NCBI GenBank assembly: GCA_015485155.1
Contig: WFUF01000025.1
Span: forward strand, 248,001 to 312,000
Length of the DNA: 64,000 nucleotides
Reading direction: 5' to 3'
From: Robiginitomaculum sp.
GTDB taxonomy: Bacteria; Pseudomonadota; Alphaproteobacteria; Caulobacterales; Maricaulaceae
Shown here: one piece after another, positions 1 to 64,000 of the stretch
How positions within the stretch are numbered: the first letter of the stretch is position 1
Layout of the letters: each line of letters starts with the position of its first letter
Notes under the pieces: model-generated
Database searches by the model: none
What the model was told of the DNA's origin: nothing
Seen by the model: only the letters and a program-made list of their open reading frames with translations
Made by a program: the position numbers and the translations under genes

Positions 1-2
1 TG

Positions 3-1085
3 GTTGATCCAAAAACCCGCGATCTGGCCTCTGATCCACCACCGGAATTACTTGAAAATTGCAAGGCAGAACTTGGTGAAAGCGTTAGCCCGGAATTTCT
101 AAAATGCCAGATCGAGGTGGGCACACCTGTTTGCCAGAACATATCTGAAGCCCGTGAGCATTTAATTCGTCTGCGCACATGTATTAAAAAGAACGCGCAA
201 CATATGGGGCTTGAATTGATGGCGGCCTCAACTCACCCTTTTGCCAGTTGGGTCGGGCAACACCACACCCGTGCGCCACGGTATGACAAACTAAATCAGG
301 ATATGGGCGGGGTAATTCGTCGCATGTTGATTTGTGGCATGCATGTCCATGCGGGGATTGAGGATCCTGATTTGAGAATTGATCTGATGAATCAGATGAA
401 TTATTTTTTGCCGCACCTGCTGGCTTTGTCCGCATCCTCTCCGTTTTGGGCCGGGCGTAAAATGGGAATGATGTCCTATCGAACCAATGTCTGGGACGGC
501 ATGCCCAGAAACGGAATTTCCAATCAGTTCCAAAGCTGGGGTGAATATGAGCGCTTGACACAGGCGCTGATCAGGGCCGGAGCTATCGAGGATGCCTCCA
601 AAATATGGTGGGACTTGCGGCCCAGTGCCAAATTTCCAACCTTGGAAATGCGCATTACTGACATATGCCCGCGCCTTGAAGATGCGCTTACCATTGCCGC
701 TTTATATCAATGTTTGCTCAGGTGGCTGGCCAGGTTAAAGCGCTCTAATATGAAGTGGCGCATTTATCCTGATCTGTTATTGCAGGAAAACAGATTTCTG
801 GCAGCCAGAAACGGCGTACAGGAAAAGCTGGTTGACCTGGGAAAGAGTGAAATGGTGCAATTCTCCGAATTGATGGACGAAATTATTGAGCTGGTGGCCG
901 AAGATGCCGTTGCATTAAACTGTGTTGCCGAAGTAGAGCATGCGCGCACCATAGTTAAGCGCGGCTCCTCTGCCAGCCAGCAATTGGCCACATTCGACAG
1001 CGCCATTGCAAATGGTGATGATGAGCATGAAGCCTTGTGTCAGGTGGTGGATCAAATTATTGAGCAAACTGCACAAGGTCTTTGA
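3..1085 (+). CDS. Carboxylate-amine ligase / glutamate-cysteine ligase family 2 (GCS2-like), 5' truncated by window edge
   Basis: Frame stays open from position 3 to the TGA at 1085; motifs MGLELMAASTHPFASW, CGMHVHAGIEDPDLRI, WWDLRPSAKFPTLEMRITD typical of GCS2/YbdK-type ligases. Confidence 0.85.
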   Translation, partial: VDPKTRDLASDPPPELLENCKAELGESVSPEFLKCQIEVGTPVCQNISEAREHLIRLRTCIKKNAQHMGLELMAASTHPFASWVGQHHTRAPRYDKLNQDMGGVIRRMLICGMHVHAGIEDPDLRIDLMNQMNYFLPHLLALSASSPFWAGRKMGMMSYRTNVWDGMPRNGISNQFQSWGEYERLTQALIRAGAIEDASKIWWDLRPSAKFPTLEMRITDICPRLEDALTIAALYQCLLRWLARLKRSNMKWRIYPDLLLQENRFLAARNGVQEKLVDLGKSEMVQFSELMDEIIELVAEDAVALNCVAEVEHARTIVKRGSSASQQLATFDSAIANGDDEHEALCQVVDQIIEQTAQGL

Positions 1086-1188
1086 TTTTGCCCTGCCTGT
1101 ATAAACTATCTGCACCCGTACTACTGGCCAAGGCGTTTTGTACGGGTAATATGTCCTGAATAAAATTGCCATCAAAGAGAAATTATTC

Positions 1189-3033
1189 ATGTCTAAAACA
1201 AATGCCCCGGTATTGGAACTTCAGGATTTGAATGTGAATTTTACTACCCCGGATGGGGAGGTAAATGCGGTGCGTGGTGTTTCGATGACCATTGAGCCTG
1301 GTCAGTGTGTTGGGGTCGTAGGCGAATCCGGCTCTGGCAAGAGCCAAAGCTTCCTTGCGGCCATGGGGCTTTTGGCCAGTAATGGCAAAGCTACTGGTTC
1401 TATTAAGTTTCGTGGTCGGGAGATTTTGAATTTGCCGCGACGTGAGCTAAATCAGGTTCGCGGCGCAAAAATGACCATGATTTTTCAGGATCCTCTGACT
1501 TCATTGACCCCGCACAAACGGGTTGGTGCCCAATTGATGGAGGTTCTTGCCATTCATAAGAATATGCGCGGTGAACAGGCACAAAAGCATTGTATTGACT
1601 GGCTTGACAGGGTGCGACTGCCAGAGGCGGCACGCAGGATGAAGCAGTATCCACACGAATTGTCAGGTGGTATGCGACAGCGGGTAATGATTGCCATGGC
1701 CATGTTATGTGATCCGGAGCTGCTTATTGCTGATGAGCCTACTACGGCTTTGGATGTAACTGTGCAGGCGCAGGTGCTGGATTTGATGAATGAGCTTAAA
1801 AACGAAACCAAGGCTGCAATTGCCCTGATCACTCATGATATGGGTGTTGTTGCCCGAATGTGTGAAAAAATCTGCGTAATGGAAAAGGGAGTTTATGTAG
1901 AAAAAAACAGTGCCGATAATATTTTTTATCATCCAGAACATGATTATACAAAAATGTTGCTATCATCTATGCCGCGTCTGGACAGGCCGGGACAGATATT
2001 AAGTATAGCTGAAACAAAGAGAAATGGCGTGAAAACGGTCTTGGAGGTGGATGATGTCAAAGTTCATTTCCCCGTACAGGTATCTGGCGGAGTGTTTCCA
2101 AAAACCCGCCCGCTTCGCGCAGTGGACGGGGTCAGTTTTACTCTGGGTGATGGAGAAACCTTAGGAATTGTTGGTGAGTCCGGCTGTGGAAAATCAACTT
2201 TGGCCCGGGCGGTTCTTCGGCTGGTTCCGGTTAAATCCGGGCAGGTAAGCTGGATTGGCAGTAATTTGCTGGATCTGGACAAGAAACAGATGCGGGCACA
2301 TCGTCAGGATCTGCAGATTGTTTTTCAGGACCCATTGGCATCTTTGGATCCGCGAATGACCATAGGACAATCCATTGCCGAACCATTGCAAACCTTTGCT
2401 CCGCAAATGGATAAGGAACAGCGCCGCAATAAGGTAAAGGAAATGCTGCAAAAGGTTGATCTGTCCCCTAATATGATCAACCGCTATCCTCATGAATTAT
2501 CAGGAGGTCAAAACCAGCGCGTCGGTATTGCCAGAGCCATGATCGGAGACCCAAAACTGGTAATATGTGATGAGGCCGTATCAGCCTTGGATGTTTCGGT
2601 GCAGGCGCAAGTCATTAAACTATTGGCCCGGTTGCAAAAAGAAACCGGAATGTCGATGATTTTCATCAGCCATGATCTGGCTGTAGTTCGCGAGATATCA
2701 CATCGGATTATGGTGCTTTACATGGGGCGTATTGTTGAACTGGCTGATCGCGATGCGATTTATGAAGATGCACGCCACCCCTATACCAAAGCCCTGATAG
2801 CAGCAGTGCCGGTTCCTGATCCAAAAACAGAGCGAAATCGCAAATCAGTCGCCCTGGTCGGTGAGCTGCCATCACCGATGGACAGCCGGGCCGGGCTTCA
2901 GTTTTTGCCATCTCGGATTACAGGAGATGAGACGACAGAACAATATCGTCCAAAACTGATCGAAGTTAGCCCAGAGCATTTTGTTGCAGAACATGATGCC
3001 TGTGCCAGTTCAAAAGGATTATTAGCATCATGA
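1189..3033 (+). CDS. Dipeptide/oligopeptide-type ABC transporter, fused double ATPase (YejF-like)
   Basis: Two Walker A (GESGSGKS, GESGCGKS) and two signature motifs (LSGGMRQRV, LSGGQNQRV). Confidence 0.92.
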   Translation: MSKTNAPVLELQDLNVNFTTPDGEVNAVRGVSMTIEPGQCVGVVGESGSGKSQSFLAAMGLLASNGKATGSIKFRGREILNLPRRELNQVRGAKMTMIFQDPLTSLTPHKRVGAQLMEVLAIHKNMRGEQAQKHCIDWLDRVRLPEAARRMKQYPHELSGGMRQRVMIAMAMLCDPELLIADEPTTALDVTVQAQVLDLMNELKNETKAAIALITHDMGVVARMCEKICVMEKGVYVEKNSADNIFYHPEHDYTKMLLSSMPRLDRPGQILSIAETKRNGVKTVLEVDDVKVHFPVQVSGGVFPKTRPLRAVDGVSFTLGDGETLGIVGESGCGKSTLARAVLRLVPVKSGQVSWIGSNLLDLDKKQMRAHRQDLQIVFQDPLASLDPRMTIGQSIAEPLQTFAPQMDKEQRRNKVKEMLQKVDLSPNMINRYPHELSGGQNQRVGIARAMIGDPKLVICDEAVSALDVSVQAQVIKLLARLQKETGMSMIFISHDLAVVREISHRIMVLYMGRIVELADRDAIYEDARHPYTKALIAAVPVPDPKTERNRKSVALVGELPSPMDSRAGLQFLPSRITGDETTEQYRPKLIEVSPEHFVAEHDACASSKGLLAS

Positions 3034-3509
3034 GCAAAGAGGACCCAAAAACAGATAATCCAGGTGTGAGATTTCCACCGCCATTGATTTTTTTTCTGAC
3101 CGGGCTTGCTGGCTGGTTTGTCGGTAAGGTCACAGGTTTTCTTGTTTTTTCTTTAAGCCCGCTATTACAGGTGGCAGCGCTGGTTTTGTTGGGGCTTGGG
3201 GTGGTCCTTTTTGTCTGGTCAACAATGCCGTTTCTTACCCATAAGACATCCCTATTGCCATGGACACCAGATTCCAAACTGCTGACCGCCGGGCCATACA
3301 GGTTTTCACGCAATCCAATGTATGCCGGCATGGCACTATTGTATCTTGGGCTTAGTCTGCAACTGGGCTCAGGGCTTGCTATGATACTGATTTTGCCGGT
3401 GATTTTGGTGATAAATCAATATGTAATCAAGGGTGAAGAGGCGTATTTGACCCGAACCTTTGGTCATGAGTATCAGGAATATCAAAAACGGGTGAGGCGC
3501 TGGCTGTGA
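3030..3509 (+). CDS. Isoprenylcysteine carboxyl methyltransferase-like membrane protein
   Basis: Multiple TM segments; GPYRFSRNPMYAGM and EEAYLTRTFGHEYQEYQKRVRRW motifs. Confidence 0.85.
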   Translation: MSKEDPKTDNPGVRFPPPLIFFLTGLAGWFVGKVTGFLVFSLSPLLQVAALVLLGLGVVLFVWSTMPFLTHKTSLLPWTPDSKLLTAGPYRFSRNPMYAGMALLYLGLSLQLGSGLAMILILPVILVINQYVIKGEEAYLTRTFGHEYQEYQKRVRRWL

Positions 3510-3603
3510 GGGGTCAGCCGCAATCCTGCCTAAATCAAAGTTGATCCATCAAATTTTATCTATTTTTTCGCAAATTCTTTAAAGCCGTTTTGCTAATGTC
3601 TGT

Positions 3604-4713
3604 GTGGGACACGTGGAAAACTGGCGTTTTATGACTAAAGTTGAGGTAATAAACGGCTTAGAACTTGGCCGCTCGGAGAGTGAGGCCTGGGAAGATTTGC
3701 GTAAAACGGGATCAGCATTATCCAGCCCTTATTTTTCCTGTGAGTGGACAAGGCATGTATCTGCTTTGCGCAATGATATTCGCATTGCGGTAATTCTTGA
3801 TGAGAGAGGCAAAATCAACGGGTTTTTACCCGTACAGCAACCCAAAGGTCGCATAGCCATTCCTGTTGGCGGCGCGCTTAGTGATTATCACGGATTGATC
3901 TCAAGGCCTGATTATAAAATTGATTTGGCACAAATTGTCAGACAAATGAAAATCGACAGGCTGGACTTTTCAAATATACCCGAAGAGCAGGTCAGTTTTT
4001 CAGCCTTTGCCCAGATCGATCATGACAGCCACATTATTGATCTTTCTTTAGGCTGGCCGGGATATTTGCAACAGCGCAGAACCAGAGGCTCTTATGAGAA
4101 CAAACGGGCGCGAAAGCGGGCACGAAAGCTTGCAAAAGACATTGGGCCAATAAGGCTGGAAGCCTGGTCAAGAAAACAGGATATTTTTGACAAATTGCTT
4201 AACTGGAAGCGCAACCAGTATCGCCGCACTCATGTTCCGGATGTGTTTGCCAGCCCTTGGGCGTCGGCACTGGTTCAGCGGGTTTTTGAGTGTAGAGGAA
4301 AAGGCGGATTTGGCGGTGCCTTATTTGCTCTGTTTGCCGGAGATGAACTGGTTGCAGCTAATTTTTGTCTGGCAGACGGTGAGGTTCTGCATTCATGGTT
4401 TATTGCTCATAATCCAGAGTTTTCCCGCTATTCTCCAGGACAGGTTTTATTTGAACAGATGATAGAGAACCTTGCAGGCGGTAGTATCAAGCAGCTAGAC
4501 CTTGGCGCAGGAGATTATAGGTTTAAGACCGCCTTGGCCAGCTTTAGCAGACCGCTCATTGCCGGGTTTGTAGCCGGATGCCCTGTTGCTTCAGCTATAC
4601 GAGGAACTGAATATCGCTTGCGGCAAATGGTGGAGGCGCTACCGCTTGGCAGGGCCTCATTATTGCCGGGCAAGGTCATGCGTCGTATTGATGTTTATCG
4701 CGGTCTGGCTTGA
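3604..4713 (+). CDS. GNAT-family (CelD/BcsL-like) acetyltransferase
   Basis: 369-aa ORF with C-terminal acetyltransferase-like pattern (FALFAGDELVAANFCLADGEVLHSWFIAHNPEFSRYSPGQVL). Confidence 0.75.
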   Translation: MGHVENWRFMTKVEVINGLELGRSESEAWEDLRKTGSALSSPYFSCEWTRHVSALRNDIRIAVILDERGKINGFLPVQQPKGRIAIPVGGALSDYHGLISRPDYKIDLAQIVRQMKIDRLDFSNIPEEQVSFSAFAQIDHDSHIIDLSLGWPGYLQQRRTRGSYENKRARKRARKLAKDIGPIRLEAWSRKQDIFDKLLNWKRNQYRRTHVPDVFASPWASALVQRVFECRGKGGFGGALFALFAGDELVAANFCLADGEVLHSWFIAHNPEFSRYSPGQVLFEQMIENLAGGSIKQLDLGAGDYRFKTALASFSRPLIAGFVAGCPVASAIRGTEYRLRQMVEALPLGRASLLPGKVMRRIDVYRGLA

Positions 4714-4786
4714 GGCAGTATAAGGTTTTTCTCGACTTCGGCATTAGATTGCGTCACATTTGGCCAAATCACTGGAGTCTACGTTC

Positions 4787-5395
4787 ATGAAATTCTTATT
4801 TTTAGCAATTATCCCGCTTGGCCTGTTAGTCGCCTGTAACCCGCAAGCCCCGGCACCAAAAGAAAATGATACATCGGCACCTGCTGTTAGTAGTGATATG
4901 CCGGAGGCTGCCGGAGAAATGGATCCGTCCCAAAAGGCGATGATGATGGGCCGGGCATTTATGGATGAACGCAAAAGTCAGCAGGGAATCATTACCACGG
5001 ACAGCGGCCTGCAATATCAGGTTCTGGCCAGTGGTGATAAGGACGGCCCGACGCCTGCTCCGGGGCAGATTGTTTGTGTTCATTATCGCGGTTCTCTGAT
5101 TTCCGGAGAGGAGTTTGACAGCTCATACAGCCGGGGCGTGCCTGCGGCATTTCCCTCCAATGCGCTTATTCCCGGATGGGTTGAAGCTTTGGGCATGATG
5201 CGCGCCGGCGATAAGTGGGAGTTGGTTATACCATCAGAACTTGCCTATGGAGCAAGCGGCACGCCCGGCGGGCCAATCGGGCCAAATGAGGTTCTGGTCT
5301 TTGATGTGGAACTGCTAAAGGTAATGGATCTGTCGATGGAAGAATACATGCAGACCTATCGCATGGATATGTCTTTGGACTGCTCTAAGGGTTAA
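4787..5395 (+). CDS. FKBP-type peptidyl-prolyl isomerase, probable lipoprotein
   Basis: Start at MKFLFLAIIPLGLLVAC (lipobox) preferred over 4760; FKBP motif VCVHYRGSLISGEEFDSSY...GWVEALGMMRAGDKWELVIPSELAYG. Confidence 0.88.
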   Translation: MKFLFLAIIPLGLLVACNPQAPAPKENDTSAPAVSSDMPEAAGEMDPSQKAMMMGRAFMDERKSQQGIITTDSGLQYQVLASGDKDGPTPAPGQIVCVHYRGSLISGEEFDSSYSRGVPAAFPSNALIPGWVEALGMMRAGDKWELVIPSELAYGASGTPGGPIGPNEVLVFDVELLKVMDLSMEEYMQTYRMDMSLDCSKG

Positions 5396-5400
5396 CGGCT

Positions 5401-5432
5401 CCTGCGCCTTCAACCGTGACCCCGCAGGTCTT
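5401..5432 (+). terminator. Putative terminator after the FKBP gene
   Basis: Inverted repeat CCTGCG...CGCAGG followed by TCTTT. Confidence 0.4.
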
Positions 5433-5455
5433 TGAACATTGATTTTATGTCTTGG

Positions 5456-5546
5456 TAACAAATAACCCCTCTAGCAAGCTAGAGGGGCATTTTGTGGTCT
5501 AAACCTTGTTAACGGAAAGACCGCGTTTCCTAATCAGCTACAATTA
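5456..5546 (-). ncRNA. Predicted tracrRNA for the type II-C Cas9
   Basis: Plus strand 5521-5544 (CCGCGTTTCCTAATCAGCTACAAT) is 21/24 identical to the complement of the array repeat; weaker similarity continues to 5508 (GTTAACGG versus GTTGCGG). On the minus strand this is followed by GGTTTAGACC (possible nexus) and a perfect 10-bp-stem hairpin CCCCTCTAGCTTGCTAGAGGGG, then TTATTTGTT. Confidence 0.82.
5466..5487 (-). terminator. Rho-independent-like terminator of tracrRNA
   Basis: Perfect inverted repeat CCCCTCTAGC-AA-GCTAGAGGGG; minus-strand tail TTATTTGTT. Confidence 0.75.
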
Positions 5547-5553
5547 GAACTTT

Positions 5554-5582
5554 TCAATACCCCTATTCTTTGTGTGGTTCAA
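5554..5582 (-). promoter_or_regulatory. Candidate tracrRNA promoter
   Basis: Minus strand TTGAAC - 17 nt - TATTGA, placing +1 just upstream of the anti-repeat. Confidence 0.4.
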
Positions 5583-5625
5583 GTGCTTTAATGCCCTTTA
5601 TGGATGTAAAGCGGGAGAAAACACG

Positions 5626-8600
5626 ATGAAATGGCGACTTGGATTGGATGTGGGAACCAACTCATTGGGTTGGGCAGCGTTAGAAATTACCGATGGGGTT
5701 GATGATCGGGGCAAACCATTGGGCCAGCCCACAAGGTTAATAGACAGCGGAGTACGGGTATTCTCTGATGGGCGCAACGCCAAGAGCAAGCAGTCCAATG
5801 CCGCAGAGCGGCGCGAGCCTAGAGCCGCAAGGCGTAATCGGGACAGGTATAAAAACCGCCGCAAGCGCCTGTTCAATGAATTGGTGCAGTTTGGCTTAAT
5901 GCCAAAGGACAAAGCCGCGCAAAAGTTACTGGAAAGCTTTGACCCATGGATTTTACGGGCCCAAGGTTTGCACCAGAAACTGGACATTCATCAATTGGGT
6001 CGCGCCCTGTTTCATTTGCACCAAAGGCGTGGTTTCAAATCTAATCGCAAAACTGATCGGGGCGACAAGGAAAGCGGCAAAGTTGCAGATGCGACCAAGC
6101 GCACCTTGGCGCAAATGGACGAACAAGGCGTAACAACACTTGGTGAGCTGTTTGGAAAGCCAAGGTTAAAAGCCCAGGAATTTAACAAAACAGCGCCAAG
6201 AGGAAAGCGTAAGCCCCAACCGCTTGCTCGGGTTCGCAAGTCGGGCGAGGGTGCGAAGTGGGCCTATGACTATTATCCAACTCGCGCTCTTATTGAGCAT
6301 GAATTTGATGAATTATGGAAAGCACAATCTGCTTATCATTCTGATATTCTTACCGATAAAGCCAAATCTGCCATAAAAGAGACCCTGCTCTGGCAATGGC
6401 CATTAAAGCCACAGCCCGTGGGCAAATGTACTTTACTACCAGAAGAGCCACGTGCGCCCAAAGCGTTGCCCTCCTCACAATTGGTGCGGATTTATCAGGA
6501 GGTCAACAATCTGCGGGTTGGCTATACAGGCCGGGTCGATCGCCCGCTTAATATGGACGAGCGCAACACCCTTGTTGAGAAATTAAAAACAACGGGAAAG
6601 CCAACATTTGCCAGCCTGCGCAAACTTCTCAAAATCCCGACAGGTGAGAGGTTTAATCTTGAGAGCGAAAAGCGCAAAGACCTCAAGGGCGATGAAACTG
6701 CCATGATTATGAAGAATGACAAATGTTGGGGCAAAGCGTGGCTTGACCTGTCACTTACTGAGCAAGATGCAATTATTACTAAACTGCTTGATGAAGAAAG
6801 CGAGGAAAAGGTTTTAAGCTGGCTGCAGTCTGATTATGGCTTCTCTGCTGCTCGTGCCCAAGCCATCGCCAACGCAAGCCTGCCTGCTGGTTATGGCATG
6901 TTATCTTCTAAGGCGATTGGCAAACTTTTGCTCGTATTTATGGATGATGTTATTGTTTACAGCGATGCAGTTGGAAAAGCATTTGGAACCAGTCATTCCA
7001 ACTTTGAAACCGGCGAAGTTTTTGATGAGGCCTTGCCGTATTACGGTGAAATTCTGACCCGTCATGTAGCATTTGGAACCGGGGACCCAAAAGATTTGCC
7101 GGAAAAGCGATATGGGAAACTTGCTAATCCAACTGTGCATGTTTCCATGAATCAAATTCGTGCCGTTATCAATGATTTATTGAAACGTTTCGGCCCGCCT
7201 GAACAGATTGTACTTGAGCTTGCCCGGGATTTGCCCATGTCTGCTGATGGCAAGCGCGAACTGGAAAGCAGTCAAAAGAAAAATCAGGAGGCCAATGAAA
7301 AACGCGCCAAAGAATTAGAAGAAGATTTCAAGGTTCCCAATAACTATGAAAATCGTATGCGCTTGCGTCTTTGGGAGGAATTAGACGTAATAGGGCGCGC
7401 CTGCGTCTTTACCGGCAGGATTATTGGCCGTGAAATGCTGTTTTCCCCTGAGGTGGAAATAGAGCATTTACTGCCATTTAGCTGGAGTTTTGATGATGGT
7501 ATTGGCAACAAGGTTTTGTGTATGCGAGAAGCCAATCGTGCCAAGGGCAACAGAACTCCTTTTGAGGCTTTTGGTCATAGCCCTGTTATTAACGGCATTC
7601 ATTATGACTGGGATGAAATATCTGCGCGCTCCGCTGCCTTGCCCAGAAGCAAGCAATGGCGCTTTAGCGGGAACGCCCGTGAAATATTTGAAAAAGACCA
7701 TAAAGGCTTTATGCCAAGACAGCTTACCGATACCCGCTATATTGCCCGCTTGGCCCGGCAATATGTAGGCGCAATTTTTGGTGGTCAGGGAAGCAAGGGC
7801 ATAGAAAATAGAGTCTGGAGTGTAAATGGTCGCTTAACCTCTGATTTGCGCTGGCAATTGGGCTTGGATAGCGTTCTTGCCGGACATAATTCAGCAATTG
7901 GGGGGGATGTTAAGAAGAACCGCAATGACCACCGCCATCATGCCATTGATGCCATTGTCATCGCTCTTACAGATCGTAGCATGGTAAAGAAGGCCTCAAA
8001 TCAAGCCAGAAAAAACCATGAAAAATGGAATAATCGCCTGCTTTGCGATCTACAGGAACCCTGGAAAGGTTTCCGCGAAGATGTGGCAAAGTCAATCGGC
8101 GAGATCAAAGTCTCCCACAAACCAGATCACGGTATTCAGGGGGCTTTGCACAATGATACGGCGTACGGTCTTGTCAAAGGCGCAGAAGGAGAACCAGATA
8201 AGAAAGGGGTAAGAACGGTTGTACGACGTGTGCCGTTGGACAGCTTTGATAATCCGGCCTCCCTTGGGAAAATTAGGGATCATGTAATTCAATCCCACCT
8301 GCTACAGGAGACCGAGGGCCTGACCGGCAAAGATTTTAAGGCTGCGCTCTTGCAGGCCGGTGAAAATATGACCCCGCCAGTAAGAAAAATCCGGATTGAG
8401 GAAAAACTGAAGGTTATTACGATAAACAACAAATCCGGTAAGCCCTACAAGGGCTATAAGGGTGATAGCAATTATTGTTACGACATTTGGATGGGCGATA
8501 AAGGTAAATGGGAAGGCGAGGTCATATCAACTTTTGATGCCAACCAGAAAGGCTTTGACTGGCGTTCTAAAACCGCCCGCAATGGCAAGCCATTGATTAT

Positions 8601-8847
8601 GCGTATTCGTAAGAATGATTATGTTCAACTGGAACAAGATGATCAAATCAAGCTACTTCAAATTTATAAGTTTTCAAAGGGCATGATAAACATGGCAGAG
8701 CACTATGAAGCCAATGTTGATGCCCGCGTAAGAGAAAAAGACCTAAAATCAATTCAAATGGCTCCATCCTCCTTGCAAAAAGCCAAGGCGCGCCGTGTTA
8801 CCGTTACCCCGTCCGGTAAATTATATTATCCGGGGCCAGCATCATGA
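5626..8847 (+). CDS. cas9: CRISPR-associated endonuclease Cas9, type II-C (about 1073 aa)
   Basis: RuvC-I RLGLDVGTNSLGWA, Arg-rich bridge helix AERREPRAARRNRDRYKNRRKR, RuvC-II PPEQIVLELARDL, HNH VEIEHLLPFSWSFDDGIGNKVLC, RuvC-III HHAIDAIVIALTD. The start at 5626 (MKWRLGLDVGT) is preferred over the upstream in-frame ATG at 5572. Confidence 0.97.
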   Translation: MKWRLGLDVGTNSLGWAALEITDGVDDRGKPLGQPTRLIDSGVRVFSDGRNAKSKQSNAAERREPRAARRNRDRYKNRRKRLFNELVQFGLMPKDKAAQKLLESFDPWILRAQGLHQKLDIHQLGRALFHLHQRRGFKSNRKTDRGDKESGKVADATKRTLAQMDEQGVTTLGELFGKPRLKAQEFNKTAPRGKRKPQPLARVRKSGEGAKWAYDYYPTRALIEHEFDELWKAQSAYHSDILTDKAKSAIKETLLWQWPLKPQPVGKCTLLPEEPRAPKALPSSQLVRIYQEVNNLRVGYTGRVDRPLNMDERNTLVEKLKTTGKPTFASLRKLLKIPTGERFNLESEKRKDLKGDETAMIMKNDKCWGKAWLDLSLTEQDAIITKLLDEESEEKVLSWLQSDYGFSAARAQAIANASLPAGYGMLSSKAIGKLLLVFMDDVIVYSDAVGKAFGTSHSNFETGEVFDEALPYYGEILTRHVAFGTGDPKDLPEKRYGKLANPTVHVSMNQIRAVINDLLKRFGPPEQIVLELARDLPMSADGKRELESSQKKNQEANEKRAKELEEDFKVPNNYENRMRLRLWEELDVIGRACVFTGRIIGREMLFSPEVEIEHLLPFSWSFDDGIGNKVLCMREANRAKGNRTPFEAFGHSPVINGIHYDWDEISARSAALPRSKQWRFSGNAREIFEKDHKGFMPRQLTDTRYIARLARQYVGAIFGGQGSKGIENRVWSVNGRLTSDLRWQLGLDSVLAGHNSAIGGDVKKNRNDHRHHAIDAIVIALTDRSMVKKASNQARKNHEKWNNRLLCDLQEPWKGFREDVAKSIGEIKVSHKPDHGIQGALHNDTAYGLVKGAEGEPDKKGVRTVVRRVPLDSFDNPASLGKIRDHVIQSHLLQETEGLTGKDFKAALLQAGENMTPPVRKIRIEEKLKVITINNKSGKPYKGYKGDSNYCYDIWMGDKGKWEGEVISTFDANQKGFDWRSKTARNGKPLIMRIRKNDYVQLEQDDQIKLLQIYKFSKGMINMAEHYEANVDARVREKDLKSIQMAPSSLQKAKARRVTVTPSGKLYYPGPAS

Positions 8848-9755
8848 TTGGCGGGCGCATTATTGATATTACCAGTGATGGCGTGCATCTCTCGGTTACA
8901 CGGGGTTTTATGAAAATCAGCAAGGATCGTGAACAAATCGGGCAAGTGGCATTGGATGACATTGCTGCACTACTGATTCATGCCCACGGTGCAACCTATA
9001 GTGCCAATCTGGTTATCCGTTTGGCCGAGCGCGGCACGCCAATGGTAATGTGTGCCGCCAACCACAATCCGATTGCTTTTGTCTTGCCCTTACATGGTCA
9101 TTTTGAACAGGGTAAGCGCATGCGCGCCCAGGCTGATGCCAGCAAGCGAAAACGAGGCCGGATATGGCGTGATCTGATCAAGGCCAAAATCATCGCCCAG
9201 GGTGATGTGCTGGATGCTTGCGGCAAAAACGGTGATACGGTTCGCCATTTGCATCGCACGGTCAAAGCCGGTGATCCTGATAATCTGGAGGCACAGGCCG
9301 CCCGGCGTTATTGGCCATTATTGTTCGGTAAAACTTTTCGCCGTGACCAGGCCATGGGCGGTATCAACGCTCATCTCAACTATGGTTATACCGTATTGCG
9401 CGCAGCCGCCGCCCGTTCCATTTTGGGCGCAGGCTTGCACCCATCCTTGTCCGTACGTCACATTTCACGCGGCGAAGCCTTACGTCTTGCTGATGATGTG
9501 ATGGAGCCATTTCGCCCGTTTGTGGATCTGGTGGTGTATCATCTGTCTACTGATCCTGAACAAGACTTAAGCCCAGATAGCAAGCGCAAATTGGCAGCGG
9601 TCACCGATTTTGATTTAACCGGGCCAAAAGGGGCGTCACCTGTTCGCGTTTGTCTGGAGCGGCTTTGCGTGTCATTGGCGCAAATGTTTACCGGTGAAGC
9701 AACAAAACTGGAATTACCGGGCGCTCCGCTGCCGCTGGAGGCTGCAAATCTATGA
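8844..9755 (+). CDS. cas1: CRISPR-associated endonuclease/integrase Cas1 (type II)
   Basis: 303 aa immediately after cas9 with ATGA overlap; GGINAHLNYGYTVLRAAAARSILGAGLHPSLSVRH motif of Cas1. Confidence 0.96.
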   Translation: MIGGRIIDITSDGVHLSVTRGFMKISKDREQIGQVALDDIAALLIHAHGATYSANLVIRLAERGTPMVMCAANHNPIAFVLPLHGHFEQGKRMRAQADASKRKRGRIWRDLIKAKIIAQGDVLDACGKNGDTVRHLHRTVKAGDPDNLEAQAARRYWPLLFGKTFRRDQAMGGINAHLNYGYTVLRAAAARSILGAGLHPSLSVRHISRGEALRLADDVMEPFRPFVDLVVYHLSTDPEQDLSPDSKRKLAAVTDFDLTGPKGASPVRVCLERLCVSLAQMFTGEATKLELPGAPLPLEAANL

Positions 9756-10084
9756 AACAATTATCAGGATATAAAATTATGTGGATGATGGTATTGTTCG
9801 ACCTTCCGGTCGGCACAAAGAAGGAACGTAAAGAAGCAAGTGATTTTAGATTATATCTCAAAGACCTTGGTTTTGAAATGGCGCAGTTTTCGGTCTATAT
9901 CCGTCATACCTCTGGAAAAGAGGCGGTGGAAAATTATATTCGTAAAATCAGCGCATCTTTGCCATCGGGCGGAAAAGTTGATATATTGCAATTTACTGAC
10001 AAGCAGTATGAAAATATCCATTGCTTTAGAGGAACAAAAAGTGATTCGTCACCGCAGAACCCGGAACAATTACTGCTTTTTTAG
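9752..10084 (+). CDS. cas2: CRISPR-associated protein Cas2
   Basis: 110 aa, MVLFDLPVGTKKERKEASDFRLYLKDLGFEMAQFSVYIRH; overlaps cas1 by ATGA. Confidence 0.95.
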   Translation: MKQLSGYKIMWMMVLFDLPVGTKKERKEASDFRLYLKDLGFEMAQFSVYIRHTSGKEAVENYIRKISASLPSGGKVDILQFTDKQYENIHCFRGTKSDSSPQNPEQLLLF

Positions 10085-10120
10085 CCGAAATTCGCTGAAC
10101 CGTGCTCGCCAGAACAATGG

Positions 10121-10141
10121 AAAAACTCTTGAAAACAAGAG
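10121..10141 (-). terminator. Minus-strand terminator at the cas2-proximal end of the CRISPR array
   Basis: CTCTTG-AAAA-CAAGAG (10126-10141), with AAAAA at 10121-10125 giving a U-run on the minus strand only; flanked by outer inverted repeat CAATGG/CCATTG (10115-10120/10147-10152). Confidence 0.65.
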
Positions 10142-10156
10142 CTTAACCATTGATCT

Positions 10157-10851
10157 GTTATAGCTGATTAAGAAACGCGGGCCAACCGCAACTCAGTCGG
10201 CCCACCGTCCAGGGCTTCGGTTGTTATAGCTGATTAAGAAACGCGGGCCAACCGCAACAAAACGTCTTCGGCATCCTCAAGAGAAAACGTTATAGCTGAT
10301 TAAGAAACGCGGGCCAACCGCAACATATTTGCCATTAAGGGCAACGTTATGAACGTTATAGCTGATTAAGAAACGCGGGCCAACCGCAACTATTGGCCCT
10401 TACCCAACTCTACACCAGACGTTATAGCTGATTAAGAAACGCGGGCCAACCGCAACTTGTGGCCGGCGTTGGCCACGCATACGATTGTTATAGCTGATTA
10501 AGAAACGCGGGCCAACCGCAACTACTGTATTACCTGATATTGTTGTTGTACGTTATAGCTGATTAAGAAACGCGGGCCAACCGCAACAGCTGAGTTTTTC
10601 TGAGCTGCTTACGGCGAGTTATAGCTGATTAAGAAACGCGGGCCAACCGCAACGCTCGGTTTCTTCAGCCAGAAAAAGCAGGTGTTATAGCTGATTAAGA
10701 AACGCGGGCCAACCGCAACGCTCTGCAGCCGTCTCCATGGTCGCAATCTGTTATAGCTGATTAAGAAACGCGGGCCAACCGCAACCGGATGGCCGTATTC
10801 AGTTTCTCGCAGATTGTTATAGCTGATTAAGAAACGCGGGCCAACCGCAAG
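10157..10851 (-). CRISPR. CRISPR array: 11 repeats of 36 bp, 10 spacers (nine of 30 bp, one of 29 bp)
   Basis: Repeat (+) GTTATAGCTGATTAAGAAACGCGGGCCAACCGCAAC at 10157, 10223, 10289, 10355, 10421, 10487, 10552, 10618, 10684, 10750 and 10816 (the last ends CAAG instead of CAAC). Minus orientation inferred from anti-repeat/tracrRNA layout, terminator beside cas2 and distal duplicated leader. Confidence 0.97.
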
Positions 10852-10929
10852 CTGTGTGTGCGTATTATTCTCAATCACTTCAAATTAGGTTTGTGCATTT
10901 AGCCATCTGGCATATATATGAGCGATTGA
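10816..10929. repeat. 114-bp direct repeat (CRISPR repeat plus leader), copy 1
   Basis: Matches 13241-13354 with a single mismatch (10918 A versus 13343 G). Confidence 0.95.
10851..10929 (-). promoter_or_regulatory. Putative CRISPR leader, copy 1
   Basis: AT-rich noncoding sequence abutting the variant repeat; same sequence also abuts the solo repeat at 13241. Confidence 0.65.
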
Positions 10930-10950
10930 CTGACACTATCAACTTTATTT

Positions 10951-11487
10951 TTATTTGCTGTTAACGGCCTCTTCTGTATCTGTGCCCTTGCTTTTGCCAA
11001 CTTTAGTCAGGTCAAAAGATGTTTCCTCTCCTGTAACAAGCGCCTCCATATAATTAACGAAGTCAGGCCCAAGTCCCTTTTTGCCGAACGTGTTCCACAC
11101 CCATAGACCACCAGGACTGTTCATTACCGCGATCATATCTTTGCGGCAATTATGCCATTGGGTATCAGGCAGCAATTTGTCTTGATGCTGTTCAAACATG
11201 GTGGAATAAATTTGCATGAAGTGGCCTAGCATAACGAGAAATTGCATACGCTCGGCGTCATCAAGTGCATCTGGGTCATCCCAACCCCGTTGAAAAACCG
11301 ATGCTGTAGATGTGTTGCCAGCGATAAGCGCATTGAATTGCCCGGAGGCTTCCACCCACTGAAAACGGGCACTGGCCCGGCCCTGCATGGTATTCTGCCG
11401 CACCTGCATGGCTAGATAAAGAACTGAAGGTATCAAAGCGGCCACGGCCAAAATCTGCGAGATGAGGTAAATATCATTAAGGGTCAT
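10951..11487 (-). CDS. Hypothetical protein with N-terminal TM helix (cargo gene 3)
   Basis: 178 aa, MTLNDIYLISQILAVAALIPSVLYLAMQVRQ membrane anchor followed by a soluble, probably helical region. Confidence 0.75.
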   Translation of the reverse strand: MTLNDIYLISQILAVAALIPSVLYLAMQVRQNTMQGRASARFQWVEASGQFNALIAGNTSTASVFQRGWDDPDALDDAERMQFLVMLGHFMQIYSTMFEQHQDKLLPDTQWHNCRKDMIAVMNSPGGLWVWNTFGKKGLGPDFVNYMEALVTGEETSFDLTKVGKSKGTDTEEAVNSK

Positions 11488-11596
11488 TTTGTTGGCTCCG
11501 CTTGATGTGAAAATTTATGGAACATCCATAAAAACCCAGTGCGACTACAAACCGGCTCTGCGCTTTAACGTGCTTGGTTACACGGCGTAGGCGCAT
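11478..11596 (-). pseudogene. 5' fragment of a third paralog of the membrane-protein pair
   Basis: ATG at 11596 reads MRLRRVTKHVKAQSRFVVALGF... then diverges and stops, versus MRLRSLTKHVRDQNWFAVALDF of the neighbouring intact gene. Confidence 0.65.
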
Positions 11597-12336
11597 TATT
11601 TTGTTTCCAATTCTCTATCCAGCAAAAGCAATATGTTCTGATATTGCTGCATCCGCCTGTTTTCATTGCGGGCGAGAACCGCGTTCGCAAACTGGATTGC
11701 GGAAATAGCGCTAATATAGTGTGTGTCCTTACATAAAACCGGAAAGTCATAGGATATGGATCTGTCAGCAATTGGGTATTCGTCCGCCGTCACAATACCG
11801 TCGGGCAGATCAAAGACCATACGCCCATCAACATATGCCATCTGCGGCGAAAACCTTGCGGTAATAAATTCAAGAATTTTGGCCTGATCCTCATAATTTT
11901 CAAGTAAATCATTGATCGCCGTGCGTAGCTCGAGATTGCGGATCAGGCCAGTTCTGCCGGTTGATTGAAGTTCATCCAAAGTGCCGCGCACCAGCGAGAG
12001 CGGTTGGGTTTGCCCGATTGTACGAAGACCCTCATGAAATACTGGACGTGTTGCCTCGTTCAATTCACAGGCTTGCAATGCTTTAACCATCACGCCTTGA
12101 TTATCGATCTGCTTTTGTACCGTATCAATACTCTCTATCGCCGCTATTTTTGACCGTGTCAGATCATCCCGTAACCGCTCCAAATACTGCCGCTCAAGCC
12201 TTTGTTCAACCCGCCCCTCATTCCAACTGGTGATTTGGAATGCGATCAGGATACCAACTACTACAATCACAAAATCTAGCGCCACCGCAAACCAGTTTTG
12301 GTCACGCACGTGTTTTGTTAGGGAGCGTAGGCGCAT
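11596..12336 (-). CDS. DUF6090-like small membrane-anchored protein (cargo gene 2)
   Basis: MRLRSLTKHVRDQNWFAVALDFVIVVVGILIAFQITSWNEGR N-terminus, paralogous to the adjacent gene; DUF6090 assignment from recall, not searched. Confidence 0.75.
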   Translation of the reverse strand: MRLRSLTKHVRDQNWFAVALDFVIVVVGILIAFQITSWNEGRVEQRLERQYLERLRDDLTRSKIAAIESIDTVQKQIDNQGVMVKALQACELNEATRPVFHEGLRTIGQTQPLSLVRGTLDELQSTGRTGLIRNLELRTAINDLLENYEDQAKILEFITARFSPQMAYVDGRMVFDLPDGIVTADEYPIADRSISYDFPVLCKDTHYISAISAIQFANAVLARNENRRMQQYQNILLLLDRELETK

Positions 12337-13166
12337 TATTCTTCACTCCGAATATTGATCTGCGAGCTGTTCTCCAGCTCTGGCCGAGTCTCCAGCACTT
12401 TCCGAGTGGCGCGAAAAGGCCAAATCATCTGAATAATATTCTTAACATCGGAATTTTGTGTTTTCAGGGTCGCAACGCGGTGACGTAGCGCCGGGGCAGC
12501 AGACGGATGTTGGCGCAAGATTTGCGCAGCTTCTTCTATTTGCTCTGGCGGAAGGTCAAGGGCGCATTCGTATCCGATCGAATTTTCTTCATTCATGACT
12601 TGGTCAATCGTCAATGCTCGATCACCGCAAGCACTGCCAACAACCATCTGGATGTTGATCGGCATAATACTACGGTATAAATTTCGATACTCCGACGATT
12701 GGCCAAAACGTTCGTAGGCTGATATTGTGCTCGTGCTGTAAAAGAGGGACGCTGTTGCCCCCATCTTTGTATTTGCAACCAGTTCTAACCCGCCCGTTGC
12801 AACGAGCTCCTCGTAAACTCCCGCTGTTTGGGAAAATCTATTAAATTGAGTAGCTCGATACGCAGAGATTAAAAATGCTTCGTCGGACATTGGTTCACGG
12901 CCAGTGATATCGTTCAGCACGCGAAGCGCATCTGCGTAAACCTGTTGGTGGTAATTGTATAGACTGATAACAACCCAAACATCGCTTCCGAAGTTCGTTT
13001 CCAGACGCTCTATGAGCGCATTTGTTCGTTTTTTCAGCGCCCGCTCCTCATTCCAATTGGTAATCTGAAACGCGATCAGAATACCCGCAACCACAATAAT
13101 AAAATCCAACGCCACCGCGAACCAGTTTTGGTCTTTTATGTGTTTTGTTAATGAGCGTAGGAGCAT
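12336..13166 (-). CDS. DUF6090-like small membrane-anchored protein (cargo gene 1)
   Basis: MLLRSLTKHIKDQNWFAVALDFIIVVAGILIAFQITNWNEER; start at 13166 preferred over 13205 by alignment to the paralog; TAATG overlap with the next gene. Confidence 0.75.
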   Translation of the reverse strand: MLLRSLTKHIKDQNWFAVALDFIIVVAGILIAFQITNWNEERALKKRTNALIERLETNFGSDVWVVISLYNYHQQVYADALRVLNDITGREPMSDEAFLISAYRATQFNRFSQTAGVYEELVATGGLELVANTKMGATASLFYSTSTISAYERFGQSSEYRNLYRSIMPINIQMVVGSACGDRALTIDQVMNEENSIGYECALDLPPEQIEEAAQILRQHPSAAPALRHRVATLKTQNSDVKNIIQMIWPFRATRKVLETRPELENSSQINIRSEE

Positions 13167-13240
13167 TACTTTCTTCTTTTCCAAGTTTTTATCCAGTAAA
13201 GACATATGTTCTTATGTTGCTGCCACTATTATCGCAAATC
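13166..13240 (-). pseudogene. Frameshifted 3' remnant of a further paralog abutting the solo CRISPR repeat
   Basis: Minus strand CAGCAACATAAGAACATATGTCTTTACTGGATAAAAACTTGGAAAAG...TAATGCTCCTACG aligns with CAGCAATATCAGAACATATTGCTTTTGCTGGATAGAGAATTGGAAAC...TAATGCGCCTACG, the 3' end of cargo gene 2. Confidence 0.5.
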
Positions 13241-13275
13241 GTTATAGCTGATTAAGAAACGCGGGCCAACCGCAA
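13241..13275 (-). CRISPR. Solo CRISPR repeat with no spacer on either side
   Basis: 35/35 identity to GTTATAGCTGATTAAGAAACGCGGGCCAACCGCAA, followed by G as in the leader-proximal array repeat. Confidence 0.95.
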
Positions 13276-13354
13276 GCTGTGTGTGCGTATTATTCTCAAT
13301 CACTTCAAATTAGGTTTGTGCATTTAGCCATCTGGCATATATGTGAGCGATTGA
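13276..13354 (-). promoter_or_regulatory. Putative CRISPR leader, copy 2
   Basis: 78/79 identical to 10851-10929. Confidence 0.65.
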
Positions 13355-13379
13355 TAATAACTGCGTGAACAGGCACCTC

Positions 13380-14129
13380 ATGTCTCACTCAAACATATAT
13401 ATCGCGCTGGCCGGGCCAAAGGGGCGACTGGGTAGCCAGATATGCAAAGCCATGGAGACGGATCATGGCACATATCTTGAGACCAGATTAAGCCGCAAGT
13501 CTCCTTTTGGCGGTCTGCTAAATGCCGACAGCAAATGTGACATGGTGCTGGATGTTTCATCCTGTGAAGGGGTTATCCAGCGTCTTCCGGTAGTGCTGGA
13601 CTTGAACTTGCCGCTGGTCATTGGTGTTACCGGTTTTACCGCCGACCAGAAAGATAAAATCCAGAAGGCATCAGAGCATATCCCTGTATTGCTTTGCGGT
13701 AATTTCTCTATTGGTGTCAATCAGTTACTTTTGCAAGTTAAGCAAACAGCCAAAGCTTTTGGTAAAGAGGCACAGATAAAGATCAGTGAAACCCATCATA
13801 TAAACAAGAAAGATTATCCATCAGGTACTGCCCTGATGATTGCACAGGCGGTAATGGATGGTATTGGTTGCGAGAAGCGTATAAAATCAACGCTTTGGCC
13901 GGAAAAGCTAGAAAATAACAGTCCTGATATACTGCCGATTATCTGCTATCGTAAAAGCGATGTCATTGGCGAGCATTCCGTAGAGTTTACTAAGGATAAT
14001 GAACAAGTAGTGCTAGGTCATACTGCATTGGATCGGGAAATATTCGCCCGTGGAGCTTTACGTGCCGCCAGATGGATTGTCGGCCAAAAGCCAGGGCTAT
14101 ATGCTATGAGCGATGTTTTAGGCTCATGA
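13380..14129 (+). CDS. dapB: 4-hydroxy-tetrahydrodipicolinate reductase
   Basis: N-terminal Rossmann IALAGPKGRLG, VIGVTGF, ETHHINKKDYPSGTAL (DapB signature). Confidence 0.88.
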   Translation: MSHSNIYIALAGPKGRLGSQICKAMETDHGTYLETRLSRKSPFGGLLNADSKCDMVLDVSSCEGVIQRLPVVLDLNLPLVIGVTGFTADQKDKIQKASEHIPVLLCGNFSIGVNQLLLQVKQTAKAFGKEAQIKISETHHINKKDYPSGTALMIAQAVMDGIGCEKRIKSTLWPEKLENNSPDILPIICYRKSDVIGEHSVEFTKDNEQVVLGHTALDREIFARGALRAARWIVGQKPGLYAMSDVLGS

Positions 14130-14149
14130 GCTGAATGATATGGGCTTTG

Positions 14150-14608
14150 CTACCATTGACCATTATTGCTCATGGAGGCCCATGGCTCGGCGGGTGCAAG
14201 TGCATCGCCTTTTTGTAACAGTTCAACGGAAATCCCATCCGGTGAACGTACAAAGGCCATGCGGCCATCACGCGGCGGGCGGTTAATGGTAATACCCTTG
14301 CTAATCAGGTGCTCGCACATCTTGTAAATATTATCTACCTGAAAAGCCAAATGGCCAAAATTGCGCCCGCCCTCATATTCTGTCTCATCCCAGTTATGGG
14401 TCAATTCCACCATGGGCAAGCCTGCGGCCAGTGTTTGCTTTGGCCCGTTATATTTTTCAATATCCTGCGCACTGGCCAGAAATATCAAAGTAAAGCGACC
14501 GGCCTCATTGTCGACGCGCCGTAACTCCACCAAACCCAGACCATCACAATAAAATGCCAGCGAGTTTTCAATATCACCTATCCTGACCATGGTGTGTAAG
14601 TATCGCAT
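14150..14608 (-). CDS. Glyoxalase I / lactoylglutathione lyase-like VOC protein
   Basis: [26 protein letters not shown]..., [25 protein letters not shown]. Confidence 0.85.
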
Positions 14609-14610
14609 AA

Positions 14611-15246
14611 TTATTCCTGTGTTTGATTGGAGCTTGGGCTTTTGTGATTTTTGCTTAAGACCAGACCGTCTTTTCCCTTGACCAACGGAGACCATTTGGG
14701 TCGCTTTCGTACCGGCTCTATGGATTCAAGCGGTGGCAACCCTTGAATTTCACGCAAATCATCATGGCTGGCCAGCCTGTCTTTTGCGTGAAACATACGG
14801 GCCGTAACATAAGCCACCGCGCCCCAGCTTGCGATCAACCCAAAGAAAATGAAAAAGGAATAAACCAGTGGCCCGTCCCGGCGAAATTGTCTGCGAACCT
14901 CTTCGGCAACGGTGCTTGCTGCTGGTGCATTTGGGTCAAACTCCTGTACGATCACTTGATCATAAAACAAGGTCAACAACATCACGGAAATTGGTGTGAT
15001 CAGTGCCGCTGCGGCCAGAGCTGCGGTACTGTATGCAAGCCCCCGTGGATTGTGTGTTAGACGGTAGGTGTTTGTGAATTTTTCCTGCGTGGTTTTTTTT
15101 GCCTGTTTTGGGTTTTGCTGGCAGAATGTTTCCCATTCCTCATCAGCATCACGGCGCACCACCCAATAACCAAAAAAGACCCGGGCTACACCAACACAGA
15201 AAATAAGAATAATAAGCCCTGACGCAATCAACGGCCCTGTGTTCAT
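14611..15246 (-). CDS. Hypothetical membrane protein
   Basis: 211-aa ORF with hydrophobic segments, fitting between neighbouring genes on the same strand. Confidence 0.6.
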
Positions 15247-15279
15247 CTGCTTGTCTCCTTAACATATGTAAGAGCCATA

Positions 15280-16122
15280 CTAGCTGTTTGCAGCCTCCCA
15301 CGCCAGCATGGATCTTTTACGATTTACACCCCAGTGATAACCTGTAAGCCGTCGGTCTTTACCCAGAACCCGATGACATGGGATCAGCCATGAAATCGGA
15401 TTGCGACCCACGGCAGTTCCAACAGCGCGCGCAGCTTTGGCATCTCCTAGCTGCTGTGCCAACTGTCCATAGGTTATCGTCTTACCCGCCGGGATAGCAA
15501 TTAAAGCGCGCCAGACCTGTCTTTGCCAGCTTGTGCCATAAAGCGCCAGCGGCAAGGGGGCGTGGTCAACAAAGATTTTCTGCGCCCAATCTGTTGCGAT
15601 TTGGTCATTGCGCTTAAAGCTCGCCGCCGGGTATCTGGTCTGAAAGTCTAAAAACCCTGTATGTTCATTGCCATCATCTACAAAACCCAAAGCCGAAAGC
15701 CCGCGCGGCGCCACCAAAAACACCCCAAGACCAAATGGAGTTGGCGCCGTGCCCCAGATAAATTTAAGACCGGCACCGCGTCGTTTTGCTTCACCTGGAG
15801 TTACCGCCTCAAAGGCTAAAAACAGATCATGCAAGCGTGAGGGTCCGGAAAGCCCGGCGTTTAAGGCAGCGTCCATGACACTTGTTCCACGCAGTAATGC
15901 GTATCTGGCATCATCATGAGCCAAAGCATCCATAAGTCGTTTGGCCGAAGTTCCTGTCCATCTCGTAAATACCCGGTGAAACTGATCGGCACCCAGACCA
16001 CAATGGGCGGCAAGCGCTGATAGATCAGGTCGCCTTCGCCAATTGGTATCAAGATAGGATAAAGCCCGGTTTACCCGCTCAAAGTCCTGATTTGCCTGCT
16101 GCAGATGTTTCAAAGTACTCAT
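15280..16122 (-). CDS. Ada-like protein: AraC-type domain plus methylated-DNA-[protein]-cysteine S-methyltransferase
   Basis: WQRQVWRALIAIPAGKTITYGQLA...PCHRVLGKDRRLTGYHWG active-site motif. Confidence 0.9.
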   Translation of the reverse strand: MSTLKHLQQANQDFERVNRALSYLDTNWRRRPDLSALAAHCGLGADQFHRVFTRWTGTSAKRLMDALAHDDARYALLRGTSVMDAALNAGLSGPSRLHDLFLAFEAVTPGEAKRRGAGLKFIWGTAPTPFGLGVFLVAPRGLSALGFVDDGNEHTGFLDFQTRYPAASFKRNDQIATDWAQKIFVDHAPLPLALYGTSWQRQVWRALIAIPAGKTITYGQLAQQLGDAKAARAVGTAVGRNPISWLIPCHRVLGKDRRLTGYHWGVNRKRSMLAWEAANS

Positions 16123-16194
16123 TTGTCAGATATAGCGTATATCACAGACATCAAACCACCCGAAAACCGACATGACCATTATTAGAGACTTGTT

Positions 16195-16875
16195 TTGACA
16201 AAAAAACCACCAGCGTCAATGCGCCCGATTACTCGCGCCAAAATAGCTGAAATTTATGCACATTTGCGCGAACTTGATCCCGAGCCGAAAACTGAATTGC
16301 ACTATACCAATCCGTTTACTCTGGTGGTGGCCGTTGCCTTGTCGGCACAGGCGACTGATGTTGGGGTTAACAAGGCTACAAAACATTTGTTTGCAATGGC
16401 AGATAATCCAAAAGACATGCTAAAGCTTGGTGAGGAAAAGGTAAGGGAGCTTATCAAAACCATCGGTCTTTATCGCAATAAGGCAAAAAACGTAATTGGC
16501 CTGTCCAAAATGCTGCTTACGGAATTTAACGGAGAGGTGCCACAAAGCCGGGACGATTTGATACGCTTGCCCGGAGTTGGCCGCAAAACCGCCAATGTGG
16601 TGTTAAATGTAGCCTTTGGTCAGCCAACTATTGCCGTGGATACTCATATTTTTCGGGTTGGCAATCGCACAGGTATGGCACCGGGTAAAACCCCGGATCA
16701 GGTGGAAGATGTCTTAATGCGGGTAACACCGACAGAGTTCCTGCAGCACGCTCATCACTGGTTGATCCTGCATGGCCGATATACTTGCGTGGCCCGCAAG
16801 CCAAGATGCTATTTGTGCCGGATTTCCAAATTGTGCAGGTATCGCGATAAAACCCCGGCCCCCGATCAGTCATAA
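16195..16875 (+). CDS. nth: Endonuclease III
   Basis: LPGVGRKTANVVLNVAFGQPTIAVDTHIFRVGNRTG and C-terminal Cys cluster CVARKPRCYLCRISKLC. Confidence 0.95.
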   Translation: MTKKPPASMRPITRAKIAEIYAHLRELDPEPKTELHYTNPFTLVVAVALSAQATDVGVNKATKHLFAMADNPKDMLKLGEEKVRELIKTIGLYRNKAKNVIGLSKMLLTEFNGEVPQSRDDLIRLPGVGRKTANVVLNVAFGQPTIAVDTHIFRVGNRTGMAPGKTPDQVEDVLMRVTPTEFLQHAHHWLILHGRYTCVARKPRCYLCRISKLCRYRDKTPAPDQS

Positions 16876-16998
16876 ATTTTACCTGAAGATGCGCTAGGTC
16901 CCTAAGGGCAAAAAGCTCCTTGGCCCGTAAGTGAAAAACCGCTAGATTGATGAACTCGAACACCCTTCAAATCAGTTCAAAATGGAAGTCAAACCCCG

Positions 16999-17310
16999 AT
17001 GTCCCTATTTCAAGCTTTGTACGCCTTTTTTCTGCTGCCGGTTTTAACCCTGCTGTTTTGGCTGATTATCATTCGCGTGGTTATGTCCTGGCTTATCTCG
17101 TTTAATGTGGTCAATTTGCACAATCGTTTTGTTGCTGCGGTATGGGATATATCAGGTCGGTTATCAGAGCCACTGATTCAACCGATCCGCAGAGTTCTTC
17201 CGCCAATGGCTGGGTTTGATTTTTCACCAGTTATTTTGCTGTTGTTAATCTTGTTTGTTCGTGATTGGTTATTGCCTGGTCTGGTCTTTGGCAATCTGCG
17301 AGTGTTTTAA
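16999..17310 (+). CDS. YggT family membrane protein
   Basis: Hydrophobic 103 aa with [23 protein letters not shown]. Confidence 0.88.
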
Positions 17311-18191
17311 TGGCAGCGCAAATTATTGATGGTAAGGCTTTTGCTAAAAACTTGCGCGAGCGGCTTGCTGCTGCTGTGCCATTATTGCCACGAGTTCCTG
17401 CTCTGGCCGTGGTGCTGGTTGGTGATGATCCGGCCAGTCAGGTTTATGTTCGCAACAAGATTCGCCAAACCACAGATATCGGCATGCGTTCTGTTGAGCG
17501 AAGAATGGACGCCAATTCCAGTCAGCAGGAAGTGGCAGAAGTGGTTCGCTGTTTGAATCAAGATCCGGAAATAGACGGAATTTTAGTGCAATTGCCCTTG
17601 CCCCCGCATCTGGATGAAGCTGCTATCCTGGCCCAGATTGATCCTGCCAAGGATGTGGATGGATTAACAGAAGCCTCTGCTGGAAGACTGTTTCTTGGCA
17701 AGGCAGGCTTGCGCCCCTGTACTCCTACCGGTTGCGTAATGCTGGCTGAGGACGCGCTTGGTGATTTAAGTGGCAAATCCTGTGTCATTGTTGGCAGATC
17801 AATTTTGGTGGGCAAGCCTGCTGCTATGTTGTTTTTAGATAAAAACTGCACTGTTACCATTGCTCATTCGCGCACAAAAAACTTAAAAGAGCTGTGCCGA
17901 TCTGCCGATATTCTAATTGCCGCTGTTGGCCGGGCGCAAATGATTGAAGGCAATTGGATTAAGCCTGGTGCCTGCGTTATTGATGTGGGCATTAATCGTA
18001 TTGATGCTCCTGAGCGCGGCGAGGGTAAAACCCGTCTTGTTGGCGATGTAAATTTTGCCAAAGCCGTTGATATTGCGGGCGCCATAACTCCGGTTCCCGG
18101 CGGTGTTGGGCCAATGACCATTGCCTGCCTGCTTAGAAATACCCTGCTGGCCTCAGCCCGGCTCCAGAACATAACCCTGACAGATGTTTAA
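17310..18191 (+). CDS. folD: Bifunctional methylenetetrahydrofolate dehydrogenase/cyclohydrolase
   Basis: [44 protein letters not shown] motifs; start at 17310 preferred over 17265. Confidence 0.95.
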
Positions 18192-18660
18192 GTCTGGTAT
18201 TTCTAATTTGGCTCAATTTTGCTCGCTTAAATGGGCAAAGCCAATCGGATTTGGGTTTGGTTTGATCATGCTCCTTGTTTGGATTGGCAGTCCGGCTGTT
18301 GCCAGTGCTTTGGGCGAGCGTGAGCGGGACTTGATTGCGGCGGCAGCTATTTACACCTCTATCAGTTTTTCAGAAGAGAACCGCCATGCCCGCCGCAAAG
18401 CTCTACCCTTAAGTGAGGAACAATATCAACGTCTGGATAAATTACTGCCACCAAGGTTTCAGGCCTGTATGGAGGGCGGTTTTGCTGTTGCCTTTCCGAC
18501 TAAAAAACAGGCTAGAACCTTGCGGCTTTTAATGCAGAGCATAATCGACAGTTCAGTGCCGGAACCCGAAAATGCCCAATCGGTTGTCTTTGGTTTTAAG
18601 GCAACAAACCAATGGTGCAGTAGCCGAATCCCTCTGTGGACATCGGCAATTTTAAGCTGA
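18184..18660 (+). CDS. Hypothetical protein
   Basis: 158 aa overlapping the folD 3' end by 8 nt, with N-terminal hydrophobic segment. Confidence 0.5.
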
Positions 18661-18948
18661 CTGGCGTATTTTTCAGCTAGATGGTGAATTTGCGGCACGG
18701 GCTGGATTTGCAACAATCCCTGCACGCTCATATTGCGCACTATTATTCTTATCAGTAAATTCAATAAGTTAGCTTTAATTATTGATAAAAACACTAATGC
18801 ACCCTAGTGGTATATTAGGGTGGCATAATATACACCTCACGAACTATTTCATTTTTTCCTTGCCTTTTTGCTCAATCCTTCTTTGGCTTATGGGGTCAAG
18901 CATGAGGAATACATGCACGTTTTCATTCGCAAATAGGGGAGTACTCTT

Positions 18949-19266
18949 ATGTCTATCGCAAAAATTCTATGGATTGTCAGTTTTCTGGCAGCGATATTGT
19001 TTTCTTTCATGAATGATTTTCAGTATGCAGCGCTGATTTTGGCTTTGCTTGGGCTGGTCTCGGGCTGGTTCGTTGATGTGGATCATCGGCGCGGTTTAAT
19101 TATTGCCGCCATATTCTTATTGGTTGCAGGTGGCGCCAGTGCCTGGGGGTCTATTCCGACGCTTGGTGAATATTTTAACGGCATATTCACAGCCTATGGC
19201 TCGGTATTGGCTGCAGCATCGCTTACAGCGATCCTGAAAACTACATGGGAACGTCTAAAGCCGTAA
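18949..19266 (+). CDS. Hypothetical small membrane protein
   Basis: 105 aa with several TM segments; preceded by GGGGAG RBS-like sequence; followed by a terminator hairpin. Confidence 0.6.
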   Translation: MSIAKILWIVSFLAAILFSFMNDFQYAALILALLGLVSGWFVDVDHRRGLIIAAIFLLVAGGASAWGSIPTLGEYFNGIFTAYGSVLAAASLTAILKTTWERLKP

Positions 19267-19307
19267 AACAGCTTAAAAGATACAATTGCTAGGTTTAGCT
19301 CAACACA

Positions 19308-19342
19308 GGCCCTCGCACCAAATTTGTTGCGGGGGTCTTTTG
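19308..19342 (+). terminator. Rho-independent terminator
   Basis: CCCTCGCACCAAATTTGTTGCGGGGG hairpin followed by TCTTTT. Confidence 0.5.
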
Positions 19343-19351
19343 ATTCTAAAA

Positions 19352-20149
19352 TTAAACTTCAGCAAATGGGCGTAATATTGCTAATGCCTGTTGATGCAGA
19401 AGATTGTCACCGGTGGCAATAATCTGTCCGCCTTTGGCGGCGCTTTCTCCGCGCCAATTGGTAATTTGTCCCCCGGAAGCTGCAATCAACGGGATCAAGG
19501 CAGCAATATCATATTCCTGCAAACCTGATTCAATTACCAGATCAATTGTGCCCAAAGCCAAAGCGCAATAAGCATAACAATCAAGACCATAACGTTGCAG
19601 CCTTGAGCCGGTGCGTATTTGTTCAAAGCCGGCAGTTTCTTTTTCACAAAACAGGTAGGGATCAGTAGTGGCAATAGTGGCTTTTGAAAGCTCAGCGCAC
19701 GGGCGGGTTCTAATGATTTTTTGCTCTTTATCGTGATGCAAAGCCGCCTTGTCCGCATAACCGATAAACCGCTCCCTGGTAAATGGCTGATCCATCAGAC
19801 CCAAAACTGGCTCGCCTTCATATAATAAGGCGATCAATATTCCCCAGACCGGCAAGCCGGAAATATAGGCCCGGGTACCGTCAATCGGATCAATCACCCA
19901 CACCCATGGTGAACGGGCCGGTTTTTCACCAAACTCTTCACCGCGGATACCGTGATCAGGATAGGTTTCTTCGATCTGCGTCCGTATGATTTTCTCAACT
20001 TGCTTGTCGGCCTGTGTCACCGGATCAAATCCGCCGGCAGACAGCTTGTTTTCAATATCAGGATGATGGCGAAACCATTGCATGGTAGGCTCTCTGGCCT
20101 TTTCTGCCAGATGGGAGGCAAAATACTCATACTCTTTTAGCTCATTCAT
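19352..20149 (-). CDS. Inositol monophosphatase family / histidinol-phosphatase-like protein
   Basis: IRGEEFGEKPARSPWVWVIDPIDGTRAYISGLPVWG metal-binding motif. Confidence 0.88.
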   Translation of the reverse strand: MNELKEYEYFASHLAEKAREPTMQWFRHHPDIENKLSAGGFDPVTQADKQVEKIIRTQIEETYPDHGIRGEEFGEKPARSPWVWVIDPIDGTRAYISGLPVWGILIALLYEGEPVLGLMDQPFTRERFIGYADKAALHHDKEQKIIRTRPCAELSKATIATTDPYLFCEKETAGFEQIRTGSRLQRYGLDCYAYCALALGTIDLVIESGLQEYDIAALIPLIAASGGQITNWRGESAAKGGQIIATGDNLLHQQALAILRPFAEV

Positions 20150-20216
20150 AATTTTTGCCGGGTTTATAAAGGTTTTAAAGTCAGGGGTTCATAGCCTGCC
20201 AGTGAGCACACGCCAA

Positions 20217-21362
20217 TCACTCATCAGGCTCTATTCGCAATAATAGCCCGCTATCGGTCAGGATATACAAAAGCTGGTCAGGGCCAAGCACCACATGGCG
20301 AATACGCTGGCCAAGTTCGTTTAATAATTCTTCTTGTTCTGTGACTATTGTACCATTTAGTTTTACGCGTCGAAGATGCTTTGCAGCCAGCGCTCCGGAA
20401 AATAAGTCACCCTGCCAGCGGGGAAACTTTTCGCCCCTGTAAAAAGTCAAACCTGAGGGTGCGATTGATGGTGTCCAGTGTAAAACCGGATCTATCATGC
20501 CGGGTAGGGAAGAGAATTCAGAAATAACCCTCCCTGAATAACCCCGACCATGAGTGGCTTTGGGCCAACCATAATTCCCGCCTTTGCTGATAATGTTAAT
20601 TTCATCTCCGCCCTTAGGCCCGTGCTCGCTTTGCCAAAGAGCACCAGTTTTCGGGTGCAGAGCCAGTCCTTGCGGATTGCGATGACCAAAACTCCAGACC
20701 TCAGGTGCACCGGATACCCCATCAGCAAAAGGGTTATCATCGGGTATGGAGCCATTAGCGTTCAGTCGGACAATGGCCCCAAAATGGTTTTTTGGGTTTT
20801 GTGCCTGCTTGCTCCAGCTAAACCCATCTCCAATTGAGGCATATAAATAACCATCGCGATCAAAAACCAGCCGGGAGCCAAAGTGCGCCCCGCCGCTTTT
20901 TTCGTCGGTATTGGCCTGAAAAATTATTTGCAGGTCATTAAAATAGTCCTCTTGTAACCGGGCGCGGGCAATGCTGGTGTGGTTTTGTTTTCGTGTGCCC
21001 TCAGAATAGCTGATATACACCCACGGATCGGTGGCAAAATCCGGCGATAAGGCAATATCCAGCAAGCCGCCCTGGCCCAGAACCAATGGCTGTGGCCCGC
21101 CGCTTATCTGGTTAACCGTGCCGCTTTGCATGGAAACCTTAACAATACCACCGGTTTTTTGAGTAATAAGTGCATCCCCGTCAGGCAAAAACACCAACCC
21201 CCAGGGGGACTCTAGTTGATCGGTGATCTGCACCAGTTTTATATTTCCATGTTTGGTTTCTTCCTGATGGATAATGGCAAATGGCGCAGCTTTGGCCTGT
21301 AGATCTCCCATGCCAAAGAAAACCAGCAGGGTATAGAAAACACTAGGATAAAAAAACCTCAT
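20217..21362 (-). CDS. PQQ-dependent sugar dehydrogenase (glucose/sorbosone dehydrogenase family)
   Basis: SPWGLVFLPDGDALITQKTGGI, GLLDIALSPDF, GHRNPQGLALHPKTGALWQSEHGPKGGDEIN. Confidence 0.9.
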   Translation of the reverse strand: MRFFYPSVFYTLLVFFGMGDLQAKAAPFAIIHQEETKHGNIKLVQITDQLESPWGLVFLPDGDALITQKTGGIVKVSMQSGTVNQISGGPQPLVLGQGGLLDIALSPDFATDPWVYISYSEGTRKQNHTSIARARLQEDYFNDLQIIFQANTDEKSGGAHFGSRLVFDRDGYLYASIGDGFSWSKQAQNPKNHFGAIVRLNANGSIPDDNPFADGVSGAPEVWSFGHRNPQGLALHPKTGALWQSEHGPKGGDEINIISKGGNYGWPKATHGRGYSGRVISEFSSLPGMIDPVLHWTPSIAPSGLTFYRGEKFPRWQGDLFSGALAAKHLRRVKLNGTIVTEQEELLNELGQRIRHVVLGPDQLLYILTDSGLLLRIEPDE

Positions 21363-22516
21363 CAGGAACCAGTTTTTATTTGCGGAATGGGGCTTTTTAT
21401 CATGCCGGGCTTCTCTTCCTCGCTGACAGCTACGTCAACAGCGTTGATTTTTGTGGCTCGGGCATCAATTTTACCGGTCGAGGTCAATATGTCGTCAATA
21501 TCACCCTCAACCTGTTTGAAATGGCGATCAAGCTTTCTTGTGCGCTCATCAAGTCTTCGTACATCCTCCATCATGGTCATGACTTCTTTTTGGATCAAAT
21601 GAGCCTGCTCGCGCATTCTGGCATCTTTCATCAGCGATGAAATAGTAAGCATGGTCGCCATAAATGTCGTAGGCGAGACGATCATTACTTTAGACTTAAA
21701 TGCCGATGTAATCAAATCAGGGAAATGCGCATGCAGATCAGCATAAATGGCTTCTGAAGGTAAAAATAACAGGGCCGTATCTGTGGTTTCTCCCGGCAGG
21801 ATATATTTATCGGCAATATCCTTAATGTGCTTTCTTACATCTTTTCGTAATCCGGAAGCCGCCGATTTGGCAAAGCCCTCATCACTGGCGTCTTGTAGAG
21901 CCCTCCAGCTTTCCAGCGGGAATTTAGCATCTACGGCTATGCCTTCTTTGCTGTTGGGCAAACGTATCAGGCAATCAACCCTTCTGCCATTACTCAATGT
22001 TGTCTGAAAAGAATAGGCGCTGGGTGGCAGGCTGTCTTCAACCATGTCCTGCATGCGCATTTCGCCAAATTGTCCACGGCTTTGCTTGTTGGATAAAATG
22101 CCTTGCAGCGAGTTCACTTCCTGCCCCAACATTTCGATATTTTTTTGTGCCCGATCAATAATAGCCAGCCGTTCGCCAAGGCTTTTAAGGTTTTCATGGG
22201 TTTTTTCGCGAGTTTCAGCCAAACCATCACCAAGGCGCTTACCCATGGATTCCAAGCGTTCATCCATATTGCGCCGGATCTCGTTCTGTCCGGACTGTGT
22301 GGTTTCATGCATGGAGGCGAATGTTCCTTCCATACGCGCCTGATTTTCAGCAAGTCGCAATAATTGCTCTTTTAACAGGGCTTCAGTTTTGGAAGTTTTG
22401 TGTATAAACATCCAGCCGGCAAGTATGATTGCAATCAATACAAGCGTGACAGCGGCAAATACGGGATCAGTGTTCATTAATTGTTCTTGCATGTGGCTGT
22501 TATAACTGATTCGCAA
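21362..22516 (-). CDS. rmuC: DNA recombination protein RmuC
   Basis: [66 protein letters not shown]. Confidence 0.9.
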
Positions 22517-22564
22517 GCTCTGGCTAATCTTGACGAAACCCTTTCACCAACCCAGATTGTAGAA

Positions 22565-23092
22565 ATGAGCATCAAACAGATATTAACCGTACCTAATCCT
22601 GTCTTAAAACAGGTATCTCGTCCCGTTGAAAATGTGACCGATGATACCCGTAAACTGATGGATGATATGTTACAGACCATGTATGCTGCGCCTGGTATTG
22701 GGCTGGCGGCCATTCAAATCGGCATTCCTTTGCGGGTAATTGTCATGGATCTGGCAGGTGAGGATGAGAAACCGGCACCCAGATATTTTGTCAATCCGGA
22801 AATAATCGAGGACGTAGAAGAATTAAAAGCATGGGAAGAGGGCTGCTTGTCGGTGCCGGACTTTTATGAAGAGGTGGAGCGCCCTGAACGGGTAAAATTA
22901 AGATATTTGAATTATTATGGCGAGGAAGTGGTTGAATGGGCCGAAGGCATGTATGCCACCTGTATTCAGCATGAAATGGATCACTTAAACGGCGTACTTT
23001 TCATTGATCATCTGTCCCGGCTAAAGCGCCAGCGGGCAATTCGCAAGGTAAAAAAGGCTGCACGGGACAAGCAATTGGAAACAAGCGAGTAA
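22565..23092 (+). CDS. def: Peptide deformylase
   Basis: [45 protein letters not shown]. Confidence 0.95.
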
Positions 23093-24024
23093 TGAGCTTG
23101 CGTATTGCCTTCTTTGGCACCCCGGAATTTGCAGCCACTACTTTGGCAGCGTTAATTGCTTCTGATCATGAGATTGTCTGCGTTTATACACGAAAGCCAA
23201 AACCAGCGGGCCGGGGCAAGAGCTTGCAAAAAACCCCTGTTCATCAAATGGCAGAAGCCTTTGGTATTGAAGTGAGAACTCCAGAAACCCTGCGTGACAA
23301 GGGTGTGCAGACAGAATTTGCAGCCCTGAAGCTGGATCTGGCAATAGTGGTTGCCTATGGCCTGATTTTACCTGCAGCAATTTTATCAGCTCCGGCAAAG
23401 GGATGTTTTAATTTACATGGCTCGGCACTGCCGCGCTGGCGCGGAGCGGCGCCGATCCAGCGGGCAATAATGGCGGGTGACAGGCAGACGGCCGTACAGG
23501 TAATGCAAATGGATGAAGGGCTGGATACCGGCGATGTACTGCTTTCGGAAACCATAAAGATTTCGGATACCGATACGGCGGGAAGCCTGCATGATGTGAT
23601 GATGAGTGTTGGCGCAGATTTGATGGTTAGGGCGGTATCCGTACTTGAACGTGATGCCTTACTGCCGGTAGCGCAAAACCAAAACGGGATTACCTATGCG
23701 GAAAAAATCGACAAGGCAGAGGCTCGTATTAACTGGAATGTGCCGGGGCCGGAGCTGGATTGCCACATTCGCGGGCTTGCGCCCTTTCCCGGTGCCTGGT
23801 TTGAGATACCGACCCCCAAAGGGCCATTGCGGGTCAAGGCTCTGCTAAGTGAATTTGTTCAGCTTCGGGGCAAGCCCGGTGAAATTCTGGATGAGCAGCT
23901 AACCATTGCTGCCGGTTCTGGAGCTGTGCGTCTGCTTAAGGTGCAACCGGCAGGCAGCAAGCCTCAGGGAGGGAGTGATCTGGTCAGGAGATTTCATCTA
24001 CAATTAGGTGATCAGGTTTTATGA
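23092..24024 (+). CDS. fmt: Methionyl-tRNA formyltransferase
   Basis: [35 protein letters not shown]. Confidence 0.95.
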
Positions 24025-24761
24025 CCCGCTATAAATTGACAATAGAATACGATGGCGGCCCGTTTTTTGGCTGGCAGAAACAGGATAATGTGCCAACAGT
24101 GCAAGGAGTTTTGCAACGAGCAGCTACTGCTTTGGATGGATGTCCGGTAATAGTGCAGGGCGCCGGAAGAACCGATGCCGGGGTTCATGCTTTGGCACAA
24201 ATTGCTCATATGGATATGCAGCGCCAGCTTGCGCCGGACAGATTACGTGACGCGCTAAATCATCACTTGCGTCCCAATCCTGTAGCCATATTGCAGGTTG
24301 AGCAGGTCGATGATGAGTTTCATGCTCGGTTCAGCGCCGTAGCCAGACATTATTTATATCGGATTAAATCCCGACGTCCTCCTTTAACTCTGGACAAGGG
24401 AAAGCTCTGGCAAATTCCGCGGCATGTAGATGTTCAGGCGATGGATGAAGCGGCACAGATATTGATCGGTGAGCATGATTTTTCCACCTTTCGTGACAGT
24501 GATTGTCAAGCCAAAAGCCCGATAAAGACACTTGATCGCTGTGATGTGCTGCAAATGGGCGATGAAGTTCAAATAATATGTGAGGCACGCAGTTTTTTGC
24601 ATTCACAAGTGCGCTCCATGGTTGGTTCGCTGATGCAGGTTGGTTTTGGCAAATGGAGCAGGCATGATTTCCTTAAAGCCTTTGAAGCAAAAGATCGCTC
24701 GGCCTGCGGGCCGGTTGCGCCGCCCTTTGGACTGTATTTAACCAGGGTTGTGTATGAATAG
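24021..24761 (+). CDS. truA: tRNA pseudouridine(38-40) synthase
   Basis: [29 protein letters not shown]. Confidence 0.95.
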
Positions 24762-24764
24762 GTC

Positions 24765-26213
24765 CTATGCCAGCGGCAGTTTTATCAGGAATGTCGTGCC
24801 GGTTTCTTTGGTGTTTTCCAGTGTAATATCCCCGCTATTAGAACGGGCCAGTTCACGGGCAATGGCCAAACCAAGTCCAGAGCCGTTTTTGCGGGTGGAG
24901 CCGGCAAATGGCGAAAACAGGTCTTTTTGTACTGACCTGGCAATACCCGGGCCGGTATCTGTAATGCGTAATTCAACAGTGTTCTCAACAACAGTAATGT
25001 GCGTGGTTAACTTCCCGGAGCCGCCCATGGCTTGAGTAGCATTGCGCAATAAATTCACCAAAATCCGATATAAATGATCAGGGTCAACCCGCACGTCAAT
25101 GTCACGGCTAATCTTGTTGCTCCACTGCACCTGACAGTGTTCGGCTGGGCATGCATCCTGCCAGGCATCTTCAACCGCCAGGTATAAAGACAGGGTTTGT
25201 GGTAGTGGCTCCGGTTCAGTTGAGCGGCCATATTCAAGAGTATTTTGGCTTAAAGCCACCCCGCGATCAATGGAACGAACCAGCCGCTCTCCCATTTTAC
25301 GAATGGCCGGATCTTTGGAATTGGCCAGACGATCAGAAATGAGTTGGGCGCTGGTCAGGATGTTTCGCATATCATGATTGATTTTGGCAACAGCTTCACC
25401 AAGGTCGGCCAGACGGGCCTTTTGCTGCAAGGCCTGCAATACCTCGCCCTGTAGCAAGGCCAGATCATCTTCTACAGCCCCGATTTCATCGGGACGACCA
25501 GAAGGAGTAATAATTCTGGTTGGGTCATCAGGGGCTTTGCGGAATTTGGTCATTTCCAGTGATAAACGATGCATGGGGCGCACCAATACATAGAGCAATG
25601 CGCCATAAATCAGCGCTCCAGCCAGAATTGATATGGCCAAAGACAGCCAAAAGGTGCGGATGGAGAAAGCCAGCAACTCTTTGCGCAAGTCGGCCTCAAG
25701 TACCATAACCTCCAGAAAATTATTTTCATCTGATCCCATATGGTCGATTACCCGCAAATAAGCAGGTTGTCGCAACAACAAAGAATCACACGTGCCAATC
25801 AGGCTTTGGGATAACGACAGTGAGCGTAAATCAACCAGCACATTTTCCCCCGGCTCTAATGGTGCTGGTAAGACAATCTCACTTATTCCATCGCGGTTTA
25901 TCCGAACGGCTTTAATACCTGCGGTTTCCAGCATTTGTCTGGCTACATCTTCTGATACCATCATGTCCTGAGCGGCCTCAACTCCTATAACCACCAATCG
26001 CGCCGCTTGTACCCTGTCTTGCAACCATTGAGTTCTAAATTGTGCTGCCGATGGTAAGAAGATGGTAATTTCAGCCAGCATCACAAACAGAACTGTTAGC
26101 CCTAGCAATTGCATGCTCAAGGAAACCCGAATCTGCCTGAACGGAGTTTTTGCCGAAGAACGGGATGTATTTGACTTAAGACTCATTTTCACTTGTGCCG
26201 TGATTACACACAT
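24765..26213 (-). CDS. Membrane sensor histidine kinase
   Basis: KINHDMRNILTSAQLI (H box), LVNLLRNATQAM (N box), DTGPGIA, GSGLGLAIARELARSNSGDI. Confidence 0.92.
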   Translation of the reverse strand: MCVITAQVKMSLKSNTSRSSAKTPFRQIRVSLSMQLLGLTVLFVMLAEITIFLPSAAQFRTQWLQDRVQAARLVVIGVEAAQDMMVSEDVARQMLETAGIKAVRINRDGISEIVLPAPLEPGENVLVDLRSLSLSQSLIGTCDSLLLRQPAYLRVIDHMGSDENNFLEVMVLEADLRKELLAFSIRTFWLSLAISILAGALIYGALLYVLVRPMHRLSLEMTKFRKAPDDPTRIITPSGRPDEIGAVEDDLALLQGEVLQALQQKARLADLGEAVAKINHDMRNILTSAQLISDRLANSKDPAIRKMGERLVRSIDRGVALSQNTLEYGRSTEPEPLPQTLSLYLAVEDAWQDACPAEHCQVQWSNKISRDIDVRVDPDHLYRILVNLLRNATQAMGGSGKLTTHITVVENTVELRITDTGPGIARSVQKDLFSPFAGSTRKNGSGLGLAIARELARSNSGDITLENTKETGTTFLIKLPLA

Positions 26214-26355
26214 CCCCTTATCTGCTAGCTGAAAGGTTAGCCGATAAAGTAACTGGTATCAAACACACTAAAATCACCCGGTAACGCTTGACTTGTCCGA
26301 ACTTGCCCCCTAAAACCCGCCGCTCAAAACAAATCCTCGAAATAGGGCTGGTGCC

Positions 26356-26490
26356 ATGAAACGTACATTCCAACCAAGCAAGATCGTGCGCGCGCGGCGT
26401 CATGGTTTTCGCGCAAGAATGGCGACGAAATCCGGGCGTCAAATTCTGTCCCGGCGCAGAAGCCGTGGCCGTAAGGTGCTTAGCGCGTAA
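26356..26490 (+). CDS. rpmH: 50S ribosomal protein L34
   Basis: Short ORF absent from the supplied track: [44 protein letters not shown]; upstream of rnpA. Confidence 0.97.
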
Positions 26491-26510
26491 TCGCCTTTGC
26501 AAGTCTGCTG

Positions 26511-26861
26511 ATGGCGAAAACACGCCTGACCCAACGCAAACAGTTTTTATACGTGGCCAAGGGTGCGTATGCGGCCAAGTCTGCGCTTGTGGTGCAGGCT
26601 AGGAAGGCTGACCCGGCACATGAGGGTATCAGGGCAGGTTTTACTGCAACAAAAAAAACCGGAAATGCAGTACGCAGAAATCGTGCCAAAAGACGATTGC
26701 GCGCAGTAAGTCATATCTTGTTGGAGAGTTTGGGCAGGCCGGGCTGGGACTATGTTTTTATTGCACGAAACAACACAGCCGATATCAAATGGAACCAATT
26801 GCTTGACGAGGCGAAAGCTGCATTGCTAAGCCTCCGCCATAAAACAAAATGTAATCAGTAG
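26511..26861 (+). CDS. rnpA: Ribonuclease P protein component
   Basis: GFTATKKTGNAVRRNRAKRRLRAV motif, between rpmH and yidC. Confidence 0.93.
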   Translation: MAKTRLTQRKQFLYVAKGAYAAKSALVVQARKADPAHEGIRAGFTATKKTGNAVRRNRAKRRLRAVSHILLESLGRPGWDYVFIARNNTADIKWNQLLDEAKAALLSLRHKTKCNQ

Positions 26862-26883
26862 ATAATAAGGAATTTTTCTTAAA

Positions 26884-28677
26884 ATGGGCGATCAAAAAAA
26901 CATGTTTCTAGCCATTGCCTTGGCGCTACTGGTTCTAACAATTTATCAGTTTATGGTGGTGGAGCCTGCAGCACAGCAAAGACGGGCACAGCAACAAATA
27001 GAACAGCAACTAGCTCAACAATCTGCAGCAAATAATCAAACAGCAAAAAAACTTGCCACCCAGATTGCCCAGCAGGCAATGGCTTCTGCTCCTAAAGTCA
27101 TGGTTGATAATGCAACTGTAGACGGATCAATATCAACCTATGGCAGCCGGTTTAATGACTTATCCTTGCGTAAATATCGTGAGGAGCTTGACCCGAACAG
27201 CCCTGAGGTGCGCCTGCTTGATCCGGCATTGGTCAAGGGTGGGGAATTTGCCATGTTCGGCTGGCGGGCAGCAGATGAGGGTGCAAACAATACCTTGCCA
27301 GGGCTGGAGACAGGGTGGACTATAATTGAGGGCGATATGCTTAGCATTGGCTCGCCTGTAACCTTGCGCTATGAAAGCCCAGAAGGTCTTGTTTTTACAC
27401 GACTTATTGAGCTTGACGACCAATATATGTTTACCATTACCGATACGGTTGAAAATACGGGCAATCTTAGCCGTTCTATTCGTCCGTTTGGACAGGTGCG
27501 TAAATATGGTGACCCAACCAGGCTGCCAAAAGACGCAACCCCCATGGATAAGCGTAAACTTCGGGGAAGCTTTGTTTCTCATCAGGGCGTTATCGGCGCG
27601 ATTGATGGCAAAGGGGTTAAATATAATTATAAAAAAATCCGCAAAGGCGGCGGCGTTGATGCTGGTACTGGCGGCTGGATAGGATTTACGTCAAAATACT
27701 GGCTGACAGCCATTATCGCACCGTCTGATGAGGTGCTGGAGTCCAAATCACGGATGTTTCGATCCAGCAGTGGCGAAGATGTTTTTGAGGCCAGCCTGTT
27801 AGGCAGTGCCCGTGAAATAGCACCAGGCACCAAAACGATTGTGCAAATGCGATTGTTTGCCGGAGCCAAGGAAGTTGACATCTTGCAGACATATCAGGAC
27901 AAGCTGGGTATTGTTCGGTTTGACGAAGCTATTGACTGGGGGATGTTTTGGTTCCTGACCCGGCCATATTTCAAAATTCTTGATTGGCTCTATGGAATTG
28001 TGGGTAATTTCGGATTGGCGATTATGGCCTTTACGGTCATGATTAAGGCGGTGTTCTTCCCGCTGGCCAACAAATCATATGAATCAATGGCTCGCATGAA
28101 AGCCCTGCAGCCCAAAATGGAAGAGCTGAAAGGCCAGTTCAAGGATGATCCGCAAAGAATGCAGCAAGAGACCATGGCGTTGTACAAGCGCGAGAAGGTC
28201 AATCCGTTTGGCGGTTGTTTGCCGATTTTAATTCAGATACCGATATTTTTTGCGCTTTATAAGACTCTTTATATTTCTCTTGAAATGCGACATTCACCAT
28301 TTTTTGGCTGGATCAAGGATTTGTCGGAACCAGACCCCACGGCAATCGGCAATTTGTTTGGTCTGATCCCGTGGGATCCTGCTTCGGTACCGTTTCTTGG
28401 GGCGGTGCTGGCTGTTGGTATCTGGCCGCTTTTGATGGGCTTAACCATGGGTGCGCAGCAATTGCTAAACCCGCCAGCGCCAGACCCTATACAGCGTAAG
28501 ATATTTGCGTTCATGCCTGTGGTATTTACCATTTTAATGGCACCATTTGCAGCAGGTCTGGTTATCTACTGGTCATGGAATAATTTCCTGTCCTTGATAC
28601 AACAATATATAATTACGAAAAAGAATGGCGTTGAGACGCCTCTTGATAAATGGCTGGGCGGGAAGAAAGCTGAGTGA
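26884..28677 (+). CDS. yidC: Membrane protein insertase YidC
   Basis: NPFGGCLPILIQIPIFFALYKTLYISLEMRHSPFFGWIKDLS. Confidence 0.96.
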   Translation: MGDQKNMFLAIALALLVLTIYQFMVVEPAAQQRRAQQQIEQQLAQQSAANNQTAKKLATQIAQQAMASAPKVMVDNATVDGSISTYGSRFNDLSLRKYREELDPNSPEVRLLDPALVKGGEFAMFGWRAADEGANNTLPGLETGWTIIEGDMLSIGSPVTLRYESPEGLVFTRLIELDDQYMFTITDTVENTGNLSRSIRPFGQVRKYGDPTRLPKDATPMDKRKLRGSFVSHQGVIGAIDGKGVKYNYKKIRKGGGVDAGTGGWIGFTSKYWLTAIIAPSDEVLESKSRMFRSSSGEDVFEASLLGSAREIAPGTKTIVQMRLFAGAKEVDILQTYQDKLGIVRFDEAIDWGMFWFLTRPYFKILDWLYGIVGNFGLAIMAFTVMIKAVFFPLANKSYESMARMKALQPKMEELKGQFKDDPQRMQQETMALYKREKVNPFGGCLPILIQIPIFFALYKTLYISLEMRHSPFFGWIKDLSEPDPTAIGNLFGLIPWDPASVPFLGAVLAVGIWPLLMGLTMGAQQLLNPPAPDPIQRKIFAFMPVVFTILMAPFAAGLVIYWSWNNFLSLIQQYIITKKNGVETPLDKWLGGKKAE

Positions 28678-29350
28678 CGCACCAAAAAATGGCATTGACG
28701 AAGCAAGGTTAGAAGCGGGCAGATTGCTATTTGCCCGTGAGTGTAAGTTTGTGCTTGGCGCGGTCTCACTAAGTGCCTTGCCTGTCACTGATTTGCCGGA
28801 AGTGGCGTTTGCCGGACGATCAAATGTCGGTAAGTCCTCCCTGTTAAATGCGCTAACCGGGCGCAAATCACTGGCTCGGGCTTCGAACACTCCGGGACGC
28901 ACCCGTGAGCTTAATTTCTTTAACCTTGATGAGCGCCTGATGCTGGTTGATCTGCCAGGCTATGGCTATGCTCGCACCTCGCGCATTACGGTTGAAAAAT
29001 GGACAGCCCTGACACGGGCTTATCTTAAAGGAAGGGCCTCGCTGGCCAGATGCTTTTTGTTGATTGACAGTCGGCATGGCATAAAGCCGATTGATCTGGA
29101 AATTATGGACGAGTTTGATGAGGCTGCTGTAGTGTATCAGATTGTCCTGACCAAAGTTGATAAAATTAAACAGGCAGAACGCGCCAGGACCATAGCCAAA
29201 ACCCAAAAAATTATTGTCAAACGGCCTGCGGCCCACCCGGAAGTTCTTGTTGTTTCTTCGCTAAAGGGCGATGGTATTGCCCTGCTTCGCGCGCATATTG
29301 CCAGTCTTGCGTGCAATGAAGTGCACAAGTCGGAGGAAAGCAAAGAATGA
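28625..29350 (+). CDS. engB: Ribosome biogenesis GTP-binding protein EngB (YihA/YsxC)
   Basis: GRSNVGKSSLLNALTG, NTPGRTRELNFF, DLPGYGYA, LTKVDK; true start may lie downstream of 28625. Confidence 0.92.
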   Translation: MALRRLLINGWAGRKLSDAPKNGIDEARLEAGRLLFARECKFVLGAVSLSALPVTDLPEVAFAGRSNVGKSSLLNALTGRKSLARASNTPGRTRELNFFNLDERLMLVDLPGYGYARTSRITVEKWTALTRAYLKGRASLARCFLLIDSRHGIKPIDLEIMDEFDEAAVVYQIVLTKVDKIKQAERARTIAKTQKIIVKRPAAHPEVLVVSSLKGDGIALLRAHIASLACNEVHKSEESKE

Positions 29351-30378
29351 TCAGGTTCTGGAGGTTTTTGTTTGTAGCAATAACTATATCTCTTGTCTGG
29401 TCTTTCAGCGCCAGTGCCAGAGCCGAAGGTCAGGAGTTTTGCAATGAAACCAGCTATATTCTTTATACTGCCATTGCCTTTCCTGAACAGACTTCACTGG
29501 TAGCCAAGGGGTGGACAAGATTGCGTCCCGGACAATGCCGCGTCTTGATACCGGCCCCGGTTCCTCCGGGGGAGTATTTTGTATTTGCCCGTTCATCTGA
29601 TGCCCATCGAGGGGGTATCAGGCAATGGAGTGGCCCAACCCCGATTTGCGTGGACCAAACAGATTTTTCAGTTTCAGGACTGGCTAATTGCGAAAGTCTG
29701 GGTTTGGAAACCCGTAATTTTCGCATTATTGATGCTAATGCTCCTAAGGGGCGAAAAACCATTTTTACGGAAGCTAATGATCATGGCGAACGTGCAGTTC
29801 TTGCAGGTTTGCAGCGCCTGCTAAGAGATAATGGACTGAATATACGCAAGATAGATGGATATAGTGGCCGCCGGACACGGCTTGCCATTAGAAAATATCT
29901 TAAAAAATCCGGAATAAAGAATCGTCCTCCTGATCCGGAATTTATCGACATGTTGGAAAAGTCTGCCAGATCACTAAAGCCAACCAGCGGATTACAAGTC
30001 TGCAACGAGGCTGAAGGCACTGTCTGGACCGCCTATGCAAGGTGGAGGAACAATCAATGGCAAAGCCGCGGCTGGTGGGCTGTGGAGCCAGACACTTGCG
30101 TGCAGTTGGTAAATGAACCTCTGCAAAAACGTGAAAAATATTATTTATACGCCGGATTGATCAATTCTAAAGGTGAAAGACCGCTTGCGGATGCCACTGA
30201 AACATTTTGTGTTTCCGAGGTGCGCTTTGCAATTCCCGGGCGCCATGACTGCCAGTCTAGAGGCTATACAAAGGCCAAGTTCCGGAAAATAAATTTGACA
30301 AAATCTTCGTTGATTAACATTCGTCTTGCCGCCGAAGATTTTGCTGGCCATGATAGTTTTGACTTTTACAGGGAATGA
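29347..30378 (+). CDS. Secreted protein with two DUF1036-like domains
   Basis: Signal peptide; two segments resembling each other (EFCNETSYILYTAIAFPEQTSLVAKGWTRLRPGQC and QVCNEAEGTVWTAYARWRNNQWQSRGWWAVEPDTC). Confidence 0.7.
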   Translation: MIRFWRFLFVAITISLVWSFSASARAEGQEFCNETSYILYTAIAFPEQTSLVAKGWTRLRPGQCRVLIPAPVPPGEYFVFARSSDAHRGGIRQWSGPTPICVDQTDFSVSGLANCESLGLETRNFRIIDANAPKGRKTIFTEANDHGERAVLAGLQRLLRDNGLNIRKIDGYSGRRTRLAIRKYLKKSGIKNRPPDPEFIDMLEKSARSLKPTSGLQVCNEAEGTVWTAYARWRNNQWQSRGWWAVEPDTCVQLVNEPLQKREKYYLYAGLINSKGERPLADATETFCVSEVRFAIPGRHDCQSRGYTKAKFRKINLTKSSLINIRLAAEDFAGHDSFDFYRE

Positions 30379-31085
30379 TTGTGGTTGATCGATTAAAATA
30401 TTGTCGTAACTGGGTGTTTGATCTTGATAATACCCTGTATCCACCGGAAAGTGATCTGTTTGCACAGATTGACCGACGCATGACTGAGTTTGTGTCCAGA
30501 TTTTTGAGCGTTGAACCAGCAAGTGCGCGGATATTGCAAAAACACTATTACTTGAACTATGGCACAACCTTAAACGGGTTAATGGCCAACCATCAATTAT
30601 CTCCAGAGGACTTTCTGGATTTCGTGCACGATATTGATCATTCGGTTTTAGCTGCCGATTATGAGCTGAAACAGCAAATATCAGCACTTGATGGAAAAAA
30701 AATTATTTTCACCAATGCCTCCAACAATCATGCTTTACAGGTTCTGGATGCACTGGGCATGGCCGAATTATTTGATGAAATTGTTGATATTGAGGCTACT
30801 GGCTATGTGCCCAAGCCTCATCAATCTGCGTATGATTTTCTAGTGCAAACTCATGATCTGGTACCTGATGAAACCGTATTGTTTGAGGATCTGGCCCGCA
30901 ATCTGGAGCCGGCCAAGCAGATGGGGTTTTTTACGGTTCTGGTTTGTTCGCAAAAAGACTGGGGTCATGAGCCGGAAGGGGCGCGTCCGGCATCTGTCGG
31001 CGACAACTATGAACATGTAGATTTTTCAACCAGTAATTTAGTCCAATTCCTATCAAGTATTTCCAGTAATGAGGTCTTAAAATGA
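30375..31085 (+). CDS. Pyrimidine 5'-nucleotidase (HAD superfamily)
   Basis: [56 protein letters not shown]. Confidence 0.9.
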
Positions 31086-31891
31086 ACCTGCAAACTGCCC
31101 AAGCTATTATCGAAACTGCTTTTTCCGGCAAGGACTTGCCAGAAGATGAAGTTCGTGATGCCGTTAATTTAGCCTTTGCGGCCCTTGATGACGGGAGTGT
31201 TAGAATTGCCTCACCAGCGCAAGGATCATGGCAGGTTAATCCTTGGCTGAAGCAGGCGGTTTTGCTTAGTTTCCGGCTGTTTTCTTCGCAAGTGGTAGAG
31301 CGCGGAGATCTGGGTAATAATTTTGATAAAATGCCCCGTAAAACCGAAGGATGGGGTGCCGACGACTTTGCCAGAGCCGGGTTTCGCATGGTTCCACCAG
31401 CCAATGTAAGGTGGGGAGCCTATATAGGGCCTGGCGTTGTGTTGATGCCTTCTTTTGTCAATGTGGGGGCTTATGTGGGTGAGGGTACTATGGTCGATAC
31501 CTGGGCATCGGTTGGATCTTGTGCGCAAGTTGGCGCAAATTGTCATATTTCTGCAGGAGCCGGCATTGGCGGGGTTCTAGAGCCTTTGCAGGCTGACCCG
31601 GTGATTATTGAGGATAATTGCTTTATCGGTGCCCGTTCCGAAGTGGTGGAAGGGGTAAAAATAGGTGAGGGATCAGTACTGGCAATGGGGGTTTTTATCA
31701 CCAAAAGCACTAAGATCGTAAATCGGGAAACCGGCGAAATTCTTTATGGTGAGGTTCCGCCATATTCGGTTGTGGTGCCTGGAACACTTCCTGATTCAAA
31801 AGGTGGGCCTTCTTTGGCCTGTGCTGTCATTGTAAAAACAGTGGATGCGCAAACCAGGGCCAAAACCGCTATTAATGATTTATTGCGGTAA
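31082..31891 (+). CDS. dapD: 2,3,4,5-tetrahydropyridine-2,6-dicarboxylate N-succinyltransferase
   Basis: [52 protein letters not shown]. Confidence 0.96.
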
Positions 31892-31892
31892 A

Positions 31893-32489
31893 TCAGTCCT
31901 TTGGTCGTAACAGGGCTTGTGCAATTGCAAAAAGCCGGTTGATAAATTCATCATCCCGCAAGCATTTTGGGTTTTGTGTCAACATGGCAAGCACAACCCC
32001 TTCAATGGCAATGACCGCTATCTGAACCTCAGATTCTGGCAGGTTCAAGGCTTCCGCTATTTGTGTCGCTTGTAGATTTCTGGAGTGCGCCAGATAATCT
32101 TGCAGGCCAAACAATGGAGCAAGTGTATGAAGTTGCGCCGTTAGCCTTGGTGCCTTGGCGTGAGCTTCAACAAATGCCAAAATCAGTTGCTGTAATGTCT
32201 GCCTCGCAGATTGCGGGCGTGTGCTTAAGATATGCTGTGCCGAGCTGATTTCTTCTTCCACATGAAACTCAATCAGAGCAGCCATAATGGCATCTGCATT
32301 GGGAAAATACTGATATAAAGAACCAATGCTGACCCCAGCCTTTTTGGCAATATGGTTGGTGGTAAAGGGCTCAACTCCTTGTTCTAAAATGTGAGCAGAT
32401 GCTTGCAATATAGCTTCCACCATCTTTTTTGATCGTTGCTGTTTTGGAAGCTTACGCACTGATAATAATGGCTTTTTAATAGTTTTCAT
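31893..32489 (-). CDS. TetR/AcrR family transcriptional regulator
   Basis: N-terminal HTH TTNHIAKKAGVSIGSLYQYFPNADAIMAAL. Confidence 0.9.
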   Translation of the reverse strand: MKTIKKPLLSVRKLPKQQRSKKMVEAILQASAHILEQGVEPFTTNHIAKKAGVSIGSLYQYFPNADAIMAALIEFHVEEEISSAQHILSTRPQSARQTLQQLILAFVEAHAKAPRLTAQLHTLAPLFGLQDYLAHSRNLQATQIAEALNLPESEVQIAVIAIEGVVLAMLTQNPKCLRDDEFINRLFAIAQALLRPKD

Positions 32490-32555
32490 TTACGTTGCGT
32501 ATAAATTCTATAATGCGAATGGACATATATAAAGTAACTGGTTACTTTATGAATT

Positions 32556-33482
32556 ATGAGCAATAACTCACAAAATGCAATAATCAGGTCAAGTTTGCAT
32601 GTTGACGGGCATGAACTGGCATTTGAGCACCCGCAGGACTTAAAATCCCGGCAGGGAACGGTATGGGTATTTATTCATGGTATTGCGGTGACACCGGCCT
32701 TTTGGGAGCCGTTAATGCCGCTAAGCTTTTCCCGCAGTGCTCCGTGGATATCATTGGCTTTACCGATCCATGCCCCATCAAAAGGCCCAGAAGGCTTTAG
32801 CTCCAGTGATGTAACCCCTGAGCTTTTTAATAATTTGTATGGTGCAGTACTGGATAAGGTACTAAAGGGGCGCGATGTGGTAATTGTTGGCCACTCAACT
32901 GGCGGCTTTGCAGCTTTGTGCCTTGCGATGGAGCGGCCCGAACAGGTGCGCGCCGTCATAAGTGTTGGCGGTTTTGCTGATGGTCAGTGGAACGGGCTTG
33001 AGGGCGATATGCAGCTAATGGCGCGCCGAGAGAAACTTGGGGCATTTGGCCCGACAGCTTTGCGTATCACCTCATGGATCACAACTCGCTGGCCGTGGCT
33101 GCACGCAAGAACCGCATCTATGTTTGCCTATGATCGCAAAGCGTTTTTGAACGATGAGCCAAGCAAAACCGCACTGGCCTTTATGCGCCGTGATGCCCGC
33201 AAGCAGGATCATGATCAACTAATCGCCTTTTTTGCCGGCATAAGGGATGTCGATATCTGGCAGCAAATCCCGCAAATAAAACAGCCTGTTCTGATTGTTG
33301 CAGGGGAGCACGACCCGGTAATTCCCCATGAACAAACCATGCGCCTTGATAAGGATATTCCAAATGCCAGGCTGCTTTTGTATCCTGATATTGGCCATAT
33401 GATAATGAATGAAAGACGTGAATTGTTCTGGCAGGATATTCTTGCCTGGTACAAGGAGATATTCGCAAAAGAGGCGCTCTAA
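32556..33482 (+). CDS. Alpha/beta hydrolase
   Basis: VFIHGIAVTPAFW, GHSTGGFAAL nucleophile elbow, GEHDPVIPHEQ. Confidence 0.9.
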   Translation: MSNNSQNAIIRSSLHVDGHELAFEHPQDLKSRQGTVWVFIHGIAVTPAFWEPLMPLSFSRSAPWISLALPIHAPSKGPEGFSSSDVTPELFNNLYGAVLDKVLKGRDVVIVGHSTGGFAALCLAMERPEQVRAVISVGGFADGQWNGLEGDMQLMARREKLGAFGPTALRITSWITTRWPWLHARTASMFAYDRKAFLNDEPSKTALAFMRRDARKQDHDQLIAFFAGIRDVDIWQQIPQIKQPVLIVAGEHDPVIPHEQTMRLDKDIPNARLLLYPDIGHMIMNERRELFWQDILAWYKEIFAKEAL

Positions 33483-33937
33483 TGTTTACACAATTACCTC
33501 CGGCCTTGCACGTGGCTTTGTTTTTTTCCGTGTTTTATTTTTTGGCTGCCCTATTAACCGGAGTGTGGAAATGGCGGGCCATGCTTGCTGCAGAAAATGG
33601 GCAGGCACACACTTATATTGATATTGCTCACCATGCGGCCCTGCATTATGGGCCGTTTATTCTGCTGGCTGGGGCGCTTGCATCTTTTTGGCCATTTTCG
33701 TCGGTGCTTCCCGCATGGATACTGGTGGAAATCATGGGCTGGACCATGGTTTTGTCTTTAAGCCGTTATATTATGCTGGGCCTTCAAGGAACCACAAACA
33801 ATCAATTACACAAAGCCACATTCGCTTCCAGTTTTGGACTGATTTTCTTTTTCTTTGGTTCGGTGATTCCAGGAACGCTAATTGCAGTAGGCGCACTTAT
33901 TGGTTTGTGGGATAATTTGCCCGGGGTTCCGTTTTAG
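33482..33937 (+). CDS. MAPEG family membrane protein
   Basis: Four TM segments with ENGQAHTYIDIAHHAALHYGPFILLAG-like pattern. Confidence 0.6.
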   Translation: MFTQLPPALHVALFFSVFYFLAALLTGVWKWRAMLAAENGQAHTYIDIAHHAALHYGPFILLAGALASFWPFSSVLPAWILVEIMGWTMVLSLSRYIMLGLQGTTNNQLHKATFASSFGLIFFFFGSVIPGTLIAVGALIGLWDNLPGVPF

Positions 33938-33941
33938 GTGA

Positions 33942-34592
33942 TTAGTCTGCAATCCGTTCTTGTAGCATCAGCGTTGCTGCAGATACCGTGCCGCCATTAT
34001 TGGCAATATAGGCGGTAATTTCACTGCGCTGTTGCACTGCCAGCCAAATTCCAAATGCCTCCAGGTCTATTATTTTGCTGATACCGTTTTTTGTACGAAC
34101 CCGCCAGCGAACATTAAGTGGTTTGTCCAGCGCTCCTCCTGAGATTGTGGTTTCAACAATGGAGTCGCCCGGTTTGCGATCCACGGAGCCAGTGACAATG
34201 ATAGTTTCTCCGCCATATTTGGATAAATTGTCCTGATAAATGCTTTTTGCATAGCGCGTAAAAGCTTCTTGAAACTCTGCCAATACTGTCTTGTCCAGCC
34301 CGCGCGCATATTTGCCAAGAACAAATCTGGCCACCCTTTTACCGTCTACAGTTTGATCAATAAACAACCCAAACTGCTCGGCTCGCTCAGTATTGCTCAA
34401 GGATTGATCGCGTAAAATAGCTAATCCCTTATCAGCGTTCTGCCGGACAAATTCTTCTTCGAGGGTGCCGGAAAAGACTGGGGTGGAAATAATCATCATG
34501 GTAATGACTATCCACGGCAGAACGGTTTTGGCCGCAAGCAATATACTATTCATCATCAAACTCATCGAACTCATCAAAATCCGGCAATGCAT
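33942..34592 (-). CDS. MlaC/Ttg2-like phospholipid-binding protein
   Basis: FGLFIDQTVDGKRVARFVLGKYARGLDKTVLAEFQEAFTRY. Confidence 0.85.
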   Translation of the reverse strand: MHCRILMSSMSLMMNSILLAAKTVLPWIVITMMIISTPVFSGTLEEEFVRQNADKGLAILRDQSLSNTERAEQFGLFIDQTVDGKRVARFVLGKYARGLDKTVLAEFQEAFTRYAKSIYQDNLSKYGGETIIVTGSVDRKPGDSIVETTISGGALDKPLNVRWRVRTKNGISKIIDLEAFGIWLAVQQRSEITAYIANNGGTVSAATLMLQERIAD

Positions 34593-35355
34593 CTAACCGC
34601 AATCGCCCATTGTGTATGGCATCTTCACGGGATTGCTCATACAAGGAACGATAGGATGCATATTCGTCCAGTGAGTTTACCTGAAGATTGTCTAAAAGTT
34701 CAATAGCCGCTGTGCGCTGCGCCAGTGAATTAGCGCTAAACCGGCTTATTTGCACAATGGTGGCTCCGGGATAGCTGACCAGAAAAAGCGGGTGCGTCAC
34801 CACATCTACAACCAGTCCGGTAGCATCCCTGGGATTGGAGGGTCCAAAAAACGGCAAAACCAGATATGGTCCAGGCCCGACACCCCAGACTGCCAGTGTT
34901 TGGCCAAAATCTTCTTTGTGCGGCTGCAGGCCCATATCAACAGCAGGATCCATTATGCCAGCAAGGCCAATAGTTGAGTTAATACCAAACCGGCCAATTG
35001 TAGTTAGTGCCCCTTCTGAATTTCCCTGCAAAACATTATTCAACAAATCCGTTGGGGCTCGCAAATTTGATAAAAAATTGTCCAGGCCCGTGCGCACCGG
35101 CTCTGGCGTTACCTTTTTATATTGCTTGGCAACCGGCTCAAACATGGCTTCATCAACGGCCCGGTTTCCGGAAAACACAGGATGATTATATCTGGCCCAC
35201 GGGTCGATTATATCGGGCTCTGCCCGTGCTGTGCAGCCAGCACATAAGCCAAAAGCACCGATAATAATAAAGCGAAACATGTCCAATGCCCCTTTTTGTG
35301 CGCCCCCGAGCACAGTATTTGCGCAATCATGTGGCAATTTGTCAGTAGTTTTCAA
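34546..35355 (-). CDS. MlaA/VacJ family lipoprotein
   Basis: DPWARYNHPVFSGNRAVDEAMFEP, GRFGINSTIGLAGIMDPA, FGQTLAVWGVGPGPYLVLPFFGPSNPRD. Confidence 0.92.
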   Translation of the reverse strand: MKTTDKLPHDCANTVLGGAQKGALDMFRFIIIGAFGLCAGCTARAEPDIIDPWARYNHPVFSGNRAVDEAMFEPVAKQYKKVTPEPVRTGLDNFLSNLRAPTDLLNNVLQGNSEGALTTIGRFGINSTIGLAGIMDPAVDMGLQPHKEDFGQTLAVWGVGPGPYLVLPFFGPSNPRDATGLVVDVVTHPLFLVSYPGATIVQISRFSANSLAQRTAAIELLDNLQVNSLDEYASYRSLYEQSREDAIHNGRLRLDALPDFDEFDEFDDE

Positions 35356-35409
35356 GTTTTCTCAGTGAAATTAACAAAATTGTGTTGAAATTGACATAAA
35401 GATTTCTTT

Positions 35410-36405
35410 ATGTTGGCCGCCAAGGTCGTGGTGACCATGTTTGAAAAAGGTTTTAAGGTGGATAAACTGGTCAAAGCATTGCGCGCTATCGCTGAGCCAA
35501 CCAGATTGCGAATTCTGGTATTGCTGAGCCATGGCGAGCTAACCGTGCGAGAATTGACACAGGTTTTGCAGCAGAGTCAGCCGCGGGTTTCGAGGCATAT
35601 TGGCCTGCTGGTGCGTGCCGGGCTGGTTGACCGGATACCTGAAGGGAGCTGGGTTTTTTCAAGGCTTGTTCGCGACGGAGCGCTGGCCAATCTGTTACAG
35701 GACATTTTAGCAGCGGTGCCTGCTACGGATGTTATTGTTGTGGAGGATATGAAATGCTTGGAACAAATAAAAGAAGAACGGGCACAGGCCGCAGCAAATT
35801 ATTTTCAAAAAGCCGCCTCCGATTGGGATCAAATTCGATCATTGCACCTGTGCGAGCAGGAAGTTGAGGCCTGTCTGATTAACGCCATCGGCCCGGGGCG
35901 ATTTTCCAATATGCTGGATATTGGCACCGGTTCGGGCAGAATGTTGGAGCTGTTATCGAAACGTATTGATCATGGGCTTGGTATTGATCAAAGCGTGGCA
36001 ATGTTAGGTTTTGCCCGTTCCAAATTACAAAATATCGAAAATTGTTTTGTGCAGCAGGCAGACCTGTTTGATCTGCCCCTTAGTGACAACACCCAAGACC
36101 TGATCACCATCCATCAGGTTCTGCATTATCTTAGCGACCCCCCGGCAGCCTTGGCCGAAGCCGCCCGGGTCTTACGGCCCGGCGGCACTATGGCGGTAGT
36201 GGACTTTGCGCCTCACAAGTGGGAATTTTTGCGGGAAAACCATGCTCACCGGCGTCTTGGTTTTTCCAACAGTGAAATGAGAAAATGGTTGGAAGCTGCA
36301 GGGTTGCGCTATGCAGATGTTCACTCTTTGCCACCGCTTGACAGTCTTGTGGACGAACCTTCTTTGACCGTTAGAATCTGGATAGCCCACGGGAGGACAT
36401 CATGA
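35410..36405 (+). CDS. ArsR-family regulator fused to SAM-dependent methyltransferase
   Basis: N-terminal HTH (ALRAIAEPTRLRILVLLSHGELTVRELTQVLQQSQPRVSRHIGLL) and methyltransferase motif LDIGTGSGRMLELL. Confidence 0.9.
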   Translation: MLAAKVVVTMFEKGFKVDKLVKALRAIAEPTRLRILVLLSHGELTVRELTQVLQQSQPRVSRHIGLLVRAGLVDRIPEGSWVFSRLVRDGALANLLQDILAAVPATDVIVVEDMKCLEQIKEERAQAAANYFQKAASDWDQIRSLHLCEQEVEACLINAIGPGRFSNMLDIGTGSGRMLELLSKRIDHGLGIDQSVAMLGFARSKLQNIENCFVQQADLFDLPLSDNTQDLITIHQVLHYLSDPPAALAEAARVLRPGGTMAVVDFAPHKWEFLRENHAHRRLGFSNSEMRKWLEAAGLRYADVHSLPPLDSLVDEPSLTVRIWIAHGRTS

Positions 36406-37304
36406 CAGGCTCTTTGGCCAGAATTAATTCGGGCACCTACCGTCCAATTGAGGTGTCTTTTGAGTTTTTTCCCCCTAAAACTCCACAAATGGAAGAAAAG
36501 CTGTGGCAGTCCGTTAAAAAACTGACCCCCTTAAACCCGGCCTTTATGTCTGTTACCTACGGGGCCGGTGGTTCTACTCGTGATCGAACCCAGAAAACCG
36601 TACTGGCTATGTCAGAGCAAACCGGCATTAATGTAGCTGCGCACCTTACTTGCATCGATGCCAGCAAAGCACAGGTTGATGAAGTGGTCAGGAGCTATCG
36701 TGATGCCGGCATTAAGCATATTGTTGCTTTGCGCGGTGATCCAGTATCGGGAATAAACGCAAAATACGAACCTGCTCTTGATGGTTATTCTTATGCTGCT
36801 GATCTGGTGCGTGCTATTAAGTCAGACTCCAAAATCAAGGTTAGCGTAGCAGCTTACCCTGAACGCCACCCTGAATCTGGCAGTTGGCAGGAAGAGCTCG
36901 ATAATTTACGTCGTAAAATAGATGCAGGTGCCGATCAGGCTATAACACAGTTTGGATTTGACCCTGATGTCATGATTGATTTTCAAGACCGTTTGCTTGC
37001 CGAGGGTATTTCCATTCCTCTGGTGCCCGGCATTATGCTGCAGCCTAATTTTACCGGATTGGTGCGGATGGCAAAAATGTGTGGTACCACCATTCCCAAA
37101 TGGATGTTCAATGTCTTTGAAGGCACTGAAAACGACCCGGTCACCAGACAATTGCTTACGGCAAACATAGTTGCAGAATATTGCACAAACCTACAAGAAG
37201 CAGGATTTCGCAGATTTCATTTTTATACTCTGAACAGTGCTGATTTTGCCTATGCCACCTGTCGGCTTTTAGGTCTGCGGCCCCAGCCAAAGGCAAGCCA
37301 ATGA
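36402..37304 (+). CDS. metF: 5,10-methylenetetrahydrofolate reductase
   Basis: VSFEFFPPKTPQMEEKLW, FMSVTYGAGGSTRDRT, IVALRGDP. Confidence 0.95.
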   Translation: MTGSLARINSGTYRPIEVSFEFFPPKTPQMEEKLWQSVKKLTPLNPAFMSVTYGAGGSTRDRTQKTVLAMSEQTGINVAAHLTCIDASKAQVDEVVRSYRDAGIKHIVALRGDPVSGINAKYEPALDGYSYAADLVRAIKSDSKIKVSVAAYPERHPESGSWQEELDNLRRKIDAGADQAITQFGFDPDVMIDFQDRLLAEGISIPLVPGIMLQPNFTGLVRMAKMCGTTIPKWMFNVFEGTENDPVTRQLLTANIVAEYCTNLQEAGFRRFHFYTLNSADFAYATCRLLGLRPQPKASQ

Positions 37305-38362
37305 CCCGTGAGTTGCGTCTTCGTCAGTTTGAAGAAATTCTGCAGACCAGAATAGGCATTATTGATGGTGCCATGGGGACAAGTATTCAGCAGTTAAAGC
37401 TTTCTGAAACCGAGTTTAGGGCACAACTTTTTGCAGACTGGCCAACGGCAGTGCAGGGAAACAACGATCTTTTGAACCTGACCAGACCACAGGAAATAGC
37501 CCATATCCACAAGGGTTTTTTGCGAGCTGGTGCCGATTTGATTGAGACTAATACCTTTAATGCCACCAGCATCAGTCAGGCCGATTACGGTCTTCAGAGA
37601 ATGGCCGCTAAAATTGCCAAAGCCGGTGCCCGCATTGCCCGTCAAGCAGCCGATGACTGGCACAAACAGCACCCGATGCGCCCGGCAATGGTGGCCGGAG
37701 CAATGGGCCCGTTAAGTAAAACGCTATCCCTGTCACCAAAAGTCGAAGACCCTGGTTTTCGCGAAGTTAATTTTGAACAGGTGCGGGAAGCTTATTTTGA
37801 GCAGGCCTGTGCCATGCTTGAGTTTGTGGACTTTTTAATCATCGAGACCGTGTTTGATACCCTAAACGCCAAGGCCGCAATTGTGGCCGCCCAAGACGCA
37901 ATGGAGCAGGTCGGGTTTGAAATTCCCCTGATTATTTCAGGCACGATTACCGACAGTTCCGGGCGCACACTTTCCGGGCAAACCACCGAGGCCTTTTGGA
38001 TATCCATTGCCCACGCCAAGCCATGGGCAGTGGGGCTGAACTGTGCTTTGGGTGCCGAAGAAATGCGACCTCATATTGCAGATATGGCGCGAATTGCTGA
38101 TTGCAAAATCATTGCGTTTCCCAATGCCGGATTGCCTAATGCCTTTGGTGAATATGATGAAACTCCCGAAACCACCAGCAAACATCTATCAGAGTGGGCT
38201 AAGGACGGTCTGGTCAATCTGGTCGGAGGTTGTTGCGGCACAAATGAGCAGCATATTGCAGCCATTGCGCGCTCTGTGGATGGTATTCCTCCCAGAAAAA
38301 TTGCCACTCAGCCCACTGCATTGCGGCTGTCGGGTCTGGAGCCGTTTCGGCTGGAGGATTGA
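37301..38362 (+). CDS. metH: Homocysteine S-methyltransferase (N-terminal part of split cobalamin-dependent methionine synthase)
   Basis: [46 protein letters not shown]. Confidence 0.9.
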
Positions 38363-38407
38363 TGTGCAAATGCTATATGGATTTAGAAACTGTCTGTTAT
38401 CTGCTCA

Positions 38408-41080
38408 TTGCCCCAGAGCCGCGTCATGACGTTAAGCTCTGCAAATTTTATCAATATTGGTGAAAGAACCAATGTATCAGGGTCTGCCAAATTCAAGCGC
38501 CTGATTGTTGAACAAGATTATGCCAGCGCTTTGGATATCGCCCGCGAGCAAGTTGAAAATGGTGCCCAGATTATAGATATCAATATGGATGACGGCCTGT
38601 TGGACGGAGTTCAGGCCATGACCAGTTTCTTAAATTTGATCGCTGTGGAACCTGATATTTGTCGGGTGCCGATCATGATCGACAGTTCGCGATGGGAGGT
38701 AATTGAAGCGGGCTTGAAGTGTATTCAGGGCAAGGGGGTGGTAAACTCCATATCGATGAAAGAGGGTGAAGCGGATTTTTTGCAAAAATCCCGCCAGATA
38801 CGTCGTTATGGTGCAGCAGTAATGGTAATGGCCTTTGATGAAAGGGGCCAGGCTGATACGCAAGAGCGCAAGGTAGAAATTTGTACCCGGGCTTATCATT
38901 TGCTGGTCAATGATGGCTTTGCGCCTGAGGATATTATTTTTGACCCGAATATTTTTGCTGTTGCCACCGGCCTGTCAGAGCACAACAATTACGGCGTTGA
39001 TTTTATCAATGCCACCAGGATAATCAAACAGACCCTGCCTCATGCCAGAGTTTCTGGCGGTCTGTCCAATCTGTCTTTCTCGTTTCGTGGCAATGAACCG
39101 GTGCGCCGAGCCATGCACTCGGTATTCTTGTATCATGGGATAAAGGCTGGTCTTGATATGGCCATCGTTAATGCCGGGCAATTGGATATTTATGATGATA
39201 TTGAACCAGAATTGCGCACAGTTTGCGAAGATGTGATCTTGAACCGCAACCCGGATGCCTCTGAAGCCTTGCTTGAATTGGCAGAGCAATACCGTGGCGG
39301 AGCCCACAAATCCAGAGCCTCACGCCGGGATGTTGCATGGCGAAAGGAAGATGTGGCTGCACGGTTAAAACATGCGCTTGTACATGGAATTACCGAGTTT
39401 ATTGTTGAGGATACCGAAGAGGCCCGCCAAGCTGCCGATAAACCCTTGCACGTTATCGAAGGACCGTTAATGGCTGGTATGAATGCTGTGGGGGACTTGT
39501 TTGGTGCCGGCAAAATGTTCTTGCCGCAAGTGGTAAAATCAGCGCGGGTAATGAAAGCTGCGGTGGCCCATTTACTGCCATTCTTAGAAGAAGAAAAACA
39601 GCTTTCCGGTCTTGCTGACATGTCCAATGGTAAAATCCTGCTGGCTACAGTTAAGGGCGATGTTCATGATATTGGCAAAAATATTGTGGCAGTAGTGTTG
39701 CAGTGCAATGGCTATGAGGTGATTGATCTGGGAGTGATGGTGCCCTGTGAAACCATCTTAAAAGTGGCTAAGGAACAAAATGTTGATGCTATTGGGCTGT
39801 CGGGTCTTATTACCCCAAGCCTTGAGGAAATGACTCATATTGCCGCCGAGATGCAAAGGGGAGGATGGTCTACCCCCTTGCTTATTGGCGGGGCTACCAC
39901 TTCACCCACCCATACTGCAGTTAAAATTGAACCATCCTACAGCAATGGCCCGACGATTTATGTGCCAGATGCCAGTCGGGCCGTTGGCGTGGTGCGCACA
40001 TTGTTTACCCCGGAAACCCGAGAGCCGTTCATCAAACAAACCCGCGAAGATTACGCACACACCCGCAGGTCACATAAAACAGGACGCAATGCCAAGCCCA
40101 GAATTCGGATAGAAGAAGCAAGAGCCAGAGCCATGAAACTGGACTGGTCTGACTATTCTCCGCCAAGACCTAAAATAGACAAAGCGCTGGTTATTGATAA
40201 TTGGAAACTCGAAGAGCTGGTTCCATATATTGACTGGACGCCATTTTTTCTCGCATGGGATATCAAAGGACGGTATCCGCAAATTCTGGACAATGAGAAA
40301 ATGGGCGCCGAAGCCCGACAATTATTGCTTGATGGCAAGATCATGCTGGACAAGCTGGTGCGGGAGCAATGGTTGCAACCGCGTGCGGTACTTGATTTCT
40401 GGCCAGCCAGTTCCAGGGGCGATGATATTATTTTGTGGGAGGATGAAAAATCAAAAAAAACCAAAGCGACATTCCATACCCTGCGCCAGCAAATGCCCAA
40501 GGATACGGGTAAGCCTAATTTTGCATTGGCAGACTTTGTTGCTCCCAGTTCCAGCGGTAAGGTCGACTGGGTCGGCGGCTTTGTAGTCAGTGCCGGCCAT
40601 GGTGAGTTGGAAATTTCTACCAGATTTCAAAGAGCAGGTGATGATTACAGCGCAATCATGTTAAAGGCGCTGGCCGACCGGCTGGCCGAAGCTCTGGCGG
40701 AAGCATTGCACGCAAAAGTCCGAAAGGAATTTTGGGGGTATGCGCCAAAAGAACAACTTACCAATCAACAGATGATACAAGAAGTTTATCAGGGAATTCG
40801 CCCGGCTCCCGGATATCCTTCACAGCCGGATCACACAGAAAAACGCACCTTGTTTAACTTGTTACAAGCTAAAAGCCGAATCGGTGTGGATCTAACTTCA
40901 AGCTGTGCCATGACCCCGCCGGCAAGTGTTTCCGGATTATACTTTTCGCACCCGGAATCTGTTTATTTTGCAGTGGGGAAAATAAACAAAGATCAGGTTG
41001 CAGATTATGCCAAGCGCAAGGGCATGGCTATGGACGAGGCCGAACGATGGCTTGCTCCAATACTTGCGTATAATCGCTAA
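38408..41080 (+). CDS. metH: Methionine synthase, pterin-, cobalamin- and activation-domain subunit
   Basis: [47 protein letters not shown]-terminal [11 protein letters not shown]. Confidence 0.93.
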
Positions 41081-41151
41081 GCAGCAAGCCTCTACAGACA
41101 ACTTAGCTTGCAATAGCCAAAATGGGTAGTATTTTGCCCGACAGATCATCA

Positions 41152-41241
41152 GGAGAGGTGCCAGAGTGGTCGAATGGGGCGGTCTCGAAAACCGTTGAGC
41201 GTTTGCGCGTTCCCAGGGTTCGAATCCCTGTCTCTCCGCCA
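41152..41241 (+). tRNA. tRNA-Ser (anticodon CGA), CCA encoded
   Basis: GGAGAGGTGCCAGAGTGGTCGAATGGGGCGGTCTCGAAAACCG...GGGTTCGAATCCCTGTCTCTCCGCCA; loop CTCGAAA; long variable arm. Confidence 0.93.
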
Positions 41242-41490
41242 TTTTTTTGATATCGCGCCAGTTCGCTGCGCTCACTGCTCCGATGGGGTGCGCTGACCGC
41301 GCGGCGCCCGGTCGGGCGCTAGGCATCAAGTTCGACTTCGTTCCGAACTCTCCACCATTATCGTTTTTTCATGGCATGCGGGCTACTCCCGGCTGTGGAT
41401 TGGTCGAGCAGCAGGTTTTGCTTGGGTTAGTTTAAACAGCTAACAGCCAGTTCGAACCCTTGGAGTTCAAACTGGCTTTGGGTTGGTGTA

Positions 41491-44076
41491 TCAACGTTTT
41501 TTGAACGGATCAGAATAACGAGAATCGTTCAAAAAGCTTTCATCAGTCAGGGTCTCAAGGAATGCAACCAGAGCCGCTTTTTCCGTTGCTGATAAATTAA
41601 AGCGACGGGGCAGGCCTGTTTGCGGATCACGCAGCCGCGGTGAGAGGTCTGGGTGATCCTGAATGCCGGAATTATAGAACTCCACAACTTCCTCTAAGGT
41701 GTTAAAGCGTCCATCATGCATAAAGGGTGGGCGGATCGCTATGTTTCGCAATGAAGGTGATTTGAACCTACCGTTTCCTGCTCCCTGATCAGCATCAGTA
41801 TTTGCATCAAGGCCATTATTGTGGGCCATATCAAGTGACTGAACCACAGTGGCATGACAACTGGAACACATTAGGGATTGTACACCAGAACCTGGCGTCG
41901 GCTGAAACAGTGCCAGCCCCAGCCTTTCCTGATCGGTAAACACGCTTGCAAAATCTGGCTGCGAAGGTGTACCGGCGATATAGGCTTGATCATACTTTGA
42001 GTTTACGGAGACCATCGAGCGTACGAATTGAGCCAGAGCTTTGGATATTCTGTCCGGTGTTATGGCACTGTCACCAAATGCGGTATCAAATAAAGCAGGG
42101 TAAAACGTAACAGCTTGTAATTTTGGTACCAGTGTTGCCAAACTCATACCCATTTCAACGTGATCCTGAATGGGCATCAAGACCTGTTCTTCAAGTGTTG
42201 CAGCCCGTTCATCCCAGAAAAATGCTTCCGGGGCATAAAATCGTGAGTTGGCCAATCCCATGGAATGACGCCCGGTGAGGCCTTGGTCAAAGCCTATGCT
42301 TAGGCGGTTCGAATCTGAAAATCCGATTGCCTGATCATGGCATGATGCGCAAGATACGGTGTCATTTATGCTCAGGCGTTTATCATAGAATAAAACCCGG
42401 CCCAAGGTAGCGCCAGCATTGGTAACCGGATTATTGGCAGGCGTATTGTCAGTAGCGATGGCCGTGGTTTGACCGGGGCCCATCAATACGGTTTGAGTAA
42501 TATGGGCGGGCAGGTTTTCGGCCGCTGAGACATAATCAAGCTGCACAGCCGGCAAGTCCGGGGTGCCTTGCAAGGTACGCAAGGCAACAGAAGTTGAGCC
42601 ACGAATGGCTGTACCCTCTTTGAACAAAATATTGACCCGTCGCAGGGCGGGGTCATATTGCCAAACCGTGTTTGAGTCGGCAAAAACTGCAAAAGACGGG
42701 GTTTCTCCTGCGCCGATGGTCAAAACGGTTTCTGTGGCAGGATTTGCTAGGCATGCACCGCTATTGGGGTCGGTTTGACAGACCAGCAATGAAACCGGGT
42801 AGGATGAATCTGCGGTAGATTGTGCCGTGACTGTGATCTCACCGCTAACTCCGACATTTGATGTGGCAACAACAAAGGCGCCACCTTTTTCACGGTCGAT
42901 CATATCAACCACGCCTGCTTCGGTGTTTAAACCAACAGCAGAACCTGTTTCACTTACCGCGATAATATCAGGAACATCTGTATCCGAGGCAGAAAAGAAC
43001 AAGGTATTAAGCCCGGAAATGATCACGGCTGATTGCCGGTTTGAACATGAAAACTCTATGGGAAGGTCCAGACCGGGATTTTGTGCAGAGTTGGCCGTAA
43101 AAGAAAAAACAAAGCTTTGTGCGGCATTTGCTGCAATGACCACTCTTTGATTGACCGTGCCAACTGGCAAATTTGAGGCATCTGTTTGCTGAAAGCTAAA
43201 GGTGCCTGCAGGGCCAGCACCATTCATCGATAATCCGCAGTCCAGCGCATCAGTGGAAGCAGGGTTAATGATTGTGGCAAATGCTGTTGCCGCTATCCCG
43301 GTCTTTACCGAGCGTGAGGAAGGTAAAACAGCGGCAACCAGAGCGACATTCTCATCAGCTACCAATGGTGCGGCAGTAGCAATCGTAGCGCCGGAAGCTT
43401 TCAATACCGTGTCCGTATAAGAATCTGGCGCTTTTCTGGTGGCAACAAGCTCAATTGGAGCCAGAGAGTTTTCTGCGCGAAGCTGATTCATCCGGCTGGT
43501 GATATATTGCAGTCTTGCTGTTGTAGATAGGCCGTACTTATCTTCAAATTCAGAAGTAAACCAGGCAACGGCGGAACCGGAGTTTAGGGTTAAGGCCTGG
43601 CTTAGCAAGGTTTTTATTTCCAGTTTGGCCGATAGCAGGCTTGAGGAGTTTGCAGCAACCAAAGAGGTAGGAGTTAGTGCCTCACTGTGAATCATATAGC
43701 TTGGATTGCCATTTATACTCAATTGACCAAATCCACGTCCACCGGATACCAGCAACTCCAGACGGTGACCGGATTTCTCTGCATAGCCTTGCAGCAGGGT
43801 GCCGCCTAAATGCAAAGGCTGCACATTGGTCACCATAATAGAAATTTGTTCTCCGTTCAGGGCCTGTACTTGTAGCAAATCCCCCTTTTGCACTTTGTTT
43901 ATGTCATCTTTGAACAAAAGGTTTGCGCGTATAGAGCTGGACGAGCCATCTTGTTGAAGTTGCCATAAAGGTAGTTCTGCAGGCTGCGCCTGGCCGTTAT
44001 TTGGCTGTCCAAAGAAAGAAGTAAAAAAAACAATAATGGCGCTTAACCATATTGGAAAATTATTTCTATTTTGCAT
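41491..44076 (-). CDS. Di-haem cytochrome c peroxidase-type protein with large N-terminal extension
   Basis: Two CxxCH motifs (CASCH, CSSCH), KSPSLRNIAIRPPFMHDGRFNTLEEVVEFYNSG. Confidence 0.88.
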   Translation of the reverse strand: MQNRNNFPIWLSAIIVFFTSFFGQPNNGQAQPAELPLWQLQQDGSSSSIRANLLFKDDINKVQKGDLLQVQALNGEQISIMVTNVQPLHLGGTLLQGYAEKSGHRLELLVSGGRGFGQLSINGNPSYMIHSEALTPTSLVAANSSSLLSAKLEIKTLLSQALTLNSGSAVAWFTSEFEDKYGLSTTARLQYITSRMNQLRAENSLAPIELVATRKAPDSYTDTVLKASGATIATAAPLVADENVALVAAVLPSSRSVKTGIAATAFATIINPASTDALDCGLSMNGAGPAGTFSFQQTDASNLPVGTVNQRVVIAANAAQSFVFSFTANSAQNPGLDLPIEFSCSNRQSAVIISGLNTLFFSASDTDVPDIIAVSETGSAVGLNTEAGVVDMIDREKGGAFVVATSNVGVSGEITVTAQSTADSSYPVSLLVCQTDPNSGACLANPATETVLTIGAGETPSFAVFADSNTVWQYDPALRRVNILFKEGTAIRGSTSVALRTLQGTPDLPAVQLDYVSAAENLPAHITQTVLMGPGQTTAIATDNTPANNPVTNAGATLGRVLFYDKRLSINDTVSCASCHDQAIGFSDSNRLSIGFDQGLTGRHSMGLANSRFYAPEAFFWDERAATLEEQVLMPIQDHVEMGMSLATLVPKLQAVTFYPALFDTAFGDSAITPDRISKALAQFVRSMVSVNSKYDQAYIAGTPSQPDFASVFTDQERLGLALFQPTPGSGVQSLMCSSCHATVVQSLDMAHNNGLDANTDADQGAGNGRFKSPSLRNIAIRPPFMHDGRFNTLEEVVEFYNSGIQDHPDLSPRLRDPQTGLPRRFNLSATEKAALVAFLETLTDESFLNDSRYSDPFKKR

Positions 44077-44470
44077 ATTAGTCCCCTAATGCAGCACTTA
44101 AAACATATGGATACTGGCACGCCTCTATGGCGCAACAGTTTCTACTTATTGTGGAAATTTATATATTAGGCATAACTAATAAACAACAACAAATTTTGTA
44201 TGGGAATTTATCCCATTTAATTCTGGGAGAAATTTTCCATGAGTTTCAAGTGCTTACAAATAGAAATGGCGGGTTCTAGTGCAGACAAAGTAGGGCTTAG
44301 CGGCTTCCAGTATGCACTTGTCACAATGAAATCCGTGGTAGTTCTCTTGTCTAGCGCCTCAACTTGCCTTGCCAGAGCAACTATATCCCTCTTTCAAGGT
44401 TCAAAATTAGTCCTTGATTAAAACGGATGCTATAAATTCAAGTGGCGCGATACAATATATGCCAAGATTA

Positions 44471-45562
44471 TTAAGCCTGGAGGCTACCATAATTTTGGCG
44501 TGAGATAATGTTTAGTCTTTCATCATAGTACACGAGTTCAACTGGAAAATTGGTCGCCTTTAGGTCAAATATGGCGTTCTCTTTATTGAGCATTTTGGTC
44601 TTCCGCCGCCATTCTCCTTGGATGACTACCAATATTGGATAAATGCGTGTCACTTCCTTCTTAACAGCAGAGAATCTTTCAAGAATTGTGAGTGCTTCAG
44701 ATTGAACTAGTTTTTTATTCTTGTATTTGGGTTTGAACTGATCCCAGTTCATTTTGACCTCTATCGGGATAGCCCATTCGTTCCTCGGGCCTTGAATGAG
44801 AAAATCAATTCGCCGACGTGATAGAGATCCCGGCTTATACTCGCTGCGAATTCTCAATGAGGAAGGTAAATCTTCCCGCAAATAGTGATAAAGTAAAGCA
44901 TTGAAGTCACCCTCACAGGGAAAACTATGGCCTCGCTCCTGTTCATGCTCAAAATTACACCAGAAATAGCTCTGAAATTGCCCTTTTCCATTTCCGTAAA
45001 GGTTGAGGCACTTATCAATACAACTGCTGACGATTTGAACGACCCCATCCATTGATGGTATTTTTTGATCGAAATGTTTGTTGGTCGTCGCGACCCCCGT
45101 GATCTTAGGACCCCCAATAACACGAAATGAATCTGTCGCGGGATGTTTTTTGGGTATGTGCTCAGCCGGTATTTCAAGCGGGTTCAGCGAAACTAACCAT
45201 ATTCCGTCAGCTCTTCTGTTATAGCTGTCCAGCTTTTTAATCTCATCGCCAAGTTCCTTTTCGCCTAGTTTGACCTTCAATTCGATGATGTGATCCACCT
45301 TGTAATTGAACTTTTGAAACACAAATGGGTCACACAATAGCAGGTCTGCTTTCTTAGGGTTTCCATTTTCCACCTTTCCTTCAGCATGGAGTCTAGGTGT
45401 TAATGCGCCATTTTCGGCCTGGGAAAGCGGCACGCCTTTGTACTTTGTGAGTGCCAATTGGTGGAAGAGTTCGTGCTTAAACTCTGCTTCGTTATCAAAG
45501 CGCCATTCGGACTCGGAAAACGCATATGTTGCATCTAGAGCTGAGAGAATATTATTATGCAT
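44471..45562 (-). CDS. Hypothetical protein with two PD-(D/E)XK-like nuclease motifs
   Basis: KADLLLCDP...HIIELKVK (N-terminal half) and RRIDFLIQGPRNEWAIPIEVKMNW (C-terminal half). Confidence 0.65.
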   Translation of the reverse strand: MHNNILSALDATYAFSESEWRFDNEAEFKHELFHQLALTKYKGVPLSQAENGALTPRLHAEGKVENGNPKKADLLLCDPFVFQKFNYKVDHIIELKVKLGEKELGDEIKKLDSYNRRADGIWLVSLNPLEIPAEHIPKKHPATDSFRVIGGPKITGVATTNKHFDQKIPSMDGVVQIVSSCIDKCLNLYGNGKGQFQSYFWCNFEHEQERGHSFPCEGDFNALLYHYLREDLPSSLRIRSEYKPGSLSRRRIDFLIQGPRNEWAIPIEVKMNWDQFKPKYKNKKLVQSEALTILERFSAVKKEVTRIYPILVVIQGEWRRKTKMLNKENAIFDLKATNFPVELVYYDERLNIISRQNYGSLQA

Positions 45563-45633
45563 TTGCTAAAACCCTTAAGATTTCTTGATTCAATTTTTAT
45601 ACAGCTCCCTTGAGTGCATAGCAAAATACTGCC

Positions 45634-46431
45634 CTAAAGCGCATCAATTTTTGTGCGCAGGCTAAGTAAATCCTGCCAGCATTCTCGCTTGCTGATGGGT
45701 TTGCGTAATACAAATGCCGGGTGAAATATCGGCAATAACGGAATAACAGTATTCGCAGTATGGCCATTCTGCATGTGATATTCCGCCCATTTTCCACGCA
45801 GGCGGGTAATTCCTGTATCCGTTGCCAGCAGGGTTTTTGTTGAACTGCCACCAATTGAAACCAGAATTTTAGGCTTGAGCAGTGAAATATGCCGCTCCAC
45901 AAATGGCAGGCACATGGCTGATTCTTCCGAATCTGGCGTACGATTGCCCTTTGGCCGCCAAAAAACTGCATTGGTAATGTAAAGATCGTCCTCGCCCAGA
46001 CCGATACTGGCAAACATTTTGTCCAGAAACTGCCCTGAGCGGCCGACAAAGGGCTTGCCAACCCTGTCTTCATCGCGGCCCGGGGCTTCACCGATCAGCA
46101 TTATCTCAGCCTTGGGGTTTCCGCGGGCAATTACTGCCTTGCTGGCATTCAAAGACAAGCTGCCAGCATCAAACGTACTAATGGCGGCAATCAGCTCATC
46201 CAGAGTTTTACAGGATGCGGCCCTTTCGCGGGCTATTGCCACACGATCAATTGATGCCGGTCTGAATGTGGCCGGTTTTTGCAGTTCGGGTTTTGCTGTG
46301 CCGCCTGATTTTCCTGATCCGGATTTTTGTAGCAAGGCAGAGGACAATGGAGCAATATCCACCCCGGCATCGTCCCACCATTGGGATAGATTGCTTGCCG
46401 CATTTTCAAGTTCATCTTGCACGAGGGACAC
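45634..46431 (-). CDS. Uracil-DNA glycosylase (family 4/5)
   Basis: IMLIGEAPGRDEDRVGKPFVGRSGQFLDKM, YITNAVFWRPKGNRTP, IFHPAFVLR. Confidence 0.93.
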   Translation of the reverse strand: MSLVQDELENAASNLSQWWDDAGVDIAPLSSALLQKSGSGKSGGTAKPELQKPATFRPASIDRVAIARERAASCKTLDELIAAISTFDAGSLSLNASKAVIARGNPKAEIMLIGEAPGRDEDRVGKPFVGRSGQFLDKMFASIGLGEDDLYITNAVFWRPKGNRTPDSEESAMCLPFVERHISLLKPKILVSIGGSSTKTLLATDTGITRLRGKWAEYHMQNGHTANTVIPLLPIFHPAFVLRKPISKRECWQDLLSLRTKIDAL

Positions 46432-46505
46432 CTGTTTTAAGGCGTCATCATACAGGTTTTACCTGATTTACAAAGTCAAAACAGCCAAACAGACGGTAAA
46501 ACAGG

Positions 46506-47528
46506 TTATGCATCGGCAAATGGGATAAGTTTTTGCTTGCCCTCGTCCCACAGGCCAAGACGAATAGAGCGCAAGCTTGTCCACAAGGTAATACGCCGAA
46601 TATCGGCCAACTCTGGATGGTCGCGCAATACCTGCGGCAACCGGTAATAGGGGATTCTGGAGTTTAGGTGATGCACATGATGAATGCCGATATTGGCAGT
46701 AAACCAGCGCAAAACCCCAGGCAGATCATAATAGGAGCTTCCAAGCAGGGCCGCATTTTGCAAGTCCCATTCCTTGTCACGACTCCAAAACGTGTTTTCA
46801 AACTGGTGCTGCACATAAAACAACCAGACACCAACCGAAGTTGCCACAGCAGTAATTGGAATATGCACTAGCAGGAACGGGCCAATTCCGATTGACCGGA
46901 TCAAAAGCGCCGCAGCTATCAGGATCGCCAGATTAGTTCCCATAGCGCTTAGCCAATAGCGCCAGCCAGCACCCATAAATCCGAATGGCAGGCGCTGGCG
47001 AATCCAGAAATTATAGGCAGGCCCGATACCAAACAAAACCAGAGGGTGTCGATATAAACGATAGCCAAAACGGCCCAGTGGCGATAGTTTTCGATACTCG
47101 CTCAAAGTCATAACTTCGATATCACCCATGCCACGCTTGTCCAGATTGCCGGAAGTTGCGTGATGCATGGCATGGGAGCGACGCCACACATAATAAGGCG
47201 TAAGGGTAATAATTCCAAAACATCGCCCGACCCAATCGTTAAAGGCTCGTTTTTGGAAAAATGCGCCATGGCCGCAATCATGTTGAATCAGAAACAGACG
47301 AACCATAAACCCCGCCGCCGGTATGCTTAGCGCCAGTGTTAGCCAATAACTAATTGAAAGCGATGCCCACGCTGCCGCCCATAACAGCAAAAATGGCACT
47401 AAAGTCATAATGATTTCAAGCACGCTACGCCCAAAATCCGGCTTCCAGTATTGCGCCAGTATCGGGATCCAGTTTTGCTGTTTTGGCGATGAACCTGCAA
47501 CAGGGCCACCTTTTGGTTCCGGATCCAT
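46506..47528 (-). CDS. Fatty acid desaturase
   Basis: Histidine boxes HDCGH, HAMHH, HHVHH in a multi-TM protein. Confidence 0.92.
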   Translation of the reverse strand: MDPEPKGGPVAGSSPKQQNWIPILAQYWKPDFGRSVLEIIMTLVPFLLLWAAAWASLSISYWLTLALSIPAAGFMVRLFLIQHDCGHGAFFQKRAFNDWVGRCFGIITLTPYYVWRRSHAMHHATSGNLDKRGMGDIEVMTLSEYRKLSPLGRFGYRLYRHPLVLFGIGPAYNFWIRQRLPFGFMGAGWRYWLSAMGTNLAILIAAALLIRSIGIGPFLLVHIPITAVATSVGVWLFYVQHQFENTFWSRDKEWDLQNAALLGSSYYDLPGVLRWFTANIGIHHVHHLNSRIPYYRLPQVLRDHPELADIRRITLWTSLRSIRLGLWDEGKQKLIPFADA

Positions 47529-47762
47529 ATAAATATCCTGATTTTATCTTCTAAACGGTCGAGCCTTGCTTCTAACCCATCAAAGCAGTACACACAAACC
47601 CGAACTGCCAAAACATACAGTCTCAAAGTAAAAGTTGAATCCTATAAAGAAGTAAAATCACGGCTTTAGCTACCAATCTGCCCCCATAGTTGTAACAATT
47701 AGTGTGACAATGGGCCGCTGGCACTGAGCATTTCAGGCTCACTGCCATATGAAAGAAATTTT

Positions 47763-49094
47763 ATGATACAATTCTCTGAACTTGGCCTTGATGGTCTTTT
47801 GCTGCGTGCAATTACCGAAGAAGGATACAAGCATCCGACACCCATTCAGGCCAAAGTCATACCCGCAATGCTAAATGGAGCGGATATAGTTGGCATTGCC
47901 CAGACCGGCACCGGTAAAACCGCAGCCTTTGTGCTGCCATTATTACATCAGCACGAGCAAATGCATGGACGGCCCGGGCCAAAATCATGTCATGCCCTGA
48001 TTTTGGCTCCGACCCGTGAATTGGCAACACAGATTGCCGACAGTATCCGCACCTATGGCCGACTGCTGTCTCACAAGGTGGCGGTAATTGTCGGAGGGGT
48101 AAAGCCGGGGCCACAAGTAAAAGCCTTGAGTCAGGGAGTTGATATTGTTGTTGCCACACCGGGCCGACTGGAAGACCTGATCAGTTCCCGTAAATTTCGT
48201 CTGGATAGAACCAAAACAATAGTGCTGGACGAAGCAGACCAAATGCTCGACCTTGGGTTTATGCCTGCCATTCGCCGTCTGCTTGGCCAATTGCCCACCA
48301 AACACCAAACCTTGCTGCTGTCAGCTACCATGCCAAAGCAAATCCGCGTTTTGGCGGCAGAATTTTTGTCCAGCCCAGTTGAAATCTCGGTGGCACCGCA
48401 ATCACAACCCATTGAGCGGATTACGCAAAAGGTTTATTTTGTTGAAAAACCGGCAAAACGAGAGCTGCTTATTGACTTGCTTGCGGATGATGATGTTCGT
48501 CGCGCCATTGTATTTACGCGAACCAAGCACGGCGCCAACAAGGTTGTGCAAAATCTTGAAAAAGCAGGCATTAAGGCTGCGGCCATTCATGGCAATAAAA
48601 GCCAGCGTCAACGAGAAAAAACCCTATCTGCATTCAAGGGAGCACAGTTAAATGTGCTGGTTGCAACAGACATTGCCGCCAGAGGCATTGATATTGATGA
48701 TATCAGCCATGTAATAAATTTTGAAATTCCCAATATAGCTGAAACCTATGTACACCGTATTGGGCGTACAGCCCGGGCCGGCAAAGGCGGAATTGCCATT
48801 TCTCTATGTGATATATCAGAGCGCCCCTTTTTGCGAAGCATAGAAAAACTAATCGGCACAACCATAGAAAAACAAAACCAGCCCGCAGGCAGCAAAACCA
48901 TTGAAGCGGCCCCGATAGTCAAGAATACCGCACCCGTAAACAAACCTCATGCACGTAAAAAGAGGCGGTCAAAGAAGAAAAAGAATACCGAAAAGCAAGC
49001 GGTTTCTGCACTCCGTCACAAGCCGACAACTGCGGCAAAATCACAAAAGCCTGGTCCCCGTAGAAAACATCGACCAAGACGCGGAAGCAAATAA
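47763..49094 (+). CDS. DEAD-box RNA helicase (RhlE-like)
   Basis: AQTGTGKTAAF, PTRELA, DEAD, SAT, HRIGRTARAG; basic C-terminal tail. Confidence 0.93.
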   Translation: MIQFSELGLDGLLLRAITEEGYKHPTPIQAKVIPAMLNGADIVGIAQTGTGKTAAFVLPLLHQHEQMHGRPGPKSCHALILAPTRELATQIADSIRTYGRLLSHKVAVIVGGVKPGPQVKALSQGVDIVVATPGRLEDLISSRKFRLDRTKTIVLDEADQMLDLGFMPAIRRLLGQLPTKHQTLLLSATMPKQIRVLAAEFLSSPVEISVAPQSQPIERITQKVYFVEKPAKRELLIDLLADDDVRRAIVFTRTKHGANKVVQNLEKAGIKAAAIHGNKSQRQREKTLSAFKGAQLNVLVATDIAARGIDIDDISHVINFEIPNIAETYVHRIGRTARAGKGGIAISLCDISERPFLRSIEKLIGTTIEKQNQPAGSKTIEAAPIVKNTAPVNKPHARKKRRSKKKKNTEKQAVSALRHKPTTAAKSQKPGPRRKHRPRRGSK

Positions 49095-49145
49095 AGATAT
49101 GGGTTTGGTAAAATAAATAAGCCTAAGGGCCCCATGACCCTGACC

Positions 49146-49715
49146 CTAGTTCTCCAGTTCTACATCCCAGTACAAATAATCCATCCAGCTTTGGTGTAAA
49201 AAATTCGGAGGAAACTTTCGGCCCATGGCCTGAAGCTCAAATGATGTAGGACGACGTGGCGCTGTTTTTGGTATCATTCCGCAAACTTGCGGCAATTTTC
49301 CACCTTTACGCAAATTGCATGGCGAACAGGCGGTTACAATATTCTCCCAATTAGTGGTTCCACCTTTGGAACGGGGGATAAGATGATCAAAAGTAAGATC
49401 AGAATCGGAGCCACAATACACACAGGAAAAACCATCCCGCAAAAACACATTAAACCGGGTAAAGGCCACTTGCTGTTTTGGGTGCACATAGGACTTTAGC
49501 GCCACCACTGACGGCAGCTTCATACGGGCATTGGGTGAGCGAACAACGTGATCATAACTGGCAATGGTTTGCACCTTGTCCAAGAAAACTGACCTGATCG
49601 CATCCTGCCAGGGAATTAAGGACAGGGGCTGATAGCTAAGCGGAACAAAATCAGCATTCAAAACTAGGCAGGGCCAACCTTTGGCCGCAGGAGTTATCGC
49701 GTTCATAACACCCAT
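49146..49715 (-). CDS. HNH endonuclease
   Basis: CVYCGSDSDLTFDHLIPRSKGGTTNWENIVTACSPCNLRKG. Confidence 0.92.
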   Translation of the reverse strand: MGVMNAITPAAKGWPCLVLNADFVPLSYQPLSLIPWQDAIRSVFLDKVQTIASYDHVVRSPNARMKLPSVVALKSYVHPKQQVAFTRFNVFLRDGFSCVYCGSDSDLTFDHLIPRSKGGTTNWENIVTACSPCNLRKGGKLPQVCGMIPKTAPRRPTSFELQAMGRKFPPNFLHQSWMDYLYWDVELEN

Positions 49716-49885
49716 CCTTGCTGCTCGTGCTGCAAGATATGCCCAAATATATGACCTATAGTGGCTGTGCTGATTGTTTTGAAGGCTCTCCCCTTGAACG
49801 AATATCGATTATGCAAATCATTGCTACCCCCAAAATTGTAAAATTTGCTATTCGCATCAAGTTAAAATCAGAATATTAAAGCCAT

Positions 49886-50746
49886 ATGAGCCAATACAGC
49901 ACCCGTTTTGCCCCATCTCCCACCGGATTGTTGCATTTGGGTCACGCTGCCAGTGCGCTATTGGCGTTTTCATGGGCGAGGAGACAGGGCGCAAAATTTC
50001 ACCTGCGCATCGAGGATATTGACCACACGCGCTGTAAGCCTGAGTTTGAAGCGTCGATTTTTGAAGATTTGCACTGGTTGTGTTTGCAATGGGAAAACCC
50101 GGTGCGCAGACAGTCAAACCATATGGCTGAATATGAAGATGCCCTTAAAAATCTGCAAAACATGGGTTTGGTATATCGGTGTTTTTTAACTCGCTCAGAA
50201 ATATTAGCCACCAGTTTGCAAGCCCCACATGGCGTACAGAAAATCTATCTCGGTCCCAGAAAACAGCTATCAGAAGATGAAGAACACTATTTGCTGCAAC
50301 AAAAAAAACCTTTTGCTTGGCGTTTGTCACTGGCCCGTGCCCGCGATCAACTTGGCGATCAATGGCAGCAATTATGCTGGCTCGAAACCGGAAGCGGCCC
50401 TGATGGCCAGAGCGGGCACATTAAGGCCAAGCCTGAGCTTTTGGGCGATGTGGTGTTGGCGCGCAAGGATATTCAAACCTCATATCATCTGGCGGTTACC
50501 CATGATGATGCAAAGCAATGCATTAGCCATGTAATCAGAGGACAAGACCTGTTTGGAAGCACCCATATACATGTATTGTTGCAAGCACTGCTCGGCTGGC
50601 CAACACCGACATATTACCATCATGGCCTGTTGCTTGATAGCAAGGGAAACCGTCTGGCTAAACGGGACGGATCTACCAGCTTGCGCAGCCTGCGCGCAAC
50701 GGGCCTAAGCCCCCGAGAGGTACAAAAAATGGCGGTTATCAACTAG
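49886..50746 (+). CDS. gluQ: Glutamyl-Q tRNA(Asp) synthetase
   Basis: TRFAPSPTGLLHLGHAASAL, RIEDIDHTRC, GNRLAKRDGSTSLRSLRATGLSPREV; truncated GluRS architecture. Confidence 0.92.
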   Translation: MSQYSTRFAPSPTGLLHLGHAASALLAFSWARRQGAKFHLRIEDIDHTRCKPEFEASIFEDLHWLCLQWENPVRRQSNHMAEYEDALKNLQNMGLVYRCFLTRSEILATSLQAPHGVQKIYLGPRKQLSEDEEHYLLQQKKPFAWRLSLARARDQLGDQWQQLCWLETGSGPDGQSGHIKAKPELLGDVVLARKDIQTSYHLAVTHDDAKQCISHVIRGQDLFGSTHIHVLLQALLGWPTPTYYHHGLLLDSKGNRLAKRDGSTSLRSLRATGLSPREVQKMAVIN

Positions 50747-50913
50747 AACATTCGTTTTGATCAAGGGTTAGTTTATCCCATTTTCTTTGGCCTCTTAACA
50801 GTGCGTTTGGGGTATGATTAGTTTTCGCATGATTACGGTTATGGAGACTCTTTGCAGGTTCCCTTTTCCTGTCTCGCAAGCTCTTGTTGCCTGGCGTTTG
50901 AGAAGTGGAGAAG

Positions 50914-51137
50914 TCAGGCTATGCACCGGTTCTTTACTGCTGTTCTGTTCTTAATGAGTGCGCGACGCGCCTTCACAAGTTCGCCAAGATCCTCAAGGGT
51001 TTGGCTCTGAGCCTCATTGAGAGGCGGTTCCAGTAATTCGCCAAACCGGGCCAGCAGCAAAGCGTCCACTCGGTAGGTTTTGGCAAGCTTGCCAGTGGCC
51101 CCGGCGAACCATCTTGCACGGTGTGGATTGACTTTGG
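50914..51137 (-). pseudogene. IS110-family transposase fragment
   Basis: Minus-strand translation VNPHRARWFAGATGKLAKTYRVDALLLARFGELLEPPLNEAQSQTLEDLGELVKARRALIKNRTAVKNR between stop codons. Confidence 0.75.
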
Positions 51138-51156
51138 AACAGGTTGGGATCAGTGC

Positions 51157-51660
51157 CTAATAAACTGCGCCCCAAAGGGCATTTGAATTCACCCAGCCCT
51201 GTTTTCCTTTTACAGAAACCTGACATCTGCTGGCGGTGCAGTGCAGCACTCTTACAATTACCTTTGGGGCAATACGGGCCAGAGTTCTTGATGTCGGACT
51301 GGCACTTTGTTGCAATGGTTCTGGCTGCCGAGAAATAATAATTGCTGTGCGGCGTTCGCCAAGTACGGAATTATGCATCCACAAAACATCACCGTCCATA
51401 TCCTCGATTCTGCTCCACTCACTGGCTCGGCGCAAGACCTTAACCGGCAAATAACGTTGATGATAAACCCAGCTAATCTTAAAATCCTTATCTGGCCCGG
51501 CCCGACCATTGGTTCTGCCATAAACCAGACTGGCCCAGTCGGCAGCCTCTGCCGGTTTGCCGGACGCGATATCTTCCTGTCCATGGGCAGAATTGATCGC
51601 GCTTGCAAAACCCAATATGATTAACAGGACAAACAAGCAATTATGTAGAAATTTCATCAA
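51157..51660 (-). CDS. Secreted SH3-domain (SH3b-like) protein
   Basis: Signal peptide, then VYGRTNGRAGPDKDFKISWVYHQRYLPVKVLRRASEWSRIEDMDGDVLWMHNSVL. Confidence 0.8.
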   Translation of the reverse strand: MMKFLHNCLFVLLIILGFASAINSAHGQEDIASGKPAEAADWASLVYGRTNGRAGPDKDFKISWVYHQRYLPVKVLRRASEWSRIEDMDGDVLWMHNSVLGERRTAIIISRQPEPLQQSASPTSRTLARIAPKVIVRVLHCTASRCQVSVKGKQGWVNSNALWGAVY

Positions 51661-51783
51661 ATCATTTATCCGCAGAACCTAATAAGTTTACGCAAAACCA
51701 CCAAAAATTTGCAATCTTGCTGGCCTGAAAAAATTTTGTGCCCTACAATACCACGCTAAGGCAAATCACTGGCAGGTATATTA

Positions 51784-52794
51784 ATGGCTTCCAAGACTAA
51801 AACAAAAGTCGGAATTACCCGTAAACTACCCCTTCCCACAAAACAGCGCATGCAAACCCTGTTTGATGTGCAAATGAATGAAAGTGATGGCGCCCTAACC
51901 CGCCATGATTTACTAAACATGGCTGCAAGCTGTACAGTCTTGTGTCCTACGGTTACCGACACCATAGATGAAGAAGTTATCAAGGCTGGTGGCAATACTC
52001 TGAAATTATTGGCTAATTTTGGTGCTGGCACTGATCATATTGACTTAAAATCAGCATCAGAAAATAACATCATGGTCACCAACACCCCCGATGTATTAAC
52101 CGAGGACACCGCGGATCTGACCATGGCCTTGCTGTTGGCGGTGCCCAGAAGAATCATTGAAGGTGCAGAATTATTACGACAAGGTGGCTATGAGGAAGGG
52201 TGGTCACCCACCTGGATGATGGGTCGTTCGCTTGGTGGAAAAAAACTTGGTATTGTGGGCATGGGCCGAATTGGACAGGCAGTGGCGGCACGAGCCCGGA
52301 CCTTTGGCATGGAAATTCATTATCACAACCGACATCCGGTTTCCTCTGCCATTTCTGACACTCTGCAGGCTTTGTACTGGCCTGATCTGAAAGCCATGAT
52401 GGCGGAAATGGATTTCATATCCCTAAACTGCCCGTTAAGTGATCAAACCCACCATTTAATTGATGAAGAACTATTGTCACGAATGCCGGATCATGCAGTT
52501 CTGATCAATACGGCACGGGGAAAACTGATTGACGAACAGGCTCTGGTAAAAGCCTTGCAAACCCGGAAACTGGCCGGGGCCGGGCTTGATGTTTATGAGT
52601 TTGAGCCAAAGGTAACACCGGAGTTGTTAAAAATGAAGCAGGTGGTGGCCTTGCCGCATATGGGCTCATCAACACTGGAGGCTCGAACCGCAATGGGCGA
52701 GCGCATGATTATCAATATCAAAGCCTTTGAAGACGGGCACAAGCCACCGGATCGCGTAATCCACGGGCTTATGCAAGCAGGAGAGCATTTTTAG
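51784..52794 (+). CDS. D-2-hydroxyacid dehydrogenase
   Basis: NFGAGTDHIDL, LGIVGMGRIGQAVAARARTFGMEIHYHNR, LINTARGKLIDEQAL, GAGLDVYEFEP. Confidence 0.92.
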   Translation: MASKTKTKVGITRKLPLPTKQRMQTLFDVQMNESDGALTRHDLLNMAASCTVLCPTVTDTIDEEVIKAGGNTLKLLANFGAGTDHIDLKSASENNIMVTNTPDVLTEDTADLTMALLLAVPRRIIEGAELLRQGGYEEGWSPTWMMGRSLGGKKLGIVGMGRIGQAVAARARTFGMEIHYHNRHPVSSAISDTLQALYWPDLKAMMAEMDFISLNCPLSDQTHHLIDEELLSRMPDHAVLINTARGKLIDEQALVKALQTRKLAGAGLDVYEFEPKVTPELLKMKQVVALPHMGSSTLEARTAMGERMIINIKAFEDGHKPPDRVIHGLMQAGEHF

Positions 52795-52928
52795 CAAAAG
52801 TGGGAACCGGTTTTGCGGTTCAAAAATGCGACAGATAAGAGATTTGCATTTTTAGCAAAAGTGGGAACCGGTTTTGCGGTTCAAAAATGCGACAGATAAG
52901 AGATTTGCATTTTTAGCAAAAGTGGGAA
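52786..52928. repeat. 61-bp tandem repeat, 2 full copies plus 21 bp of a third
   Basis: CATTTTTAGCAAAAGTGGGAACCGGTTTTGCGGTTCAAAAATGCGACAGATAAGAGATTTG at 52786 and 52847; partial copy at 52908; first copy covers the stop codon of the upstream gene. Confidence 0.95.
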
Positions 52929-52938
52929 GGTTTTTTTG

Positions 52939-53044
52939 TGTCCTATCGCCTATCGGCTACTTGAGGACTCTTTTAATGTCCTATCGCCTATCGGCTACTT
53001 GAGGACTCTTTTAATGTCCTATCGCCTAGCGGCTACTTGAGGAC
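52939..53044. repeat. 38-bp tandem repeat, 2 full copies plus 30 bp of a third
   Basis: TGTCCTATCGCCTATCGGCTACTTGAGGACTCTTTTAA at 52939 and 52977; third copy at 53015 carries CTAGCGGC. Confidence 0.95.
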
Positions 53045-53131
53045 GGGTTTTGCGTTTCAAAAATGCTACAGATAAGGGTTTAGAGCAAACTTTTGGTTCA
53101 TTTGAACCGGAAAAATGCTATAGATCCTTTT

Positions 53132-55186
53132 ATGATCAGGTTGTTGGCTTTACTATTTACCGCTATTGGCAGTGCTTATGGTTCGGCAGCTTTTGCCAAT
53201 ACTCCGAACCTGTTACCCATTGAAAGTTTCTTTAAACCGCCCGCCACAACAGATGTAAATCTATCTCCTGAGGGTGACTATTACACGGCAAGCCGACGTA
53301 TTGATGGCAAATTATTCCTGATCATCACCAATTTGAAGGATCCAACTGCATCAGAAATTGGCATTCCCATTAAAGACGGGATGATACAGTGGGTGCGTTG
53401 GGCCAATAATGACCGCTTGTTGATTGCCACATATAATGGATGGGGAGCATATCGCCACAGGAACACAATTTATTTTGGCCCCAAATATCGAACCATAGCA
53501 ATCAATCGCGATGGCAGTAATATCATCACGTTATTTGATGGCGCCTCCAGACGCATACAGAAAAGTCTGAACCTGTCACGGATAACAGACCTGCTTCCTG
53601 ATGATCCCGATCATGTTTTAATGCCTGTTACACACGGCTCGGTCAAAAATTTATGGAAAGTAAATATCCAAACCGGCGATGCGGTAAGAATTGAAAAAGG
53701 GCGATCCTATACCATGGGTTGGATTACCGACATCACCGGTAAAGCAGTCTTGCGCATTGACAGTAACCGGCGAAAGAACCTGTACCGGATTTTTTCCCGC
53801 AATCCTGAAACCGGGAGATGGCGAAAGATCAGAACCATAAAACAAGATGATTTTGGTGAATTCTGGCCACAGGCAGCCTCAGAAACTCCGGGGGTGGTTT
53901 ATGTCATTGCACGCCCCGAAAAGGCCGAACGGGCCGGGGTTTATTTATATGATCTGGCTAGCAATACAATTGGAGACCCAATAGCCACCAGCAAACGGGT
54001 CGATATAGAAAAAGTGTTAACTGCAGTCGGCAGCAATGCTTATCTGGGCGCTGTTTATGTCGAGGATCGTCTGGTTTATAAATTTGCCGATGACAAAATT
54101 AACAGGCACATGCAGGGCATAAACAGGTTTTTTAATTATGAAGCCAATGTGGTTGTCGCTGGCATGGACACAGACCAAAACCAATTGCTGCTTTATGTCA
54201 CCGGGCCGACCATAGAGGGCAGTTATTATTTGTATAATGTCAAAAACACCCACATTGCATTAGTAGCAGATGAGCGACCGGGACTGGTGGGAAAGTTAAA
54301 TCCCATGGAAACTGTCCACTGGCAGGGGCGTGATGGAACAAATTTGAGCGGATATTTGACATACCCGGCCCTTGCCCTCCAAAGAAAAAACCTGCCAATG
54401 ATTGTAATGCCTCATGGCGGGCCAGAACTAAGAGACAGCTATGAATTTAATTTATACGGTCAGTTTCTTGCCTCTCGTGGCTATCTGGTTTTCCAGCCGA
54501 ACTTTCGCGGCTCCGGCGGATTTGGCAATGAATTTGCAAAAATGGGCCACGGGCAATGGGGCCGTAGTATGCAAGATGACATCACCGATGGTGTAAAACA
54601 TCTGGTAAATTCTGGCATGGTTGACGCAAACAGAATTTGTATTTTTGGCGCAAGCTATGGTGGTTATGCCGCGCTGGCCGGAGCTAGTTTTACCCCTGAT
54701 CTTTACCAATGTGCTGTCTCGATATCCGGTGTAACCGATCTGCTGGAAATGCTAAAACACATCAGAAAAGAAGATGGCAGAAAATCACAAACCTACCAAA
54801 TATGGAAACAAAGAATGGGTGACCCAGGAGCCGACAGGGATGATATCATACGCTATTCCCCTGCCCGTCAGGCCCACAGAATTAACATTCCGGTTTTGCT
54901 GTTTCACGGAAGTCAGGACAGCATCGTCCCCATGCAACAATCAGAATTTATGCACCAAGCCCTGCTGGCATCAGGAAAAGACAGCCAGTTCATTAAACTG
55001 GAAAATGCAGGGCACAGCAATTGGTCAATATTGGATGAAGCCAGATCAATGCACAAAATAGAACTATTCTTCGCAAGGCACCTAAAAGGACTTGCCGGCC
55101 CGCCGCCGGATCAGGACTTGATTAAAAGCTGGCAAACAGACGAAGACGAACCTGCTGAAAAACGCGAAACTGACAACCAGCATTAA
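53132..55186 (+). CDS. S9 family peptidase (prolyl oligopeptidase-like), secreted
   Basis: Signal peptide MIRLLALLFTAIGSAYGSAAFA; catalytic GASYGGYAAL, HGSQDSIVPMQQ, AGHSNW; start at 53132 preferred over 53093. Confidence 0.9.
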   Translation: MIRLLALLFTAIGSAYGSAAFANTPNLLPIESFFKPPATTDVNLSPEGDYYTASRRIDGKLFLIITNLKDPTASEIGIPIKDGMIQWVRWANNDRLLIATYNGWGAYRHRNTIYFGPKYRTIAINRDGSNIITLFDGASRRIQKSLNLSRITDLLPDDPDHVLMPVTHGSVKNLWKVNIQTGDAVRIEKGRSYTMGWITDITGKAVLRIDSNRRKNLYRIFSRNPETGRWRKIRTIKQDDFGEFWPQAASETPGVVYVIARPEKAERAGVYLYDLASNTIGDPIATSKRVDIEKVLTAVGSNAYLGAVYVEDRLVYKFADDKINRHMQGINRFFNYEANVVVAGMDTDQNQLLLYVTGPTIEGSYYLYNVKNTHIALVADERPGLVGKLNPMETVHWQGRDGTNLSGYLTYPALALQRKNLPMIVMPHGGPELRDSYEFNLYGQFLASRGYLVFQPNFRGSGGFGNEFAKMGHGQWGRSMQDDITDGVKHLVNSGMVDANRICIFGASYGGYAALAGASFTPDLYQCAVSISGVTDLLEMLKHIRKEDGRKSQTYQIWKQRMGDPGADRDDIIRYSPARQAHRINIPVLLFHGSQDSIVPMQQSEFMHQALLASGKDSQFIKLENAGHSNWSILDEARSMHKIELFFARHLKGLAGPPPDQDLIKSWQTDEDEPAEKRETDNQH

Positions 55187-55206
55187 GGGGCATAACCATA
55201 TAACTG

Positions 55207-55989
55207 TTAAACAGGATTATTTTGACCATGCTCAGACCCACAAACAATACATGCAGGATCAACAGGCAGATCAATGGTGCGTGCAGCAGCTTTTAGACCA
55301 TCCCATATCAGCAATTTACCCAAAAGCGGTGTGCCGGCACCGGTAATTAGTTTGATACATTCCAGCGCCATAGTTGAGCCAATAATTCCGGTTAAGGCTC
55401 CGACCACTCCTACCTGTTCGCAGGTTTCTGCTTCTGGCGGAATTGAAGGAACCAGACATTGATAACAGGCGGTTTTGGGATGCGAATTGTTACCTGAATT
55501 GTGAACAGAGACCTGCCCGTCAAATCGGCCCACTGCCGCACTTATCAGAACCTTGCCCAGCTCATGACAGGCTTTATTGACCAAAAACCGGGTAGCAAAA
55601 TTATCGCACCCATCAATGATAATATCATAACTGGCAAACAGCTCATGAGCATTGCTATCTGTTAGCCGGAAATTATGAGCAATGATATTAGGATCAGGAT
55701 TTTGCTGCTGAAGATGGTGCCGGGCCTGTCTGGCCTTGGATTTGCCAATATCTGTTGTTGCAAACAATATCTGTCGCTGCAAATTGCTAAGCGCCACACT
55801 GTCATCATCGAGCAGGCCAAGAGTTCCAACACCAGCCGCCGCCAGATACATGGCCGCCGGACAGCCCAGCCCGCCCACGCCCACCAGCAAGACTTTAGCC
55901 GCAGACAGGGCCTGTTGCCCCGGCCCGCCAATCTCTTTTAGCACCAGATGCCGGGAATAACGCTCTATTTGATCGTAGTTAAAGCTCAT
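55207..55989 (-). CDS. ThiF/MoeB/HesA-family adenylyltransferase
   Basis: RYSRHLVLKEIGGPGQQALSAAKVLLVGVGGLGCPAAMYLAAAGVG, DGCDNFATRFLVN. Confidence 0.92.
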   Translation of the reverse strand: MSFNYDQIERYSRHLVLKEIGGPGQQALSAAKVLLVGVGGLGCPAAMYLAAAGVGTLGLLDDDSVALSNLQRQILFATTDIGKSKARQARHHLQQQNPDPNIIAHNFRLTDSNAHELFASYDIIIDGCDNFATRFLVNKACHELGKVLISAAVGRFDGQVSVHNSGNNSHPKTACYQCLVPSIPPEAETCEQVGVVGALTGIIGSTMALECIKLITGAGTPLLGKLLIWDGLKAAARTIDLPVDPACIVCGSEHGQNNPV

Positions 55990-56936
55990 TCTGGCTCAAA
56001 TAGGGACGTTGATAAATAACGCTCGGCAAATGATGGAATAATTACCACAATTCGCTTGTTCGGCATTTCCTTGCCAAGTTTCAAGGCGGCACTTAACGCA
56101 GCACCAGAGGAAATCCCGCAAGGCAGACCTTCGATATGAGCTGCCTGTTGCGCCATTTCGATAGCCCCTGGCGTGTTTACCGCCATTACCCTGTCAACCA
56201 GGTCTACATCCAGATTGTCTGGAATAAATCCAGCTCCAATACCCTGAATTTTGTGGGGTCCAGCTTCGCCCCCGGCAATAACCGGACTTTCTGAAGGCTC
56301 TACCGCAATGATTTTCAACTCTGGCAACCGCGGCTTTAGCACTCTGGCCACGCCGGTTATGGTTCCACCTGTTCCCACACCGGCAACAAAGGCATCCAGC
56401 TCTCCGCCCGTATCAGTCCATATCTCCTCAGCAGTGGTCTTGATATGTATGTCCGGATTGGCCGGATTGGAAAACTGCCGGGCAATAATAGCGCCCGGGG
56501 TTTTTGCCGCTACTTCGTCGGCCCGGGCAATGGCTCCCTTCATTCCCAGCGCCGGGTCGGTAAGTTCAATTTTTGCACCTAAATGGGTAAGCATTTTGCG
56601 CCGCTCAATGGACATGCTGGCCGGCATGGTCAAAATCAGATTATAGCCCTTGGCTGCTGCCACAAATGCCAGAGCAATTCCGGTATTTCCCGAAGTAGGC
56701 TCAACAATAGTGCCGCCGGGGGCCAGTTGGCCGCTTTGTTCCAGATCCTCGATCATTGCTACGCCGATTCGGTCTTTTACTGAGGCCAGCGGGTTAAAAA
56801 ACTCCAGCTTGGCGAGAATTTCGGCGCTAACATCATGAGCATCAGCCAACCGTGATAGCCTGACCAATGGTGTGTTGCCCATGGTCGCAGCCATATTATC
56901 AAAGATGCCGCCACGGCCTGTTTGTTCTGGTTTCAT
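55986..56936 (-). CDS. cysK: Cysteine synthase A
   Basis: NTPLVRLSRL, FFNPLASVKDRIGVAMI (PLP lysine), EPTSGNTGIALAFVAAAKGY. Confidence 0.95.
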   Translation of the reverse strand: MKPEQTGRGGIFDNMAATMGNTPLVRLSRLADAHDVSAEILAKLEFFNPLASVKDRIGVAMIEDLEQSGQLAPGGTIVEPTSGNTGIALAFVAAAKGYNLILTMPASMSIERRKMLTHLGAKIELTDPALGMKGAIARADEVAAKTPGAIIARQFSNPANPDIHIKTTAEEIWTDTGGELDAFVAGVGTGGTITGVARVLKPRLPELKIIAVEPSESPVIAGGEAGPHKIQGIGAGFIPDNLDVDLVDRVMAVNTPGAIEMAQQAAHIEGLPCGISSGAALSAALKLGKEMPNKRIVVIIPSFAERYLSTSLFEPE

Positions 56937-56994
56937 TATCTTGCTCCTGATATTCTTATAAGGGATTGGCTGCTTAATAATCAGCGCAGCCGGC

Positions 56995-57576
56995 TTAAAT
57001 TTTTTCTGAAATACGAATTGCCGCTTTACAGCCCAGACGGATTACCGCCGACAATAATGTATAACCGGGAGCCTGCTCGGCACCTGATTCTATGGCCCGG
57101 TCACGATGATCCAGTTCATCATTGCGAAATTTTTCAAACATTTCCTGCAATTCTGGCTCACTTTTGCTGCGTTTTAATTCGTCTATCTGCCCGGCATAAT
57201 GCTCTTCAATCACACTTTCCACAGATTCAGTACAAGCATGAGCTGCCTTTTCACCAAGCAGGGCCGTTCCCACTCCAAGAGCATAGCTCATACCCTGCCA
57301 CAGCCCGATTGCCGCTGTTGGACGGTGGCCGCGCTCACGCATCTGAGCTTCAAAGGCATCAAGATGCACCTGTTCTTCCGCTTGCATCCGCGCAAACTCT
57401 CCGGCCAGTGATTGTTTGTTTCTAACATGTTTGAAAATGGCCTGCTGACCCTTATAAATCTGTACTGCCGCAGTTTCACCAGCATGATCCACCCGCAGCA
57501 TTTGCTCCACACGACCGGCCGGGCCGGAGCCAGGAAGAACCGGCTTTGGCTTTCTGCTAGAAGTGTTTGATGTCAA
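56995..57576 (-). CDS. coq7: Demethoxyubiquinone hydroxylase family protein
   Basis: LRVDHAGETAAVQIYKGQQAIF, EEQVHLDAFE, FRNDELDHRDRAIESGAEQAPGYTLLSAVIRLGCKAAIRISEKI. Confidence 0.93.
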   Translation of the reverse strand: MTSNTSSRKPKPVLPGSGPAGRVEQMLRVDHAGETAAVQIYKGQQAIFKHVRNKQSLAGEFARMQAEEQVHLDAFEAQMRERGHRPTAAIGLWQGMSYALGVGTALLGEKAAHACTESVESVIEEHYAGQIDELKRSKSEPELQEMFEKFRNDELDHRDRAIESGAEQAPGYTLLSAVIRLGCKAAIRISEKI

Positions 57577-58106
57577 AGCACGGCCTCTTTTGTTTTGCGA
57601 TTAAATGCGAACCAAAAGCTAATTCCAGCTAAAATCAATGAAATAATCCCATTCCAGCCAGCCATGGAAATGCCGGCAAAAGACCATGGAATATCACCGC
57701 AACTAGGTGCTGTTACTGGCTGTGCAAGTGAACTTAGCAAGTCACCACTCATTGACCCCAAAGCATCAATTGATCCTGAACATCCCGATGGCCCGGCCCA
57801 AAGTTTTAACTCAACCCCGCTGTGATAACCTGCAACCAGAGCCCCGGTTAAAAATGTCAGCCCCAAAACGGCATTTGCAATTCGTCTGGTGCGCGCATCA
57901 TGACCAAGCCAACGCAATACCAAAAATATAGCAGCCAGCAGCAATGCCGCCCAGTACACTTCTCTTTGTCGCAAGCACAAGGCACAGGGTTGCAAGCCAC
58001 CAATATGTTCAAACCCGTGGGCACTGGCCAACATCAGGGCGCTGGCCAATGCTGCCAGCCACAACCAGTTGCGATCATTTAATATATCAGAGATTTTCAT
58101 AAACAC
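57573..58106 (-). CDS. Disulfide bond formation protein B
   Basis: Four-TM protein with QPCALCLRQREVYW. Confidence 0.9.
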   Translation of the reverse strand: MFMKISDILNDRNWLWLAALASALMLASAHGFEHIGGLQPCALCLRQREVYWAALLLAAIFLVLRWLGHDARTRRIANAVLGLTFLTGALVAGYHSGVELKLWAGPSGCSGSIDALGSMSGDLLSSLAQPVTAPSCGDIPWSFAGISMAGWNGIISLILAGISFWFAFNRKTKEAVL

Positions 58107-58160
58107 AGTTTGCCCGGTTTTGTTCCAGTTGCCAATGATTAAAATTGCGACGGTTTGACC

Positions 58161-58727
58161 CTAAAGCAGTTTTAACGCAAACAGGCCTGCAATGGCCCCG
58201 GCAAACAATAAAAGCGTGATCCAGCCAAAATATTTCTCAATAAGACCGTGCGCCCGCTCTCCGGCAATTCTGATAATTGCTGCCACCAGAAAGAATCTTG
58301 CTCCGCGCGCCAGCACGCTGGCTATCACAAAGGCCAGAAAATTAAGATGCACCGAGCCGGAGGTAATGGTAATTACCTTATAGGGAAATGGTGTAAATCC
58401 GGCACCAAATACAGACCAGAACCCCCATTTTTCAAACCATTGCTTAAACACATCATAAGATTCCTGCTTGCCATATATTTCCAGTACAGGCTGGCCAATG
58501 GTTTCCCAGGCAAACCACCCGATTGCATAGCCGAATATGCCGCCAAGTACCGAACCTAAAGTGCAAACGCCGGCAATTAGCCAGGCATTGTTCGGGCGTG
58601 CCATCACCATAGGTATCAGCATAACATCCGGCGGAATTGGAAACACCGAGCTTTCAATGAATGAAACCCCAAACAGACCGCGCAATGCGTTTTTGCCACG
58701 GGCTATTTCGAGTAATTTGCTTTTCAT
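58161..58727 (-). CDS. DedA/YqaA-like VTT-domain membrane protein
   Basis: ALRGLFGVSFIESSVFPIPPDVMLIPMV, GFTPFPYKVITITSG. Confidence 0.88.
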   Translation of the reverse strand: MKSKLLEIARGKNALRGLFGVSFIESSVFPIPPDVMLIPMVMARPNNAWLIAGVCTLGSVLGGIFGYAIGWFAWETIGQPVLEIYGKQESYDVFKQWFEKWGFWSVFGAGFTPFPYKVITITSGSVHLNFLAFVIASVLARGARFFLVAAIIRIAGERAHGLIEKYFGWITLLLFAGAIAGLFALKLL

Positions 58728-58761
58728 GTGTGTAACCTAGTAGATATATCTGGCAAAAGGC

Positions 58762-60429
58762 TTATGGCACTGAAGTTTTAGCTTTGTATGAATCCTTGCC
58801 ATCAACAATAGTCCACAGCACCACAGCATCCAGAACTTCTTTGGCAGGCACACTCATAAGATCACGATCAAAAACAGTAAAATCAGCGCGTTTGCCAATT
58901 TCAATACTACCAAGTTCATCTTCGCGAAACGAAGCTATTGCCGGCCACAAGGTAAACATTTTTAAGGCAGTATCACGCGAAACAGCCTGTTCTTTGTGCC
59001 AGTTTTCACCCTGAAACCCGGTTAGTGCCGTACGGGCAATAGCCCCGTAAAATTCGATACGGGGATCGCCACGCTCCACCGGCGCATCGGATCCGGCAAC
59101 AATGATAGAGCCATTATCAATTAAACCCTGCCAGGCATAAGCCCCTTTCAGACGTAAAACACCAAGCCGGTCTTCAGCAAAGAACAAATCTCCAATGGCA
59201 TGAGAGGGCTGCATTGATGGAATAATACCAAGTTCTGCAAACCTTGGAATATCTGCAGGGTCAATAATTTGCGCATGTTCAACCCGCCACCTCGGATCGG
59301 GAACTTTACGCTCTGCAACCGGAATTGCGGTAAATGCCTGCTCCATCCAATCCAGAATTTCCCGATTGGCCCTGTCCCCAATGGCATGGGCATTGATCTG
59401 CCAGCCTTCCTGCAGGGCCTTGCGTAGCAAGTTCCCGGTTTCTTCGGGCAAAGCCAGCATCAAGCCTGTATTACTAGGCTGATCGGCATAAGGTGCAAGC
59501 AGTGCAGCTCCTCTGGAACCAAGAGCACCATCAGTAATGATTTTAATGGCGCGGGTGATCACCCGGTCATCAGCTATAAACCGGCCTCCTGCAGCCAGAA
59601 CCGATATATCTTCAGGAACTATGCCATTATAAACCCGAATTGGCATTAACCCGGCTTCGGCCAGAGCTTCTATTTCTGTCATATCGGCTTTGCTCACCGA
59701 CATATTATGCACACCAGTCCATCCATAGGAGGCCATTACTTTCGCCCCGACTTGCAATATCTGCCGGCGGCGCTGTGCTGATGGTTCGCTAAACAAGGGA
59801 GATGCCATATCCATAGCCTTGTCCACCAAAATACCATTAGGCTGTCCAGAAGCGTCACGCTCAATACGCCCCCCTTGCGGATCGATGCTTGTTTTATCAA
59901 TTCCAACCATTTCAAGAGCACTGGAATTTAACAAATAAGCGTGTCCATCGGCACGGGCCAGAACCACTGGGCGGCCCGGAACAATCGCATCAAGGTCTTT
60001 GCGATCAGGCGGCCGATTTTCAGGCCAATGGGTTTCTATCCAGCCCCGGCCAATAAGCACGCCCTGTTTTTGCGCTTCTGCCGCATCTGCCAACCACTCC
60101 AGCATTTCCTGAAGCGATTTGCTACCTTCAAGGTTCAGGCTACTTTCACGAAGACCAATGCCTGACAGATGAGCATGAGCATCAGTAAAACCTGGATACA
60201 AGTGCGCGCCTTTTAAGTCCGTAACAATAGCAGCATTAAAATTACCTGCCGAGCTGGCATCTCCTACAAAAACAATTCTTCCATTATCTACTGCTAGCAT
60301 TTGCGCCACCGCTTGCGCATCATTTGCAGTGTGAATGGTTCCACCAATGAATATGCGATCAACTTCCTGTCTGTTGGAACATGCAGACAATACCAGCATC
60401 GCACTTAATATAATAAAGCTAATTCGCAT
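58762..60429 (-). CDS. Amidohydrolase (YtcJ-like)
   Basis: LYPGFTDAHAHLSGIG, INAHAIGDRANREIL, SDAPVERGDPR, lipobox-like N-terminus. Confidence 0.92.
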   Translation of the reverse strand: MRISFIILSAMLVLSACSNRQEVDRIFIGGTIHTANDAQAVAQMLAVDNGRIVFVGDASSAGNFNAAIVTDLKGAHLYPGFTDAHAHLSGIGLRESSLNLEGSKSLQEMLEWLADAAEAQKQGVLIGRGWIETHWPENRPPDRKDLDAIVPGRPVVLARADGHAYLLNSSALEMVGIDKTSIDPQGGRIERDASGQPNGILVDKAMDMASPLFSEPSAQRRRQILQVGAKVMASYGWTGVHNMSVSKADMTEIEALAEAGLMPIRVYNGIVPEDISVLAAGGRFIADDRVITRAIKIITDGALGSRGAALLAPYADQPSNTGLMLALPEETGNLLRKALQEGWQINAHAIGDRANREILDWMEQAFTAIPVAERKVPDPRWRVEHAQIIDPADIPRFAELGIIPSMQPSHAIGDLFFAEDRLGVLRLKGAYAWQGLIDNGSIIVAGSDAPVERGDPRIEFYGAIARTALTGFQGENWHKEQAVSRDTALKMFTLWPAIASFREDELGSIEIGKRADFTVFDRDLMSVPAKEVLDAVVLWTIVDGKDSYKAKTSVP

Positions 60430-60462
60430 GATTCACCTTCCCTGTTGTCTTGCTTGTAGCAC

Positions 60463-60486
60463 AAAAAAGGCGTCCCGAAAGGACGC
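60463..60486 (-). terminator. Putative terminator downstream of mutL
   Basis: GCGTCC-CGAAA-GGACGC with AAAAAA on its left, a U-run on the minus strand. Confidence 0.6.
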
Positions 60487-60625
60487 GTCTCTTAGAATCC
60501 ATTGCTGTTCCGAAGCCAATCCGCGCCAGACTCTCTACACGCCCCCCATCGTTGTCATAACCGCAAATGTACCGTTGAGGGAGAGAGAAAATGGTTCAAA
60601 GTTAGATTTGATCAACGCGGATACT

Positions 60626-62434
60626 CTAGCGACGGCCAAACAGTCGTTCAATATCAGCGAGTTTTAGCTCTACATAGGTAGGTCTGCCATGATTGCATTG
60701 ACCAGAATGAGGCGTTGCTTCCATCTGGCGCAATAGCGCATTCATTTCTTCGGCACCAAGTCTGCGCCCGGCCCGTACCGAGCCATGGCAGGCCATTGTA
60801 GAGCACACATCTTCAAGACGCTCTGATAGCGAATGGGCGGCATCAAATTGCAATAGATCCTCTGCAAGATCACGCACTAATTGCGCGGCGTTCATCTGTC
60901 CGAGTAAGGCCGGTGTGGCCCGGATTGCAATTGCGCCGGCGCCAAAGGCTTCAATCACCAGGCCAAGGGCCGCCAGTTCATCGGTTCGTGATAAAAGCCG
61001 TTCAGCAGCAGCTTCTTCCATTTCAACGATTTCCGGTATTAACAGGTTTTGTGCCGGTACTTTTCCTTCGGCCAATTGCTGTTTCATTTTCTCATAAACC
61101 AGTCGTTCATGAGCGGCGTGTTGGTCAACAATCACAATGCCGTCTGTGGTTTGTGCCAGAATATAGGTTTCATGCACCTGTGCCCGAGCGGCACCCAGTG
61201 GCAGCTCCAATGCAGGCGACTCATCTTGTATTTCTCCCGGTGCATATTCATGACGGGCGGCAAGGGTGGAAAAGTCTGTGCCAGCAGGGTTTTCGGCAAA
61301 GTCGCTTTGTTGAGGAAATGCCTTTGCACCGTTCGCAGCTATGGTGCTGCGATCCGGTGCGAATTGCGGCGCTTTCATCTTGCCCAACGCATAATCAGCA
61401 ATGCTGGTAGATGCACGATGTCCGGCACCAGCTAAGCCATGACGCAAGGCGCCTACAATCAGGCCTCTTACCAGTCCCGGGTCACGAAACCGGACTTCTG
61501 ATTTGGCTGGATGTACGTTCACGTCCACCTGATGCGGATCCAACTCTACAAACAACGCCAATACCGGATGGCGATCCCGGGCAAGAAAGTCCCGATAAGC
61601 TCCGCGTACTGCTCCATGCAATAATTTGTCGCGAACCGGGCGACTGTTTACGAACATATATTGGTGCCGGCTTGAGCTTTGGTGATAAGTCGGAAGACCA
61701 GCAAAGCCGAAGATACGCACCTCATCACGAATATGATCAAGTACCATGGCATTTTCGGCAAAATTTTTGCCTAGCACCTCACCCATGCGCTGCAAGCCAG
61801 CATCTTTGCCGCTATGGGCAAAATAGGTAAAGCTTTTGCGTCCTGAAGAAACAAGGGAAAACCCCACATCGGGCCGTGCCATGGCCAGGCGCTTTAGGGT
61901 GTCGGAAATAGCCATGTTTTCCGCACGATCGGTTTTAAGGAATTTCAAACGTGCTGGAACCGCAAAGAACAAATCACTTATCTTTATGCGGGTTCCGCTG
62001 TCGCCAAAGGGCGGGCACGGCTGCAAATCAGATATTCTCCCGCCTTCAACGCGCAACTCCCATGCTTCGCCGCTTATGTACTGGGACTTGATTTGCATGC
62101 GTGATACCGAGCCAATGCTGGGCAGGGCTTCGCCGCGAAAGCCCATTGTGGAAATGTTGAGCAGATCCCAATTTCCTTGTTCATCAGCAGATAGTTTGGA
62201 AGTTGCATGACGTTCGATAGACAGCTTCATTTCGTCCGCTGACATGCCGTGGCCATTGTCCTGTACGATAATGCGGGATTTGCCACCTTCATCCACGATG
62301 ATATCTATTTGTGTAGCTCCTGCATCCAGCGCATTTTCCACCAGTTCTTTTACCACCGAAGCCGGGCGTTCAATTACTTCACCAGCAGCAATCTGGTTTA
62401 TGGTTTTGCGAGGCAGAAGCTGAATACGAGTCAT
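60626..62434 (-). CDS. mutL: DNA mismatch repair endonuclease MutL
   Basis: [53 protein letters not shown]; start at 62434 preferred over 62500. Confidence 0.96.
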
Positions 62435-62719
62435 GGAACAGGTTTTGAATGGGCGCCGGGTCAAGGTCAAGAGGTCAATTCTAACAGGAGATTTGACCAA
62501 TTATGCTTTGGAACATTACTTTGATTTTAGACAAGGTCACACAACTGCCACATTTAGGACCAGAACTTGCCTCATCTTGCCATCATGTTTGTTTTGTCGA
62601 CCGGATGCAGCGAAGCATTTTTCGTTAGCCTCGGTTTCCAGACAGCCCCCCCAGCCCCCCGGGTCAGGCGGAAAATCCTGCTCCGGTCGACAGTATTTGA
62701 TAAAACCCGCCCCATTGGA

Positions 62720-63451
62720 TCAGCCGGCCAGCCTGGTAACAGCCAGAACTTTGCCAGGGCCTGGCTCTTGTAGAATTGCCACGCATGATCCAGTTTGCAT
62801 AAGCGGCAATTTAAGGCTCATTGCTTCACCATTCCAGTGGCCAATTTTACGCAGGCGGGTGACCATATTGACCTGTTCCAGCGTTTTACCTCTGTTCTCA
62901 CCAGATTTTACGTTCACAGTTTCGGTGCCTGGGATATAATCAGCTATGAAAATCACTGCACCGCCTTTGGGTGCATCACCTGCAGCAATATCAAGGCGGA
63001 TTTGTTTGCCATCGCGTACCATTGACATTTTTGGCCCAGCAGCCTGTTCTTTTGCTATATCGCGAATTATTCTACGAACTTTCTCAGGGCGGGTGGCGCG
63101 CACCGACGCCTTGCCATCTATGATAATTTGCGGAGTAAAGGGACGCCGGGAGTGTACGGCTTCACCATATTCTTTTTGCCGTTTGGAAAAGTCTGACATT
63201 GCATAGGTGTCAGCCCATCCCAGATAATCCCAATAGTCCACGGCCAGACTTAATGTAATTAAATCCGGATCTTTGGACAGCTCGCCCAGAAACCGGTTCG
63301 CTTCTGGACAGTTCACGCAACCTTGTGCTGTGAACAGCTCAACCAGAACCGGGCGCTGGTCGCTGTCGGCAGCTGTCGTTTCGGCAGCAATGTCCGAAAA
63401 CCCAAAAGCCATGACAAGAAAAACAAGTGTATAAAGAAAAAGCCGTTTCAT
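62720..63451 (-). CDS. DUF1223 family secreted protein (thioredoxin-like)
   Basis: LVELFTAQGCVNCPEANRFLGEL, DYWDYLGWADTYAMSDFSKRQKEYG. Confidence 0.88.
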   Translation of the reverse strand: MKRLFLYTLVFLVMAFGFSDIAAETTAADSDQRPVLVELFTAQGCVNCPEANRFLGELSKDPDLITLSLAVDYWDYLGWADTYAMSDFSKRQKEYGEAVHSRRPFTPQIIIDGKASVRATRPEKVRRIIRDIAKEQAAGPKMSMVRDGKQIRLDIAAGDAPKGGAVIFIADYIPGTETVNVKSGENRGKTLEQVNMVTRLRKIGHWNGEAMSLKLPLMQTGSCVAILQEPGPGKVLAVTRLAG

Positions 63452-63559
63452 AAATCTATGCTAGCGCCAGCCTTTGATTTTTTCCATACACACTTTGCTC
63501 AACTTTACGCGAGCTTGGTTTAACGGGAAGGGTATCCGGGCAAGTTCTATCAGTTTCTC

Positions 63560-64000
63560 CTATTCTGCGGCCGCTTTGGCCAGATTGCGCAATACATAGT
63601 GCAAAATCCCGCCATTTTTGAAATATTCCAGTTCAGTATCCGTATCAATGCGCACCAATGCCTGCAGGTCTTGTGTCTGGCCATCAGCAAATCTGATGTT
63701 AACATTAACCTGTCCACGAGGACTTATCCTGTCAAAACCGGAAATACTGATCAGCTCATCACCATTTAACCCAAGGCTATTGCGATCCTGTCCCTCCATA
63801 AACTGCAGAGGTAGTACTCCCATGCCGATCAGGTTGGAGCGATGGATACGCTCAAAGCTTGCTGCTAGAACCGCCCGGACTCCAAGCAATCTGGTGCCCT
63901 TGGCTGCCCAGTCCCGTGAGGACCCTGTACCATATTCCTTGCCGGTGATAATTACCAATGGCTGTGCTTCAGCCTGATAGGCCATGGCCGCGTCATAAAT
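63560..64000 (-). CDS. acnA: Aconitate hydratase, C-terminal part (continues past the window edge)
   Basis: VIITGKEYGTGSSRDWAAKGTRLLGVRAVLAASFERIHRSNLIGMGVLPLQF; frame open to position 64000. Confidence 0.93.
   Translation of the reverse strand: MYDAAMAYQAEAQPLVIITGKEYGTGSSRDWAAKGTRLLGVRAVLAASFERIHRSNLIGMGVLPLQFMEGQDRNSLGLNGDELISISGFDRISPRGQVNVNIRFADGQTQDLQALVRIDTDTELEYFKNGGILHYVLRNLAKAAAE

What the first reader, a model, noticed from the sequence alone, without database searches (positions are those of the whole stretch)
10816..13354. Duplicated CRISPR leader plus first repeat brackets a 2.3-kb gene cargo
Seen directly: 10816-10929 and 13241-13354 are the same 114 bp (35-nt CRISPR repeat, then 79 bp of putative leader) with one mismatch. 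Between them (10930-13240) lie only minus-strand genes. If the array is read on the minus strand, the order is leader, solo repeat, three-gene cargo, leader, repeat, spacers. Cas1-Cas2 integration duplicates only the repeat, so a 114-bp duplication that includes the leader suggests homologous recombination of a leader-bearing molecule, or segmental duplication/transposition, rather than normal adaptation. I do not recall a described case of gene cargo between duplicated leader-repeat units in a II-C locus, but no search was run.
Basis: partly seen in the sequence, partly recalled or inferred. Interest (0 to 1): 0.82.

Follow-up and report, generated by a model that had tools for sequence, protein, structure and literature searches.

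The report
Gene fragment captured beside a CRISPR array
Next to a bacterial CRISPR-Cas9 memory array, a 114-bp piece of DNA was duplicated in tandem and a truncated block of membrane-protein genes was caught between the two copies; it looks like a recombination accident that CRISPR adaptation did not cause, though it may have placed the genes behind a promoter built into a CRISPR repeat.

Summary
10816-10929 and 13241-13354 are the same 114 bp (one mismatch), the only two copies in the genome, and bracket 2,311 bp of minus-strand genes.

The interpretation needs changes. The tracrRNA anatomy indicates that crRNAs are read on the minus strand, so the 79-bp flank is the array's upstream flank in transcription. 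It is probably not the adaptation leader: degenerate terminal repeats lie at this cas2-distal end in 8 of 18 related arrays (0 of 18 at the cas2 end), and a II-C system whose acquisition was tested adds spacers beside cas2.

The cargo is a truncated piece of a tandem DUF6090-like membrane-protein cluster, common in related genomes, joined to the solo repeat partway through another gene's 3' end. It has no transposase or defined ends, and was not found in the phage, viral or plasmid collections.

Best reading: a tandem duplication of repeat plus flank, with foreign or translocated DNA captured at the junction by template switching or transformation-type illegitimate recombination (no Ku detected; microhomology at one junction). 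Possible consequence: the solo repeat carries a promoter-like TTGGCC-N17-TATAAC reading into the cargo. Relatives are too distant to show the empty site, and an assembly or population mixture cannot be excluded.

The parts
5460..5545 (-). predicted tracrRNA: anti-repeat, conserved TTTCCGTTAACAAGG lower stem/nexus, terminator hairpin
   Evidence: 22/26 match to the repeat, -47 kcal/mol predicted duplex, same downstream motif on the same strand in L092, L131, L135, L136. Not an Rfam hit.
5626..8847 (+). cas9
   Evidence: TIGR01865, 644 bits
8844..9755 (+). cas1 (type II)
   Evidence: TIGR03639, 225 bits, cut-off 120
9752..10084 (+). cas2
10085..10156 (.). cas2-array intergenic region, hairpin-bearing: likely adaptation-leader side
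   Evidence: conserved among relatives (mean local score 9.6 against 7.0 shuffled)
10157..10851 (-). CRISPR array, 11 repeats of 36 nt and 10 spacers of 29-30 nt, crRNA strand minus
10816..10929 (.). copy A of the 114-bp unit: terminal repeat (last base G) plus 78-bp flank
10951..11487 (-). cargo gene: 178-aa protein, no named family; homologues co-occur with DUF6090-like clusters in relatives
11500..11600 (-). degenerate start of a further DUF6090-like gene
   Evidence: (D4)
11596..12336 (-). cargo gene: DUF6090 protein, chimeric (C-terminal part 78% to L091:2686-3438, N-terminal part closest to other paralogues)
12336..13205 (-). cargo gene: DUF6090-like protein, 84-85% aa to its G011 counterpart in L091; the start may be internal, near 13169
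13178..13223 (-). remnant of the 3' end of another DUF6090-like gene, cut off before the solo repeat
   Evidence: alignment to the 3' end of 11596-12336
13241..13354 (.). copy B of the 114-bp unit: solo repeat plus 78-bp flank upstream of dapB
13241..13269 (-). promoter-like TTGGCC-N17-TATAAC inside the solo repeat, pointing into the cargo
   Evidence: pattern kept in 22 related repeats; function not tested
13386..14129 (+). dapB-like gene; flanks the duplication on the right

Best explanation
The structure is a tandem duplication of a 114-bp segment (the cas2-distal terminal repeat and the adjoining flank in front of dapB) with 2.3 kb of unrelated DNA captured at the duplication junction. The captured DNA is a truncated fragment of a DUF6090-like tandem gene cluster, from another strain or translocated within the lineage. 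Shown: the duplication, the cluster identity, the truncation, the absence of the cluster from the site it occupies in G011, and the absence of a detected Ku. Inferred: the event was one illegitimate, replication- or transformation-linked recombination (template switch or interchromatid integration of a donor fragment), returning at the imperfect microhomology TCGCA(G/A)AT just before the repeat. That would explain why the boundary falls exactly on the repeat edge without Cas1-Cas2. The flank is the transcription-upstream side and the old end of the array, not the acquisition end. Keeping a full flank copy left both the array and dapB with intact upstream DNA, which may be why this arrangement survived.
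For: Two near-identical copies flank the cargo, with unrelated DNA outside. The left flanks share 9 of 13 bases; 0.18% of random pairs do as well. The cargo's right end is a truncated gene end. In G011 the orthologues sit in an 8-kb, eight-gene cluster between coxE-like and mscS genes; the same interval in this genome has no DUF6090 gene, and no further match to the cargo query exists in this genome. No Ku in this genome. No match to the cargo query in viral, plasmid or phage collections. [quoted passage not shown] anatipestifer II-C (PMC6008519). Precedent for donor fragments causing tandem duplications: PMC3784515.
Against: No close relative shows the empty site: dapB is at most 51% identical elsewhere and its upstream neighbours differ, so the pre-insertion state is inferred. 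The microhomology is imperfect and its statistical support modest. The spacer next to copy A could have been replaced later, hiding the true breakpoint. PMC12638026 reports II-C acquisition at the 3' end, which agrees with the cas2 side here, but it also warns that II-C groups may differ.
Confidence: 0.6

Rival explanations
1. Single-crossover (Campbell) integration of a circular molecule carrying the cargo and its own copy of repeat plus flank; the 114-bp copies are the recombined homology.
For: It gives exactly this structure. A review (PMC8616872) mentions the idea of viral integration at arrays through solitary repeats.
Against: Homology covers the chromosomal flank too, not the repeat alone. 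No plasmid, phage, viral contig or relative holds the unit. The cargo has no replication or phage genes.
Confidence: 0.13
2. Two arrays once flanked the DUF6090 cluster (a larger duplication), and the second array was lost by deletion down to its last repeat.
For: The boundary falls exactly on a repeat edge, as array contraction would leave it.
Against: DUF6090 homology runs to about 17 bp from the solo repeat, so no full spacer remains. The genome has no other array of this repeat.
Confidence: 0.1
3. Assembly or population artefact: the cargo is elsewhere or on a circle, and the 114-bp repeat let the assembler join it here.
For: Draft assembly of 27 contigs. The path array-unit-cargo-unit-dapB is also what a mixture of a linear and a circular form would give.
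Against: The two copies differ by one base. The contig is 316 kb and both junctions lie inside it. No second location of the cargo genes.
Confidence: 0.1
4. Cas1-Cas2 related insertion: an aberrant integration at the repeat edge took in a long fragment.
For: The left edge coincides with the repeat edge.
Against: The duplication is 114 bp, not one repeat. This is the old end of the array, away from the likely acquisition site. A 2.3-kb insert is far from 30 nt.
Confidence: 0.04

Closest known systems
Type II-C CRISPR-Cas (tracrRNA, cas9-cas1-cas2, array), e.g. Riemerella anatipestifer
   Same: gene order, tracrRNA upstream of cas9, 36-nt repeats and 30-nt spacers like those of the order-level relatives, promoter-like hexamers inside the repeat
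   Different: a second terminal repeat and flank 2.4 kb away with unrelated genes between; not seen in the 17 related arrays examined
Transformation-driven tandem duplication and homology-facilitated illegitimate recombination (PMC3784515, PMC3240628)
   Same: duplicated chromosomal DNA around captured donor DNA, no transposase
   Different: the duplication is only 114 bp; natural competence or a donor was not shown for this organism
Solitary repeat units / Racr (PMC10651486)
   Same: a lone CRISPR repeat outside the array
   Different: here on the chromosome beside its own array, with the flank duplicated, next to bacterial genes; no phage context
DUF6090-like tandem gene clusters of related genera
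   Same: same protein families, same-strand overlapping genes, shared N-terminal segment
   Different: only two intact members, truncated at one end, and placed beside a CRISPR array

Membership tests
Type II-C CRISPR-Cas | cas9, cas1, cas2 and no csn2 or cas4 in the operon | tested here: met
   cas9-cas1-cas2 abut, nothing else in the operon
Type II-C CRISPR-Cas | tracrRNA with anti-repeat | tested here: met
   by anatomy and conservation; no Rfam match; expression not tested
Adaptation leader | flank lies at the end where new spacers enter | tested here: not met
   indirect: 8/18 degenerate repeats at this end, 0/18 at the cas2 end; R. anatipestifer data; the variant last base in copy A is not shared by the other ten repeats
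Transposon with target-site duplication | transposase or defined element ends | tested here: not met
   no transposase in the cargo; right end cut inside a gene; 114 bp is far longer than usual target duplications (general knowledge)
Cas1-Cas2 spacer integration | duplication of one repeat around a ~30-bp insert | tested here: not met
   114 bp duplicated, 2,311-bp insert
Tandem duplication with captured insert | direct repeats of chromosomal DNA around foreign DNA, ancestral empty site | tested here: inconclusive
   direct repeats met; empty site not available in relatives
DUF6090 (PF19578) | score above the curated cut-off | tested here: inconclusive
   11596-12336: 25.4 bits (cut-off 23.5), met; 12336-13205: 15.1 bits, not met, but it shares the N-terminal segment and has an 85% orthologue inside a cluster
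Solitary repeat unit / Racr | carried by a phage or mobile element | tested here: not met
   no viral match; cargo homologues found only in bacterial genomes in the searches run

The most novel reading that the evidence does not exclude
The solo CRISPR repeat acts as the promoter of the captured, otherwise promoterless operon fragment. The duplication gave cargo and array one repeat promoter each, so a CRISPR repeat has been turned into a gene-expression element.
Probability: 0.3. Interest if true: 0.6.

Novelty: new variant of a known kind. Interest (0 to 1): 0.36.

Why it matters
It suggests that the old, transcription-upstream end of a II-C array can take up gene cargo by ordinary illegitimate recombination. 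If the repeat promoter does drive the cargo, II-C repeats are ready-made portable promoters for captured genes. It also warns against calling any array flank a leader in II-C loci, where transcription start and acquisition can lie at opposite ends.

Tried and rejected
I first took the plus strand as the crRNA strand, because the anti-repeat also matches that way. I dropped this after finding the conserved TTTCCGTTAACAAGG nexus and a terminator on the minus strand in the window and four related loci. Resemblance of the two cargo ends (CTGACACTATCAAC / CTGCCACTATTATC) was seen but not tested, and is treated as chance. Spacer matches to any held locus other than copies of this array were only chance-level. 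Searches for the unit or cargo in plasmids, phages and viral contigs were empty. PADLOC, NCBIfam and PHROGs gave no reliable name for the cargo proteins. A structure model of 12336-13205 (mean pLDDT 84) was all-helical, with no PDB match at E below 0.001. A promoter for dapB in the flank was not found by the consensus scan. Literature searches for duplicated leaders or gene cargo at array ends found no matching case in the library held.

Full report
Observation. The 114-bp copies at 10816-10929 and 13241-13354 differ at one base and are unique in the genome. Each holds a full 36-nt repeat, whose last base is G instead of the C of the other ten, and a 78-bp flank. The copies bracket 10930-13240.

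Which end is this? The predicted tracrRNA lies on the minus strand at about 5545-5460. The anti-repeat is followed by TTTCCGTTAACAAGG, a nexus and a terminator hairpin, and the same or a one-base variant of this motif follows the anti-repeat in L092, L131, L135 and L136. The predicted repeat:anti-repeat duplex is stronger on this strand (-47 against -35 kcal/mol). crRNAs are therefore most likely read on the minus strand, from the 78-bp flank towards cas2. On that strand each repeat carries TTGGCC-N17-TATAAC, and related repeats keep this pattern (mean 6.7 of 12 consensus matches against 2.8 in shuffles; the repeats are related, so this overstates independence). II-C repeats with internal promoters are known from Neisseria and Campylobacter (PMC8616872). 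The flank is thus upstream in transcription.

Acquisition is another matter. Among 18 arrays of the same order with both ends visible (the window included), the distal terminal repeat is degenerate in 8 and the cas2-side repeat in none. The cas2-side flank is conserved and the distal one hardly (mean local score 9.6 against 7.0 shuffled; 6.8 against 6.4). R. [quoted passage not shown] All point to the cas2 side as the acquisition end, so the duplicated unit is the old end.

What the cargo is. The genes belong to tandem clusters widespread in the genus, family and order. In the clusters examined, each DUF6090-type gene starts with a similar segment of about 45 residues (55-76% mean identity within a genome) followed by unrelated C-terminal parts (8-22%). 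In G011 the two orthologues (84% and 75% aa) sit 6 kb apart in one cluster between a coxE-like gene and mscS. The same interval here has no such genes. Core-type genes are 74-81% identical between the two genomes, so the cargo need not be a recent import from far away; transfer and translocation both remain open. 11596-12336 joins the C-terminal part of one G011 paralogue to the N-terminal type of others, so the fragment has been reshuffled through its N-terminal repeats. At its right end it begins inside the 3' end of another gene (13178-13223), so it is a cut fragment and not a cassette with defined ends.

How it arose. Direct repeats around an insert without transposase fit a tandem duplication with capture. 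No Ku gene was found, which speaks against classical end joining. The 13 bases left of the two copies share 9 positions, including TCGCA-AT; 0.18% of random pairs score as well. A nascent or donor strand annealing there would resume copying at the first base of the repeat, which accounts for the exact edge. Transformation is known to make tandem duplications through donor fragments bridging sister chromatids (PMC3784515). This step is inference. The region is also a rearranged one: relatives have dnaJ one or two genes upstream of dapB, while here dnaJ lies 87 kb away on the same contig.

What it may do. The solo repeat's promoter-like hexamers point into 12336-13205, roughly 60-70 nt upstream of its likely start. 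Genes in these clusters overlap like an operon, so a cut fragment would probably lack a promoter. Capture behind a repeat could have supplied one. This is untested.

Limits. The nearest genomes are too distant to show the empty site, reads were not available, and the function of the cargo proteins is unknown.

Noticed in passing
window 11596-13205; L091, L230-L237: DUF6090-like clusters: up to 20 same-strand, often overlapping genes in 20 kb, each with a similar N-terminal membrane-type segment homogenised within a genome and unrelated C-terminal regions; looks like modular shuffling through the shared 5' ends. No paper in the library names DUF6090.
   Followed up: partly
L145 position 6626: A solitary near-copy of the CRISPR repeat about 4.6 kb before a II-C array in a gammaproteobacterial genome.
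   Followed up: no
L093 and L094 (G003 contigs C52 and C12): A related array appears broken by an IS-like insertion; repeats sit near two contig ends.
   Followed up: no
window 52785-52906: Exact tandem repeat of 61 bp (two copies, a third diverged copy at 53022).
   Followed up: no
L226 8132-8692: A 186-aa gene, Panacea/DUF4065-like by eye, occupies the interval where G011 carries its DUF6090 cluster.
   Followed up: no
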